A stretch of DNA of 64,000 nucleotides, from positions 124,001-188,000 of the forward strand of contig SKCR01031799.1 in the NCBI GenBank assembly GCA_019454045.1, given 5' to 3'. The DNA is from Zanthoxylum bungeanum. Taxonomy: Eukaryota > Streptophyta > Magnoliopsida > Sapindales > Rutaceae. The notes beneath the pieces were generated by a model. The model worked only from the letters and a program-made list of their open reading frames with translations. It was not told where the DNA came from and did not search any database. The translations under genes were made by a program, and so were the position numbers. Position 1 is the stretch's first letter. Every line of letters starts with the position of its first letter. Positions 1 to 64,000 of the stretch are shown one piece after another.

Positions 1-270
1 AGAATACTCTTGGAAATATATGTTACGTAGATCCGATTAAATTATTACACAAATTCTTTCATTACAAGTGGCATAAGTAAGGGTCAATTCCGAACCCAAC
101 GGTTTGAGGTCTTCCATTGCGAGGGGTGAGTGCGGCCTTAAATCATTTTCTCGGTTCACACCAGGTGGCGACTCCATTTTTAGTTCTCCAGTTTAGTTCC
201 CCCGTGGGCTACTCCGTACTCCTGACTAGGCCGCGAGCCTGGAACACGTCGTCGATTTCTGTGTCCTACA
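1..270 (+). repeat. 3' part of the 5' LTR of T1
   Basis: Ends in GTGTCCTACA at 270, three bases before the primer binding site. The terminal CCTACA is the inverse of the TGTAGG that starts the 3' LTR. The divergence from 18292-18562 (about eighteen changes plus one indel by eye) indicates an old insertion. Confidence 0.85.
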
Positions 271-273
271 GTC

Positions 274-291
274 TGGCGACTCCACTGGGGA
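274..291 (+). other. Primer binding site of T1
   Basis: TGGCGACTCCACTGGGGA lies 3 bp after the LTR end. It is complementary to a tRNA 3' end that finishes in GGAGTCGCCA. From memory this fits tRNA-Arg, the primer reported for Ogre-type elements. The identical site occurs in T2 at 34152-34169 on the other strand. Confidence 0.85.
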
Positions 292-800
292 TAGAGAATC
301 GGCCCCGAAATAGTATCTTGTAATGATTGTGATTTGTGCTTAGTTAACCGTGTCTACCGTGGGTTAAAGGGATTTAATCAAAGGCATTGTTAAAGCTAGG
401 TGATGGTTTGGTGTCTTCCTTCATTCACTATCTTTCTATAAGGAAAAGCCGTGAAGGCACCTAGATAATCATTTACTCGAAACTTACTGTGATAGACTAA
501 TTTGGAGGACTTGTTGTTTATTCCTGTCACCAAGGCGATAAGAGCCTAAGAGGTTTGGGTATTTAAGAGAGTTCGCTCCACCCCCCCTCTGGGGAATCTT
601 CAATAGGAAATCCATTTGACAGTCAGTCACGCACCATAACTCGTTGGCACGTACCGTAAGGTATAAAAAAGGTGGGCTCACTTGGTCACTCGAACCCTTG
701 AGTGAGGAGACCTAGTTGTGGGCAATCCTTCGCCAACGAGAGACTTTGTCTACACTCCCGCAAACCCACACGTAGACCATAGTTGTATGACCAATAAAAA

Positions 801-1250
801 ATTATTTCCTTGTGCTCGTGTTTAGGGACCATCATCATTTGGATTCAGTTGGACTTCTTGTCAGAATTGCGAACTTGTTGGGCCATTTAAACTGGGATAA
901 GTTCGTATCTTATGACAATTGGGCTGAAAGTTTCTAAAATACCGATGGGCCACTCTGTTGAAATTATTTCTTTATGCTTATGCTTAGGACTATAATCATT
1001 GGATTCAGTTGGACTTCTTTCAGAAATGCGAACTTGTTGGGCCATTTAAACTGGGATGAGTTCGTATCTTATGACAATTGGGCTAAGAGTTTCTAAAATG
1101 CCAATGGGCCATCCTGTGTTTGGGCCCCTTATCATTTGAAGTTGTTTAGCTATGTTATCGCAAAATTGTAAACATGTTGGGCCTTTTCGACTGGGACAAG
1201 TTTGCACCTTGCAATAATGTGATTGAAGCTTTAAAATGATAATGTGTCGA
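801..1250 (+). repeat. Leader tandem repeat, about 2.8 units of ~160 bp
   Basis: Units start near 801, 963 and 1118. Each carries TTGGGCCATTT, a GGGA(T/C)(A/G)AGTT stretch and a TTCTAAAAT or TTTAAAAT segment. The third unit is more diverged. T2 carries the same kind of array at 33180-33640 on the opposite strand, so it belongs to the family's 5' leader. No ORF is supported. Confidence 0.7.
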
Positions 1251-1296
1251 CTTATATATTCAATACATCGCACACATCTCATGCACCTCATGCATA

Positions 1297-1524
1297 CACG
1301 CATCATGTTAACCATTGTGTCTAAAAGCCATCATTGATACCCGTTGGGTTAGGAAAGAAGGAAGACTCGTCAAAAGACCGTCATCCAACATGAGCGAGTC
1401 AGTCAACGAGCACGCATCATGTTAACCCTTGTGTCTAAAAGCCATCATAGATACCCGTTGGGTTAGGAAAGAAGGAAGACTCGTCAAAAGACTGTCAGCC
1501 AACATGAGCGAGTCAGTCAACGAG
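1297..1524 (+). repeat. Direct duplication, 2 x 114 bp, spanning the gag start
   Basis: 1297-1410 and 1411-1524 differ at only a few bases. Each copy begins CACGCATCATG and ends with ATGAGCGAGTCAGTCAACGAG split over the gag start. The gag start codon is therefore present twice (ATG at 1390 and at 1504). The duplication is local and seems younger than the LTR divergence. Confidence 0.8.
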
Positions 1525-2166
1525 GGATCCCGCCTGGATTAATTGGAGACCAAAGTAACCAAAATTACTGAGCAGTTGCAAGTTTTGACCAATGTTGTGG
1601 CCAGTTTGACCGTACCCCTTATAGCCAATAACAGAAAGTTGTGCAACCAGAATGAAAAGACCATTGGGGAACCTTCAAAGACCAAGCCCACTCCCTCTGA
1701 GGTTATCCCTATCAGAAACAGACCATTCTCCAATCTTGGTAGACCTTTGTCAGAGGTATTTGAAGAGCTGAAAATACAAGGACTCCTAAATCCCGTAGAG
1801 CCTAAACCACTTCCAAACCATGTGCCACGTTACCTTGACCTAAACCTATACTGTTATCTCCACCAGCAAAGAGGCCATGAAACTAACAACTGCACCCGCC
1901 TTAGGCATGAAATCCAAGACCTCATGGATGCCCATAAAATACCCGACCCGAAAAAAGAACAACCCAACACACACAGAAGACCTCCACCCACCCACATGAT
2001 CAACTCCGGCCTACCTGACGACCTTGTCCTCCAAACCCACAACCACCAAACTTCTCACACGGGGATACGGGACAACAGTGGTAAAGGTGAAATGGAGCAA
2101 ATGAGGGATTTTTGGAAAAACTTCTCAGACAGTGACGAAGGCGGAGGTCGCAAAAAAAGGAAGTGA
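1504..2166 (+). pseudogene. Internally deleted gag of T1
   Basis: The reading frame starts at ATG 1504 (MSESVNEGSR) and is stopped by TAA at 1540-1542, then stays open to 2166. The N-terminal part (KITEQLQVLT) matches the T2 gag start region (KITEQLQALT at about 32960, - strand). It then jumps to the gag C-terminus: FSNLGRPLSEVFEELK, followed by a zinc-finger-like YCYLHQQRGHETNNC segment and a charged, Lys-rich tail. The capsid core present in T2 (32300-32790) is missing, so this is a deletion product joining both gag ends. The zinc-finger-like segment would bind RNA in an intact element. Function is assigned by family resemblance. Confidence 0.7.
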
Positions 2167-2339
2167 ATGGGAAGAAGAACTACTACAGTTGGAGAAACTG
2201 ATGGACAAAAGAAGCAAGAAAATATGGGAAGACGAAGTTGCAAATTATGGAGATGTTTGTTTCCCTGATCTTATTCAATTATGATCCAATATTTATTAAT
2301 AATAAGGACATTGACTTTGTCTACTTGTTCGAACCTTTT

Positions 2340-3189
2340 TATTGATAATAAATACGTTCATTTTATAAATGATAAAAGTCCATATGATTAGTTCTGGATT
2401 AATAAGATATGAGACAATATTAATCCACTAAGGTTTAATCATTAAAACATCCCTAGTCATAGTATTATCGAGATTGGACATTGATAATGCGGAATAGACT
2501 AGTATTGCACTTGTGCGCGTTGTGGGAGCATAACATCATAGTTCTCATATATTTAGGTATTAGATACTCATGCAAGTGTAATAGGAGGTTGTGTTTACCG
2601 ATGGTACGGAAACAGCTTCGCTCTGGATAGACCCCTCGGAATTCCATTGGTAGTATGACTATGTGTCTATGGAAGTCCGAATTAGGGTAGGTGTATTTGG
2701 TCTTAACCTGAGACTTGCACCGCTAATACTTGCGACAATTAATATACTTTGGTTTTGGTCGCCCAGGGCTTTAACAGGTTCTATGTACGCCTCTTCTGGG
2801 TATATTGAGAATCGTAGTGTGTTGGGTGTGATGTCAAGATGGAAGTATCACTTCAGTCATATGAAGATGATGATCATGTTGGATACGGAACTGGTACTCT
2901 TATATGCTGCAGCTATCGGGATAATATGACTAGGTCATGTTTATCCGATTATAGAGACTAGTTACCAGAGATCCGATATGTGCTTTGTACGGGGCAGACA
3001 CAATTCCAGCCCCAGGCCTATCACGTGACATCCGATACTGGATCGCAATACGCAATACTGTGTAGTACTAGGTACGTACGTGTTCGGATAGTCTGACGAC
3101 CGGATTTACTGCCAACATATCCAGGGATCTCATGGGTCGCTTCCCGAAGATTCACAGATGACGTATGACTCGGATATAATTAATCTAGG
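2340..3189 (+). repeat. 5' LTR of C1, segment 1
   Basis: Matches 58550-59465 and 41330-42245 in the same orientation, and 6240-7140 and 46460-47400 inverted. The first ~80 bp (2260-2340) are strongly diverged from the family start. Open frames in this part (such as 2663-2929) recur in every LTR copy on either strand and have no recognisable domain, so I do not call them genes. Confidence 0.75.
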
Positions 3190-4873
3190 CTTTGGTGTGT
3201 TGGGCTGTTGGCTGTTGCATGTGGGCCGGATCTTGGCACGCGCGCCAGTGGCAGTTTGGCCTATGTGGGCCACTGGGCTTATGTGCCGAGGATCAAGCTT
3301 TGTCCTGGCGTTGGGCTGGATTATATGAGTAAGCAATTTGGAACTCTGAGCAGGCAAGTTTCAATTTTCCACTGGACTGATATGAATTCTACGCTCATAC
3401 GCTAACGCGATTGGCTAGATTCAAGGGGCGATGTAGCAGCCTTATTTAGTTTCCACATGAACAGTAGCGTATCGAAAGATACGAAGAAACATGGGTAGTC
3501 TATAATAGGAAAAATATCGTTCTCTTGTGTCTGGTTGGAGTGATGGTGTTTAAGTGTAAGAAGATAATCTCTTTTGGAAGCCATGCATGAAATACTGGCT
3601 CAGTGGGTGTTCTCTAGACCAGTGGGTTGGATGGTTGCTGTAGCACCTCTTTCAGGGTTCTCCATTTGATCATGCACCCTGCTCGGTTGGGCCGCCGACG
3701 TTTTGGTGTTCATGGGAATAGATTGAGTCTCCACGAGGAGGAAGATCGCGTCATCTGTAAAGCTTGGCTTGAGCTCCGAGTATCACACTGCCTAGGATGG
3801 CCCTTCTTTACCAGCCTACACTTTGGCGATGTAGCATCCTTTATTCTAATCCTCGCTGTGAACAGTAGCATAATCAAATGGTAGGGGAGGCCATGAGATA
3901 TGAAGAAACATGGTAGGACAAGGAGAGGGAAAAATCTCGACCATATGTGTTTGTCTGGTTTATGAGGCTGGACCACGAAAGCTGTGTTGGTTCTCCGGGA
4001 TGTTTTATCTTACAATCTGTTTCTGTCGTGGGATTGCTTGGGATTTGTGGCTAGGTTTTGACAGTTTTCTCTTTTGATTCAGCTACTGCTTCTGCTATTT
4101 GGGATCACCGGAACCTCATGGAATTGAAGCTTGATTTGCGATTACTGCTTGTGTGCCTTGTAAATAGGCGATGTGGGATATAAAGGAGTGTGGCCATTCA
4201 CTCACTTTTTCAAAATTCAGAGTTTGGGCCTATATCTCCTTAATTGGATTTTGCAATTCGGCGGTTGGGCCTATATTCCCTTAATTGGATCTAGCAATTG
4301 GGCCGAATTCCTTATGCTCAGTGTCTCAGACACACGTGGCAGGGCATGACATAAGTGAATGGCGTCCTTTTTGCTTTGTGTGTCGATGATTGAATATAGA
4401 TCTGATTGTGCTCTGGGTTGTAGGCTTTGATAGCATCTGTGGATTCACGTGGCTTTTAGGTTGGGCCGATTGGTAACGTGGCTTGCTTCCTCAAATGGCT
4501 GTTATGCGCAGCGATTTTTGGGCTGGGATGGGCTGATTAGTGCGCTGGACGCGTGACCTTAATTGTTTGTTTGCTTGGCAATGCGTGTGGACTGTGGAAG
4601 AAATGTGGCCTACTTTATAACATGGTGTGGACTGATTATTCGGCCATTTTGCAATTGGAGTATAAAACTCGGGTGAATAGGAGTTGTCACTTTGTTGCAA
4701 TTTTACCGCTTTTTGCTTGATGTTGTTATAATGTCTTGGGTCGTGTATTCGACCATTTTTTTGATCTTTTGGTTCATTGTTGTGCTTTTTAGCACTTTCC
4801 TGGGGGATGCCCCTTGTACAATTGTACAAAAAACAACTTTGGAATATACTTGTAACCTTTTTCCAAAAGAGTG
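3190..4873. mobile_element. Unidentified 1.7 kb insertion in the C1 5' LTR
   Basis: The LTR sequence stops at AATTAATCTAGG (3178-3189) and resumes with the same twelve bases (4874-4885). This could be a target duplication, or two copies of a motif that the family LTR already carries in tandem. The insert starts CTTTGGTGTG and ends CCAAAAGAGTG, with no convincing long terminal inverted repeats. Inside is a diverged duplication (GCGATGTAGCA near 3428 and 3827) and a short tandem repeat, TTGGGCCTATAT, near 4225-4300. No transposase or RT motif is visible. It may be a non-autonomous Mutator-like element or a degraded LTR; I cannot decide. Confidence 0.5.
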
Positions 4874-5261
4874 AATTAATCTAGGATTAATTACAGAGAT
4901 ATTTTATCTGGGATAAAATTCTATTTAAAGAGAGAGAACGATTAATTTGGAATTAATCGATAAAATAACATATTCGATATATTATACGAAATTAGATTTC
5001 GACGCGGAATTAAAATTAGATTTTAATTCAGGCAAACGAATTAATTCGCTAGCGACGTGAATAGTAATTTTACTAGGCATAATTATTTAATTAAATTTGA
5101 TTTAATTACGTCGCAACGGAAAATTCGTTAATTCAGAATTAGCGAATCCGAGCCCGGGAGTGTTTGCGGGACAACTCGTATTTTGAATCAAGTGGGGCCC
5201 ACAAGTCACATCACGCGTCACATCATTAGTCATTCTTGTGATGGAAGTCACATCAACTTTG
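4874..5261 (+). repeat. 5' LTR of C1, segment 2, with a ladder of short palindromes
   Basis: Contains nine successive short palindromes at 4874-4892, 4901-4919, 4939-4959, 4970-4980, 4987-5001, 5007-5029, 5037-5048, 5088-5108 and 5123-5147. Most have a three-base centre (TAG, TGG, TTG or CAG) between perfectly complementary arms of 6-11 bases. The segment ends with the target site CTTTG (5257-5261) of the nested solo LTR. Confidence 0.8.
5257..5261 (+). other. Target site duplication CTTTG, left copy
   Basis: CTTTG here and at 7287-7291 exactly bracket the antisense solo LTR 5262-7286. The five-base length is normal for plant LTR elements. Confidence 0.9.
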
Positions 5262-7286
5262 TGTTGGGTTTCTAGTTAGTCCCAAGATCAATTCAAGCAA
5301 GAAACATGTGCGAATACAACAATGAAATATGGCGGAATCATACTTACATTGATCGGTATGCGATGCGATGAACACAAAAATCCTTGGCTCTTCCTTGGAA
5401 GCTCATGGTAGTGGGCTGCTCTTTGTGCTCTCCAAATATCGGTCAACACCTCCATGGATTCTCCAAGCTCTAAGATTGGTGTTGGTGATTCCATGCTCAT
5501 AAGTTGGTTTCCCTATCACCTTATGATGACCCTTCATATGCTAGCATTGGAAAATTTGCCACAAATCTTCCATCTTTCTTCTTGATAAGCCGAGAGAGGG
5601 AGAAGAGAAAAGAAAAGGGTTCCAAACCGTGTAAGAGGGAGAGAGAAGAGGGAAAAGAAAAAATGTGTTAAGTGTTTTGGTTTATTTGATTTCAAAAAAC
5701 AAATACCAAAATCAATTACCACTTTTCCAAAATTCAAAATTTTGGTAAAAGACTTTAAGTCTTCAACCACCCCCATCATTCACTCAAAAGTGACTAGTTG
5801 TCACATCACTCAAAGTGACTAGACATCACATCAATCAAAGTGACTAATGATTTGACGCTTGATGTGACTTGTGGGCCACACTTAAATTCGCAATGCGAAT
5901 GCGCCTGCAAACACTCCCGGGCTCGGGTTCGCTAATTCCGAATTTACGAATTTTCCGTTGCGACTTAATTAAATCAAATTCAATTAAATAATTTTGCCTA
6001 GCAAAATTACTATTCACGTCGCTAGCGAATTAATTCTAAATTCACTCGTTCGCCCGAATTAAAATCTAATTTTAATTCCGCGTCGAAATCAAATTTCGTA
6101 TAATATATCGAATATATTATTTTATTGATTAATTCCAAATTAATCGTTCTCTCTCTTTAAATAATATTTTATCCCAGATAAAATATCTCCGTAATTAATC
6201 CCAGATTAATTTTCTCTCTCTTACAATTAATCCCAGATTAATAAAGTGCGAGTCATACGTCATCGGTGAATCTTCGGGAAGCGATCCATGAGATCCCCGG
6301 ATATGTTGGCAGTAAATCCGGTTGTCGGACTATCCGAACACGTGCGTACCTAGTACTACGTTTTTACCGATTTACAAGACATGGTTTGCTTCTAGCACAG
6401 CACCGTGCCTACCCAATTCTCCAGAAATATTCTTTTAAGGAATATATAATCTTTGTCAGGCGTAGTATACGTAATATTGCGTATTACGATCCAGTATCGA
6501 TATCACATTCTAGGCCTAGGGCTGGAATTGTGTCTGCCTCGTACGAAGCATATATCAGATCTCTGGTAACTAGTTTCTATAATCGGATAATCATGACCTA
6601 GTCATATTATCCCGATGACTGCAGTACATAAGAGTACCAGTTCCGTATCCTACGTGATCATCATCTCCATATGACTGGAGTGATACTTCCATCTTGACAT
6701 CACACCCAATACACTACGATTCTCAATATACCCAGAAGAGGCGTACACAGAACGTGTTAAAGCCCTGGACGACCAAAACCAAAGTATATTGATTGTCGTA
6801 AGTATTAGCGGTGCAAGTATCCGGTTAAGACCAAATACACCTACCCTGATTCGGACTTCCATAGACACATAGTCATACTACCAATGGAATTCCGAGGGGT
6901 CTATCCAGAGCGAAGATGTTCCCGTACCATCGGTAAACACAACCTCCTATTACAATTGCATGAGTATCATATACCCAAATATATGAGAACTATGTCGTTA
7001 TACTCCCACAACGCGCACAAGGGTAATACTAGTCTTTTACGCATTATCAATGTCCAATCTCGATAATACTCTCACTAGGGATATTTAATGATTAAACCTT
7101 CGTGGATTGATACTGTCTCATATCATCTCAATCCGGAACTAATCATAAGGACCTTATATCATTTATACATCTTGGTAATATAATTACAAATGATAAAAGG
7201 GTAATTTCCTTTGTCACATAGTTAATTTGTACAACAACACCATGATCTGTACAAATAGTGATGCTATGGGTCATAATTGTCCAACA
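5262..7286 (-). mobile_element. Solo LTR of the C1/C2 copia family, antisense, inside the C1 LTR
   Basis: On the - strand it starts TGTTGGACAATTATGACCC (7286 downward) and ends with CTAGAAACCCAACA at 5262. It is flanked by CTTTG on both sides. The length of 2025 bp is close to the 2112 bp LTR of C2. No internal sequence is left, so it is a recombination product of a full element that had inserted into an LTR of its own family. Its palindrome ladder lies at about 5935-6243. The open frames 6266-6601, 6650-6868 and 6884-7066 are LTR sequence with no domain. Confidence 0.9.
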
Positions 7287-7808
7287 CTTTGAGCGATGTG
7301 ATGCATGTCACTTTTGTGATTGATGGCAGTTTTTGAAAGGCTTTAATGCCTTGAACCAACTTTGGAAATTTAATTATTGTATTTGATTTTTGAAATCAAA
7401 AACACACAACACAACTCAAAACTTCATCTTCTCTCCTCTCTCCCTCTCACGGCACTTGGTGCCATTTCTCTCCAATGTGCCGAGAACAACAAGGAAGAAC
7501 AAGGAAATTTTGTGGCAAAATTTCCAAAGCTAGCACTTAAAGGAGTCATTCAAATGTGATAGAGAAACCAACTCTTGAGCATGGAATCATTCACAAAGCT
7601 TGGAGCTTGAAGATCAAAGCAAAGGAGCTTGGCCGAACAACACAAGGAGGACAACCATGGAGGCTTGGCCGAAACTTCAAGGAAGAAATTTTTGTTGTCT
7701 TTGCATCGCAAAAGCCGATCAAAGCAAGTATTTTCGCTACTTTAATTTGATGTATTCGCACATTTCATATGCTTAATTTGATTTTGGTTTGACCTAGAAA
7801 ACCCAACA
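7287..7808 (+). repeat. 5' LTR of C1, segment 3 (3' end of LTR)
   Basis: Begins with the right target copy CTTTG and ends AAAACCCAACA at 7808, one base before the primer binding site. It matches 11921-12442, the end of the 3' LTR, almost base for base. Confidence 0.85.
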
Positions 7809-7809
7809 A

Positions 7810-7822
7810 TGGTATCAGAGCC
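7810..7822 (+). other. Primer binding site of C1 (initiator tRNA-Met type)
   Basis: TGGTATCAGAGCC, the standard plant Ty1/copia primer site, one base after the LTR end. Confidence 0.95.
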
Positions 7823-10450
7823 TTGAATAAGCATGAAATTGGAATTAGGTTAAAATTTGGGTAAAATTGATTTGAGCATGATTTGATAAAATTGAATGAT
7901 TGAGTATGCTTGAATGATGATAACTTAGAGTTATGCATGATCAATTTGATGAAAATTGAATTGGATTAAATTTTCCCCAATTTTTTGGCTTGGCCGAAAA
8001 TGTAGTATGCACTAAAGTCATGATAATTTTGTTTTTTGATCATTGGATGAATTGAAAGACTTGGGATAAATTGATTTAGGATTTAATTGGATTAAAATCC
8101 AAATCGGATTTAAAATCCCTCTAATTACCGTGAGCTATATAGCATGAAATGAGATGATTTTATGATTCGATAATGTTGGACATGTGTTGATGATGATTAG
8201 CATGATTAATTATCTAAATTGGTATTTTGGAAATGTTAATTTGAATAATTAATTATGGCTATACACTTTAGTTAATTAAATTCCAATAAAATTATGATAT
8301 TTGGAATATTGGAATTTAATTAGTTGGGCTAAAATTGGAATTGGGCTAATAAAGTTGTATTTGGGCTTAATGGGCTTGGTTGGGCCAAGTTTGGTTTAGG
8401 TTAATTGGTTGGATCCAATTGGACCTAAAACCATTTCCATAAAGTCTAAATATAATAAAATGGGCCTTTAAAATTTTAATTGGGCCTAATGGGCCTAAAT
8501 TGATTTTTGGCAAAGGGTGATTCCTTATTGGGATTTGGTTGCCAAATTCCATGCCTTATAAATTAATTGAAAGCCCATTGGACTTTAATTAAATTGACAT
8601 TGGATGTTAATTGGGCTTTGAGACCCGTAAAGATTAGATTTAGAATCTAAGTCGCAAAGGCTCATTAATAAAGTGTAATTATTTAATTTGGAATTAAATA
8701 AAGAATTAGTATTGAAAATAAATTAAATTAGATTTAATATTGTAGTTTGATATAATTCGAGAATTCGTACTTTGAGTACTTATTCTTAAAACGAGTTGAA
8801 CTCGCGCAAATCAAATCTTTGTTTGAACATTGGATGGTCATTAATTTCAGATTAATTAATTGGATTAGATTGATTGATAACATGCTTTGTGTGAATACAT
8901 GGATGTGATGTATGAATAATGTATATCGGATGGCTATTAGATGGGTGAGGGCAATTTTGGAAATTGTTGTAATAAATTTAGAATTTATTAAATTGGACAT
9001 GCGTGTCCAGCCTATTACCTCTTGACTCTTTGTATTTCTCTTCTCACTTATTCCCCTCAATGTAAATGAGGTTTCTTTAGAAGTGTTATGTAACTGGGTA
9101 GAAGTAAGATTTGTGCTAGCGTGAGAGAGGAAAATGAGAGATTTGTTCTAGGAACAAGTTGTTTTAAATATCCATCCGCATATCATTATTAATTTATTTA
9201 CCGCGCCTTATTATGCTTTTAGAATGCATGCTTAAGGGTGTATGATGAGACCTAATCAAAGATAATTAATTGGTTGCCAATTACGTAAAAAACCCTCAAC
9301 AAATATTAAGCGTTTTTCCTTCTATTAAATGATTCATTCTCAGATCCAAGATTGGCACTGGTTTGTTGGCCAAAGTCAAGACCTTTGTCCATCGCGGATG
9401 TGTTTGAATCATGAAGGCTTTTTTCCATATCGCATGTCTTGTCCAAGTTGTGATTTGTTGGCCAAAGTCAAGATCACTTCTTGTCCATCGACATCGATTA
9501 CGAAGCTTTCCAAGGTCAATGGGTCCCGCTTAACTAGAATCATTAAGTTTGTTGTGCTAAAGCCAATGCTTAGTTGATTCAGAGGAAAAAGGTTAGGAAA
9601 TATATTGGATATATTGGCATATATTAGATATATGTTTAGGACTTGGATGTCCACCTACTGGATCTAGGAATTGGATGAGATCTAATTGATCTTAGAGATC
9701 TACCTAGTTAAATATCATACAACTTGTTGGCCAAAGTCAAGGTTGTGTGTTATTTAACGGGATCCTAGCCCATTAGGAAACAAGGTTTCCAGAGTACTCA
9801 ACAGAAGGTTAGAGGCAAGCCGAAAAATAGTGGGAGGCAAGTATTAAATTTGCAATTTCGTTTAGATACTTCCCAATACGCGCTTATTTCAATCTTTCGT
9901 CATTAATCAAATATATATTAGTTGGACTAATATTTAATCGTTGTTTTAAATTAAACAGTTGGACTCTATTCAAACTATTTCAATTTATAGTTGATTATAT
10001 AATTGGATTATAATAATCAATATATTTGAATTTAACTAAAAAATTATAGTTGATTATATAGTTAAACTATAGTAATCATTATAATCAATAGTACATGAAA
10101 TCGTTGATTAGATAGTTGGACTATCGGAATCAAGATAACTGAAAGATTAGCGTTTAGAACATAATCTTGGGTGAAAATGTCTTTAAACGACTTTAATTTT
10201 TTAGAATAGGAATATCACATCAGGATAGTCCTGGGAACTGAGAAATTATTCTATTTGAAAGAGAAACATCTCGGGCCTAAGCCCGGAGTTGAACAAATAA
10301 TAGAACATGATCTTTGGAAGATTCATGTAATGATAACTTTAGTGCTCAATCTGTTATACTTACCGCAATAACTCTTTAATTCCGTCTTCAAAATTAAGGA
10401 TTAGATCCTTGTACCATGATGATGAAATTAAAGATCTTCATAGATTTATT
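7823..10450 (+). other. Long non-coding leader of C1
   Basis: About 2.6 kb without a coding frame, collinear with 60531-63640 in C2. It carries many short palindromes with a three-base centre: 8634-8650, 8681-8699, 8722-8738, 8767-8779, 8792-8804, 8952-8966, 8971-8989, 9915-9933 and 10111-10125. It also holds repeated (C/G)CCAAAGTCAAG stretches near 9370, 9460 and 9730. Such a long leader suggests either a deletion of the gag N-terminus or a structural role for the RNA. Confidence 0.65.
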
Positions 10451-10459
10451 CTTAGATTT

Positions 10460-10921
10460 TAGAAGTATAAATTGCAAAAGAAGCTCTTTTGCTCATGTAT
10501 GTCAGAGGGTACATCTGTCGAGCATTAGGTGTCACAGATGATTGCTGACATCGATCAGCTAGGTTAGCTAGGCATTACCTACGTGGCCGAGACTACCAAA
10601 GATTTGATCTTATAGTCTCTACCCGAAAGCTGGGGCAGGTTTATTGTGAACCAAGAGTAAACTCTTGGAGAGTTGATGGCTATACTCAAGGAGGCAGAGC
10701 CAGAGCTTCTAAAAGGGGCAAAGGCAAAATCATCACAGTCTTCTAGGAAGACAAAGGACATATCCAAAGATGTATGCCTAAACTGTGGCAAACAGGGTCA
10801 CTGGAAGCGTGACTGTCATATGGACAAGGCAGACATGAAGGAAGTGAAGAGGGGCAAGGCTCCGACTTCAAGTATGTTTGTCATAAACATGTTCACTATT
10901 AGTTCCAAAATTGGATTTTGA
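10460..10921 (+). pseudogene. Copia gag C-terminus with zinc knuckle (C1)
   Basis: The frame ending at 10921 reads through stop codons upstream (for example TAA just before 10660). It shows the gag pattern ending TLGELMAILKEAEPELLKG. The CCHC knuckle CLNCGKQGHWKRDC (about 10777-10818) follows, then a basic linker. The knuckle binds genomic RNA in intact elements. The N-terminal two thirds of gag are not recognisable. Protease-like sequence follows directly. Confidence 0.8.
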
Positions 10922-11517
10922 TACTAGATGTGGTCAATAAATATGTGCTGATTTGCAGAATATGCTAATTAGCAGGAGACTGACTTCAGAAGAGATTGAC
11001 CTGCGAGTCACAAACAGGACGAGAGTCGCTGTTTTAACCGTAGAAACCTAAGTTTAGGAACTACCATTCAGGTGTGTACTTAAATTAGGAAACTGTTATA
11101 ATGTAACTAGTTTGACTAGAAATATTATCTCTATATCAGAGTATAACTCGTTGCAGGTATACCTTTATATTCTAGAACACTAAAGTGTTTCATTTTATAA
11201 AGATGATATTGAGATAAGCACATTAGATGTGAATAACAGTATTTATATTTTTAATATAAATGAATCTCATACATATGACATGACAAACAAATAGCTCAAA
11301 CTGAATTAATCAGATGAGACTTATTTGTGGCATTGTAGTCTAGGACACATAAACAAGACTCGTATATCCATATTTTCGAAGAGTGGGTACTAGGACAGAT
11401 TTGAAATCTAATCAAATAATGTCTATGAATCTAGTTTATTAGGCAAAGTGCCTAAAACACATTTTACTTGGTAAAAGTACAAGTGCCATCGATCTGTTAC
11501 CCCTCGTTCATAGTGAA
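10922..11517 (+). pseudogene. Copia protease and GAG-pre-integrase remnant (C1)
   Basis: After gag, a frame resembling the copia protease start is seen (D-T-R-C-G in place of D-T-G-C-G at about 10921), followed by EEIDLRVTN. Near 11318-11370 the GAG-pre-integrase signature ETYLWHCSLGHINKTRIS is readable. Several in-frame stops and frame changes separate these pieces. The sequence stops being internal at 11517, where LTR sequence begins. Integrase core, RT and RNase H are therefore deleted. Confidence 0.7.
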
Positions 11518-12442
11518 ATGGAATTTCGAGGGGTCTATCCAGAGCGAAGCTATTCCCGTACCATCGGTAAACACAACCTCCTATTACACTTGCATGAGTA
11601 TCATATACCCAAATATATGAGAACTATGCCGTTATGCTCCCACAACGCGCACAAGTGTAATGCTAGTCTTTTACGCATTATCGATGTCCAATCTCGATAA
11701 TACTCTGACTAGGGATATTTAATGATTAAACCTTCGTGGATTGATACTGTCTCATATCATCTCAATCCAGAACTAATCATAAGGACCTTATATCATTTAT
11801 ACATCTTGGTAATATAATTACAAATGATAAAAGGGTAATTTCCTTTGTCACATAGTTAATTTGTACAACAACACCATGATCTGTACAAATAGTGATGCTA
11901 TGGGTCATAATTGTCCAACACTTTGAGCGATGTGATGCATGTCACTTTTGTGATTGATGGCAGTTTTTGAAAGGCTTTAATGCCTTGAACCAACTTTGGA
12001 AATTTAATTATTGTATTTGATTTTTGAAATCAAAAACACACAACACAACTCAAAACTTCATCTTCTCTCCTCTCTCTCTCTCACGGCACTTGGTGCCATT
12101 TCTCTCTAAAATTCTCTCCTTTTCCGAGAAGAACAAGGAAATTTTGTGGCAAAATTTCCAAAGCTAGCACTTAAAGGAGTCATTCAAAGGTGATAGGGAA
12201 ACCAACTCTTGAGCATGGAATCATTCACAAAGCTTGGAGCTTGAAGATCAAAGCAAAGGAGCTTGGCCGAACAACACAAGAAGGACAACCATGGAGGCTT
12301 GGCCGAAACTTCAAGGAAGAAATTTTTGTTGTCTTTGCATCGCAAAAGCCGATCAAAGTGAGTATTTCCGCTACTTTACTTTGATGTATTCACACATTTC
12401 ATATGCTTAATTTGATCTTGGTTTGACCTAGAAAACCCAACA
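11518..12442 (+). repeat. Truncated 3' LTR of C1, containing the same nested antisense LTR
   Basis: 11518-11920 matches 6884-7286 (the nested - strand solo LTR). CTTTG at 11921-11925 is its target copy, and 11926-12442 matches 7292-7808 (the LTR end). Differences are about twenty by eye over ~920 bp, plus a small replaced stretch near 12106. Both LTRs of C1 therefore held the nested LTR at one site. The upstream part of this LTR is gone. Confidence 0.85.
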
Positions 12443-12516
12443 CATTTCGCTTACTTACCTGAGTCTCTACCGTTCAAGAAGAACAAAATAATCATTCAAG
12501 AGTTAGCTTCTCAATA

Positions 12517-13000
12517 TATGAGTTTGAAGGGAGGACTATACAAAAGACAAGCAAATGGCATTCAACTGAAATGTTTGAGAAAAGAAGAAGCTCGAAAGGC
12601 AATGGAAACAGTACTGCCGGTGGAAGTTGAGATACAGTCCATGCGGGTATTAGCAGAAACAGAGTTACCTGAACAAGAATGGACCTCGCAGAGATTTGAA
12701 CAGCTAGCACTGCTGGATGAGAAGAGAATGAAGTCCTTGCATCACATGCAGATATACCAGAAGAGGTTGACTCGAGCGTTCAACAAGGTGCGCCCTACTA
12801 AGATCAGAAAGGGTAATCTGGTGCTTAAGCAGTCGAAGCCGTCGACGACAGACCCGAGAGGAAATTTCAGACCCAACTGGGACTGACCCTACATAGTGCA
12901 GAAAGTAATGGGAAATGGGGCAGTGAGACTGTCAGATTTTGAAGGGAATGAGTTCACCGAGCGGATCAATGTGGACAGATTGAAGCAATATTTTGCCTGA
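12517..13000 (+). pseudogene. Integrase remnant of T1 (N- and C-terminal parts fused by deletion)
   Basis: 12517-12600 encodes a stretch like the region before the integrase zinc finger (LYKRQANGIQLKCLRKEEA), also seen in T2 at about 28610-28680 on the - strand. It then continues at once into the integrase C-terminal part (TVLPVEVEIQSM, LALLDEKRMKSL, FNKVRPTKIRKGNLVLK). The catalytic D-D-E core lying between these in T2 (27900-28500) is deleted. A TGA at 12884-12886 precedes the conserved end (RLKQYFA, about 13000). Confidence 0.75.
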
Positions 13001-13032
13001 GAAAGAGAAGACCTGGCAGAGGACCTAACCCA

Positions 13033-13540
13033 ACGGGATAAGGAATTCATCCATGCATGCATACATACACGTAACATACGTGCATTCTTTTTTGTGTTTT
13101 GTTTGTTCTGTGTTTGCAGGTTTCAGACAAAAGAGAATCGAACAGTCACCAAAAGAGAACCGGCAGGAGGAAACTATAAAGCATATCTAGGGGCGATCGG
13201 AGACATGTGTAGGCACATGGCGCCAAGGAGCACAATGAGGGTCTAACCCATCAGGAATATGAAGTACCTCCACACATGCATACATACACGTCACATGCAC
13301 GCATGTTTATTCTGTTGTTTTGTTTGTGTTCACAGGTCTCGGAGAAAATAATGAAAGGCGGCAAAATATAAGCAAGCTGAGAGCAACAAAATAGTATCAA
13401 CAGTTTTCAGAAATGGATCCCCAAGGTTGAGGCCCACACATGATCATCAGTTTTGGGAATGAACCCTCAGGGTTGAGGCCTGTGCTACCAGCAGTTTTCG
13501 AGAATGGATCCCAGGGGACGAAGCCCACATTGTCAGTGGT
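13033..13540 (+). repeat. 3' untranslated region of T1 with diverged duplications
   Basis: Two related stretches containing CATGCATACATACACGT lie near 13055 and 13275. Each is followed by a T-rich run and CAGGT(T/C)TC, which resembles a 3' splice site. From 13403 to 13540 three old units related to the array at 14377 occur (around GAGGCCC or GAAGCCC). No gene is seen. Confidence 0.5.
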
Positions 13541-14376
13541 GGAACATCAGATTTCCGTGGAGTGAGTTAGTGAAAAAAAAAAAGAGAGAAATCTTTGATA
13601 GTCAGACATATGTCCGGTGATGACATTTTTTTTGCTGCGGGGAGAAACCTTAGAAACTATAAGTGCGAGATGTGCTCTCATCTGGTATTCTGAGTAGTTG
13701 ATCTCGGCTAGACTCGTGAGCACTTGATTACGGGATCTCAACAGTAGAAGCCTGAGTAGTTGACGAAATGACTAGTTGAAGAGATGGTGGTTCAGTGAAT
13801 GACCGTTCGCCTGGATGTCCATCCTGGTTTACTTATCTTACGATATATGATATGGTTGGAAACAAAGAAAAAGTCTCTGAAAAGAAAAGGAAAAAATAGA
13901 GCACCTATAATCGATAAGCGTGAAGCTACCCATGGACGAGTATTAGGACCACCATGAGGAGAAATGCTACCTTAAAGGGTAGGTGTGTCAAAAAAAAAGA
14001 GAAAGAAAGAAAAAAGAAGAGAAAAAGAAAAGAGAAAAAAGAAAGGTCAAAATGAAAAGAAAAAAAAAGAGACAAAAGAAAAGAAGAAGAAAACCATATC
14101 ATGTTGAGTATGAGGAAGTAATCACAGAGTATGATCAAGACATCTCGGTCGGTTAGACCCACTGATCCAATTCTCCGAGACAAAATCATCGAGTTGGCTT
14201 ACTTAAGGATTAAGCTGCGAAAGAGCCTCGACACACACACACTATGAGTGTATTAAGTAATTTGAAGGTTCTCTGGTTTCGACGCGAAGCATCCGTTGAG
14301 GACGAAAATATGGTTAGCTATCAGGATTATCTCGTGAGAGGCAGTACGATATGTTGGAATGAACCATCACATCATC
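13541..14376 (+). other. Non-coding 3' region of T1 with a long purine run
   Basis: No coding frame is supported. 13989-14096 is nearly pure A/G on the + strand (AAAGAAAAGA-type). The open frame on the other strand is a Phe/Ser/Leu-rich by-product of it. Confidence 0.6.
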
Positions 14377-15055
14377 AGTATCAGTTTTGGGGATGAGTCC
14401 CAGGGGCGAGGCCAACATCAGCATCAGTTTTGGGGATGAGTCCCGAGGGCGAGGCCCACATCAGCATCAGTTTTGGGGATGAGTCCCAGGGTCGTGACCC
14501 ACATCATCAGCAGTTAATGGGATGCGTCCCAGTGTCGTGACCCACATTGTCAGCGGTATTGGGATGCGTCCCTGGGTCGAGGCCCTCGTTGTCAGTTGTA
14601 ATTATTGGGATGCGTCCCAAGGTTGATGGCCCCCTGTATCATCAGTTCCAGTTTTGGGATGCGTCTCAGGGTCGTGACCCACATTTTTAGCGGTATTGGG
14701 ATGCATCCTAGGGTCGAGGCCCCAATTGCCGGTTGTAGTTATTGGGACGCGTCCCAGGGTCGATGGCCCCATGCATCATCAGTTCCAGTTTTGGGATGCG
14801 TCCCAAGGTCGTGACCCACATTGTCAGCGGTATTGGGATGCGTCCCAGGGTCGAGGCCCCCGTTGTTGGTTGCAATTATTGGGATACGTCCCAAGGTCGA
14901 TGGCCCCTTACATCATAAGTTCCAGTTTTGGGATGCGTCACAGGGTCGTGACCCACATTGTCAGCGGTATTGGGATGCGTCCCAAGGTCGAGGCCGCCGT
15001 TGTCGGTTGTAGTTAATGGGATGTGTCCCAGGGTTGAGGCCCACTGCATCATCAA
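14377..15055 (+). repeat. Tandem array of 15 GGGATGCGTCCC-type units in T1
   Basis: Unit cores start at about 14395, 14436, 14477, 14519, 14560, 14608, 14656, 14697, 14744, 14793, 14835, 14881, 14929, 14971 and 15018. The first three read GGGATGAGTCCC. The remaining twelve form four trimers with a period of 136-137 bp. Each trimer alternates endings GTGACCC, GAGGCCC and GATGGCCCC (the last unit differs). The core GGGATGCGTCCC is a near-palindrome. T2 has the same type of array at 26876-27340. Open frames across it are repeat artefacts. Confidence 0.9.
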
Positions 15056-15167
15056 CTCCGTTAGAAGCAGCAGGCAAGTCAGGTGGCAGCTGGTGAGCCA
15101 GGTAAGTAAAAATGCATTGCACAACTTTGATATGATGGTCATTGTCACACACTACACAAGTCCCATC

Positions 15168-15181
15168 AAAATGGGAGCGAC
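15168..15181 (+). other. Polypurine tract of T1
   Basis: AAAATGGGAGCGA just before the 3' LTR start (TGTAGG at 15182). In T2 the matching position (26756-26780, - strand) reads AAAGTGAGGGCGAC. Confidence 0.7.
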
Positions 15182-15674
15182 TGTAGGCACTGCATTTTTG
15201 CATATAAGTCCCGATGATGAGTCTCACATGGAGACACTACCTCTTTAAATTATGGAAGTCGCGGGAAACGGACGTCGGAAGGGAAGAGTCAGAAATTGAC
15301 ATCTTATTGGATTTAATTCACTTGTTTAGCTTCGGGTTTGCTTGTTGGACCTCTGTTTTAAAACACATCCCTAGCCCAAAACCAAAGCCACACGCCCACC
15401 TAGCCCAAGGCCATCAAATCACATCCAATAATAATTAAAACATTTAAAACACATGTCAAAAATTAAATTAAATCAAATTAAATTAAATGAAATCAAATAA
15501 AATTAAGATAAATCACATACCTAAATAAAACAAATCAAATATATCATCTTCATAATCAAGCCAAATCATATCCCTAATTAAATAGATACTTTCCTTGTGA
15601 TATACTAATTAGGAGATATCACCATTGATTGCATGATTCCTTTCCTATTCACACAAGGGGAACCCTAACCTTTG

Positions 15675-15688
15675 CTATAAAAAAAAAG
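15675..15688 (+). promoter_or_regulatory. Putative TATA box of the T1 LTR promoter
   Basis: CTATAAAAAAAAAG inside the LTR. The T2 LTRs have CTATAAAAAAC at the comparable place (36679-36690 and about 26129-26139, - strand). The conserved context points to the U3 promoter. Confidence 0.6.
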
Positions 15689-16282
15689 CCTAAACCCAAC
15701 CTTGAAACCCCTAGCTCAAACTCAAAAGAAATAACAAACAAAAAAAGAAACCCTAACGTAACTCCCCTAGCTATTCACGCCAAAACACTCCATGCACCAA
15801 TAGCACACACATATCCCCCAACTCCACTCACGCAAGTAGCCTCAACTCCACTCAAGCAAGCAGCCTCAACTCCACGCACACATAAGTCAAGCCACTACCC
15901 CTTCCTCACGCAGAAAGCCCCTTCAAATCAACCCTCAACTCCACGCAACAACACCACAAGTCTGCCCTCATTCTCCACAAGCACTAACACGCCACTACCA
16001 TCAATATAGCTCTCACCGATTCATGCCATAAGCCCTCTGACCTGCACACTCCACTGACGTAACCCCAAACCCTCATTTACAAGCTTCACGCAAACACCCC
16101 CCTTAACCAGCAACTTCACGCATAAATACTCCTCGACCAGCCTGACTTTCAACGTAAAAAAAACCCTTCCTTCAGCCCTCCAACTCACGCCTAATAACAA
16201 AGCAATAACACCCTCCTCAAACGGCCTCAGTTCATGTCCACAAACAGCCGCACAGACTTTCCCAAAACTGCACCAAAACTGC

Positions 16283-16590
16283 ACAAAAACAGCCCCTGAG
16301 ACAGCCCATGTAACTACCGAAAATACCCCTGAATCAGTCTCTAAAATAGCCCCTGAGATAGCCCCTGTAACCACCAAAAATACCCCTAAATCAGCCCCTG
16401 AAATAGCCCCTAAAACAGCCTCTATAACCACAGAAAATACCCTTAATCAGCCCCTGAAATAGCCCCTAAGATAGCCCCTGTCACCACCCAAAATACCCCT
16501 GAATCAGCCCCTGAAACAACCCCTGAAACAGCCCCTGAGATAGCCTATGTAACCACCAAAAATACCCCTGAAATAACCTCTGAATCACAC
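16283..16590 (+). repeat. U3 tandem repeat built on AGCCCCTGAAATAGC
   Basis: A ~60-66 bp unit is repeated about five times with many small changes. It combines several CCCCTGA(A/G)A(T/C)A steps with a GTAACCACC...AAAATACCCC segment. The T2 LTR has a related but different short-unit array (AGGGGCTGTTTTTCGGTGATG, about 36400-36510 reading +). Confidence 0.75.
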
Positions 16591-17122
16591 CTAAGCCATG
16601 ACCAGAAGCACCGTAAAACGGAGTAAAAAATAGCAGCCCAAACAGGGAAACAGTGAAGGAAAACGTTGAACTAGTGAACCGGAGGAGTTGCGGAGCATCA
16701 ACCCTTCCGACGGCTGTGTAACGCGCTTCCGAGAGACGACTTAAGAGGTTAGACCTGGGGGCACCCCTTTTATTTATTATCCTTTAACTTTTATTTATTT
16801 TATTACTTTATTTCGCATGAGTATTGTGGATTGGTGCATGATGTGATTTCCGGATGGACGGAATATGTGTTCTCTCTTGCAATATATCAGATGGAAACCC
16901 GAACGTAAATTCCGTAGCCGAATCTGAATGGACAGTATTGCGGTCTGCACTCGAGATACAACTCCACGTACCACTTGAGAGACACACATATTTCGTTTCA
17001 TCCAACCTTATGTTTGAGCATGATTTAGTCGTTAGTACGTTATTTATTTTTAAGCATGATTTAGTCGTTAATATGTTATTTGCTTTCCGCATGTTACTTA
17101 TTTCTGCATTTAATGAAATACG

Positions 17123-17790
17123 CATGGGCAAATCAAGTTGGATTAAAGGTCCTCCGTTTTGAGGGATGAAAAACCGAAGGGCTACCTTTGCCACGACGTT
17201 TTGCCGCGCCGGACGAAGCATGTTTGATTGAATGTGAGATATGTTTAATCGAATATACGGAGTTCCACATTATTGTCTCATTCATTTGTATGCATTGTAA
17301 TATAATGCTCATGGGCTAACTAGGGTGGATTAAAGGTCCTCTATTCGAGGGAAATGCCTGAAGGCTACCTTTACCACGATGTTTTGCCGCACCTTTTATT
17401 ATGTCATTTACCATTTTATATCATTGCTTTATTTACGCATGCATTGCATTCTAGTGCGCATGGGCTAACTAGGGTGGATTAAAGGTCCTCTATTCGAGGA
17501 AATGCCTAAAGGCTACCTTTACCACGATGTTTTGCCGCGCCGGACGAGGTACACTCGATTGAACGTGAAATGTTTCAATCGGGCATACAAGGTCCCATAT
17601 TATTTATTTATTTATTCATGTAATGATAATTTAATGCGCATGGGCTAGCTAGGGTGGATTAAAGGTCCTCTATTCGAGGGAAATGCCTAAAGGCTACCTT
17701 TATCACAATGTTTTGCCACGCCGGACGAAGTGCACTCGATTGAATGTGAAATGTGTTCCATCGGGCACACGAGGTCCTACATTATGTATT
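17123..17790 (+). repeat. Four tandem LTR units of ~150-185 bp (T1)
   Basis: Units begin CGCATGGGC(T/A)AA near 17124, 17309, 17457 and 17637. Each contains GGATTAAAGGTCCTC, then GGCTACCTTT...CACGA(T/C)GTTTTGCC. Three of the four add a GCCGGACGA tail and an oppositely placed ATTGAA...TTCAATC pair; the second unit lacks this tail. T2 has four matching units at about 35140-35735 on the opposite strand. Confidence 0.85.
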
Positions 17791-17844
17791 TGTTTATCCA
17801 TGCATGTGTTTGTGTCATTTCAGATGCCATTTTGGTAATCTTGT

Positions 17845-18050
17845 TCAAACGCGTTTCCGAACGCTACACAAACGTATGCATTCTGTCTCAGTCCGTTCGA
17901 ACGCGTTTACGAACACTACTCGAACGCGTATGCATTTTGTTTTATCATGCATCAGGTCTTATCCCGTTCGAACACATTCTCGAACGCTATACGAACTCAA
18001 ATATTCTGTCACCGTTCGAACGCGTTTTCAAACGCTACACGAACGCACAT
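17845..18050 (+). repeat. Cluster of GTTCGAACGCGTTT...CGAACGCTACNCGAACG units
   Basis: Four imperfect ~50-60 bp units are built from palindromic TTCGAA cores and CGAACG half sites. T2 has the cluster at 34800-35060. A second, shorter one lies near the LTR start at 37070-37150 and 26515-26610. CpG-dense in an AT-rich setting. Confidence 0.8.
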
Positions 18051-18562
18051 ATAGTTAACATATTTCTTTTCATCACATTTCATGCATGTTCGCTTCTTTG
18101 GTAATTTCTTTTGCATTACATAATTAATCATATCAATTCATTATTGACACTTTTACTGTTATCATTTTTTTATATTTCCGCATTTATCTAGTTAATGTGT
18201 TCGTGAGATTGTGTGCTTGCCTTTATTTCACTTACTTTTATGTATGCAAACTTAGATATGAGCTTTATTTCATACATGTGAACTTGGAAATAGAATACTC
18301 TTGGAAATATATGTTGCGTAGATTCGATTAAATTATTGCACAAATTCTTTCATTACAAGTGGCATAAGTAAGAGACCATTCCGAACCCAACGGTTTGAGG
18401 TCTTCCCTTGCGAAGGGTGAGTGCGGCCTTAAATCATTTTCCCGGTTCACACCGGATGGCAACTCCATTTTTAGTTCTCCGGTTTAGTTCCCCCGTGGGC
18501 TACTCCGTACACCCGACTAGGCCGCGAGCCTGGAACAACGTCACCGATTTCTGTGTCCTACA

Positions 18563-19361
18563 GTAGGTAATGTCTGGGCGGTTCGTTATACCTCTGCTCC
18601 AACTGCAAATCTGCCATGGTAACTTCCACGGGGCGGTTCTGATGGTATTGCTCGATGAATTTTCACCATAAATCCTCAAAGTTGCCTATGGATTTTTCTG
18701 GTAATTGCAAAAACCAAGCCAAGGAATTTTCGGTTAGCGTAGTGATAAATAACTTACACATCATGGCCTCATTGGTGATTTCCAGAGAGATCTTTTGTCA
18801 GAATTGCATCAGATCGGCAATTCGGTCTGATTTCTCCGTATATTTGTCAAAACTAGGGGGAGTGAAATCTCTGGCTTTAGCTCCCATTCGAGCCATTTTT
18901 TAAATGGTGATGTGGAGATCCCCCAAATTGCCAAGTTTGCCAAGTCCGTAGGGGTTTGCACTCGAATCCCCCTAATCTTCTTCACTATCGCTGCCATCAA
19001 TCTTTCATCAACATGCTCATCTTTCCTACGCATATCTTCCATTTTGTGGCCTAAATTCAAACTTTTTCCATTCTTTTTGGGCCCCGCTTCTTTCCAAGTC
19101 ATGCCCTGATATTTGAAACTTTTTGAATCGAAGTTTTTATCATCGATTCTGATGGATCTCCTTCCAAAATCACCATGTTGTTATCTTTCCCTAATTGCCT
19201 GTTTCCTTGGTGGTAATTGATGGCAACTCCCGCATGTTCTTTATCTCTGTCTTAATGAGGTGTGACCTATTGGATCCGAGATTTCAGCAATTGATTTTCT
19301 TATTATATGGAATACATATGCTATTGGAACTACTATTTCATTGCCTCTATTGCATCTGTAG
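18563..19361 (-). pseudogene. Gypsy-type gag remnant cut by T1
   Basis: Reading the - strand from ATG at 18897-18899, the frame begins MARMGAKARDFTPP. It then shows the retrotransposon gag pattern: SDRIADLMQF, then TLTENSLAWFLQLPEKSIG, then FIEQYHQNRP and LEQRYNEPPR up to the T1 LTR junction at 18563. Two in-frame stops occur (near 18804 and 18666). Upstream on the same strand (18809-19102) is a charged region rich in Lys and Met, in another frame. The part left of 18563 must lie to the left of T1, outside the window. Gag forms the particle shell in intact elements. Confidence 0.75.
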
Positions 19362-20626
19362 TGTAACACCCCAGTTATCATGAGGTTATCTTTACGTTTG
19401 TGTCATATTCATTTCATGTCTCCGAATGTGACGTCAAGGGCAAGTCCATAAATATTTAACATTAATTTTCTATGAAATTTTTTCCAAGATCGGTATACCG
19501 GTCACAATACCGACATATTGGTGGATGAGACCTCTTGACATAGGCACTGGAACTGGCATACCGGTGGCCCTGTAACCTTGTCTTGCATTCTGGATTCGAC
19601 CTGCTCCCATATCAGTCATTAAACTGGTCAAGTGAGTCTGTGCATAGCTACTAGAACCGACATACCGTTGCTAGTACCGGTATATCGGTCAACTTTGTAT
19701 ATATTTTACACTTTAACTCATTTCTACCTCATTTTCTTCTTCACGCTCTCTCCATTCACGTTCTTCACCATCATCTTCTTCTCCACTTTTCCTCTCAAAT
19801 CAAGCTTAAAATATTGAGTTTCTTATGCATTTCCAAACATAAAATGAAGCAAGTTCCTCATCTTCCATTTTAGCTTTTGTTTTACAATTTAACATGGATT
19901 TCTCAATCTGAGGCAAAACCCACGCATGACCCATGTCTATTTTTCATGATTTTGAATGATTAGTGTGTTAATCATACTTGGATAAGTGAGTATTGACATG
20001 ATTTGTGCATTGTTTGGGTAGTCATAAAATCCTAGAATTTGGGTATTTATCATGCCAATGAATTGTTGACTTGGGTTTAATTTTCATGTTATGGGTTTGT
20101 AATACGGAAAATTCAAGTTGAACATGATTTTAGTGACATGTAGTTGGAAGGTGTTAATTAAAGGTTTAGCCGCGAGCTACCCCTTTGTGTTGTTGTTGGG
20201 TGTTGAAATCGAGGGTCGAGCTCGGATCGCAACGTAATGCCTGTTTCCGGACTTATTTTACATTTGTTCCATATTATGAATCAACATGTTAGGAAATGCC
20301 ATATGTTTCTTTGTCGATATGACTACACGTATTATTCACGTGCATGTTTAGGATATTAATGTTCGAGTATGCTAACCGTACTTGAACACATGATAGATTC
20401 CAAACAGATGAATCCATTCAGTTTCGTTCGAGTGAATACTTTTACATTTATGTTTTCATGTTATTTACATTATGATATACTTAACTTACGACGTATGTAC
20501 TATGGCTTACGAAGCACGATTTATGATATATAAGTTGCGACATATGATCCGCAAGTCACGTTTCACATTTACAGTTTATATTTTACAAGATTGCGCACCA
20601 TGTATACACATTCATGAAAAAAAAAT
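19362..20626 (+). repeat. Gypsy-like LTR remnant starting TGTAACACCCC
   Basis: TGTAACACCCC at 19362 is a common start of plant gypsy (chromovirus-type) LTRs. Near 19490-19700 there are short inverted motifs built on GGTATACCGG and ACCGACAT. The sequence runs without a coding frame to 20626, where another repeat begins. No primer site or partner LTR is visible, so the 3' end is not defined. Confidence 0.45.
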
Positions 20627-22118
20627 TGTTGGAGTTGGTGCTTTGAACGCCAATCCAATAATGTATTTTGCATTATATTTTATTATTTATTAATAAAATA
20701 ATTACATCTTCATTTTAATTTTTGTAATGGTAATTATTATTGTGTCACTATCTCTTAGTGCATATTGGTTATATATATATATATATATAAGTGTACTCTT
20801 TGACCACTTTGGTTGTCAGTTATGTTTAATAATACATAATATTTGATATTAAAATTATCAATTAAAATAATTAAGTATTATTGGATAACATTAATTATTT
20901 ACTAGACCAATTGAGATTAATTAAATTAATCAAATTTATTTAATTGTTAAATAAAAAAATCACATAAGGGCATTATTATAATTTCATAATATCTCTACAA
21001 ATGGAGGATATTTTGATAATTATAAAATATGCATTAATAGGATTATATCACTTGATTTAATTTGATTAATCAAGTTATTAGACAAATTGATAATATTACA
21101 CCTAATATACATATTTAGATAAATTAGATTAAGTCCACCAAAAAGTTGATTAAATTTTTATTAATTAGAAAAATAAAAGGATTAGCTTAAGCATAAATAA
21201 TTAGGTTAAGCATAAAAGATTATATCAACCTAACATAATTATAGGATAAGCTTTTGAAGTTTTCTACAATTTTCAACAAGAGGAGAAAATTTGATCTTTC
21301 TTTCAAGCTTGCTAAGTAAAGTCTTGATGTTCTCTTTTAAGCTATGATTTTATTAATGATTTTATATCATTAGTGAAGCATATGATGATGTTTTATGTAT
21401 TAGATACATAATAACATTGCTTGAAGTTGAAATAAGGTAAAAGATTTGTGTATAGATACTTTAGAAGCATATAAACACAATATGGTTATGATTGGGTCAA
21501 GTTTTGTGAATATTGGACATGAAATATAAAAGTTGGAGTTTTGAACTCTAGATAAAAGTTAGAGTTTTGAACTCTAAATAAAAATTTGGAACTATGGCTA
21601 CCATTTTAGAATCACTTGACCACCTTTAAGTGACCTAAAATTATTCATGGGTTACTTCTTTTTAAGATTTTTATTTGGTTTGAATTTTAGAATCAAATTT
21701 ATGCATAAATGTATTTTAAATTTATTTATGTTTTGTAAAAATATTTGATATTTTGAAAAATATGATTGTTGTTATTTAATTATTTTAAATGTGTTTAAAA
21801 TGTGTTGATGTTGGTTTTAATGTTAAAATTTAGATTTGGGTATTTGGAAATATTTGGGGAAAAATTAGAAGAAATTTGGAATTTGAAAATTGGATTTTCC
21901 AGCTCTCTAAAACATATTGGCAAAACAACGGTGAAGTTTTAGGATCCACTTCTGGTTATGAAATTTGATTGTTAAATTTCTATTTTTCATTCTGGGTGAT
22001 TACAGAATTACGTAAAGTAGTGGGATGAGGACACTAATAGATTTAAAATCCATAATCGTATTGGTGTTTTATATTGATATGAAAATATTCTGGTAGTGTT
22101 TATTGTTGTTTTACAGAT
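20627..22118 (+). repeat. Copia LTR/leader remnant starting TGTTGGAG
   Basis: TGTTGGAGTTGG at 20627 fits a copia LTR start, and a copia gag follows at 22119 in the same direction. The region is very AT-rich with a (TA)n run near 20771-20790. I could not find the TGGTATCAGAGC primer site or a clear LTR end. The gag start is preceded by TGTTGTTTTACAG, which could be a splice acceptor or chance. Confidence 0.45.
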
Positions 22119-22808
22119 ATGGCAGCCTCAAATCCATTGGCGCATCTTTTGGATTACAACTAATTGAAAGAGACCGAAAACTACTTCGAGTGGGAGATGA
22201 ACATTCGCTTTGTTTTTGAGTCTTAGAGATTGAGCTATGTGACGCTCAATCCATTGCCCGTCAACATCGATCCTGATTTTATGCTCGTGGAGCGGGAGCC
22301 ATTTGAGAAATAGAATGACGATAACCTGAAGGTGAAGTCCTACATTTAAGGATCGATGACTCTTGATTTGCTTAGGCAGTACATAGATGTGTCTGATGCT
22401 TGGAACATTATGAGAACGCTCCAGAAGTTTATTTTTAAGAAAATCAGGAAATTGAGATATATCGAAGGTCCAATGAGCTATTCCATGCTACGCTCAAGGA
22501 TGGAGAAGCTGTTAGCATTCATGCATTAAACATGATTGAGAAGATCCAATATTTAGAGTGATATGGCATTGAGATTGATGAAAGGTTAAGGTTAAATCTA
22601 ATTCTGTCTTCTTACCTAGTACATATGTTGTCTTTGTGTTGAACTTTCATATGCATTCGATGAAACCTCTTATGAATAACTTCATAATATGTTGCACACG
22701 ACGAAACATGATTTGAAGATAAGGAATCATAGTTTATATCTCCATGGCGAAGAGAGTTCTTCAAATACTTCTAGGAAGTCAAAGAAAATTAAAATAGAAA
22801 AGAAGAAG
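22119..22808 (+). pseudogene. Copia gag, 5' part, broken
   Basis: From ATG 22119 the frame shows MAASNPLAHLLDYN, then an ENYFEWEMNIRF segment and LKVKSYI followed by GSMTLDLLRQYIDVSDAWNIM, the usual order of UBN2-type copia gag. At least four stop codons lie in frame, and the frame shifts after about 22430. NELFHATLKDGEAVSIHAL is readable near 22470. The 3' part with the zinc knuckle is displaced to 24517-24617 by an inserted solo LTR. No full-length product is possible. Confidence 0.75.
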
Positions 22809-22813
22809 ATAGC
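22809..22813 (+). other. Target site duplication ATAGC (left)
   Basis: ATAGC here and at 24512-24516 bracket the solo LTR 22814-24511 exactly. This also fixes the LTR ends as TGAT...ATCA. Confidence 0.9.
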
Positions 22814-24511
22814 TGATTGGTGAAATCACACACGTAACGTAAGCGCACATATCGCTCAAGTAGTATAAAATGTATCGATCCCATGAGGACTTATAACCTA
22901 TGCTATTAATTTATGAAGCTAAATATATGCAAGTATCTAATTAATTTAATTGTTGGTTGGATGATGATTTTTATCTAAAACAAACAAGTAAATAAAATTA
23001 AGGTAGATTTTAAGTTTTAAGCAATGATATGAAAATATCTAGCGTTGTGAATCCTACCAATATCTTTCTAAAGATGAGTTGATTATTTTATGCTTCTGTG
23101 ATATACTAGTTTATTAACCTGGAACACGAAAATATGCAAAATCCTATTCCGATGGTCAGATGCAAACACCCAAAGTAACCCAATTAACTATATTCCTATG
23201 TTAATTAAGAAACTCTGAATTCATTAAGTTTAAGTTCCAATTATGGCTACCCTCGCTCGCCAGGTATATTCCTATCCTGGAAGGAAATCTCTAAGATGAA
23301 TGTGAGATCGTGAGCTATTGAGTCTACGGCTAAACCTAAAATCTCTTTCCAAGTTCATTTTAAGTTTACCTAATCAATCTTATTAGTGGCCAATTAATAA
23401 GAAGCATTAAGAACTAGACTCAATAAATAAACCAAAACATCACACAAAATATAAGAAAATTCAACTTATTAAATCATTGATATTGGTTTTCATCATAACC
23501 CTAAACAACGTAAATAAATAAAACATCATGCAATTAATTGAAAACTAAAAATGTAAAAATTACAACAATGAAATAAAATAATGGGGTTTGGGGATCCACT
23601 TTTATTATTTCAAATCTAGAAATCCCCCTTATTATAATATATAATTTTTTGCATTATATTACCAACCGACCATATAGGCGGTATCCTGATTAAGTCAGAT
23701 TTTAATTAATTCCAACCGACCATAAATGCGGTATCCAATTAAGTCAGGTTAAAATTAATTTAATTAAGTCCAACCGATCATAAAGGCGGTATCCAATTAA
23801 GTCAGGTTTTAAGATAATTTATATATTATAAAATAAGAGAGATTAATCTAAATTATAATAATAAAAGTTTCACCTTCACCCCAGTAGAAAGAAGTTACCT
23901 ACTCATACTTTAAGTAAAACAAATAAAGTTTTATTGCTAAAATAAAAATTAAATACAAGAAAACTGAAATTAAACAAACAAGATACTCTATTTTTAGTAT
24001 TCTAAGGAAATTCCCCAGAAGAAAGTATGAATTTACCTTCTAAATCAGGCCTCTATTTTTAGGCTCACAAAACGGTGCACGTCACGACGCGTAAAGCCTT
24101 CTGCGTCGTGACGCGTGCTACATGAATTGGTGGCTGAATTATTACTTCCGAGTCGCGACGCGTATGTTCTTTGAGTCGTGACGCGAGCTACAGTGATGAC
24201 GTAATGATGACGCAATTGATGACGAGTGTCGGTAGCTGAATTATTGGTTGCGTGTCGGTAGCTGAATTATTGGTTGCGCGTCGCGACGCAGAGGATTTTA
24301 TGTGTCACGATGCGTGAACATTAAATTTCCCATTTTGCCATTTTTCATCCGTTTTTTGCTGTTTTAGCCCCGATTTGATTCCAGTGAGTCCCGATATTTT
24401 ATTTATCTACAAAATAAACACAAACACATCAAAACATTCATAAAACTTGAGAAACTATACAAAATATTAAGTAAAAGAGGCGGTAAATATTGATATATTT
24501 TTTGATCATCA
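22814..24511 (-). mobile_element. Athila-type solo LTR
   Basis: 1698 bp, flanked by ATAGC duplications. On the - strand it starts TGATGATCAAAAAATATATC and ends ACCAATCA. It resembles the LTRs of Athila A (53413-55512, opposite orientation) and B (55513-57520, same orientation). Recognisable parts are the GATACCGCC/GGTCGGTTGG repeats (23660-23830) between inverted arms, and a GC-rich cluster of TCGCGACGCG-like palindromes (24070-24330). It splits a copia gag. Confidence 0.9.
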
Positions 24512-24516
24512 ATAGC

Positions 24517-24617
24517 AAAAAAATAAAATTATAAGATCGAAAGTAGCTCTTGATGCATGTCTGCATTGCAAGAAGTTTGGTCACTCGAAGAGGGCTTGTT
24601 CAGATTGGAAAGGAAAA
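24517..24617 (+). pseudogene. Copia gag, 3' part with zinc knuckle
   Basis: Continues the gag interrupted at 22808. The knuckle CLHCKKFGHSKRAC (about 24558-24599) fits CX2CX4HX4C exactly and is followed by SDWKGK. It is cut at 24617 by the start of another LTR. Confidence 0.85.
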
Positions 24618-25287
24618 TGTAACACCTCAGTCAGTCATGACACATCCGGTACAGTAAATCATCATGCATAACATGTTATTTTTCATATAATCATTTATAA
24701 ATAGGATCTATACCTTAAAAATCCCGACTGGAAACTTGGGATTAATTTTTGACTTTAACCATTTCTTTTAGCTTAACTGAGTCTTAGGCTACCTTTCAGT
24801 ATTTTAGACATAACCATTTTCATACGATGTCCAATTTTTATGGTCTTTATATGGTCAAAAAGCTAAGACCGAGATCTACAACTTTCATGTTGGCTATTTT
24901 CCCAAATTCAGAGCAGTACCTAGTAAACAATTATAAGTTTTTTAAGTTGGTACTGTTCATTTCGAACTGCCTTATGATTTTTGACAAATGGAACAATCTT
25001 AGTCACTCATTTCAATTAAAATCAGCCCATTTCCTATAAATACACAACTATTCACCATCCTCTCTTTTTATCAACAAAAAAAATGAGGAGGGGGGGGAGT
25101 CTCTCGTTATTTTTCACACTTCAAATGCTTCTATTTTTCTCATGTTAGTGTAATGCCTTCTCAGCTCTCTATTAGACAAATAAGTTTCTACTATTAGTTT
25201 CTTCCATTTCTTGATATCAAGCAAGCATTTCTCTTCTTTATTTTCAAAGATGCATGAACCATATGTTAGTTCACATGCATGCAGAAA
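24618..25287 (+). repeat. Partial gypsy LTR (U3 with TATA) starting TGTAACACCTC
   Basis: Starts TGTAACACCTCAGTCAG directly inside the copia gag. A CTATAAATACAC box lies near 25036-25047, followed by CTCTC-rich leader sequence. This looks like the U3 and start of R of a chromovirus-type LTR. It is cut at about 25287 by the truncated T2 LTR. No coding capacity. Confidence 0.55.
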
Positions 25288-26755
25288 TGGAGTTGTATCC
25301 CGAGTACAGATCATACTACCGTCCATTCGGAATCGACTATGAAATTTATGTCTGGGTTTCCATCCTATATACCACGAGAGGCGACACATTTTTCATTTTA
25401 TTCAAAGGCACAACATACATCATTTTACAATTCATGTATTTTCTATCTATTCAAGGGCCACAACATGCATCACTTCACAATAATCATGCAAATAAGATTC
25501 AATAAACGGTAAAAATATGAATAAAGATGAATGTGAAAAGTGCCCTAAGGTCTAACCTTTTCCGTCGACTCTAGGACTCGTATTTCACGGCCGTCGGAAG
25601 GGCTATCACTCCGCAACTCTTTTGGTTCACTGGTTTGCATTTTTCCTTATTGTTTCACTGCTCAAGCAGCTGTTTTTGCTCCGTTTCACTGCAGTTTTGC
25701 TGCTGTACTTCTGCTGTATCTTGGTCATTGTTTTTGGTGTTTTAGGCTACTGTTTTGGGTGTTTTTAAAGGCTTTAAATGCAGTTTTTTAGTTATTATTT
25801 TAGGGATTAAAAGTGCAGTTTTTTAGTCACTGGTTTAGGTGATTTAGGGGCTATTTTGGGGCTTCTGTATAGAGGCTGTTTTTCGGTGATGTGTGCTGCT
25901 GTATAGGGGCTGTTTTTTGGTGATGTGTGCTGCTGTATAGGGGGCTGCTTCGGTGGTGTTTCAAGTTGTAATGTTTTCGGCAATGGAGGGGTTTATGGGG
26001 CTGTGATTTTCGGCTAAGGGTGTAGGAGGAGAAGATAAATATTTGCTTGCTGTATGCATGAATCAAGAGGCTTTTTTTTCTTGCTGTATGCGTGTGAGTG
26101 AGAGGGTCCAAGGGTTGGGAGATGTTGGTTTTTTATAGGCAAAGGGGGTAGGGCTACTCCTTGCTTGACAAGGAAAGGGATTTGGCATTTAATTAGGATA
26201 TGATTTAGTTTCAAACAAGGAAAACCAAAGATTGAGGGGGACAAAATTAGTTCAATTTAGGAAGTCAATATACTTAATTTGTATTGTTTAGGCATAATAT
26301 TATTTAAGTTAGGAATACAATATTTTTAATTAGGAATAAAAGTATTCTTGATTGGGAATATAATTTGTTGATTGATTTTAATTAGGCAAATGATTTAATT
26401 AATATTTTATGTAATTTCACCATGTGTTAATATGTGTTTTATTAATTAGATGTGTTTTATGGGCTTTGGCGGGCTAATTGGGCTTGGGTGTGAGGCTAGC
26501 AGCAAAAATAGAAATATCGACGTCGTTCAAACGCCTCTTCGAACGCTACATGAACGCGTAATCTACCTGACGTTCGAACGAAGTAACGAATGCAGCACGA
26601 ACGAAAACAGTGAACTTGTGAAATGAATCTAATGACATGCCTATTTTGAATTTCCCATTCCGACGTCTGTTTCCCGTGACTTTCGTGACTTAAAAGGTAT
26701 TGTCTCCAAATGAGACTCATCATAGGGACTCACATGCAAAAATGCAGTGCCTACA
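25288..26755 (-). repeat. Truncated 3' LTR of T2
   Basis: Starts TGTAGGCACTGC at 26755 (- strand) and matches 37310 down to about 35838 of the 5' LTR. The last ~1.66 kb of the LTR, with the ~180 bp units and the larger GTTCGAAC cluster, is missing. The junction is at about 25288, next to an unrelated partial LTR. Confidence 0.85.
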
Positions 26756-26780
26756 GTCGCCCTCACTTTGATGGGACTTG
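26756..26780 (-). other. Polypurine tract of T2
   Basis: On the - strand, CATCAAAGTGAGGGCGAC directly precedes TGTAGG at 26755. Confidence 0.65.
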
Positions 26781-26875
26781 TGCAGTGTGTGACTTTGAAC
26801 AATCCTATAAAAGTTATGCAATGCATTTTCACTTACCTGGCTCGCCAGCTGCCTTGAACTGAGTTGATGCTGCAG

Positions 26876-27340
26876 TGGACCTTGATCTTGGGACGCATCC
26901 CAATAGCTGCAACCGACAACGGGGGCCTCGACCCTAGGACGCATCCCAATATCGCTGACAAAATATTGGCCTCGACCCTGGGACGCATCCCAAAACTAAC
27001 GATGCAGGGAGCCAACGACCCTGGGATGCATCCCAATAACTGCAACCAACAACGGGGGCCTCGACCCTGGGACACATCCCGATAATGTTGCCAATGTGGG
27101 TCACGACCCTGGGACGCATCCCTGAAACTACTGGTGATATGGTTACAACCCTGGGACGCATCCCCAAAACTGCTGATGACGTGGGTTACAACACTGGGAC
27201 GCATCCCCAAAACTGCTGATGACGTGGGTTACAACTCTGGGACGTATCCCCGAAACTGCTGATGATATGGGTTACAACCCTAGGACTCATCCCCAAAACT
27301 ACTGATGTGGGCCTCGCCCCTGAGACTCATCCCCAAATCT
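26876..27340 (-). repeat. Tandem array of GGGACGCATCCC-type units (T2)
   Basis: About ten to eleven units, spaced 41-48 bp, of the same family as 14377-15055 in T1. Near the pol side units read ACCC(T/A)GGGACGCATCCCCAAAAC; further on they alternate with GGGGGCCTCGACCCTGGG. T2 does not show four clean trimers, so the higher-order structure in T1 arose after the two copies separated. Confidence 0.85.
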
Positions 27341-27543
27341 GAAACTGCGCTGACGTTGCTTTTGATTGGCTCATCTCTGCCGCTTTCTCTTTTCCTCTTC
27401 GAACCTGCAAACACAAAACAAAACAAACACGAAGAGAATGCAAGGTATGTTACGTGTATGCATGCACGAATGTTTTTCTTATTCCGTTGGGTTAGGTCTT
27501 CTGTCAATCTATCTGATGACTGCTTAGTCTTCTCTCCTTTAGG

Positions 27544-28700
27544 CAAAGTACTGCTTCAATCTGTCTATGTTGATCGGCTCGGTGAACTCATTTCCTTCCA
27601 AGTCTGACAGTCTCACTACTCCATTTCCCATTACTTTCTGCACTATGTAAGGTCATTTCCAGTTAGGTCTGAACTTTCCTCTCGGATCTGTTGTCGACGA
27701 CCTCGACTGCTTAAGTACCAAATCACCTTTTCTGATCTTGGTGGGATGTACTTTCTTGTTGAATGCTCGGGCTAGTCTCTCCTGATACAACTGCATGTGA
27801 TACAAAGCCTTTGTTTTCTTCTCATCCAGCAGTGCTAACTGATCAAACCTCTGTGCGGCCCATTCTTGTTCCGGTAACTTTGCCTCTGTTAATACCTTCA
27901 TAGACTGTATTTCCACTTCCACTGGCAATACTGCTTCCATTCCGTAGACTAGAGAGTAAGGAGTTGCCCATGTTGCTGTTCTCACTGATGTTCTGTACCC
28001 CCACAAAGCATACGGTAGTTTTTCGGCCCAATCTCTGCAGTTTTCTGTCATCTTGGCTAAAATCGTCTTTATAGTCTTATTGGCTGCCTCAACTGCCCCA
28101 TTTGCCTGCGGCCTATGCGGTGATGACTTGTGATGGCCTATCCCATATTTCTGTAGCATTACCTTCGTTTCTCCTTGGAATTGAACTCCGTTGTCATCAC
28201 TACATGGTACGGTATACCGTACCGACAAATGAGATTCGAGCTATCAACTTTGCCATCTGCTTTGCTGTAACATTGCGGAATGATTCGGCTTCTACCCATT
28301 TCAAGAAGTAGTCTACTGCCACTACTATAAAGCGATGCCCATTCGATGCATTTGGTCGAATCTCTCCAATCATATCAATTCCCCATGCTGAGAAATGCCA
28401 TGGCTCTGACAACCCGTGCAACTCTGTGTGCGGCAAATTATTCAAATTACCGTGTGCCTGGCAATTATGACAGTGCTTTACCATCTTCGCACAATCTGTC
28501 TCCATGGTCGACCAGTAAGAAACCTTGTCTCACTATCTTGCGGGATATATTCAACCCGTTCATGTGCGGACCACATACCCCAGCGTGTACTTCTTCCATT
28601 ACCTACTGAGCCTCTTCTTTTCTCAAACACTTCAACTGAATACCGTTTGCTTGCCTCTTGTACAGTTCCCCTTTCAAAATCACATACTGGGAAGCTAACT
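27544..28700 (-). pseudogene. Integrase of T2, broken by frameshifts
   Basis: A - strand frame at 28505-28200 holds the Cys pair of the zinc finger (CHNC) and the first catalytic Asp in WGIDMIGEIRP (residue 44 of that frame). The next frame, 28228-27653 (191 codons), holds the second Asp (SDDNGVQF, residues 10-17) and the Glu (NGAVEAANK, residue 47). The C-terminal PVEVEIQSM and TKIRKGDLVLKQ segments follow. TAG at about 27653 precedes the conserved end RLKQYFA near 27545. The D-D-E triad is preserved although the frame is not. No chromodomain is seen, as expected for Tat/Ogre. Confidence 0.85.
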
Positions 28701-28983
28701 TCTGAATGGCCGTTCTGTCTTTTCTGCCTGCTCCCTCTGGGAGTTCCCAATGTTCCAGATACCTCTGAATGTCATGATACCAAGGTTTTCCATCGTCGAC
28801 CTCTATTTCCAGAATTCTCTCTATCTAATAAACAAGTCTGCTTGCTGTCGTCAGTATCAACGGTCTCATCACTAACTTTTCTGGATTTTCCCAAGTCGCT
28901 GCAAGTGTAGCTAATGTATCTGCCATCTGATTCTCTTCTCTCGGCAAGTGCTGAAACTTACAATCGGGGATAACCTGTGCCAA

Positions 28984-29604
28984 TTATCTGAGGTGAAAAA
29001 GGTAAGGTTTCAACCGTTCTTCTTTCAATTCCCATTCTCCTCGCATCTGCTGGACTACCAACATAGAATCTCCGTAGACTTCCACACTCTCGGCCTTCAA
29101 GGCTATCAATGCACTCAAACCAAAAGCACATGCTTCATACTCGGCCATGTTGTTTTTTACTCTGAATGTCAACCTTTTGGCAAAAGGTAAAGTCTCTCCT
29201 TCGGGGGTCACTATCACAATCCTAATTCCGGCTCCCTTGTAATTCACTGCTCCGTCAAAATAAATTTTCCATCTCTGAACTGTTATTGCTTGGATCTCTT
29301 CATCTGGAAATTCAAACTTATACTGATCCCCTTCAACAGGGTGCAATGCCAGAAACTCTGCTACTGCTCGCCCTTTGACCACTTTGGTTGTGAGATACTC
29401 AATGTCAAACTCTGTCAGCAATACTAACCATCTGCCCAATTTCCCCACTAGCGAAGGCACTGAATGCAGATATTTCAGAGGATTCTCCTTTGCCACTACC
29501 TGGATCTTGTAAGACTGAAAATAATGCCGCAATTTTCTAGAAGCCCATACCACTGCTAGACAGATCTTCTCTACTTCTTGATAACGAGCCTCATACGGGA
29601 GCAT
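28984..29604 (-). pseudogene. RNase H region of T2: end of RT-linked RNase H plus a second RNase H
   Basis: A 206-codon open frame. Residues 1-90 match the region following RT in gypsy elements (YEARYQEVEKICLAVVWASRKLRHYF, then LVGKLGRWLVLLTEFDIEY). Residues 112-206 form a second RNase H fold with YFDGA (Asp117), NNMAEYEACAFGL (Glu155) and VYGDSMLVVQQM (Asp179). Two RNase H domains after RT are known for the Tat lineage. The frame is cut from RT by a stop near 29605-29655 and from integrase by several stops. Confidence 0.85.
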
Positions 29605-29652
29605 CTTCTTACTCAGATAATAAACTGCGTGTTCTACCCCCGTCTCATCTGC

Positions 29653-30620
29653 CTATACCATCATTGCCCCCAGTGCTTCTGATTCTATGGCCAAATACAA
29701 TATCAAAGGTTTGCCCGGTCTCGGAGGTTTCAATACAGGCGGCTTTACCAAGTACTCTCTGATCTTGTCGAAGGCTGCGTGACATTGTTCATTCCATCTC
29801 ACTGGCTGATCTTTTCTCAACAGTTTGAAGATAGGCTCACATACTGACGTCAACTTGGCGATGAACCGACTGATGTACTGAATCTTCCCCAGGAATGCTC
29901 TGACTTCCTTCTCAGTCTTCGGTGCTGGCATTTCTGTGATTGCTTTGATCTTTTCAGAGTCTACCTCTATTCCTCTCATTCCCACTGTATGTCCCAGTAA
30001 TTTTCCTGATGTCACCCCAAACACACATTTCTTGGGATTTAGCCGCATGTTGTATTTGTCAACTCTCTGAAGGAACCTTTCCAGTGCTTCAATATGCCCA
30101 ACTCTCGTCTCTGATTTCACCATCATGTCATCCACATACACTTCAAACTCTTTGTGCATCAAGTCATGGAATAGTGTAGTAGCCATCCGCTGATACGTAG
30201 CTCCCGCATTCTTGAGCCCAAACGGCATCACCTTGTAACAATAAGTACCCCACTCGGTAACAAAGGCAGTATTGTGTTTATCTTCCTCAGCCATACGAAC
30301 CTGATTGTAACCTGAAAACCCGTCTGCAAATGAATACATAGCAGATAAAGTCGCACTATCAACCAGTACGTCTATGTGCGGTAGAGGAAAATCATCTTTC
30401 GGGCAAGCCTTGTTGAGATCTCTGTAGTCCACACACATTCTGACCTCCCGTCTTTCTTCGGCACCGGCACAATATTAGCCAACCACTGAGGATACTTTAC
30501 TACTTCCAAGAACCCCACATCTATCTTTTTAACTTCCTCTCTGACTTTCTCAGCCCATTCTGGTCTCATCCGTCGGAGTTTCTGTTCACCGGCCTCATAT
30601 TCGGATAAGTTGGTATTGTG
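29653..30620 (-). pseudogene. Reverse transcriptase of T2
   Basis: The frame at 30438-29653 (261 codons) has MCVDYRDLNKACPKDDFPLP, then FSGYNQVRMAEEDKHNTAF, then MPFGLKNAGATYQRM, and the catalytic YVDD at residues 101-104. The thumb and connection follow (FLGKIQYISRFI, about residues 183-195). The start of the fingers (EWAEKVREEVKKIDVGFLEV, VPKKDG) lies in another frame at 30569-30372. At least two frameshifts lie between 30370 and 30590. RT copies the element RNA into DNA in intact relatives. Intact active-site residues with broken frames indicate neutral decay. Confidence 0.9.
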
Positions 30621-30853
30621 TGTTGGGAAATGTTTCTGTCTACTCTAGGCATGTCCTCATAGGACCAAGCAAACACTTTGGCATATCTGACCAATACTTC
30701 TTCTAATTTCTCCCGCTCTTCAGCAGTAACTTCACTTGCAATCAGAATTTCCTTAGGACTCTCAGGTGTACCAAGGTTAAATGCATTTGTTTTGGTGGAG
30801 CTGATATCAAATATACTCAAGTCATGCAAGTTAGAGGAAATAGACTCAGTCAA
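30566..30853 (-). pseudogene. Region just before RT in T2 pol
   Basis: A 95-codon frame containing EEREKLEEVLVRYAKVFAWS and YEDMPRVDRN...HTIPTYPNMRPV, the conserved linker before gypsy RT (FAWS..DMP). It shifts out of frame at about 30585, where the RT fingers continue in the next frame. Confidence 0.8.
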
Positions 30854-31033
30854 ATAAGCGAAATGATTGTCTTTATTGCTAACAAATACGGGGGTACACT
30901 CAAATAAATCAGGAAGATAAATGTCCTCATCTTATACAGACACTTCTTCCTCTGCAATCGGATTCTTCTCAGGCTCTTTATCCTCTTCAAGAGTCAGGCT
31001 CTCCAACTTCATCAGTTCTTCCTCCCAATTCTC

Positions 31034-31396
31034 TTATTCATTCTTCATAATTTCTTCCATCATCGGATTCTTACCCAGCATATCCTGGAAAATCTCAAAT
31101 CCATGTACCACAATCCCATTAACTTCCACCGGTTCAGGCTCCCCTTGATACCCCGAAGCCTTCACAAAACATTCCATCAGTTTCAGACATTTCTTCTTAA
31201 CCTTCGGTTTTTCTTCATCAGATGTGTATCCCAAACCCTTCCGAGTAGTCTGTCCTCTGAAATATGGCAATTTTGAACTTTCACCCGGCTCAAACTTCAT
31301 TTTTCCCATGATCCTAGCTACCTTAGGATCCACCCATTCCTCAAAAGTTGCCGACACTTGGAACCTCGTGAAATGTTGTATTTCCAAAGCAGCCAC
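31034..31396 (-). pseudogene. Linker with G-patch-like motif (T2)
   Basis: A 120-codon frame with FEPGESSKLPYFRGQTTRKG followed by LGYTSDEEK. The G54-L-G-Y is reminiscent of the G-patch-like segment between protease and RT in some retroelements. It is followed by a Glu/Lys-rich part. I see no catalytic domain. A G-patch would act in RNA binding or protease regulation, which is inference here. Confidence 0.55.
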
Positions 31397-31414
31397 AACA
31401 TTGTCTACCTCAGC

Positions 31415-32059
31415 TCAGATGGTGACAATCTCTCCCCCATATGGGAACTTAATCATCTGATGCAGAGTGGAGGGCACACCCCCAAGCTTATGAAACCAAG
31501 GCCTTCCCAACAACAAGGCAAAAGCGGCTGGGATGTCCAGCACTGTGAACTCAACTTTGTCCTCAATAGGACCAACCTTGACCACTACTACAAATGTACC
31601 CTCAACTCCTCGTTTACTGTCATCATAAGCCTTGATAGTCATACTAGAAGGATCCTGATCGGTTGTCTTTATACTCAGCTTGGCCAAAATCTTCAACGGG
31701 CACACATTAATGGATGAGCCGTCATCCACCATCACACAAGAGGTCTTTTTACCCCTCACTTCAGCTCTGATAAACAAAGGTCTATTATGATTTCTCCCCT
31801 CAGCTGGGAGTTCTTCCTCAGAAAAAGTGATTGCCTGCAAAGCCTCCTTTTGCACTGACCCAACAAACATTGTAGGGTTGGCATCCTCCGTCACCACTAT
31901 CTTGCTTAAGGCCTCAACCATGGCCCGCATGTGCTCTTGAGATGCACACAACAAATCCCAGATACTCACTTGTGCTCGGGTTTTCCTCAACTGTTGCAAC
32001 ACTACATCTCCATTGGCATTTTCTGTATTCTCAGCCACTTCTCTACCCTCTGATAACAC
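31415..32059 (-). pseudogene. Aspartic protease region of T2 (214-codon open frame)
   Basis: The open frame has an N-terminal linker (VSIWDLLCASQEHMRAMVEAL). The retroviral-type protease follows: VMVDDGSSINVCPLKILAKL at residues 109-128, with the active-site D-D-G-S at 112-115. A flap-like part comes next, then FALLLGRPWFHKLG at residues 180-193 (the usual LLGRPW). This is the best preserved frame in T2. The protease would cut the Gag-Pol polyprotein. Gag upstream and RT downstream are broken, so no functional polyprotein is expected. Confidence 0.85.
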
Positions 32060-32080
32060 TCTTTTACCCTTCAGAAGTCA

Positions 32081-33026
32081 TTATCTCTTCAATTTCTCCA
32101 ATACTTTGGACAAGTGTCTACCTAAGTTGGAGAATCTCCAGTTTCGGATAGCAGCAATCTCAGCAGAAACGGGCTTTGTTCCCGATGTTCCCCCAATGGG
32201 CCTCCTATTCAGAGCATATAATTTTCTATTCTCGGCCTCTTCTTCCTCAATATCCATGACAGTTTCCCTCAACTGTCGAAAATCAGTAATCAGGAGGTCA
32301 TCCTCCTTAGCTTCCCATAGATGGAGGGCTTGGTGCCCTTGATGATCTTTTTATCTGGTCCTTCTCTGAGGGTCTGGTCTGCATCTTCAGGAGCTGGCTT
32401 CTCCAGCGGTCACATACTCCTTGAAACTTCTATCTCCAAGTCTGTGACATACTGTTCAGGAGTGCATCAGCCAATTCCCTCCAATCTTCCCTTACTTTCT
32501 TTTCAGGCTGTGTGTGATTACCATACCACCGGTGCCCCCTCGAGTGACATTCCAAACATCTTCTGTACCTGTCGATTTGTCAAACCCACGGAACTCATAA
32601 CTGATACATACTGACGGAGATGAACCTCAGATCCCCATTCCTGTTGAACTTAGCCATATCCGACATCTTGAATTGAGCAGGCAACTGTTCTTCGAAGGTC
32701 ATTGCCTCATAATCTAACAACTCTTCATGTTTACCCTTCATTTTTCGGGTAACTGTTTCAACATGATCCCGAAGCTTCTGAAATTCTGCCTAAGACCCAA
32801 TCACTCTGCCTGTTGCATACTCTGCCATGTCATCATCAAAAGCGTGGATATCATCCCCCAACCCATTCGGAGGCTCCTCGCGCCTCACATTCTCAGAACT
32901 TCCCCCAGCACGGGGTACGGCCATACCAGCCACAGTAGTAGTCAATGCTTGCAACTGTTCAGTAATTTTGGCGAGACCGTTTTCCAACTGATCTATCCGG
33001 GATACCTCGTTATTGGATGTACTCAT
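32081..33026 (-). pseudogene. gag of T2
   Basis: Starts at ATG 33026 (MSTSNNEVSRIDQLENGLAK) and runs to a TAG near 32790. It continues in the same frame with LRDHVETVTRKMKGKHEELL and EEQLPAQFKMSDMAKFNR (to about 32620), the usual start of the Tat-type capsid. A frameshift follows. Later pieces include the part before the zinc finger (FSNLGRHLSKVLEKLK, 32140-32081). No clean CCHC finger is left. The same gag ends appear fused in T1 (1504-2166). Confidence 0.75.
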
Positions 33027-33179
33027 ATCTGTTACCGGTCTTTTAGTGAGACTTCCCTCTTTCCTAACCTAACTGGAATCTATGATGTCTTTTATAGACA
33101 TAGAGTGTGTTAACAGGATATGTATGCATGAGATGAATGAGATGCATGTAATACAAGGGATATATCAACTTATTAAAAT

Positions 33180-33640
33180 TTTCACACAAATCGGCCCATC
33201 ATCATTTTAGAAGCTTTTGGACTAACTGTCATAGGAGTGAACTCGTCCCAGTTTAAATGGCCCAACAAGTTCACATCTCATGGCAAGAAGTCCAACTGTA
33301 TCCAAATGATAACGTTCCTAAACAAAAACATATAGTGGCCCATTGGCGTTTTGGAAGCTTTTGGCCCGATCACCATAAGATACGTTCTTCTCCCAGTTTA
33401 AATGGCCCAACAAGCCCATATCCCATGATAAAAGGTCCGAATGGATCCAAATGACAATGTTCCCAAACACAAGCATACAAAAATAATTTCTACAGAGTGG
33501 CCCATCAACATTTCAGAAGCTTTTGGCCCAATTATCATAGGATACGAACTCGTCCCAGTTTAAAGGCCCAACAAGTTCGCATTTCTGACAAGAAGTCCAA
33601 CTGCATCCAAATGAGGATGGTCCACAAGAATAAGGAAATA
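33180..33640 (-). repeat. Leader tandem repeat of T2 (~160 bp units)
   Basis: Three units each containing AGTTTAAA(T)GGCCCAACAAG (as read on +), homologous to 801-1250 of T1. Confidence 0.7.
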
Positions 33641-34151
33641 GTTGCTATAGGCCATACAATTCCGGTCTACGTGCGGGTTTGCGGGAGTGTAGTCAAAGAC
33701 TCTCGTTGGCGAAGGATTACCCACAATTAGGTCTCCCCACTTAAGGGTTTGAGCGACCAAGTGAGCGCACCTTTTTTATACCTTACAGTACGTGACAACG
33801 AGTTATGGTGTGTGACTGACTGTCAGATGGATTTCTCGTTGTAGATTCCCCAGAGGGAGGGTGGAGCGAGGCTCTCTTAAGTACCCTAGCCTCTTAGGCT
33901 CTTATCGCTTGGTGACAGGAATGAACAACGGGTCCTCCAAATTAGTCCATCACAATAGGCTACAAGTAAATGATTATCTAGGTGCCTTCACAGCTTTTCC
34001 TTATAGAAAGGTAATGAATGAGGGAAGACACCAAACCATTACCTAGCCTTAAAAGTGCCTTTGATTAAACCCCTTTTAACCCACAGTAGACACGGTTAAT
34101 TAAAGCACAAATCCAAACATTACAAGACAATATTTCGGGGCCGATTCTCTA

Positions 34152-34169
34152 TCCCCAGTGGAGTCGCCA
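34152..34169 (-). other. Primer binding site of T2
   Basis: Reverse complement of TCCCCAGTGGAGTCGCCA, identical to the T1 site, 3 bp from the LTR end at 34173. It is a primer site and not a tRNA gene, since no tRNA body surrounds it. Confidence 0.85.
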
Positions 34170-34172
34170 GAC

Positions 34173-37100
34173 AGTGGGACACAGAAACTGGGCGACGCAT
34201 GCTGTTCCGGGCTCGCGGCCCGGTTGGGAGTATGGAGTAGCCCGTGGGGGACTAAACCGGAGAATAATGGAGTCGCCACCCGGTGGGAACCGGGACAAAG
34301 ATTTAAGGCCGCACTCACCCCTCGCAAGGGAAGACCTCAAACCGATGGGTTCAGAATGGTCCCTTACTTATGCCACTTGTAAAGAAATGATTTGTGCAAT
34401 AATTTAACCAAGCCTAAGCAACATTTATTTCCAATGGGTATTCTACTTTTAGTTCACATGCATGAAAGTAATCATCATAACGGCAAACATGCAATAGCAC
34501 ACGGCAATCTCATGAACATGTTTCGATCATATAATGCGGAAACCAAAGAACAACCTAAACATAATGCAAATTCCAAACGCAAAATAAAGGACTAATCATG
34601 CTTGAAAATGAACAACTAAATGGGCTAAATCATGCTTAAGAACAAAGTAGCATACTAACGGCCTAATCATGATTGAGTAACATCTCATAAACACATCAAA
34701 TAAACAAATGCAGGAATCCAAACAGTATGATTGATTACATGATACAAGAGAAATCACCTAAGAAACAATTATGCATGACATGTGATGAAAAGGACTCAGT
34801 TAAATGTATGTGCGTTCGTGTAGCATTCGAAAACGCGTTCGAACGGTAAACAGAAGGTTCTCGTTCGTGTGGCGTTTGATAACGCGTTCGAACGGGACCA
34901 GACCCGATGAAACAAATGCATGCACGTTCGAGTAGCGTTCGTAAACGCGTTCGAATGGTAAACAGAAGGTTCGCGTTCGTATAGCGTTTGATAATGCATT
35001 CGAACGGGAGCAGACAGAAAACATACGTTCGTGCGGCGTTCTGAAATGCTTTCAAACGGGGTTACAGTAGTGACCTCCAAAATGTAGTAAACAACATGAC
35101 ACATACATGAATGGATGAATAGATGACACCTAATAAATGATAACGGGCTACAAGGCGCGGCAAAGCATCGTGGTAAAGGACCTTTAACCCCTCGAGACGG
35201 AGGACCTTTAATCCGACTTACTAAGCCCATGCGCAATGCAACATGATGCATGATTATGCAAGAAGATGACATACAAAGAAAAGCGAATAACGAAATAGAG
35301 GGCGCGGTGAAGTATTGTGGTAAAGGTTCTTTAACCCCTCGAAATGGAGTACCTTTAATCCAACTTACTAAGCCCATGCGCATCACATCATAATGCATAT
35401 AAAAATAAAGACAATGATGTCAGACTTCGTACACCCGATTGAACACATCTTACATCCAACCGACTATACATCATCTGGCGCAGCAAATCATCGTGGTAAA
35501 GGATTTTAACCTCTCAAAATAGAGGACCTTTAATCGCACTTACTAAGCCCATGCGCAAACAACACAAGATGTATATAAAAAGTAAAGACAACGATATCAG
35601 ACTTCGTATACCCGATTGAACATATCTCGCATTCAACCGAATATACATCATCCGGCGCGGCAAAGCATCATGGTAAAGGATTTTAACCTCTCAAAATAGA
35701 GGACCTTTAATCGCACTTACTAAGCCCATGTGCTTTATATCATCATTATATAAACAAATAACATGCGGAAATCAAGTAACGAATAATAAACAAATCAAAA
35801 CAACATAAAACGAAATATGCGCCGTTTACTCGAGTGGTACGTGGAGTTGTATCCCGAGTATAGATCATACTACCGTCCATTAGGAATCGGCTATGAAATT
35901 TATGACCGGGTTTCCATCTTATATACCACGAGAGGTGACACATTTTTCATTTTATTCAAAGGGCACAACATACATCATTTTACAATTCATGTATTTTCTA
36001 TCTATTCAAGGGCCACAACATGCATCACTTCACAATAATCATTCAAATAAGATTCAATAAACTGTAAAAATATGAATACAGATGGATGTGAAAAGTGCCC
36101 TCAGGTCTAACCTTTTCCGTCGACTCTAGGACTCGCGTTTCACGGCCGTCGGAAGGGCTATCACTCTGCAACTCTTCTGGTTCACTGGTTTGCATTTTTC
36201 CTCGCTGTTTCACTGCTCAAGCTGCTGTTTTTGCTCCGTTTCACTGTTGTTTTGCTGCTGTATTTCTACTGTATCTTGGTCATTGTTTTTTGTGTTTTAG
36301 GCTACTGTTTTGGGTGTTTTTAAAGGCTTTAAGTGCATTTTTTTAGTTATTATTTTAGGGATTAAAAGTGCAGTTTTTTAGTCACTGGTTTAGGTGATTT
36401 AGGGGCTGTTTTGGGGCTTCTGTATAGGGGCTGTTTTTCGGTGATGTGAGCTGCTGTATAGGGGCTATTTTTCGGTGATGTGTACTTCTGTATAGGGGCT
36501 TCTTCGGTGGTGTTTCAAGTTGTAATGTTTTGGCAATGGAGGGGTTTATGGGGCTGTGATTTTCGGCTAAGGGTGTAGGAGGAGAAGATAAATATTTGCT
36601 TGCTGTATGCGTGAATCAAGAGGCTTTTTTCTTGTTGTATGCGTGTGAGTGAGAGGGTCCAAGGGTTGGGAGAGGTTGGTTTTTTATAGGCAAAGGGGGT
36701 AGGGCTACTCCTTGCTTGACAAGGAAAGGGATTTGGCATTTAATTTGGATATGATTTAGTTTCAAACAAGGAAAACCAAAGATTGAGGGGGACAAAATTA
36801 GTTCAATTTATGAAGTCAATATACTTAATTTGTATTGTTTAGGCATAATATTATTTAAGTTAGGAATACAATATTTTTAATTAGGAATAAAAATATTCTT
36901 GATTGGGAATATAATTTGTTGATTGATTTTAATTAGGCAAATGATTTAATTAATATTTTATGTAATTTCACCATGTGTTAAATATGTGTTTTATTAATTT
37001 AGATGTGTTTTATGGGCTTTGGCGGGCTAATTGGGCTTGGGTGTGAGGCTAGCAGCAAAACCAGAAATATTGACGCTGTTCGAACGCCTCTTCGAACGCT

Positions 37101-37310
37101 ACACGAACGCCCGCAATCTGCCTGACGTTCGAACGAAGTAACGAACGCAGCACGAACGAAAACAGTGAACTTGTGAAATGAATCTAATGACATGCCTACT
37201 CTGAATTTCCCCTTCCGACGTCCGTTTCCCGCGACTTCCGTGACTTAAAAGGTAGTGTCTCCAAATAAGACTCATCATAGGGACTCACATGCAAAAATGC
37301 AGTGCCTACA
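34173..37310 (-). repeat. 5' LTR of T2 (3138 bp)
   Basis: On the - strand it starts TGTAGGCACTGC at 37310 and ends GTGTCCCACT at 34173, a mutated CCTACA end. It contains the four ~180 bp units (about 35140-35735), the GTTCGAAC clusters (34800-35060 and 37070-37150), short repeats near 36400-36510 and a TATA box at 36679-36690. Open frames in it (for example 34796-35398) are repeat by-products. Confidence 0.9.
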
Positions 37311-37689
37311 ACAGTGACTTATTAAATTAAGACTCGATCTAATACCTACTTGAGTAGTCTTGAAATCAATACCACCTCAGCAAAAAAACTTGCTTACCTG
37401 AAATATCCATAAACAACAATATACAATGAAAAAAATAGAGATTATAAAGAACAGATAAAGCAGCGATAAAATTCATGCATGTACAAATAGATAGTAGATA
37501 TCCTACTCCCTATTAATCCTACTCCCCCAAAACCAAAAATATATAAAAATAATAATAATAATAAGGATATACTACTACTCAAATACTAATCCTCAAACTA
37601 CTCTCCCCCATTTTGTCACGAAATGACAACGGTCCTCGGGTAGTTTCCTTACAAAGTATGCAAGAGAATATTCAAACAAAAGTTACTCC
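37311..37689. other. AT-rich spacer, no gene seen
   Basis: Sequence right of the T2 LTR; it may be the distal internal part of the small - strand LTR element. It includes short (AAT)n-like runs near 37540-37560. No coding frame. Confidence 0.4.
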
Positions 37690-37714
37690 CCCTCACGAAT
37701 AGCTTTACTGATGT

Positions 37715-38027
37715 GATCCATAATGAGCTCGGTTTGTTGGCCAGGTTAACTTGAAGTTGTGGCTGATTGCATAGCTTGGTCAGATTGATGTATTTGGGCC
37801 ATTTTGGTGGATTTGGAAGATTCCTTGGGTTCTAGAGTTTAGTCCATGCATGAGACTTTTTGTGAAGGTTTTATTATGTCTAAGGCAAGATTGGAATGGG
37901 TCTTGGATGTGCATGGGATGGCTTGATTGATTTTGGACTTAATTCCCGAATGCTGCATTAGTAGTGGCGGGATTTGCGTTTTTTTTCCACATCCCACCTT
38001 TTTTTCTGAAATTTTTAAATCCAACAC
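37715..38027 (-). pseudogene. Coding-like internal segment of the small LTR element
   Basis: The frame contains IPPLLMQHSGIKSKINQA, THSNLALDIIKPSQKVS and, past a stop, TLEPKESSKSTK. The + copy at 38925-39157 reads nearly the same in one open frame (78 codons). Conservation in two copies supports a once-coding segment, but I recognise no domain. It could also be shared non-coding sequence. Confidence 0.4.
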
Positions 38028-38045
38028 ATGTAGGATGACAAAAGA

Positions 38046-38285
38046 AAAAGAAAGAAAAGAAAAGAAAAAAAATTAACAAAAACATGACTCAAAGAAAAGA
38101 AAAAAAAATTAACAGAAACATGACTTAAAGAAAAAAAAAAATTTAACAGAAACATAACTCAAAGAAAAGGAAAAAGAATTAACAGAAACATGACTCAAAG
38201 AAAAGAAAAAAAATTAACATAAACAGGACTCAAAGAAAAGAAAAAAAAAATTAACAGAAACATGACTCAAAGAAAAGAAAAAAAC
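38046..38285 (-). repeat. Minisatellite, about six units of ~36 bp
   Basis: Units of CATGACTCAAAGAAAAG plus an A-run and TTAACAGAAA (read on +) start near 38083, 38119, 38152, 38189, 38225 and 38261. It lies between the primer site and the coding-like segment of the small LTR element. Confidence 0.8.
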
Positions 38286-38924
38286 TCATAAAAAGAAAAA
38301 AAGAAAAAAAAAATTAAAAAGACACAAACTATAAGATATAACCGGCTCTGCAACCAAAGCTCTGAATACCAACCGATGAAAACCTGCCTGGAACAAAGCC
38401 AAGCAAACCCACAAAAGATTGAAATCATTTCCAAGAAAGCCAAGGCAGAACATAATCAAAACTCTAAACCTCTGAAGTTAGCAAGCCTTTGATAAGCCAA
38501 AATCAATGAGAAAAGTTGAGGGTTACTCAAGTCTTAAGATAATAGTGATTTTTATTAAAAGATGGATTTTTTTGTTATGATGAATAATCCTCCTTTAAAT
38601 AGGTGGCTAACCTTATTTCTACTTAAACATAAAAAAACCTTAGCAAAATAAACCCAATAACATTTAAAATCCTTCAAAGTTTCATACATGGGCTTTATAA
38701 TTTAATTAAAGTTCAGCCAAGTCCTTAAACATTTATAACCTTAAAAAAATATAACACAAAAGCTGTATAGATAACTTGCATCCGCAATTGGACCATGAAG
38801 GATTCCAAATTAGAGTTTGACGTAAACTACAAAGTTGTAACTCCATGAGTCTGATTTACAGTGCAACTTGAATCACAAAAATCGAACATCGGATGAGAAA
38901 GTTACAGCCAAAATACTAACACTA

Positions 38925-39799
38925 TGCAAATCCCGCCACTACTAATGCACCATTCGGGAATTAAGCCTAAAATCAATCAAGCCACCCTATACACGTCCAA
39001 GACCCATTCCAATCTTGCCTTAGACATAATAAAGCCTTCACATAAAGTCTCATGGATGGACAAAACTCTAGAACCCAAGGAATCCTCCAAATCCACCAAA
39101 ATAGCCCAAATACATCAATCTGACCAAGCCATGCAATCAGCCACAACTTCAAGTTAACCTAGCCCAACAAACCGAGCTCATTATGGATCACATCAAACTC
39201 AAAGAATCATATTTTGGCTGTAACTTTCTCATCCGATGTCCGATTTTGGTGATTCAAGTTGCACTGGCAAGAAGACTCATGGAGCTACAACGTTGTAGTT
39301 TATGTCAAACTCTAATTCGGAATCCTTCATGGTCCAATTGCAGATGCAAGTTATCCCTATAGATTTTGTGTTATATTTTTTTTAAGGTTATGTAATGTTT
39401 AAGGACTGGGCTGAACTTTAATTAAATTATAAAGCCCATGTATGAAAATTTGAAGGATTTTAAGTGTTATTGGGTTTATTTTGCTAAGGTTTTATTATGT
39501 TTAAGTAGAATTAGGGTTAGCCACCTATTTAAAGGGGGATTATTCAGCATAACAAAAAAAAATATCCATCTTTTAATAAAAATCACTATTATCTTGAGAC
39601 TTGAGTAACCCTCAACTTTTCTCATTGATTTTGGCTTATCAAAGGCTTGCTAACCCTTTGTGGCACCCCCTTAGCACTCTAGGTTTCTGTTGCTTGCTCT
39701 TCAGAGGTTTAGAGTTTTGATTCTGTTCTGCCATGGCTTTCTTGGAAACGATTTCAATCTTTTGTGGGTTTGCTTGGCTTTGTTCCAGGCAGGTTCTCA
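38925..39799 (+). mobile_element. Second copy of the small LTR element (internal segment plus LTR), opposite orientation
   Basis: 38925-39197 matches 38000-37715 inverted. 39203-39799 matches the LTR 38921-38377 inverted, ending CAGGCAGGTTCTCA. It contains an extra ~55 bp near 39658-39705 not present in the - copy. No primer site follows, so this is likely the 3' LTR end of a truncated copy lying directly against the start of the first. Confidence 0.65.
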
Positions 39800-40379
39800 T
39801 CACTATCTAACTTAACAAAAATAATACATGGGAGTAATCACTCATAGATGTGCACAAAAAATAATATGCCAAAACATGAAGCACACACATGCACACAATG
39901 AGTAAAAAAATCAATCAAAAGAATGTCTGAAACAGCACTTCAAGCAAGTAAAATGATATCCAGTCAGTATTTAGCTATTTAAGACATGAAATAATATGCA
40001 TCATTTTAAATTTTTCTAAATACTACACGCATGCATATAACACAAACACCAAAGCATGACAAGTACTTGCATGAAAAATAAGTGCACAACGAATCAAGGC
40101 TTAATACCTTATTTTATGAGTGGGACACTGTCAAAGAAATCCCACCTCTTAATACACCGAGTCCACAAATAATTGTTCAAACCCACCACCACTATGACCT
40201 GAAAATTAGCAACATTGGTTGCATGTTATGTTATTCGCCCCCTAAATATCATTATCTCATAAATAAAAACATTTTCGAGTGAAGGGTTTTGCCCTTATCT
40301 TTTGAATTTGGCCCATTGGTTCTTTTGTACTTGAGACTCATGTATTTTTTTATTTTCTTTCTTTTTACTTTTGCAAGGG
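39800..40379. other. No gene recognised
   Basis: AT-rich with a few Ala/Cys-poor short frames. Ends in a T-rich stretch and TTTTGCAAGGGATAG just before the gag-like region. Confidence 0.5.
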
Positions 40380-40815
40380 ATAGCACAAGGTCAAGAGGTT
40401 ATGGTCCCACATGAGGATCCAAGAGATACCGGACTATGTTTGCGGTCTTGGAGTAGGCGAGGAAATTTATATTAATAGAGGAAGAGGAGAATATCGCCTA
40501 AGGAGAGGATGTTCAGATGTCGAAAGTACCCAAGCTAGAAAATCAGTGGGATACAGGCAGAGACCTGAAGAGACCGGTCTCGAGGCAGAAAGAGTTCAGG
40601 CCGATAGCTCAGAATAATCCAACACATGAGAGAAGGCCACCTATCCAGGTCGCCTATGTCACCGGAGAGACAGAGTCACCTCCTTGAACAGACCATTGTC
40701 CCAAATAGCACGAGAAATCCAAGATAAAAGACTATTGACTGAGCCCAACCTGAGGAGGTTTCCAATTTATAAGAGAGACGACATGGCTTATTGCATGCAC
40801 CATAATGTGAGGGGA
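40380..40815 (+). pseudogene. Gypsy gag remnant, left part
   Basis: Readable gag-like text includes KVPKLENQWDTGRDLKRPV, ERRPPIQVAYVTGE and, near the end, LRRFPIYKRDDMAYCMHHNV in another frame. The last looks like the start of a gag zinc finger (YCxxHxxxGH). The reading is continued after the solo LTR at 44046 by GGHTTERCRDLQ. Frames change at least twice. Confidence 0.6.
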
Positions 40816-43800
40816 TGATAAGTGCATGAAAATGTACTTTGAACATCGCTAATTCGACTTGATTATCAAGTATTTAATCTTAATTGTAGTTTATTTTAAT
40901 GTTTTATTATTAGGAAGCAATAGAACATGAAGATTGGAGCAATTGTACATGTTTTGGGACCTAACAGATGCATTGGAAGCATACGGGAAGAGTGAAAATA
41001 TGAAATTCAAAGCACCAGAAAAAGTAGCAAGCACCGCGACACCCTCTTTCTGGCGTCGCGGCGCCCTTCGGCAAACATCCCCATATATGAAGGCCGTAAG
41101 TTGGGCACCGTAACACCACTTTCCGGCACCGCGGTGCCCCAATAAAGTTCCAGAAACTTAATTCAGACGTGTTTCACACACATAAGGACTCCATGACTAT
41201 TGGACAGTTATGACCCATAGCGTCACTATTTGTACAGATCATGGTGTTGTTGTACAAATTAACTATGTGACAAGGAGATTGCGCTCTTATCATTTGTGAT
41301 TAGATCACCTAGATGTATAAATGATAGGAGGTCCTATGATTAGTTCCTGGATTGAGATGATATGAGACAGTATCAGTCCTCGAAGGATTAATCATTAAAT
41401 ATCCCTAGTCGTAGTATTATCGAGACTGAACATTGATAATACGGAATAGACTAGTATTGCACTTGTGCGCGTTGTGGGAGCACAACGGCATAGTTCTCAT
41501 ATATTTAAGTATTGGATACTTATGCAAGTGTGATAGGAGGTTGTGTTTACCGATGGTGCGGAAACAGCTTCACTCTGGATAGACCCATCGGAATTCCATT
41601 GGTAGTATGACTATGTGTCTATGGAAGTCCGATATCAGGGTATGTGTATTTGGTCTTAACTTGAGACTTGCATCGCTAATACTTGCGACAATCGGTATGC
41701 TTTAGTTTTGGTCGTCCAGGGCTTTAACCGGTTCTGTGTACACCTCTGCTGGGTATATTGAGAATCGTAGTATTTTGGGTGTGATATCAAGACGGAAGTA
41801 TCACTTCAGTCATAGTGGAGATGATGTCACGTAGGATACGGTACTAGTGCTCTTAAGTACTGCAGTCATCGGGATATTATGACTAGGTCATGTATATCCG
41901 ATAATAGAGACTAGTTACCAGGCATCCGACATGTGCTTCGTACGGGGCAGACATAGTTCCAGCCCCAGGCCTAGCACGTGACATTCGATACTGGATCGCA
42001 ATACGCAATACTACGTATACTACGCCTGCCATAGATTATATATTCCAGTAAGAATATTTCTGGAGAATTGGGTAGGCACGGTGCTTTGCTAGAAGCCAAC
42101 CATGTCTTGTAAATCAGTAAGCACGTGGTACGAGGTACGCACGTATTCGGATAATCCGATGATCGTATTTACTGCCAACATATCCAGGGATCTCTTGGGT
42201 CGCTTCCCAAAGATTCACTGATGACAGTTGATTCGAATTAGAATTAATCTGGGATTAATTAAGAGAGAGAATTAATCTAGGATTAATTAAGAGAGAGAAA
42301 ATTAATCTAGGATTAATTGAGGTATTATTTAATCTGGGATTAAATGTGTTCGGAATAGAGAGAACGCGATTAATTTGGAATTAATCGGTAGAATAAATTT
42401 AATAGTTAAATTTTATTTTTCTATTTAATTTATTCGTATGGGCTAAAATTAATATATCGGATATATTAATATGAATTGGATTTCGTTACGAAATTAAAGT
42501 CGGACTTTAATACGAATGAACGAATTAATTTAGAATTAATTCGTAAACGACGTTCGTAATATATTTGTGAGACATCGTTATTTAATTAAATTAGATTTAA
42601 TTATTTAGCGACGAGAATTCGTTTAATCGGATTAAACGGATCCGAGCCACATCAAATGTTCGTAGAGACATTTGAATTTTGAATTCAAATGTGGGGCCCA
42701 CTTTAAATGTGGTAGTTGGGAGAGTGGTTGGCATTTATGCCATACCATCCACTTTCCAACCACCTTGGAATGGTTTTGGCAAAACCATTTACCCAACCAC
42801 CTTGTTTAGGTGAAAAAGGTAAATTGGCTTTTACCAAAACTCTTCTCTCTCTCTCATTTGTGTATGCTTCACACAAAATACACTTGGAACTAAATGGAAA
42901 CCCTAATATCCTCCAAAATGGGCGTGAATATGGTATCCCTCCTCTCTTTGATTTTGTGGCAAAATCAAGTTAGCTAGCACTTCAAGGAATCAACAAAGGT
43001 GATAGGGAAACAACTCAAAGCTTGGAATCAACATTGAAGGTTGGATCTTGGAGATCACTTCTCACAACTCAAAGCTTGAAATCAACAAAGGAAGCATCTT
43101 GGAGATCTTCTTCTCAAAAATTTTAAAAGCTCAAATACATTCAATGTAAGTAATTTGGCAACTTATTTTGAATTTATGAACATGTTTTCATGCTTATTAG
43201 ATCCTTGGCATGTTCTAGGAACACTAACAAGGACTTCCCTATATAAACCCAAGCTCGTCCAAACCCTAGAAAATGAGAAGAAATACACAATAAAAAGTTG
43301 AAATCACATATTTGAGATAGAAGAATGAAGAAGCTACAAGCCAGACAGGATGTCTCTCCGATCTATCCAGGTTGTATCTCTTTCTTCTATGGAGAACTAA
43401 TCTCCTAGGCAAAGCTAAGGATGAACTCTTGTAATTAAGTTCTTATATTCTTTTTTTTTATTCCTAAATACTCTTCAACGTTTAATATAATTTATGAATC
43501 TTTTGATTATCAATCCATAGATTGTGTTTTACCAATTTGCATATATGAATAGTCATGTTTCTTCTGTGTGTGATTGGGGAACCCAGATGTGACTAGTAAT
43601 GTTGTTTTATGAGTTGATGTTCTACTGCAGTATTGTCTGAGGGTATATTGTCGACGTTAGATAGGTCATAACGATAACATTGTGTGTTGTTAACATAGAG
43701 AAAATAATTCATCGATTACCTTAGAATTTAATATGTTTTAAATTGAAATATATTCTGATTGTTGGTTTGGGATGTGAAACCTTCAATTGAGTAATAAAAT

Positions 43801-44045
43801 GAATCAATTACTGAATGTAGGGATTTGATACAAGAGGGATTCCTGACGCATTGCTGCTTTTCTCTATTGATATATTCCTATGTGTTTTGCATAATCTTTA
43901 ATCTAAACTGCCAATTAAAACCTTTCTTTAATTAAGTTATTGCTAACGTTTTCATTAAGTGAATTAGTTCCTTGTAACCATCTCTCTGAGGAATCGACAC
44001 CCCAACTATACTGCGATAACCGTAAGTACTTTTTGGGCGTAATCG
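40816..44045 (+). mobile_element. Solo LTR (Athila-like ends) carrying a nested copia solo LTR
   Basis: Starts TGATAAGTGCATG at 40816 and ends GTAATCG at 44045, consistent with TGAT...ATCA ends after one change. Flanks are GGGGA (40811-40815) and GAGGA (44046-44050), a target duplication with one mismatch. Removing the nested 2 kb leaves about 1.2 kb. It splits the finger of a gypsy gag. Confidence 0.7.
41198..43229 (+). mobile_element. Solo LTR of the C1/C2 copia family
   Basis: Starts TATTGGACAGTTATGACCC (the family start TGTTGGACA mutated) and ends GGAACACTAACA at 43229. AAGGAC occurs on both sides (41184-41189 and 43229-43234), the left copy separated from the LTR by 8 extra bases. The palindrome ladder is at about 42244-42645, with arm sequences partly different from those of C1 but still complementary. 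Confidence 0.8.
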
Positions 44046-44170
44046 GAGGACATACCACGGAAAGATGTAGAGACCTACAAGAGTAGGTGGAAGACTTAAT
44101 AAGGAACATCTACCGAAATGGGTGCATAGACCACGCGGCTATGAAGGCCAGAAAGCGCCGATAGCGACAA
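44046..44170 (+). pseudogene. Gypsy gag remnant, right part
   Basis: Continues the gag split at 40815: GHTTERCRDLQ, a stop, then VEDLIRNIYRNGCIDHAA. This matches the usual GHTTE-C-(x)-L...I(E/D)xLI pattern after the gag finger. Confidence 0.65.
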
Positions 44171-44900
44171 TATTTAGGGAGTAGTGGGAGAGCCAATATG
44201 CAAGGTGTACTCGATCAGTTTCCATAGTGCCTCATGTTAATTATGCTCATTTAGCCACTTTTCGGGCTCGTTATTATATGATGGGTGAAACATCTAGGAT
44301 GGGCCCATAAGTGGGAATAGTAGGAAAAGTAATCAGCTGTAAAGTTTAATCATGGGGACGACTTCTTCCATTCTCCCGCGAACAAGCAAGTAAGAAGCAT
44401 CGTCAGAAGTCCCCATCTAGATTTGAGTTGTTGAGTGAAATGCAATGTCAGGAGTTGGAGATTGATGGATTTCTCTCAACCCTTGGTGCTAACTCTGAAT
44501 AAGTTCCTCCTAGAGAAATTGTGGTTGTTGTTCAACCTGCCATTCTTCTAGTTCTCCAAAAAGCTCGGTTCAGAAGGACATTGTTAAGAATTATTCAGAG
44601 ATGCGGAGGAATGGCTAGGTTCAAAAGTGCATTGCTAAGAATTTTTCAGAGATGCAAATGAATGTTTTCAACTGAGTCTCTCTTAAAATGACCCTTAAAG
44701 AGTTATATGATAGGATGTAGATCCCGTGAATATGAATAAGACATTCTCTTTCTTAAATTAAAAGTTGTTCATCTATGCCTCTTTATTATTTGAGCGAGAA
44801 AGACATGTTTAATAGTCTTGCGAGATACTTGTGATTGGGATACATGAATGGATGCAAGGCATATGGGAAAAGCGTGCACCCCCATAGCACGCCAATCCCT
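44171..44900. other. Unrecognised repeat-like DNA
   Basis: One + strand frame reads SRFELLSEMQCQELEIDGFL, and there is a local duplication (AAGAATT(A/T)TTCAGAGATGC near 44587 and 44638). No family domain is recognised. May be LINE-like or gypsy decay. Confidence 0.3.
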
Positions 44901-44906
44901 GATGTC

Positions 44907-45390
44907 AATATCAAATCCATGGGCTAGAACATTAACACCCAATGACTTGCATCATTGAGGAATGTAACATGAAGACTTGTGTGGCATTTGGCATCTCGGG
45001 TATCCATAGCACGCTCGGTGAGCGATTCAGAGTGGCGTTTGGTGCCTAAAGGTAATCATAGCACGTATGGATAGTAGATGGTTACGGTACTATGGTACCT
45101 CTGGGTAGGGAGGGATAATTCCCCCACGGTATTTTGCCCAGTGTTGCAGGTGCATAGCACGGGGAAGTCCAATGGGCCTTCATGGCGTTTGTAGCCTTGG
45201 GAGGTGCATACCACGGGGAAGGCCTGAGAGCCTCTGTGGCATTTTTAGCCTCGAGATATGTCCAGCAAGGGGAGGGAGAATGCCATTGTGGAATTGGCCA
45301 TCCCATTTTGGATCCATAAGAGCATAGCATGGGGAAGGCCTGAGGGTCTCCATGGCATTCGCAGACTCGGGGCCTTCCTAGCATGAGAAA
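44907..45390 (+). repeat. Degenerate ~55 bp tandem repeat (CATAGCACGGGGAAGGCC type)
   Basis: At least six imperfect units are anchored on CATA(G/C)CACG and a TGGC(A/G)TTTG(G/T) element, near 44908, 44986, 45056, 45153, 45208 and 45312. The best preserved are 45153-45390 (GGGGAAGGCCTGAG). The 100-codon - strand frame over it is a repeat by-product. Confidence 0.6.
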
Positions 45391-45654
45391 ATCTCATGGC
45401 ATTGGCTGCCGCCTCGATCTGTAGCTCGGTTCTCCGAGATGTTGGACTATAAGGTTCAAAATTATTACTTTGGGTAGCAGGGCCAGGACGTTATCTCAGG
45501 CTCCCTTGTTGTTTCTTTTGGGTCAATACGGGGTATGTGATACGTCACCCCCGTTGTACTTGTCTTATTTTTTTCCTAGTTTTTGTTTTGATGGATGACT
45601 CGGAGTGGGATGCCATTTCCAGTCTTCATAGTGATTACCAGTCTTCATAGGTAG

Positions 45655-47510
45655 GATGTGTAGACAACAAAAATTTGCCTCCTTTGAAGTTTCTCCAAGC
45701 TCTCTTTTGATTGTATGTTGAGCTCCAAGCTTGATGAATGAATTCCAAACTCTTGGGATTGGTTTCCCTATCACCTTGGATGACTCTTTGATGTGCTAGC
45801 AATGGAGATTTTTGCAACAAAAATCCCCTTGTACATGATACAACTCTCGGCAATTGGAGAGTAAAAGAGAGAGAGAGAGATGGTCACGCCCAAGTGAGAG
45901 AGAAGAGAGTGATGAAAAGTGTGAAGTGTTTTTGATTTTCCCAAAATAAAATGTCATATACCAAATCTCAAGTTGGTAAATGTCACTCACCTTTTCAAAA
46001 TAAAATAAGGAAGTGTAAACAACAAGTCATCACCAACTACTAACTTCCATTAACATAAAGTGATGAGAATGACATGTGATGTGACTTGATGTGGGCCCCA
46101 CTTTGATTCAAAATCCGAGTGGGCCCGCAAACACATTCCGGGCTCGAATTCGTTAATTCATAAGTAACGAATTTTCTGTTGCGACGTAATTAAATCAAAT
46201 TTAATTAAATAATTATGCCTAGCAAAATTACTATTAAAGTCGCTGGTGAATTAATTCTAAATTAATTCGTTCGCCCGAATTAAAATCCAATTTTAATTCC
46301 GTTATGAAATCTAATTTCATTTATATATCGAATATATTATTTTATCGATTAATTCTAAATTAATCGTTCTCTCTCTATATTCGAATTTTATCTCAGATAA
46401 ATTTTTGCCTTAATTAATCCCAGATTAATTTTCTCTCTCTAATAATTAATCCCAGATTAATTCTGTTCGAGTCATACGTCATCGGTGAATCTTTGGGAAG
46501 CGACCCATGAGATCCATGGATATGTTGGCAGTAAATCCGGTCGTCGGACTATCCGAACACGTGCGTACCTCGTACCACGTTCTTACCGATTTACAAGACA
46601 TGGTTGGCTTCTAGCAAAGCGTCGTGCCTACCCAATTCTCCAGAAATATTCTTTTAAGGAATATATAATCTTTGTCAGGCGTAGTATACGTAATATTGCG
46701 TATTACGATCCAGTATCGATATCACATTCTAGGCCTATGGCTGGAATTGTGTCTGCCTCGTACGAAGCATATATCGGATCTCTGGTAACTAGTTTCTATA
46801 ATCGATAATCATGACCTAGTCATATATCCCGATGACTGCAGTACATAAGAGTACCAGTTCCGTATCCTACGTGATCATCATCTCCATATGACTGGAGTGA
46901 TACTTCCATCTTGACATCACACCCAATACACTACGATTCTCAGTATACCCAGAAGAGGCGTACACAGAACCTGTTAAAGCCCCGGATGAGCAAAACCAAA
47001 GTTTACTGATTTTCGCAAGTATTAGCGATGCAAGTCTCAGGTTAAGACCAAATACACCTACCCTGATTCGGATTCCCATAGACACATAGCCATACTACCA
47101 ATGGGATTCCGAGGGGTCTATCAAGAGCGAAGCTATTTCCGTACCATCGGCAAACAGAACCTCCTATTACACTTGCATGAGTATCCAATACCCAAATATA
47201 TGAGAACTATGCCGTTACGCTTCCATAACACGCACAAGTGTAATACTAGTCTATTCCGCATTATCGATGTCCAGTCTCGATAATACTACGACTATGGATA
47301 TTTAATGATTAAAACATTACATGGATTAATATTGTCTCATATCTTATTAATCTGGTACTAATCATATGGTCTTTTATCATTTATATATCTCGGTAATATC
47401 CAATTACAAATGATAAAAGAGCAATTTCATTTGTTTGTCACATAGTTTATTTGTACAACAACACCATGTTCTGTACAAATAGTGATGCTATGGGTCATAA
47501 TTGTCCAACA
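45655..47510 (-). mobile_element. Partial LTR of the C1/C2 copia family
   Basis: On the - strand it starts TGTTGGACAATTATGACCC at 47510. It follows the LTR to about 45655, lacking the last ~150-200 bp. The palindrome ladder is at about 46148-46462. Just outside, CCAGTCTTCATAG is duplicated (45618 and 45637), perhaps marking the break. Confidence 0.8.
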
Positions 47511-49090
47511 TGGAATTGCCTCCAAAGGTCATTGATGTGTTTTTGGCAGTACCGAACCGCCGATTCAGTTCGAGAACCGACGATTCTCGGATCAATTTTT
47601 AATGGAATCGGAAGATAATCAAATTTTTTAGGTTTCGGTTGATCTGGTTCATAATCAAACTGTGACCGGGCCTAAATCGGTAAAATCGGCTAACGTGATA
47701 AATAATTTTAACTAATTAAGTATTATAAAATAAAATATTTATACTTATGAAAACACTAATGATGAACGATCTGATTAATATCTCACTAAAACTATATAAT
47801 CCAATTGATCAACATATATAATTTCTATTAATTTTGTTTATATTATTCAATATACTTGCAATTGTTTATGTTTTTTTTAAATGCTTGCGCGTTTTCTTTC
47901 TTCGAGATTTGACACCTATAAAATCGAGATCTGGTAAATGACTTTTAATAGATCGTTTTATTTGTAAAAAATTCTGATACGGCATCGGAATCAGCTCGAA
48001 CATATAGGGTATCTCATGTGCTCTGATTTCTATGTAAAAGATTATGGCAAAAGCATTTTTGTCCGAAATTCCGCACGACATCATTTTTAATTTAGCTTAG
48101 TTAGATATCATCAATTTGAATAAAATTTTTGGACATTGTGGCACTGGAACACCCTATCCGAGGCAAGATGTTATGGTACGAAACAAAAATAATTCATCTC
48201 CCTGAATCTCAATTCTAAGGAAAAATGAACATGACAAACCCTAAAAATCGGACAACTTAAAACATTATCCAGTGTCAAAACGATCTGTAATAAATATCAG
48301 ATATACAAAAAGGACATCTGGTCCCAATCCAAGAGATCAATTCTCAACATCAATACTCAAGGTTTCGTACCCCCAATTACTTGTACAAATCAAAACTTTT
48401 ATTTACATACATAAAACAACGTGTATTGCACGATTCAAAACATACTAACATAACTCTTAGGCTCCTACGACCTCTCCCAAGACTTTAGAGTGGTTGATTG
48501 CAGTTTGGGTGATCCGTCGCCTCGAACATGACTTCCCAAAAGCTTATGTGGTTGACCGATCTGGTTTTCAACCTGCAAAACTATCAAACTGTTGTGGTGT
48601 TAGTTATAAAACTCAGTAAGTTACCACACTCATACTATATAAGGAAAAAATAAATCTTGAAAATAGTACACATATCTAACATTTATGCGTATATGGTTAT
48701 CTATCAGAAAACCTTTAAACTTCATTCAATTTCTTACGCTCTCTAAATATACAGTTGTCTGGAAATACTTACATAAACCGATCCACACATTCAAATTACA
48801 TATACATATTTAGAAACGCACCTTGTGCAGATTTTCTGATTTTCTTCATAACAATCGTACCATAACCAACAAAAACAAACCAAACAATGATATACCAATA
48901 CACACACACACACATATGTCAAAGACTAACGAGAGAACAACCCAAGAATACTTCCACTAACCGTATATCGATACGATCAAATGAAGCTTGTATGACACTC
49001 ATTATCTATTTTAGAATAGGTACAATATGAATTCCTTACGAACAGATTTCATAACCAAAACTATCAACATACGATCTAAATCACCAACCA
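47511..49090. other. No gene recognised between a copia LTR and Athila A
   Basis: AT-rich. Near 47545-47720 there is a run rich in CGGTT/GAACCGA motifs. 48400-49000 resembles a decayed LTR or leader with no coding frame. The Athila A coding homology begins near 49095, with unrelated DNA to its left. Confidence 0.45.
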
Positions 49091-49094
49091 AACT

Positions 49095-50484
49095 GATGGC
49101 AAGGCTCGAGAATGAAGAAACAGCTGGCAAAGAACTGACAATCAAAAACACATTTCCAGATGAACAGTTGTTTGCCATTAAACAACAGGAAGTCCCTTGG
49201 TATGCTGACTATGTCAACTATATAGTATCAGGAAAACGGCCGTTGGAATGGACAACTCAGCAACGAAAGAAGTTCTTCAAAGAAGTCAAGCACTATGTCT
49301 GGGATGAGCCGTACCTGTTCAAACGATGTGCTGATCAATTACCGAGACGGTGTATTCCACATGAGGAGGTCAATAGTGTCTTGCAACACTGTCATTCATC
49401 ACCATATGGCGGACACTTCAATGGAAACAAAACTGCAGCCAAAGTCCTACAATCAGGTTTGTTCTGGCCCACTCTTTTTAAAGATGCTTATCTATTCGCT
49501 CTTTAATATGACAGGTGCCAGAGAACGGGAAATATTTCCATAAGAAATGAATGACCTTTGCAAAACATTCTGGAAGTGGAGATATTTGATGTATGGGGTA
49601 TTGATTTTATGGGACCATTTGTTCCATCATTCGGAAACCTGTACATACTGGATACAGTAGACTACGTCTCCAAATGGGTTGAAGCGATTGCACTATCGTC
49701 CAATGATTCAAAAGTGGTGATCAAATTCCTTAAAAATAATATTTTCACTCGCTTCGGGACACCTCGGGCGATTATCAGTGATGGTGGCTCACAATTCTGC
49801 AACAAATACTTCGATGTACTCCTATCCAAATACGGAGTTACTCATAAGGTTGCCACTGCCTATCATCCACAGTCAAATGGACAGGTGGAAGTTTCAAACA
49901 GGAAGATCAAACAAATCTTGGAAAGAACCGTTTGATCAACAAGGAATGACTGGTCTAAAAAACTAGATGACGCATTATGGGCTTACCGGACAGCTTACAA
50001 GACACCTATTGGTATGTCCCCATATCAAATGGTGTATGGAAAAGCGTGCCATCTGCCAGTTGAGCTTGAACATAAGGTGTACTGGGCACTGAAGAAGTTG
50101 AATCTTGATCCACAAGCTGCAGGAGAGAAAAGACTTCACCAACTCAACGAATTGGAGGAATTTTGCCTACAGACTTATGAAAATGTGAAACTGTACAAAG
50201 AAAAGACCAAGAGATGGCATAATAAAAAAATAGTGCGCAGACAATTGGAGCCAGGACAACAGGTGTTATTATACGATTCACAGCTGAAACTGTTTCCTAG
50301 AAAACTGAAATCAAAGTGGTCAGGTCCATTTGTGATTACTCAGGTGTTACCATACGGAGTTGTTGAGATATACAACCCCAAGTCCAACAACACATTCAAA
50401 GTTAATAGCCATCGTGTCAAGCACTATTGGGGAGAATCATTTGAGCGACAAAAAGAAAGTGTCACACTTTCAGATCCAGCATAA
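49095..50484 (+). pseudogene. Athila-type integrase with three in-frame stops
   Basis: A single frame holds the whole domain: the end of RNase H and linker (NTFPDEQLFAIKQQEVPWYAD), the HHCC zinc finger (H...H at SVLQHCHSSPYGGHF, CxxC partly lost), and the catalytic residues Asp 49603-49605 (WGIDFMGP), Asp 49780-49782 (IISDGGSQF) and Glu 49888-49890 (GQVEVSNRK). The C-terminal [20 protein letters not shown] segment follows. Stops are TAA 49504, TGA 49552 and TGA 49933. Reading resumes in the same frame after each, so decay is by point change only and therefore fairly recent. Confidence 0.9.
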
Positions 50485-50574
50485 CATTTGGGCAGTCACG
50501 TCTAGCTGACGACATTAAACTTAGTGCTAGCTGGGAGGTAACCAATGTAATTTGTGTATATATTATGATTTGGT

Positions 50575-50595
50575 GTGTTTTATTTTAGGTGTTAG
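50575..50595 (+). promoter_or_regulatory. Possible 3' splice site before the Cys-rich ORF
   Basis: A T-rich run ending TTTTATTTTAG is followed by GTGTTAG, about 90 bp upstream of ATG 50681. The same acceptor-plus-GTGTTA context precedes the LOG-like ORF. Spliced subgenomic RNAs are the usual way to express ORFs after pol. Confidence 0.35.
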
Positions 50596-50680
50596 TTTTT
50601 AAAGGTGAAGTCATTTCAAGATGGAATAAGCTCTCGCAAATATTCACAATCAATTTCTTTCTCTCCCTCAAAATTCTCTG

Positions 50681-51169
50681 ATGAAAGTCTACAAAACTCG
50701 CTTGGAACGGATGAGACTCCTGATGATAAAAGGTATTCCTAATGACATTCGTTGGGTAATCGAAGCACGGGTCCGATTAGCAGGTGAGTATTCTGATTCT
50801 TATAATTCTTATTTGCCTGGTTTTGGAAGAAGCACATATGCAAAGAAACGTAGAACTAAGCAAATGGGTGTTTGTTACAAATGTGCATGCTGGAATTGCA
50901 ATGCTCGTTGTTGTTCTTTAGGAATGGTTTTTGATAATTGCGAAGATAAAATTAAATTCATTAGGGATGGCTTGAGTAAAGAGTTTTTAGATGATATATC
51001 TTCGACTCTTGAGACGCATCCCAATGAATATGTTCATATAGCCATCCGCAAATTACATACACAATTCCAAAAAGAAATACAACAGTTAAGTCTCGGGAAT
51101 CTGACTCAAAAAGACCATGTTTGCCAATTTATAAGAAAATTGGATGGGAAACTTTCCCCTGACGCATAG
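50681..51169 (+). CDS. Cys-rich ORF of unknown function in Athila A
   Basis: 162 codons, open, ATG at 50681. The N-terminus is basic (VYKTRLERMRLLMIKGIP). A Lys/Arg-rich stretch AKKRRTKQ (about residues 54-61) comes directly before a Cys cluster, CYKCACWNCNARCC (about 65-78). The rest is acidic and hydrophilic (SSTLETHPNEYVHIAIRKLH). A basic run beside clustered Cys is compatible with nucleic acid or metal binding. I do not recognise a family: it is not a CCHC knuckle, and it lacks a signal peptide or membrane segment, so it is not env-like. Lying between integrase and the LOG-like ORF, it may be a former accessory gene of this lineage. No stop disrupts it, unlike its neighbours. Confidence 0.5.
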   Translation: MKVYKTRLERMRLLMIKGIPNDIRWVIEARVRLAGEYSDSYNSYLPGFGRSTYAKKRRTKQMGVCYKCACWNCNARCCSLGMVFDNCEDKIKFIRDGLSKEFLDDISSTLETHPNEYVHIAIRKLHTQFQKEIQQLSLGNLTQKDHVCQFIRKLDGKLSPDA

Positions 51170-51344
51170 ACGTCAATCAAGCTGTAAATTATTGTAAATA
51201 TTATATATCTTTGTCTTTTCCTAATAATTGTGATTTGTTTTGTTAGTTTCTTTTATTTTCTCCGACATGATCCAGAGCTTTTTGACCTTTCACGATTTAT
51301 TTTACTGTTTAACTAATAATTGTCATTCGGCAGGTACTAGTGCT

Positions 51345-51375
51345 ATTATTTTTACTCACCCTTTTCAGGTGTTAT
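51345..51375 (+). promoter_or_regulatory. Possible 3' splice site before the LOG-like ORF
   Basis: TTTTTACTCACCCTTTTCAG ends about 50 bp before ATG 51421 and is followed by GTGTTAT. A second candidate, TTCGGCAG followed by GTACTAG, lies about 40 bp upstream. Confidence 0.4.
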
Positions 51376-51420
51376 AAATTCAACTCATCATTGCACTTTT
51401 AAAGACATCCAGAGTAAAAC

Positions 51421-52066
51421 ATGGAAGCCACTTCAAGAAGACGATTTGAAAACATCTGTGTGTTTTACGGTACTACTGTTGGTGCTAAACCACAATACGT
51501 AGCAGCAGCACAGGAATTGGATCAAGTCTTAGCTGCAAGGAATATGCACTTAGTATATGGCTCTGGGAATCTTGGACTAATAGGGATCATTTCAAAAGCT
51601 GTACAGGAAGGAGGCAGTCAAGTATTGGGAATCATTCCAAAACCATTGGCGGAGGCGAATCTTATTGGACCATCAAACGGAGAGGAACTAATTGTGCCAG
51701 GTATGTTTGAATGACTGATAGAAATGGTTAACCGTGCTGATGATTTTATTGCTTTGCTATGTGGCTTGGGCACAATGGAGGAAATTTTTATCTTGGGAAA
51801 ACCTGAACATACACCAGAAATCGCTTGGACTGTACAATGTTGATAAATTTTATGATTTTCTTTGTGTGTTTCTTGATGATGCCCGGAGAAATGGGTTCGT
51901 GTCAAAACCTATAAAAGAACTCATCTTCACTGCCAGAACTGCCCCAGATTTAATTGACCAAATCTTAGCCTTTGAACCACAAATTGACCCTATCATTTCA
52001 AAGATAAATTGGTCCGAGAACGATCGTGGTAAGAGGCGTCGGATTAATCTAGATCTTAACCTTTAA
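51421..52066 (+). pseudogene. Captured LOG-family gene with C-terminal EAR motif (broken)
   Basis: Intronless, ~215 codons, the usual LOG length. LOG enzymes cut cytokinin riboside 5'-monophosphates to active cytokinin bases (PF03641/TIGR00730). Seen: ICVFYGTT (residues 12-19; family ICVFCGS), LVYGSGNLGLIG (44-55; family LVYGGGxxGLMG), LGIIPKPL (69-76), then DDFIALLCGLGTMEE (51748-51792), where the family has the PGGxGTxxE catalytic motif, degenerate here. TGA 51712-51714 sits where the family has a conserved active-site Arg, consistent with CGA to TGA. A frameshift near 51786-51795 moves the rest to the next frame: LNIHQKSLGLYNVDKFYDF, TARTAPDLIDQI. The end reads KRRR (52031-52042) then LDLNL and TAA, an EAR-type repressor motif that known LOG enzymes do not carry, as far as I recall. 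Confidence 0.85.
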
Positions 52067-52149
52067 CTTTTCATTTAGATATAGAATTTCAGCTAACCAG
52101 GTACTATCTTCTAAACTCTTCTTCTACTATCTTAGACATTGGAGACAAT

Positions 52150-52176
52150 GTCTCATTTAGGTTTGGGGGAGGGGAT
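52150..52176 (+). other. Internal polypurine-like tract of Athila A
   Basis: GACAATGTCTCATTT followed by AGGTTTGGGGGAGGGGA. This resembles the conserved GGACAATG...GTTTGGGGG stretch found after the coding region of Athila elements. It may be a second plus-strand primer. Confidence 0.6.
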
Positions 52177-52619
52177 TAGTTGACTAGTATTTTTTTTTAT
52201 TTTGTATGATGTTTTTATTTTTATTCCAAAATTTTACAAAAAATACAAAAAAAATTGAAAAATTTTACAAAAAATCAAAAAAATAATTAGTTTTTTTGTG
52301 ATTTTAATTTGATTAATCAGGTGAAATTGGTGCGAAATAGCTGTGTTAGGAATTGCCACTCTTGAGACGTATCTCAACTTATTTCGGAACAAGTTAATTT
52401 TTATTTATTTCTTTTTGAATTATTTAATTTGTGAATTCTCCATAAAACTGACTAAAATGGATCTTCATATGCTCAGTTGACAAGTATTATCAACATGCAT
52501 GGTAACATACGGACATGAGAAGTAATTGATGAGTTTGTAATATTCAGTGCTATAGTTTAATTGGAGGAAGCATCTAAAAAAAGCGATGGGATAAAAAAAT
52601 GTGAAAACAAACGTCTGAG

Positions 52620-52850
52620 TTCCGAGTTATTAAGTCTGTAAGGGTGTCTTAACACCTAGTGCCCTAAAGCCAACTAGTTTGGGAGTCACTGGCCCAAAGC
52701 TCGTTACATGGATCGAAGATGTTGCCAAAAAAAATATATATCTGAAGTCTGAGTAATTAAGTCTGTAGGGGTGTCTTAACACCTAGTGCCCTAAAGCTAA
52801 TTGGTTTGGGAGTCACTGACCCAAAACTCGCTACATAGATGGAAGATATT
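52620..52850 (+). repeat. Direct duplication in the Athila A 3' region
   Basis: GGGTGTCTTAACACCTAGTG plus the following ~70 bp occurs at about 52645 and 52768. The same duplication exists in Athila B (58300-58080, - strand), so it predates both copies. Confidence 0.75.
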
Positions 52851-52914
52851 GTATATAAATAAATAAAAAAAAATCAATCAAAAATCAAGAAAAAAAATCA
52901 AAAAAATTATTCAA

Positions 52915-53139
52915 TTGCTTAAAAAAGGTGTGAAATCTGATATAACTTTAGGACAAAAATATTACTCTCTTTTCAACTGCACTTGTGAGTATTATAAGCA
53001 AAATGAGTTGATTAATATTTTGTTGGCTGTGTATATGGAGAATGGTAAAAATAATCGAAGAATTTACTTATTCGGTAATTTAGAAAGAAACAAAACAATT
53101 ATTGACTTAGATAAGAAGTTTCACCCGTTTAGTCACTAA
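52915..53139 (+). CDS. Small ORF (74 codons) in the Athila 3' region
   Basis: Open frame containing CEYYKQNELINILLAVYMEN then NNRRIYLFGNLERNKT. Athila B has the same stretch on the - strand (about 58030-57810), reading KNELINILLV, NGKNNRRIYLFSNLE, with a frame change before it. Amino acid-level similarity in two diverged copies makes a once-coding sequence plausible. No domain recognised; no signal peptide. Confidence 0.35.
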   Translation: MLKKGVKSDITLGQKYYSLFNCTCEYYKQNELINILLAVYMENGKNNRRIYLFGNLERNKTIIDLDKKFHPFSH

Positions 53140-53400
53140 CTTTTTTATTCTCTTTTCTCTTGTCTTTTTGCTTTTGTGTGCATTAGTTTTACTATCTTTT
53201 TACTTTTATAAGACGTTTGTGGGTATCGTCGCTGTAAACCCTCACGAGACTACAACTCGTCCACTAGGGACACCTAGGGGTTTAAAGGCTTGTTGCATAC
53301 GCTAAATGCAACCGTGATCCCTACGAAAGTGGCTTAGTTTAATTTTAATTGTTTCTTGTATTTTATTTTTTTGTTTTGCTCGAGGACTAGCAAAATGTTA

Positions 53401-53410
53401 GGTTTGGGGG
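53401..53410 (+). other. Polypurine tract of Athila A
   Basis: GGTTTGGGGG after CTCGAGGACTAGCAAAATGTT, directly before the LTR. The same context occurs in B (57521-57545, - strand). Confidence 0.85.
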
Positions 53411-53412
53411 TG

Positions 53413-55512
53413 TGATGAGCGAAAAATATATCAATATTTACCGCCCCTTTTACTTAATATTTTGTTTAGTTTCTCGGGTTTGATGAACGTTTTGATATGT
53501 TTTAGTTTATTTTGCATATGAAATAATATTGGGACTCAATGGAATCATTTAGGATGAAATATGGGTCAAATAAGGGCAAACATTGGACTTGACATATTAA
53601 TTTTGGAGATTGGAAACTTGAAAGGGCGTTCTAACGAATTGCAGTTTCGGAAATTCCAATTTTGCGCAACTGTCGTATTTTGGGCATAAATTTTTACTTC
53701 GATATGGGATTGATCTGATTCAAGTTCAAGATTAAAGAAGACTCAAAGATTTACAACTTTTAAGAACAAAATAATTTCAAATTCTGTATATTTCATGACC
53801 TAAATTGATCAAACATCCGGAAGTGTGTTATGTGTAATTATTAAAGTCATTTTCAAAGCAAAAAAATAAATAATAAAAATAGTCAAGCTACCACCAAACA
53901 TGACAGAAATTAATAATGGATTTGGTGGAGCAATTAGTGGAGCATTTAGTGGATTTGGTGGAGGCAAAATTTTACCTATAAATACCAAGCCATTTCATTT
54001 GTAAATTCATACTTTCTTATTTGAAATAACTTAATAATAACTAAGAAGATTGTATCTTGTTTGTTTATTTACAGCTTTCAGTAATTAATTTCCGCTTTGG
54101 CACTTTCTTTTCTTGACTTTTCAGTTTTTACTTTCCGCAATTTACTTTTACGCACAGTCATTTTCTTTCTTTACTTTTTCAGTTTTCACTTTTCAAGCAA
54201 TGAGGAGGTAACTCCCCCTTGCTATGGTAAAAGGTAAAGCTTTTATTATTGCTATTTAGATTAATCTCCTCTAATTATAATATAATAACTATTTAAAATC
54301 TGACTTAACGAGGATACCGCCATATTGGTCGGTTGGTAATTAATTATAAATTGGTTTTAACCTGACTAAGCATGGATACCGCCTGATTGGTCGGTTGGTA
54401 ATTAATTATTAATTTGACTTAATCAAGATACCGCATATATGGCTGGTTGGTAATTATCACGCAAAGTTAATATATTATATTAAGGGAGATATCTAAAATA
54501 GTAGTAATAAAAGTGGATCATTTTACCTCAGCATATTCTTTATTGTACTTTTACTTTATTTACTTCAATAATTTACTTTTCACCAATTTACTTTTACTTT
54601 ATTTACTTTCAACAATTTACTTTTCAGCAATTTAATTTTCAGCAATTTACTTTCAGCAATTTACTTTTCAGCAATTTACTTTCCAGTAATTTACTTTTCA
54701 GCAATTTACATTCCAGTAATTTAATTTCCAGCATTTACTTTATGTATTTTCTTTTATTTAAGTTTCTACTACCCGTAAATATGTGTCGTAACTAAGCCAG
54801 TTATCAGGGGTTGTGATGAAATCCAATATCACCGGTTTATAAGGGGCTAAATTACAGTTTGGGTAATATAAAGGTTTATTTATTGAGCCTTAATCCTAAT
54901 ACTTTTTATTAACTGGCTATTAATAAAATTGAATTGGTAAACTTAAAATGAACTTTGAAAAGAGAATTTAGGTTAAATACCCTAAACTCAATAGCTCACG
55001 ATCTTCCTTGAGGATAGATAACCCTTAATAGATTTCCTTACAGGATAGGAATATACCTGTCGGGCGGGGGTAACCATAATTGGAACTTAATCTTAATGAA
55101 TCCAGATAACTTGGTTAACATAGGAATATGATTAATTGGGTATACTGGGTATTTGTATTTGACCATCGGAAGAGGCTTTTACATAATTTCGTGTTCCAGG
55201 TTAATAAACCAATATATTACAAAAATGTAAAATAAACACTTCATCTTTTAAAAAAAAGATATTGGAGGGATTCACAACCTTAGATAGTTTTATAAATTTG
55301 AATTTTCTTCAATCTACTTTCAAGCAATTTATTTACATGTTTCAATTTTAAAGTCACCACCCAATCAAACAATCAATCTATTAGATACTTGTAAATATTT
55401 AACTTCATAAATTGATAACAAAAGGTTTTAAGTCTTCGTGGGATCGATACTTTTTATACTACTTGAATGATACGTGCGCTTGCGTTATACGCGTGTGATT
55501 ACACACTTGTCA
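53413..55512 (+). repeat. 3' LTR of Athila A (2100 bp)
   Basis: Starts TGATGAGCG and ends ACACACTTGTCA. The TGAT start agrees with the solo LTR 22814-24511, whose ends are fixed by a target duplication. Contains GATACCGCC/GGTCGGTTGG repeats (54310-54450) between inverted arms (54262-54290 and 54467-54490), and an array of CAATTTACTTTTCAG-like units (54560-54740). Confidence 0.85.
54560..54740 (+). repeat. Short tandem repeat AGCAATTTACTTTTC in the Athila A LTR
   Basis: About nine units of 17-19 bp (AGCAATTTACTTTTC or AGTAATTTACATTCC variants). Not seen in this length in LTR B. Confidence 0.8.
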
Positions 55513-56132
55513 GAATGATTGCTTTTGGTTGGTTGAATGTGGATTTGCTAAATAAATAAAATAAAGACACAAAAGAAAATACTAAAAAAATAACAAAATA
55601 CACAAAATAGATAGGGTTGTGACTCCACATAATATTATTCAAAAGATGAATTGATTCTCTTATATATGTGTAATAAATTAATTTGCTAAACTGGAACACG
55701 AAGTTATGCAAAAGCCTCTGTCGATGGTCAGATGCAAATACCTTGTGTAACTCAATTAATCATATTCCTATTTTAACCAAGTTGTCTGAATTCATTAAGT
55801 TCAAGTTCCAATTATGGCTACCCACGCCCGACAGGTATATGTGTATCCTGTAAGGAAATCTATTAAATAGGTTATTTATCCTCAAGGAAGATCGTGAGTT
55901 ATTGAATCTAAGGCTAAAACCTAAAATCCTTTTTTTTTAATTTCATTTTAAGTTTGCCACATCAATCTTTTTGGTGATCAGGCAACAAGAAGCATTAAGC
56001 TTAAGACTCAATAAACAAACCAATGATTTACCTAATATATAATTAAATCAATTATTAAGTATGTGAATATTGTGTTTCGTCACTTCCCTAGAATAAAAAT
56101 AAAATGATGGGGGTTAGGGGATCCACTTTTAG

Positions 56133-56632
56133 AAATCTCACTTTATTATAATATGGAAATTGTTATTGTTACCCATTTAAGTTGAACCAGCCATAAAGAC
56201 GGTGTTATTATTTATCCATAAACCAGCCATATAGGCGGTAATCATCTGTCACCTAAAGACCGACCTATAAGCGGTGTCACATTATGTTACATAATTAAAA
56301 CCAGCCATTAAGGCGGAATCAACTTTTAATCCATATTATTAAATTACAATTTCCATATTATAATTAAAGTGAGATTAATATACCTTTACTATTTCTAATT
56401 TAGAAATCTCCCTTATTATAATATATAAATCTGCGTGATAATTACCAACCAGCCATATAGGCGGTATCCTGATTAAGTCAAATTTATAATTAATTACCAA
56501 CCGACCAATATGGCGGTATCCAATTTAGTCAGGTTAAAACCAATTTATAAATAATTACCAATCGGCCAATATAGTGGTATCCTCATTAAGTCAGATTTTA
56601 ACTAGTTTATATATTATAATTAAGGGAGATTA
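56133..56632 (-). repeat. Two hairpin-capable modules with tandem repeats in LTR B
   Basis: Module 1: arms 56133-56162 and 56347-56377 (AATCTCACTTTATTATAAT against its complement) enclosing four CCAGCCATA(A/T)AGGCGG-like units. Module 2: arms 56404-56430 and 56608-56632 (AATCTCCCTTATTATAAT against its complement) enclosing three units. The solo LTR and LTR A have one such module each. Confidence 0.7.
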
Positions 56633-56894
56633 ATCTAAATTATAAAAGTAAAAGCTTCACTCTTCCCCAGCAGTAAATTAATTACTGACACATAAAAGAA
56701 AAGAAAATAAAATAAAATAAAATAAAATTTATTGCAGAAAGTAAAAGTGCATAATTAAAAGTACTAAAAGTAAAGATGCTTAATTTAAATTACAAAAACT
56801 TAAAACACAACAAGATGCAATCCTTAAAGTCCTTACAAAACCCAAGGAAGGCAAGATTTGAATTCTGAAATCGAGCTGAATTTATAGGCCTCGG

Positions 56895-57335
56895 TAAACT
56901 TGGCGCGTCGCGACGCGACGCGATAACTTTTACGCTTCGCGACGTGACAACTTTTGCGCGTCGCGACAAGAGTAGATCATCGACACATGGTGGATTGGCT
57001 TCGCGAGATCGTGACACGTGTCATGCTTTCATCGGCAACTGAATTATTACTGTCGGCAGCATATGATGCCGACACGTATCCCGGAACACGTTAGCATGAT
57101 TCACTGAGATGTTGACACGTGTCAGGTGAATTTTAGCATCGATGATGATTGTCGACAGCATGTGATTATGACACGTGTTCGGCGCATGTTAGCATGACAC
57201 ATTTTAGCAAACGGCGTACGTTAGCACGTCGTATTTTAGCAAACCACTCAGAATGTGACACGTTTCCTGGCGTATTTTAGCAGACGGCGCACGTTAGCGG
57301 TCGCGACACAGAAGGCTTGCGCGTCGCGATGGGTG
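56895..57335 (-). repeat. GC-rich cluster of TCGCGACGCG and ACACGT motifs in LTR B
   Basis: TCGCGACG occurs at least four times, with further CGCGAC and GACACGTG(T) motifs, in otherwise AT-rich DNA. The solo LTR has a comparable cluster at 24070-24330; LTR A lacks it. Confidence 0.65.
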
Positions 57336-58404
57336 AAATTACAATTTTGCCCTTCTATATGTTTTTCACTATTTTGGCTCCAAATTGCTTCCAGAGAGTC
57401 CTGAAACTTTATTTATCTACAAAATAACACAAACACACATCAAAATATTCACAAAAATCAAGAAACTATACATAATATTAGGTCAAATGAGTGGGAAATA
57501 GTGACATTTACCACTCATCACAACCCCAAACCTAACATTTTGCTAGTCCTCGAGCAAAACAACAACATAAAATAACATAAACATCTTTAAAATAAATTTT
57601 AACTAAGCCACTTTCGCAGGGATCACGGTTGCATTTAGCATATGCAACAAGCCTTTAAACCCCTAGGTGTCCCTAGTGGATGAGTTGTAGTCTCGTGAGG
57701 GCTTACAGCAACGATACCCACAAACATTTTACAAAAGTAAAAAGATAGTAAAACTAATGCACACAAAAATAAAAAGACAAGAGAAAATAGAATAAAGAAG
57801 TTATTGACTAACCAAATGAAACTTCTTATTCAAGTTAAGAGTTGTTTTCTTTGTTTCTAAATTACTGAATAAGTAAATTCTCCGATTATTTTTACCATTC
57901 TTCATATACACACACACCAACAAAATATTAATCAACTCATTTTTGCCCACAATAGTCTCAAGTGTAGTTGAAAAGAAGGTAATATTTTCATCCTAAAGTT
58001 ATATCAGATTCACACATTTTTTAAGCAATGGAATATTTTTCTGATTTTTTTTATTTTTATTTATTTATTTATATACAATAACTTCCATCCATGTAGCGAG
58101 TTTGGGTCAGTGGCTCCCAACCAGTTGGCTTTAGGGCACTAGGTGTATGACACCCCTACGGACTTAATTACTCGGATTTCCGATATAACATATATTTTTT
58201 ATAACATCTTTTTGATCCATGTAGCGATCTTTTTTGGGCCAGTGACTTCCCAAACCAGTTGGCTTTAGGGCACTAGTGTTAAACACCCCTAACGGACTAA
58301 CTCGATCTCAAATGTTTTTTTTTATCCCATCGTTTCTTAGATGCTCCTCCAATAAACTAGAGCACTGATATTACAAATCTATTCAATTACTACTCTGTCC
58401 ATAT

Positions 58405-60516
58405 TGTTGGACATTATGACCCATAGCGTCACTATTTGCACAGATCATTGTGTTGTTGTAGCAAATTAACTATGTGACAAAGAAATTGCACTCTCATCAT
58501 TTGTGATTAGATCACCATAGATATATAAATGAAGAGAGGTCCCTATGATTAGTTCCTGGATTGAGATGATATGAGACAGTATCAGTCCACGAAGGATTAA
58601 TCATTAAATATCCCTAGCCGTAGTATTATCGAGACTGGACATCGATAATGCGGAATAGGCTAGTATTGCACTTGTGCGCGTTGTGAGGGCACAACGGCAT
58701 AGTTCTCATATATATAAGTATTGGATACTTGTGCAAGTGCGATAGGAGGTCGTGTTTCACTCGATGGTACGGGAAACAGCTTCGCTCTGGATAGACCCTT
58801 CGGAATCCCATTGGTATTATGACTATGTGTCTATGGGAGGCCGAAATCAAGGTAGGTGTGTATAGTCTTAACCTGAGACTTACATCGCTAATACTTACGA
58901 TAATCGATAAACTTTGGTTTTGGTGGTAGGGGACTTTTAACAGGTTCTGAGTACACCACTTCTGGGTTTATCAGAGAGTCGTAGAGTATTGGATGTGATG
59001 TCAAGACGGAAGTGTCACTTCAGTCATATTGGAGTTGATGTCACGCAGGATACGGTACTAGTTGCTCTTGAGTGTTGCGCAACCAATCGGGATATTGTGA
59101 CCAGGTCATGTATATCCGATTATAGAGACTATGTTACCAGACATCCGATATGTGCTTCGGACGGGGTAGACACTTATCCAGCCCCAGCCCTAGCACGTGA
59201 TTATCCGATACTGGACCGATATGCACAATACAATTGTATACTACGCTTGATACAGATCTTAATATTCTTATGAGAATATGTCCGGAGAATTGGGAAGACT
59301 TGGTGCTTTGCTAGGAGTCGACCTTGTCTCGTAAATCGGTAGAACGTAGTACTTGGTACGTACGTGATTCGGATACACCGACGACCGTATTTACTGCCAA
59401 CATATCCGGGGATCTCATGGGTCGCTTCCCAAAGATTCACCGATGACGTATGACTCGCACTTATATTAATCTGGGATTAATATGATGAGAGAGAGAATTA
59501 ATCTGGGATTAATTTCGGAGACATTTTATCTAGGATAAAATATCAATTGAAGAGAGAGAAACATTGATTTGGAATTAATCGAGGAATTAATATATTTGAT
59601 ATATTAAACGAAATTAGATTTCGACGCGGAATAAAATTAGATTTTAATTCGGGCGAGCGAATTAATTTAGAATTAATTCGTTAGCGACGTGAATAATAAT
59701 TCCGCTAGGCGCAATTATTTAATTCTCGTCGCGACGGAAATTAGTTAATTCGGAATTAGCGAATTTGGGCCCGAAAGTGTTTGCGGACACATTCGTATTT
59801 TGAAACGGGTGGAATCCGCAAATCACATCGCGATATCTCATTACTTGACACGAATAGATGATGGATGTATCTAGTCACCTTTAAGGGATGATACATTGTC
59901 TCTACTCTCAATGTGAGGTAATGATGGCAAATGATGTATTTTTCCTTGGAGGAAAACCTTTCACGGAAAATGAAGGGTTTTTAATTAAAAAAAAATTCAT
60001 TTTGTATTTGATACATTTTGGCTTTTCATTTGGCCACTGACTCACGTTTTTGTTAAAAAACAAAAACACAAGAAGTGATAAACACTCTCTCCTCTTCTTC
60101 TTCTCCCCTCTCTCACGACATTTTCTGGTTTTGCAAAGGCAGTGAACTGCCGAACAAGATAAAAGAAAATGGAGGGAAGCAAGTGTGTTTTGTGGCAAAA
60201 CAAGAGTGCTAGCACACTCCGGGTTCAATGCGAAGGTGATAAGGGAAGTATACCCATGAGCAAGGAACGTTTTGATGAAGCTTGGAGCTCGTTTTTCTTG
60301 ATCAAAATGGAGCAAAACAGAAGCACAAAACCGAATCTGCAGCAGTGGGCGCACTTGACAGTGAACTGCCGTGAGCAGTGGCAGTGGGCAGTGAGTTCGT
60401 TTTTTGTGCCAAATCGCATCTCAACCGCTCGATGTAAGTATTCCGCACTTAAATCGTTGTATTCGCTTATGATTCATGCTTGAGTTTTGATCTTGGGACC
60501 TCTAGAAACTCCTACA
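58405..60516 (+). repeat. 5' LTR of C2 (2112 bp)
   Basis: Starts TGTTGGACATTATGACCC and ends AACTCCTACA. The only uninterrupted sense-strand 5' LTR of this family here with a primer site. The palindrome ladder is at 59465-59770, with some arms intact and others (for example near 59562-59580) no longer symmetric. The open frames 59908-60354 and 60169-60483 lie in LTR sequence and are not supported as genes. Confidence 0.9.
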
Positions 60517-60517
60517 A

Positions 60518-60530
60518 TGGCATCAAGAGC
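60518..60530 (+). other. Primer binding site of C2, mutated
   Basis: TGGCATCAAGAGC, the tRNA-Met type TGGTATCAGAGC with one substitution and one inserted base, one base after the LTR. Confidence 0.85.
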
Positions 60531-63500
60531 TTAGGTTAAAAGCATGAAAAATGTTAGGGCTAAAATTTGGGCAAACTTGAATTTGAGCATGATAAATGAA
60601 ATTGGATGGATTTGTATGCTTAATTGTGTTTGTATTGAAGATTGATTATGTCAATTTGAAGAAAATATGATTGGATCAATTTTTCCCCAAATTGCTACCT
60701 TGGCCGAAAATTGATATTGATTTAATGTCTTGGGATTTTTGATTTTTGACAATTGGAAGTGTTGGAAATCATTCGGGATGATGATTTAACGTCAATTGCG
60801 GAATCAATTGGATTGAATTCGATTTGGACGAAAAATCCCCAAATTGCCAAGTATGTCATGAAACTTTAAATTGGGTAAAATTGATTTGAGCATGCAATTA
60901 TGAAATTGGATGATTAAGTATGCTTAATACATGTTTAATTGATGATTGGTTGGATCAATTTGATTAAATATTGTTTGGAACAAATTTCCCCAATTTTGAA
61001 AGTATGTCATGAAACTTGAAATTGGGTAAAATTGATTTAAGCATGCAATTATGAAATTGGATGATTAAGTATGCTTAATACATGTTTAATTGATGATTGG
61101 TTGGATCAATTTGATTAAATTTGGTTTGGAACAAATTTGCCCAAAATCTTATGTTGGCCGAGAGTTATGCCCCTTTGTGTTCTTGGTGAATTTTGATTTT
61201 TTGAAACATTGGATGTGTTGAAAATCATTAGGGTATATTGATTTAATGTCGAATTGGGTTTAATTGGATTGAAACAAATCGGACATGTAATTAACCTTAT
61301 TGCCAAGAATAAAGTAAAGCATGTAATGGGTTTGATTTTAATCTTAATGTGTTGGACATGTGATGATGAAATTGAGTATGATTAATTGGACTAATTTAGT
61401 GTTTTGGAAATGTTGATTTAGTTGATTAATCATGTAATGCACTTTAAGTAATTAAATTGTTAAATTGGATTTATGTAATTTAATTATTTGAGGCCTTAAA
61501 TTGGATTTGGGCTTCTAATGTTGTAATTGGGCCTATTGGGCTTGATTTTATCAAGTTGGGTTTAGGCCAAATGGATTGGATCCAATTGGGCCCAAAACCT
61601 TAACCATAAAGCCCAAATGCAACTAATGGACCTTTGTAATTTAATTGGGCCTAATGGGCCAAAATTAATTTAAAGGCTTATGGGGTAAATCCCGGATTGG
61701 ACTTTGGTTGCGGGTTTGACCCGAGTTGACCAAAAGACCACGCCTTAAGAAATTAATTAAAAGCCCATTAGACTTTAATTAAATTAATATTGGATATTAA
61801 TCGGGCTTTGAGACCCGTAGCGATTAAATTTGGAATTTAAGTCGAAAAGGTTTATTAATAAAGTGTGATATTTAAGTTGGAATTAAATAGTGAATTAGAA
61901 TTAAATACAAATTGAATTGGATTTAATTGTGTAGTTTAATTTAATTCGGGAATTCGTACTTTAAGTACTTATCCGCAAAAACGAGTTTGACTCGAACAAA
62001 ATCAAATCGTTGTTTGAACATTGGATGATCACATAATTATCAGATTAATTAATTTGATTAGATTGATTGATAGCATGCTTATATGAGTGAATACATGGTT
62101 GTGATGCATGAATAATGTATATCGGATGGATATTAGATGGGTGGGGCAATTTTAGAAATTGTTGTAATAAATTCGATTTATTAAATTGGACCTGCGTGTC
62201 CAGCCTTATCACCTTCATTCTCTTTGTATTCTCTTCTCACCTATTCCCCTCTATGTATATGAGGTTTCTTTAGAAGTGTAGTGTAACGGGTAGAAGTAGT
62301 ACAAGTGCTAGCTTGAGTGAGAAAGGGAGAGATTTGATCTAGGATCAATGTAAAGTATCCATCCGCATATCATTATTATTTTATTTCATACTCGCTTTAT
62401 TATGTATTTAGAATGCATGTTTAAGGGTGTATGATGATGAGACCTTAACAAAGATAATTAAATTGGTAGCCAATTTGCACGCGAAAAACCCTCGTTCTAT
62501 ATTAAGCAAATATCCTTCCATTGAATGATTCTTGTTCAAGATCCGAAGTTGGCATTGGTTTGTTTTTGACCAAAGTCAAGACCTTTGTCAATCAAGGATG
62601 TACTTGAATCATGAGAGTTTTGTTGCATATCGGTGTCGTCCAAATCGTGATTTTTATTGACCAAAGTCAGATCACTTTTTGTCCAATGACATTGATTACG
62701 AAACTTTCCTCGTCAATGGGTCCCGCTTAACTGGAATCATTAGGTTTGTGTTTGGCCAAAGCCAAGGCCTAAATGATTCGGAGGATAGGGTTAGGAAAAT
62801 GTATTGGATACATTGACATTATACATATGTTTCGGACTTGGATGTCCACCTAACCGGATCTAGGAATTGGATGAGATCCAATTGATCTGAGATCTACCTA
62901 GTTAATAGCATACAGCTTTTTATTGGCCAAAGTCAGGGTTGTGTGTTATTTAACGGGATCCTAGCCCACTAGGAAACACGGTTTCCCGAGTACTCCACAG
63001 AGGGTTAGAGGCTCGACGAAAAATAGTGGGAGGCAAGTATTGAATTTGCAACATTCGTTCGAATACTCGCTAAACGCGCTCATTTAATTTATTTCGTCGT
63101 TATATTAAATGTTAGTTAGACTAATATTTAAATTGTTGTTTTAATAAACAGTTGGACTGTATTATACTTGATTATATATAATTGGATTATATTAATCAAT
63201 ATATTTGAATTAATTAATTTCAGTTTACAGTTGATTTTATAATTGGATTATAGTAATCAATGTAATTGAGGTTAATTAATTTGGATTATATTTGATTATA
63301 TAGTTGGACTATTATAATCATTATAATATATATAGTACCACTAATCGTTGATTAAATAGTTGGACTATTGTAATCAAGATAAGAAATTGAAAAGTTGGAT
63401 ATTTAAAATATAATCTGGGATTAAAATATTTTAAATGATTTAATTTTCAAATTGGGAATAAATAATAGGTTACTTTATTTGATAAAATAACTTATTATAC

Positions 63501-63640
63501 CTTACGCCCAAAATTAAGCAAAATAAGTAGAGCATAAAATCTTTGGAAGATTTATGTGATGATGACTTTAATGCTTAATTTAATATACTTGTCATAAATC
63601 TAATTTTGATTTAAGAAGTATTAAAATTGCAATTTATAAT
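60531..63640 (+). other. Non-coding leader of C2
   Basis: Collinear with 7823-10450. Carries the same palindromes, for example 61824-61840, GTACT/AGTAC near 61947-61959, and the TTAGT-TAG-ACTAA and ACAGT-TGG-ACTGT types near 63112-63170. A direct ~120 bp duplication (about 60855-60990 and 60996-61130) is specific to C2. No ORF. Confidence 0.65.
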
Positions 63641-63689
63641 TCTTGGAGAATTAATTGACTATTCTAGAGAAGATAAGTCAAAGTTTGCA

Positions 63690-64000
63690 ATTGGGCATGT
63701 AGCACGAGGTGCACATCGTTTCGATATTCTAAAACCCAAGGCTTGGCCAAGGTTTGTGAAATATTGAAAAGGATAATTGACATATCCCAAAGTGACTACC
63801 ATTTGGATATGGAAGACACGAAGGAATTAAAGAAAGGGAGGCTCTAACTTTAAAAATGTTTGTCAAAGTTATGTTCACTACTAGTATTGAAATTAGATTT
63901 TAAATACTTAGTGTGGTACATAAAATATATGTATTGATATTCAGAATCTGCTTTGAGCAGGATACTGACTTCAAGCTGAGATTTCTCTGCGAATCGGAAA
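63690..64000 (+). pseudogene. Decayed gag/protease trace of C2
   Basis: DYHLDMEDTKELKKGRL (near 63805) matches the linker after the zinc knuckle in C1 (CHMDKADMKEVKRGKAP). The end near 63900-63990 matches the C1 protease start. Stops and frame changes throughout. Confidence 0.55.

Follow-up and report, generated by a model that had tools for sequence, protein, structure and literature searches.

The open reading frame (ORF) at positions 51421 to 52066 on the plus strand of the window, the stretch of 64,000 nucleotides of Zanthoxylum bungeanum analysed here, is almost certainly a LOG-derived accessory gene of an Athila-like retrotransposon that has been kept under selection. Gene content, copy number, selection on shared variants, clade membership among the sampled sequences, conservation of a C-terminal tail and of the catalytic residues, and loss of pocket residues were computed for this ORF, its copies and its relatives, and are described in turn below.

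The LOG-like gene and its element

The LOG-like ORF is 217 codons long in open copies. The copy in the window is decayed: one premature stop and a frameshift interrupt it, and its phosphate loop carries a private change. It translates as MEATSRRRFENICVFYGT...VYGSGNLGLIGI...GIIPKPLAEANL...VPGMFE and a stop, the second half after the frameshift leading to the C-terminus GKRRRINLDLNL and a further stop. Both pieces are recognised by Pfam; the first matches PF18306 (E 2.7e-6, 27.5 bits against a cutoff of 26.3) and the second PF03641 (E 1.9e-7, 31.8 bits against a cutoff of 27). L022, an open copy from another place in this genome, matches PF03641 with an E value of 7.3e-37 and scores 174 bits against a cutoff of 96 for TIGR00730, which places it in the LOG (type-I) family. 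The combination of PGGxGTxxE with Arg99 and Glu122 (CgLOG numbering) is present in most relatives and is broken in the window copy by the sequence LCGLGT, the stop and the frameshift. At the two altered positions of the phosphate loop, Pro and Gly are each found in 55 of the 59 genome copies aligned, the window copy included, and many of these copies retain PGGLGT(L/M)EE, so LCGLGT is private decay of this one copy.

The first-pass annotation, made from the letters alone, had described an intronless LOG region between integrase and 3' LTR, and this arrangement is confirmed by translation, by Pfam and by the flanking integrase and LTR, all on the plus strand. The integrase region at 49015 to 50484 has broken frames and consists of a zinc-binding domain (PF17921, E 1.5e-6), a core (PF00665, E 1.5e-17, matched at 49555 to 49935) and a C-terminal part. 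Downstream of the LOG-like ORF lies a spacer at 52067 to 53412 with no recognised gene, which contains a 127-bp tandem repeat in two copies (52604 to 52857) and, on reading of the sequence, ends in the purine-rich tract AGGTTTGGGGGTG. The 3' LTR follows at 53413 to 55512 (TGATGAG...TGTCA, about 2.1 kb) and is homologous to the LTR pairs of copies L033/L034 and L037/L038. Alignment of the window copy to copies fetched at greater length starts only at about 49102 or later, which indicates that its 5' part is gone.

The LTR pairs of two of these long-fetched copies differ by K2P distances of 0.028 and 0.024. Copy b is bordered on both sides by a 5-bp target duplication, GATAT, and its primer site, TGGCGCCGTTGCCGGGGA, is complementary to tRNA-Asp at the 3' end of the latter. 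A string matching this site is present at 101 places in the genome, and three of six loci checked have it inside a tRNA-Asp(GTC) gene. Athila elements use a tRNA-Asp primer, and the present element combines this primer site with LTRs, gag, RT and IN domains and an extra ORF in sense orientation 3' of IN. In the portion of PMC6317226 consulted, tRNA-Asp is one of several primers of non-chromoviruses and is thus not specific to Athila. The element is termed Athila-like by its gene content, the position of the extra ORF and the primer site, rather than by an RT tree with reference elements.

Other repeats are found in the same part of the window. Beyond the 3' LTR the element occurs a second time, as a partial, inverted copy at about 55.6 to 58.4 kb, and a palindrome of about 5.9 kb extends from 52507 to 58404, with outer arms at 52507 to 53554 and 57379 to 58404 as well as inner arms. 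Another repeat of about 1.4 to 1.5 kb occurs four times in both orientations (41200 to 42700, 46090 to 47510, 58405 to 59890 and 5860 to 7286), its copies probably being the LTRs of a different element family.

Copy family in the genome

The genome searched comprises 3.956 Gb in 51,709 contigs. A PF03641 search produced 47,331 first-look candidates, of which the best 150 were scored. In all 150 the match spans at least 130 of the 131 positions, and 147 have no internal stop, a proportion that holds for top scorers and is not the share of open copies in the genome. The first 22 bases of the LOG ORF occur exactly 16,701 times (8,375 + 8,326), the reversed control 0 times. This string is carried by 40 of 59 sampled copies, giving roughly 25,000 copies in the genome (16,701 / (40/59)), a rough figure drawn from non-random samples. 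The proposal of a LOG gene inside an Athila-like element of a large family is upheld by these counts, and a nested host LOG retrogene confined to a single locus, which the first-pass annotation had set against its own reading, is ruled out by the genome-wide PF03641 matches and the 22-mer count.

Two sets of copies were drawn for comparison. Copies L001 to L030 are the best PF03641 scorers, a set biased towards open frames that includes three near-identical pairs, and L039 to L068 were chosen by the non-coding flank nearest to that of the window copy, the window itself being L039. The LOG frame is fully open in 3 of the 30 copies chosen by flank and in 18 of the 30 chosen by Pfam score, and gene order is constant in the flank-sampled copies.

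Relatives and the element clade

Of 8,000 candidates scored in a protein search with the LOG ORF, 7,822 proved to be relatives. Among the best 120 are named proteins of Populus, Paulownia fortunei, Reevesia, Diplodiscus and Xanthoceras as well as many from unnamed short contigs, up to 87% identical; most of the relatives aligned are 50-66% identical to the query. No LOG relatives were found in viral contigs. A tree was built without the tail columns from 31 thinned element-like rows (<82% identity), copy L010 and 18 hand-picked host LOGs. The host set comes from the best 120 matches of an AtLOG3/AtLOG8 query, from which other host LOG groups may be missing. Rooted on a single long bacterial branch, the tree places the element-like proteins in one clade with support of 99/95, apart from the 18 host LOGs (99/94). 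Within it, 30 of the 32 element-like rows form an inner clade (100/99) that holds all tailed proteins and a few with altered ends.

Clusters at 90% identity reach 81 members for LOG and 566 for the upstream gene described below, numbers that may partly reflect several assemblies. The clade, these large clusters and the published LTR consensus sequences with a LOG domain (PMC9289625, consulted in part) suggest that the LOG proteins of other species are likewise placed in elements, the comparison having been made on their proteins rather than on the surrounding DNA.

Three Populus proteins named LOGL10 in databases (P0040, P0057 and P0092) end in the element-type tail. P0040 is 56% identical to the query and has neither Lys100 nor Glu125; it was left out of the tree because it is at least 82% identical to a row that was kept. 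To judge by their sequences, these proteins seem to come from retrotransposons and to have been annotated as host LOGs. Two Xanthoceras proteins, P0009 and P0019 (359 and 336 aa as predicted), have in common a non-LOG C-terminal end, GITLHSNIQSLRS, and are perhaps LOG copies joined to another exon.

Active site, pocket and fold

In the part of PMC4979012 consulted, Arg99 and Glu122 are proposed as the catalytic pair of LOG, with Met96, Lys100 and Glu121 around the adenine and a prenyl pocket formed by Met96, His97, Lys100, Glu125 and Trp129, of which Glu125 and Trp129 come from the neighbouring subunit. These residues were compared in proteins of 200-260 aa from the best 120 listed of each kind, which gave 101 element-like and 114 host sequences. 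Every one of them is kept in all 114 host LOGs. In the 101 relatives Glu122 (100), Trp129 (100), Glu121 (98), Arg99 (92) and Met96 (87) are largely retained, whereas His97 is kept in 26 and Lys100 and Glu125 in seven each. The copies of this genome also keep Glu122 (59/59) and Arg99 (54/59), and across the element clade the phosphate-loop glycines and Glu122 are nearly invariant. A degenerate catalytic PGGxGT, put forward in the first-pass annotation beyond the obvious stop and frameshift, is therefore a feature of the window copy, and as a family trait it is ruled out by the residue counts across copies and relatives.

The structure model of open copy L010 is matched by Foldseek to 2a33 and 1ydh with a TM of 0.94 by target length. 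In sequence, the element LOG scores 118 for the NCBI equivalog NF058542, below the cutoff of 300. With the pocket residues replaced and the core kept, the protein is assigned to the LOG family and is not filed as a cytokinin-activating LOG. The earlier suggestion that an enzyme had been changed into a nuclear factor is overstated, as the catalytic residues are mostly kept and the altered part is the proposed prenyl pocket.

A working cytokinin-activating LOG, by which the element would raise free cytokinin, keep cells dividing and so favour its own copying in meristems, would fit the LOG fold, the purifying selection described below and the general retention of the phosphate loop, Glu121, Trp129 and the proposed catalytic pair of Arg99 and Glu122 (PMC4979012, in the part consulted). 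This is nonetheless an unlikely account, since Lys100 is replaced in 94 of 101 relatives, Glu125 in 94 and His97 in 75, while the hosts keep all three in 114 of 114. Slightly less probable again is a LOG core that serves merely as a stable dimer scaffold displaying two tails with nuclear localisation and EAR signals, a repressor without enzyme activity. The conserved tail, the lost pocket residues and the replacement of Arg99 by Gln in 8 of 101 relatives would agree with such a scaffold, but it has no need of the phosphate-loop glycines and Glu122 that stay near-invariant at 50-66% identity, and the tail that it would exist to display is without visible constraint within this genome.

Lys100 and Glu125 never change singly: 94 of the 101 relatives have lost both and seven have kept both. 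This joint loss beside retained catalytic residues constitutes a natural experiment on the substrate choice of LOG. One of the seven, P0037, retains both residues and has the tail. The other six have no tail, and the two of them included in the tree (P0034 and P0080) branch at its unresolved base. Together these proteins suggest an order of events in which capture was followed by gain of the tail and then by the change of the pocket. Four of the eight relatives with Gln at position 99 end in IDLNR, and some lineages may, from their sequences, have lost both catalysis and tail.

The C-terminal tail

An LxLxL motif lies within the last 12 residues of 90 of the 120 relatives listed and of none of the 120 host LOGs listed. 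In the thinned set, a tail combining basic residues with LxLxL near the C-terminus is present in 25 of 31 rows as compared with 0 of 18 host rows and an expectation of 2.8% by shuffling; 30 of the 31 have at least a basic pair among their last 16 residues. Chance and inheritance from the sampled host LOGs are ruled out as origins of the tail by these shuffles and by the absence of tailed host rows. The first-pass annotation had also allowed that no other copy might keep both the LOG fold and a C-terminal LxLxL, and the relatives show otherwise. In the structure model the tail is disordered, with pLDDT below 50 at residues 204-217.

Conservation of the basic cluster and LxLxL thus holds across relatives from several plants, but within this genome no constraint on the tail is visible, with N:S counts for shared variants of 6:1 in the flank-chosen copies and 7:5 in all copies, both small numbers. 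One subclade ends in IDLNR or IDMNL instead of LxLxL. LxLxL is a short motif with other possible readers, and the tail might be kept as a degron, as a packaging or export signal, or for another partner unrelated to TOPLESS. The ambiguity of short motifs and the altered ends of that subclade speak for such a role, which we regard as improbable to the same degree as the scaffold: LDLNL, LDLTL and LNLTL beside a basic cluster have the textbook EAR form, and they are kept over deep divergence.

The upstream NABP-like gene

A second conserved ORF, overlooked in the first-pass annotation, lies between integrase and LOG at 50621 to 51169 on the plus strand and encodes a cysteine-rich basic protein of about 182 aa that resembles NABP/CRP, a group of nucleic-acid-binding proteins of viruses. 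In the window this ORF is decayed: its third codon is a stop, the splice-acceptor-like sequence that precedes it is degraded, and its PF05515 score of 20.6 bits does not reach the cutoff of 23. Both of the two open copies examined exceed this value, with 26.8 and 29.9 bits. The match spans approximately residues 33-120 of 182. At E <= 0.01, 26 of 30 aligned members (two of them from this genome) match PF05515 (Viral_NABP) and 27 match PF01623 (Carla_C4), and a basic arm and four cysteines are present in nearly all. Relatives of the protein number 394, and the 120 listed include named proteins of Populus, Acer, Xanthoceras, Rhamnella and Orobanche. The structure model is poor (pLDDT 57), a search of the alignment against PDB gave one match with an E value of 0.45 and nothing useful, and a search against viral contigs found no relative.

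The NABP-like gene may be wider-spread than LOG. At locus L075 (DAIEQH010000041.1) an integrase ORF with 51-61% identity to the one in copy b is directly followed by a NABP-like gene, and no LOG was found on this contig in the 983 bases after that gene. The record is filed as a Candidatus Nomurabacteria MAG yet carries plant Athila-type genes, an apparent contamination of a bacterial record. In three copies (L002, L003 and L007) an acidic ORF (FDFYYSDSDEDEADLFVP...) precedes LOG in place of the NABP-like ORF; no Pfam match over cutoff was found for it in L003, the one scanned. LOG may have moved between element types in this way.

Acceptor-like sequences stand before both start codons. For LOG, the exact string CCTTTTCAGG, at 51360 to 51369 on the plus strand of the window, is found in 41 of 60 copies including that of the window, and for the NABP-like gene a looser pattern is found in 40 of 46. 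These putative splice acceptors would fit the production of spliced subgenomic RNAs.

Selection on the LOG ORF

Selection was assessed from N:S ratios in 30 loci of 40 listed places, which were selected on the non-coding sequence that separates the two ORFs and not on LOG. After one locus with too little LOG (L052) was dropped and near-identical rows were removed, 27 LOG, 25 NABP-like and 21 integrase copies remained. LOG singletons number 139 N : 45 S, a ratio of 3.09 against a neutral expectation of 2.98, while variants common to at least three of the 27 copies number 68 N : 60 S, a ratio of 1.13 (Fisher p 5e-5 against the singletons). The odds ratio drops with higher sharing (0.37, 0.28 and then 0.22 at six or more copies), and the effect persists in transversions alone (p 0.026). 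Wrong-frame controls go from 2.15 in singletons to 2.02 in shared variants and from 2.04 to 3.64, and the integrase control falls from 75:21 to 17:34 (3.57 to 0.50). For the NABP-like gene the signal is weaker, with N:S falling from 3.06 to 1.35 (p 0.016) and no effect in transversions alone (p 0.75). When 54 LOG copies are pooled the right frame falls from 2.75 to 1.10 (p 4e-6); a drop also appears in one of the wrong frames (3.02 to 1.90, p 0.033), far smaller than that of the right one. Five stop-making variants are common to at least three of the 27 copies, which indicates that the shared class also includes post-insertion or recurrent changes.

Shared LOG variants are thus under purifying selection, as the check among element copies suggested by the first-pass annotation had left to be seen. 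Their N:S far below that of singletons indicates that the lineages that spread kept the LOG protein, whereas single copies decay neutrally after insertion. A passenger without selection is ruled out by the N:S tests, including those at higher sharing and on transversions alone. A host retrogene merely amplified with the element and useless to it, which the 3 fully open LOG frames in 30 flank-chosen copies would allow, is very improbable given neutral singletons beside shared variants far below neutral and a single clade of proteins sampled from several eudicots.

Proposed function

The accessory gene kept by selection can be placed in a tentative scheme. An intronless LOG copy would have entered the 3' region of the element, probably once and deep in eudicot history. 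Host LOG genes of plants normally contain introns, and because the element ORF is uninterrupted, capture from a spliced mRNA, as proposed in the first-pass annotation, appears plausible. The element LOG would then have gained the basic cluster and LxLxL tail, and its prenyl pocket would afterwards have been stripped of charged residues while the phosphoribohydrolase core was retained. It would probably be translated from a spliced subgenomic RNA, as would the cysteine-rich NABP-like gene before it, and its likely product would be a nuclear dimer of LOG fold that hydrolyses a nucleotide 5'-monophosphate other than the classical cytokinin precursors, with the disordered tail recruiting TOPLESS-type corepressors. 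During expression of the element, LOG and the NABP-like protein together might weaken silencing or defence by the host.

For the whole chain, that is, a kept accessory gene encoding a nuclear LOG-fold hydrolase of changed substrate whose tail recruits TOPLESS and which acts with the NABP-like protein, we would put the chances at about even, judging from sequence. A broader version is speculative and on balance doubtful. It would hold that an ancient lineage of eudicot retrotransposons carries a two-gene anti-host module, made of a zinc-finger protein like the silencing suppressors of the carlavirus type and a LOG turned into a nuclear enzyme that hydrolyses nucleotides with a new specificity (for example for a signalling or defence nucleotide in place of a cytokinin precursor) and is tethered to TOPLESS complexes.

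Relation to known systems

The presence of LOG in LTR elements is known in print, though briefly. Steinbauerova et al. (2011, Genetica) reportedly described two Athila-like elements similar to LOGL4. In the part of PMC9289625 consulted, which cites Steinbauerova et al. for the LOG domain in LTR elements, a YgdH (LOG) domain is listed in LTR consensus sequences of Citrus sinensis and C. clementina and, with a filter off, of Populus trichocarpa. The capture itself is accordingly not new. For LOG genes of retrotransposons, the literature searched, mostly titles and the starts of abstracts from lists that were in several cases cut short, yielded nothing on tail, pocket or selection, nor did it yield any retrotransposon with an NABP-like gene. 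The portions consulted of PMC7264820, PMC11963269 and the review PMC13317346 contain neither LOG nor cytokinin as a term, and in those of PMC10606437, PMC11670757 and PMC8087826 every mention of LOG or PF03641 refers to an ordinary gene or family.

In plant LTR elements, extra ORFs usually have no known domain (PMC9289625, consulted in part). Two adjoining extra genes with recognisable domains, signs of selection and predictions at the level of residues open the role of such ORFs to ordinary assays. Surveys of the LOG gene family may moreover count retrotransposon genes, as the Populus LOGL10 proteins illustrate.

Among known systems, the NABP (CRP) of carlaviruses, allexiviruses and mandariviruses (PF05515/PF01623) resembles the upstream gene in profile match, basic arm and four cysteines. 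The element gene differs in being encoded by a retrotransposon and in matching only partially (about residues 33-120 of 182), and silencing suppression is known for the viral members; in the part of PMC12172455 consulted, members of the viral family suppress RNA silencing and one is a transcription factor that causes hyperplasia. AtLOG3 (2a33) and AtLOG8 (1ydh), to which the element LOG is 49-50% and 43-44% identical in the structural matches, have in common with it the fold, the phosphate loop, the catalytic Arg and Glu and Trp129, whereas the element protein has replaced prenyl-pocket residues, a tail resembling a nuclear localisation signal with LxLxL, and an uninterrupted ORF within an element. 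Ty3/Gypsy elements of orchids carry an ORF for AlkB, an m6A demethylase with activity shown in vitro (PMC9289625, in the part consulted), and are likewise a retrotransposon lineage that keeps a host-type enzyme gene, although the enzyme and the lineage are different and the LOG is known from its sequence only. A further likeness is to the LOG ORFs of Citrus and Populus LTR elements in the same source, which also place a LOG domain in a plant LTR retrotransposon, the Populus protein P0040 having the same type of tail; the portion of that report consulted gives the presence of the domain only, to which the tail, the pocket, the selection, the copy number and the partner gene are added here.
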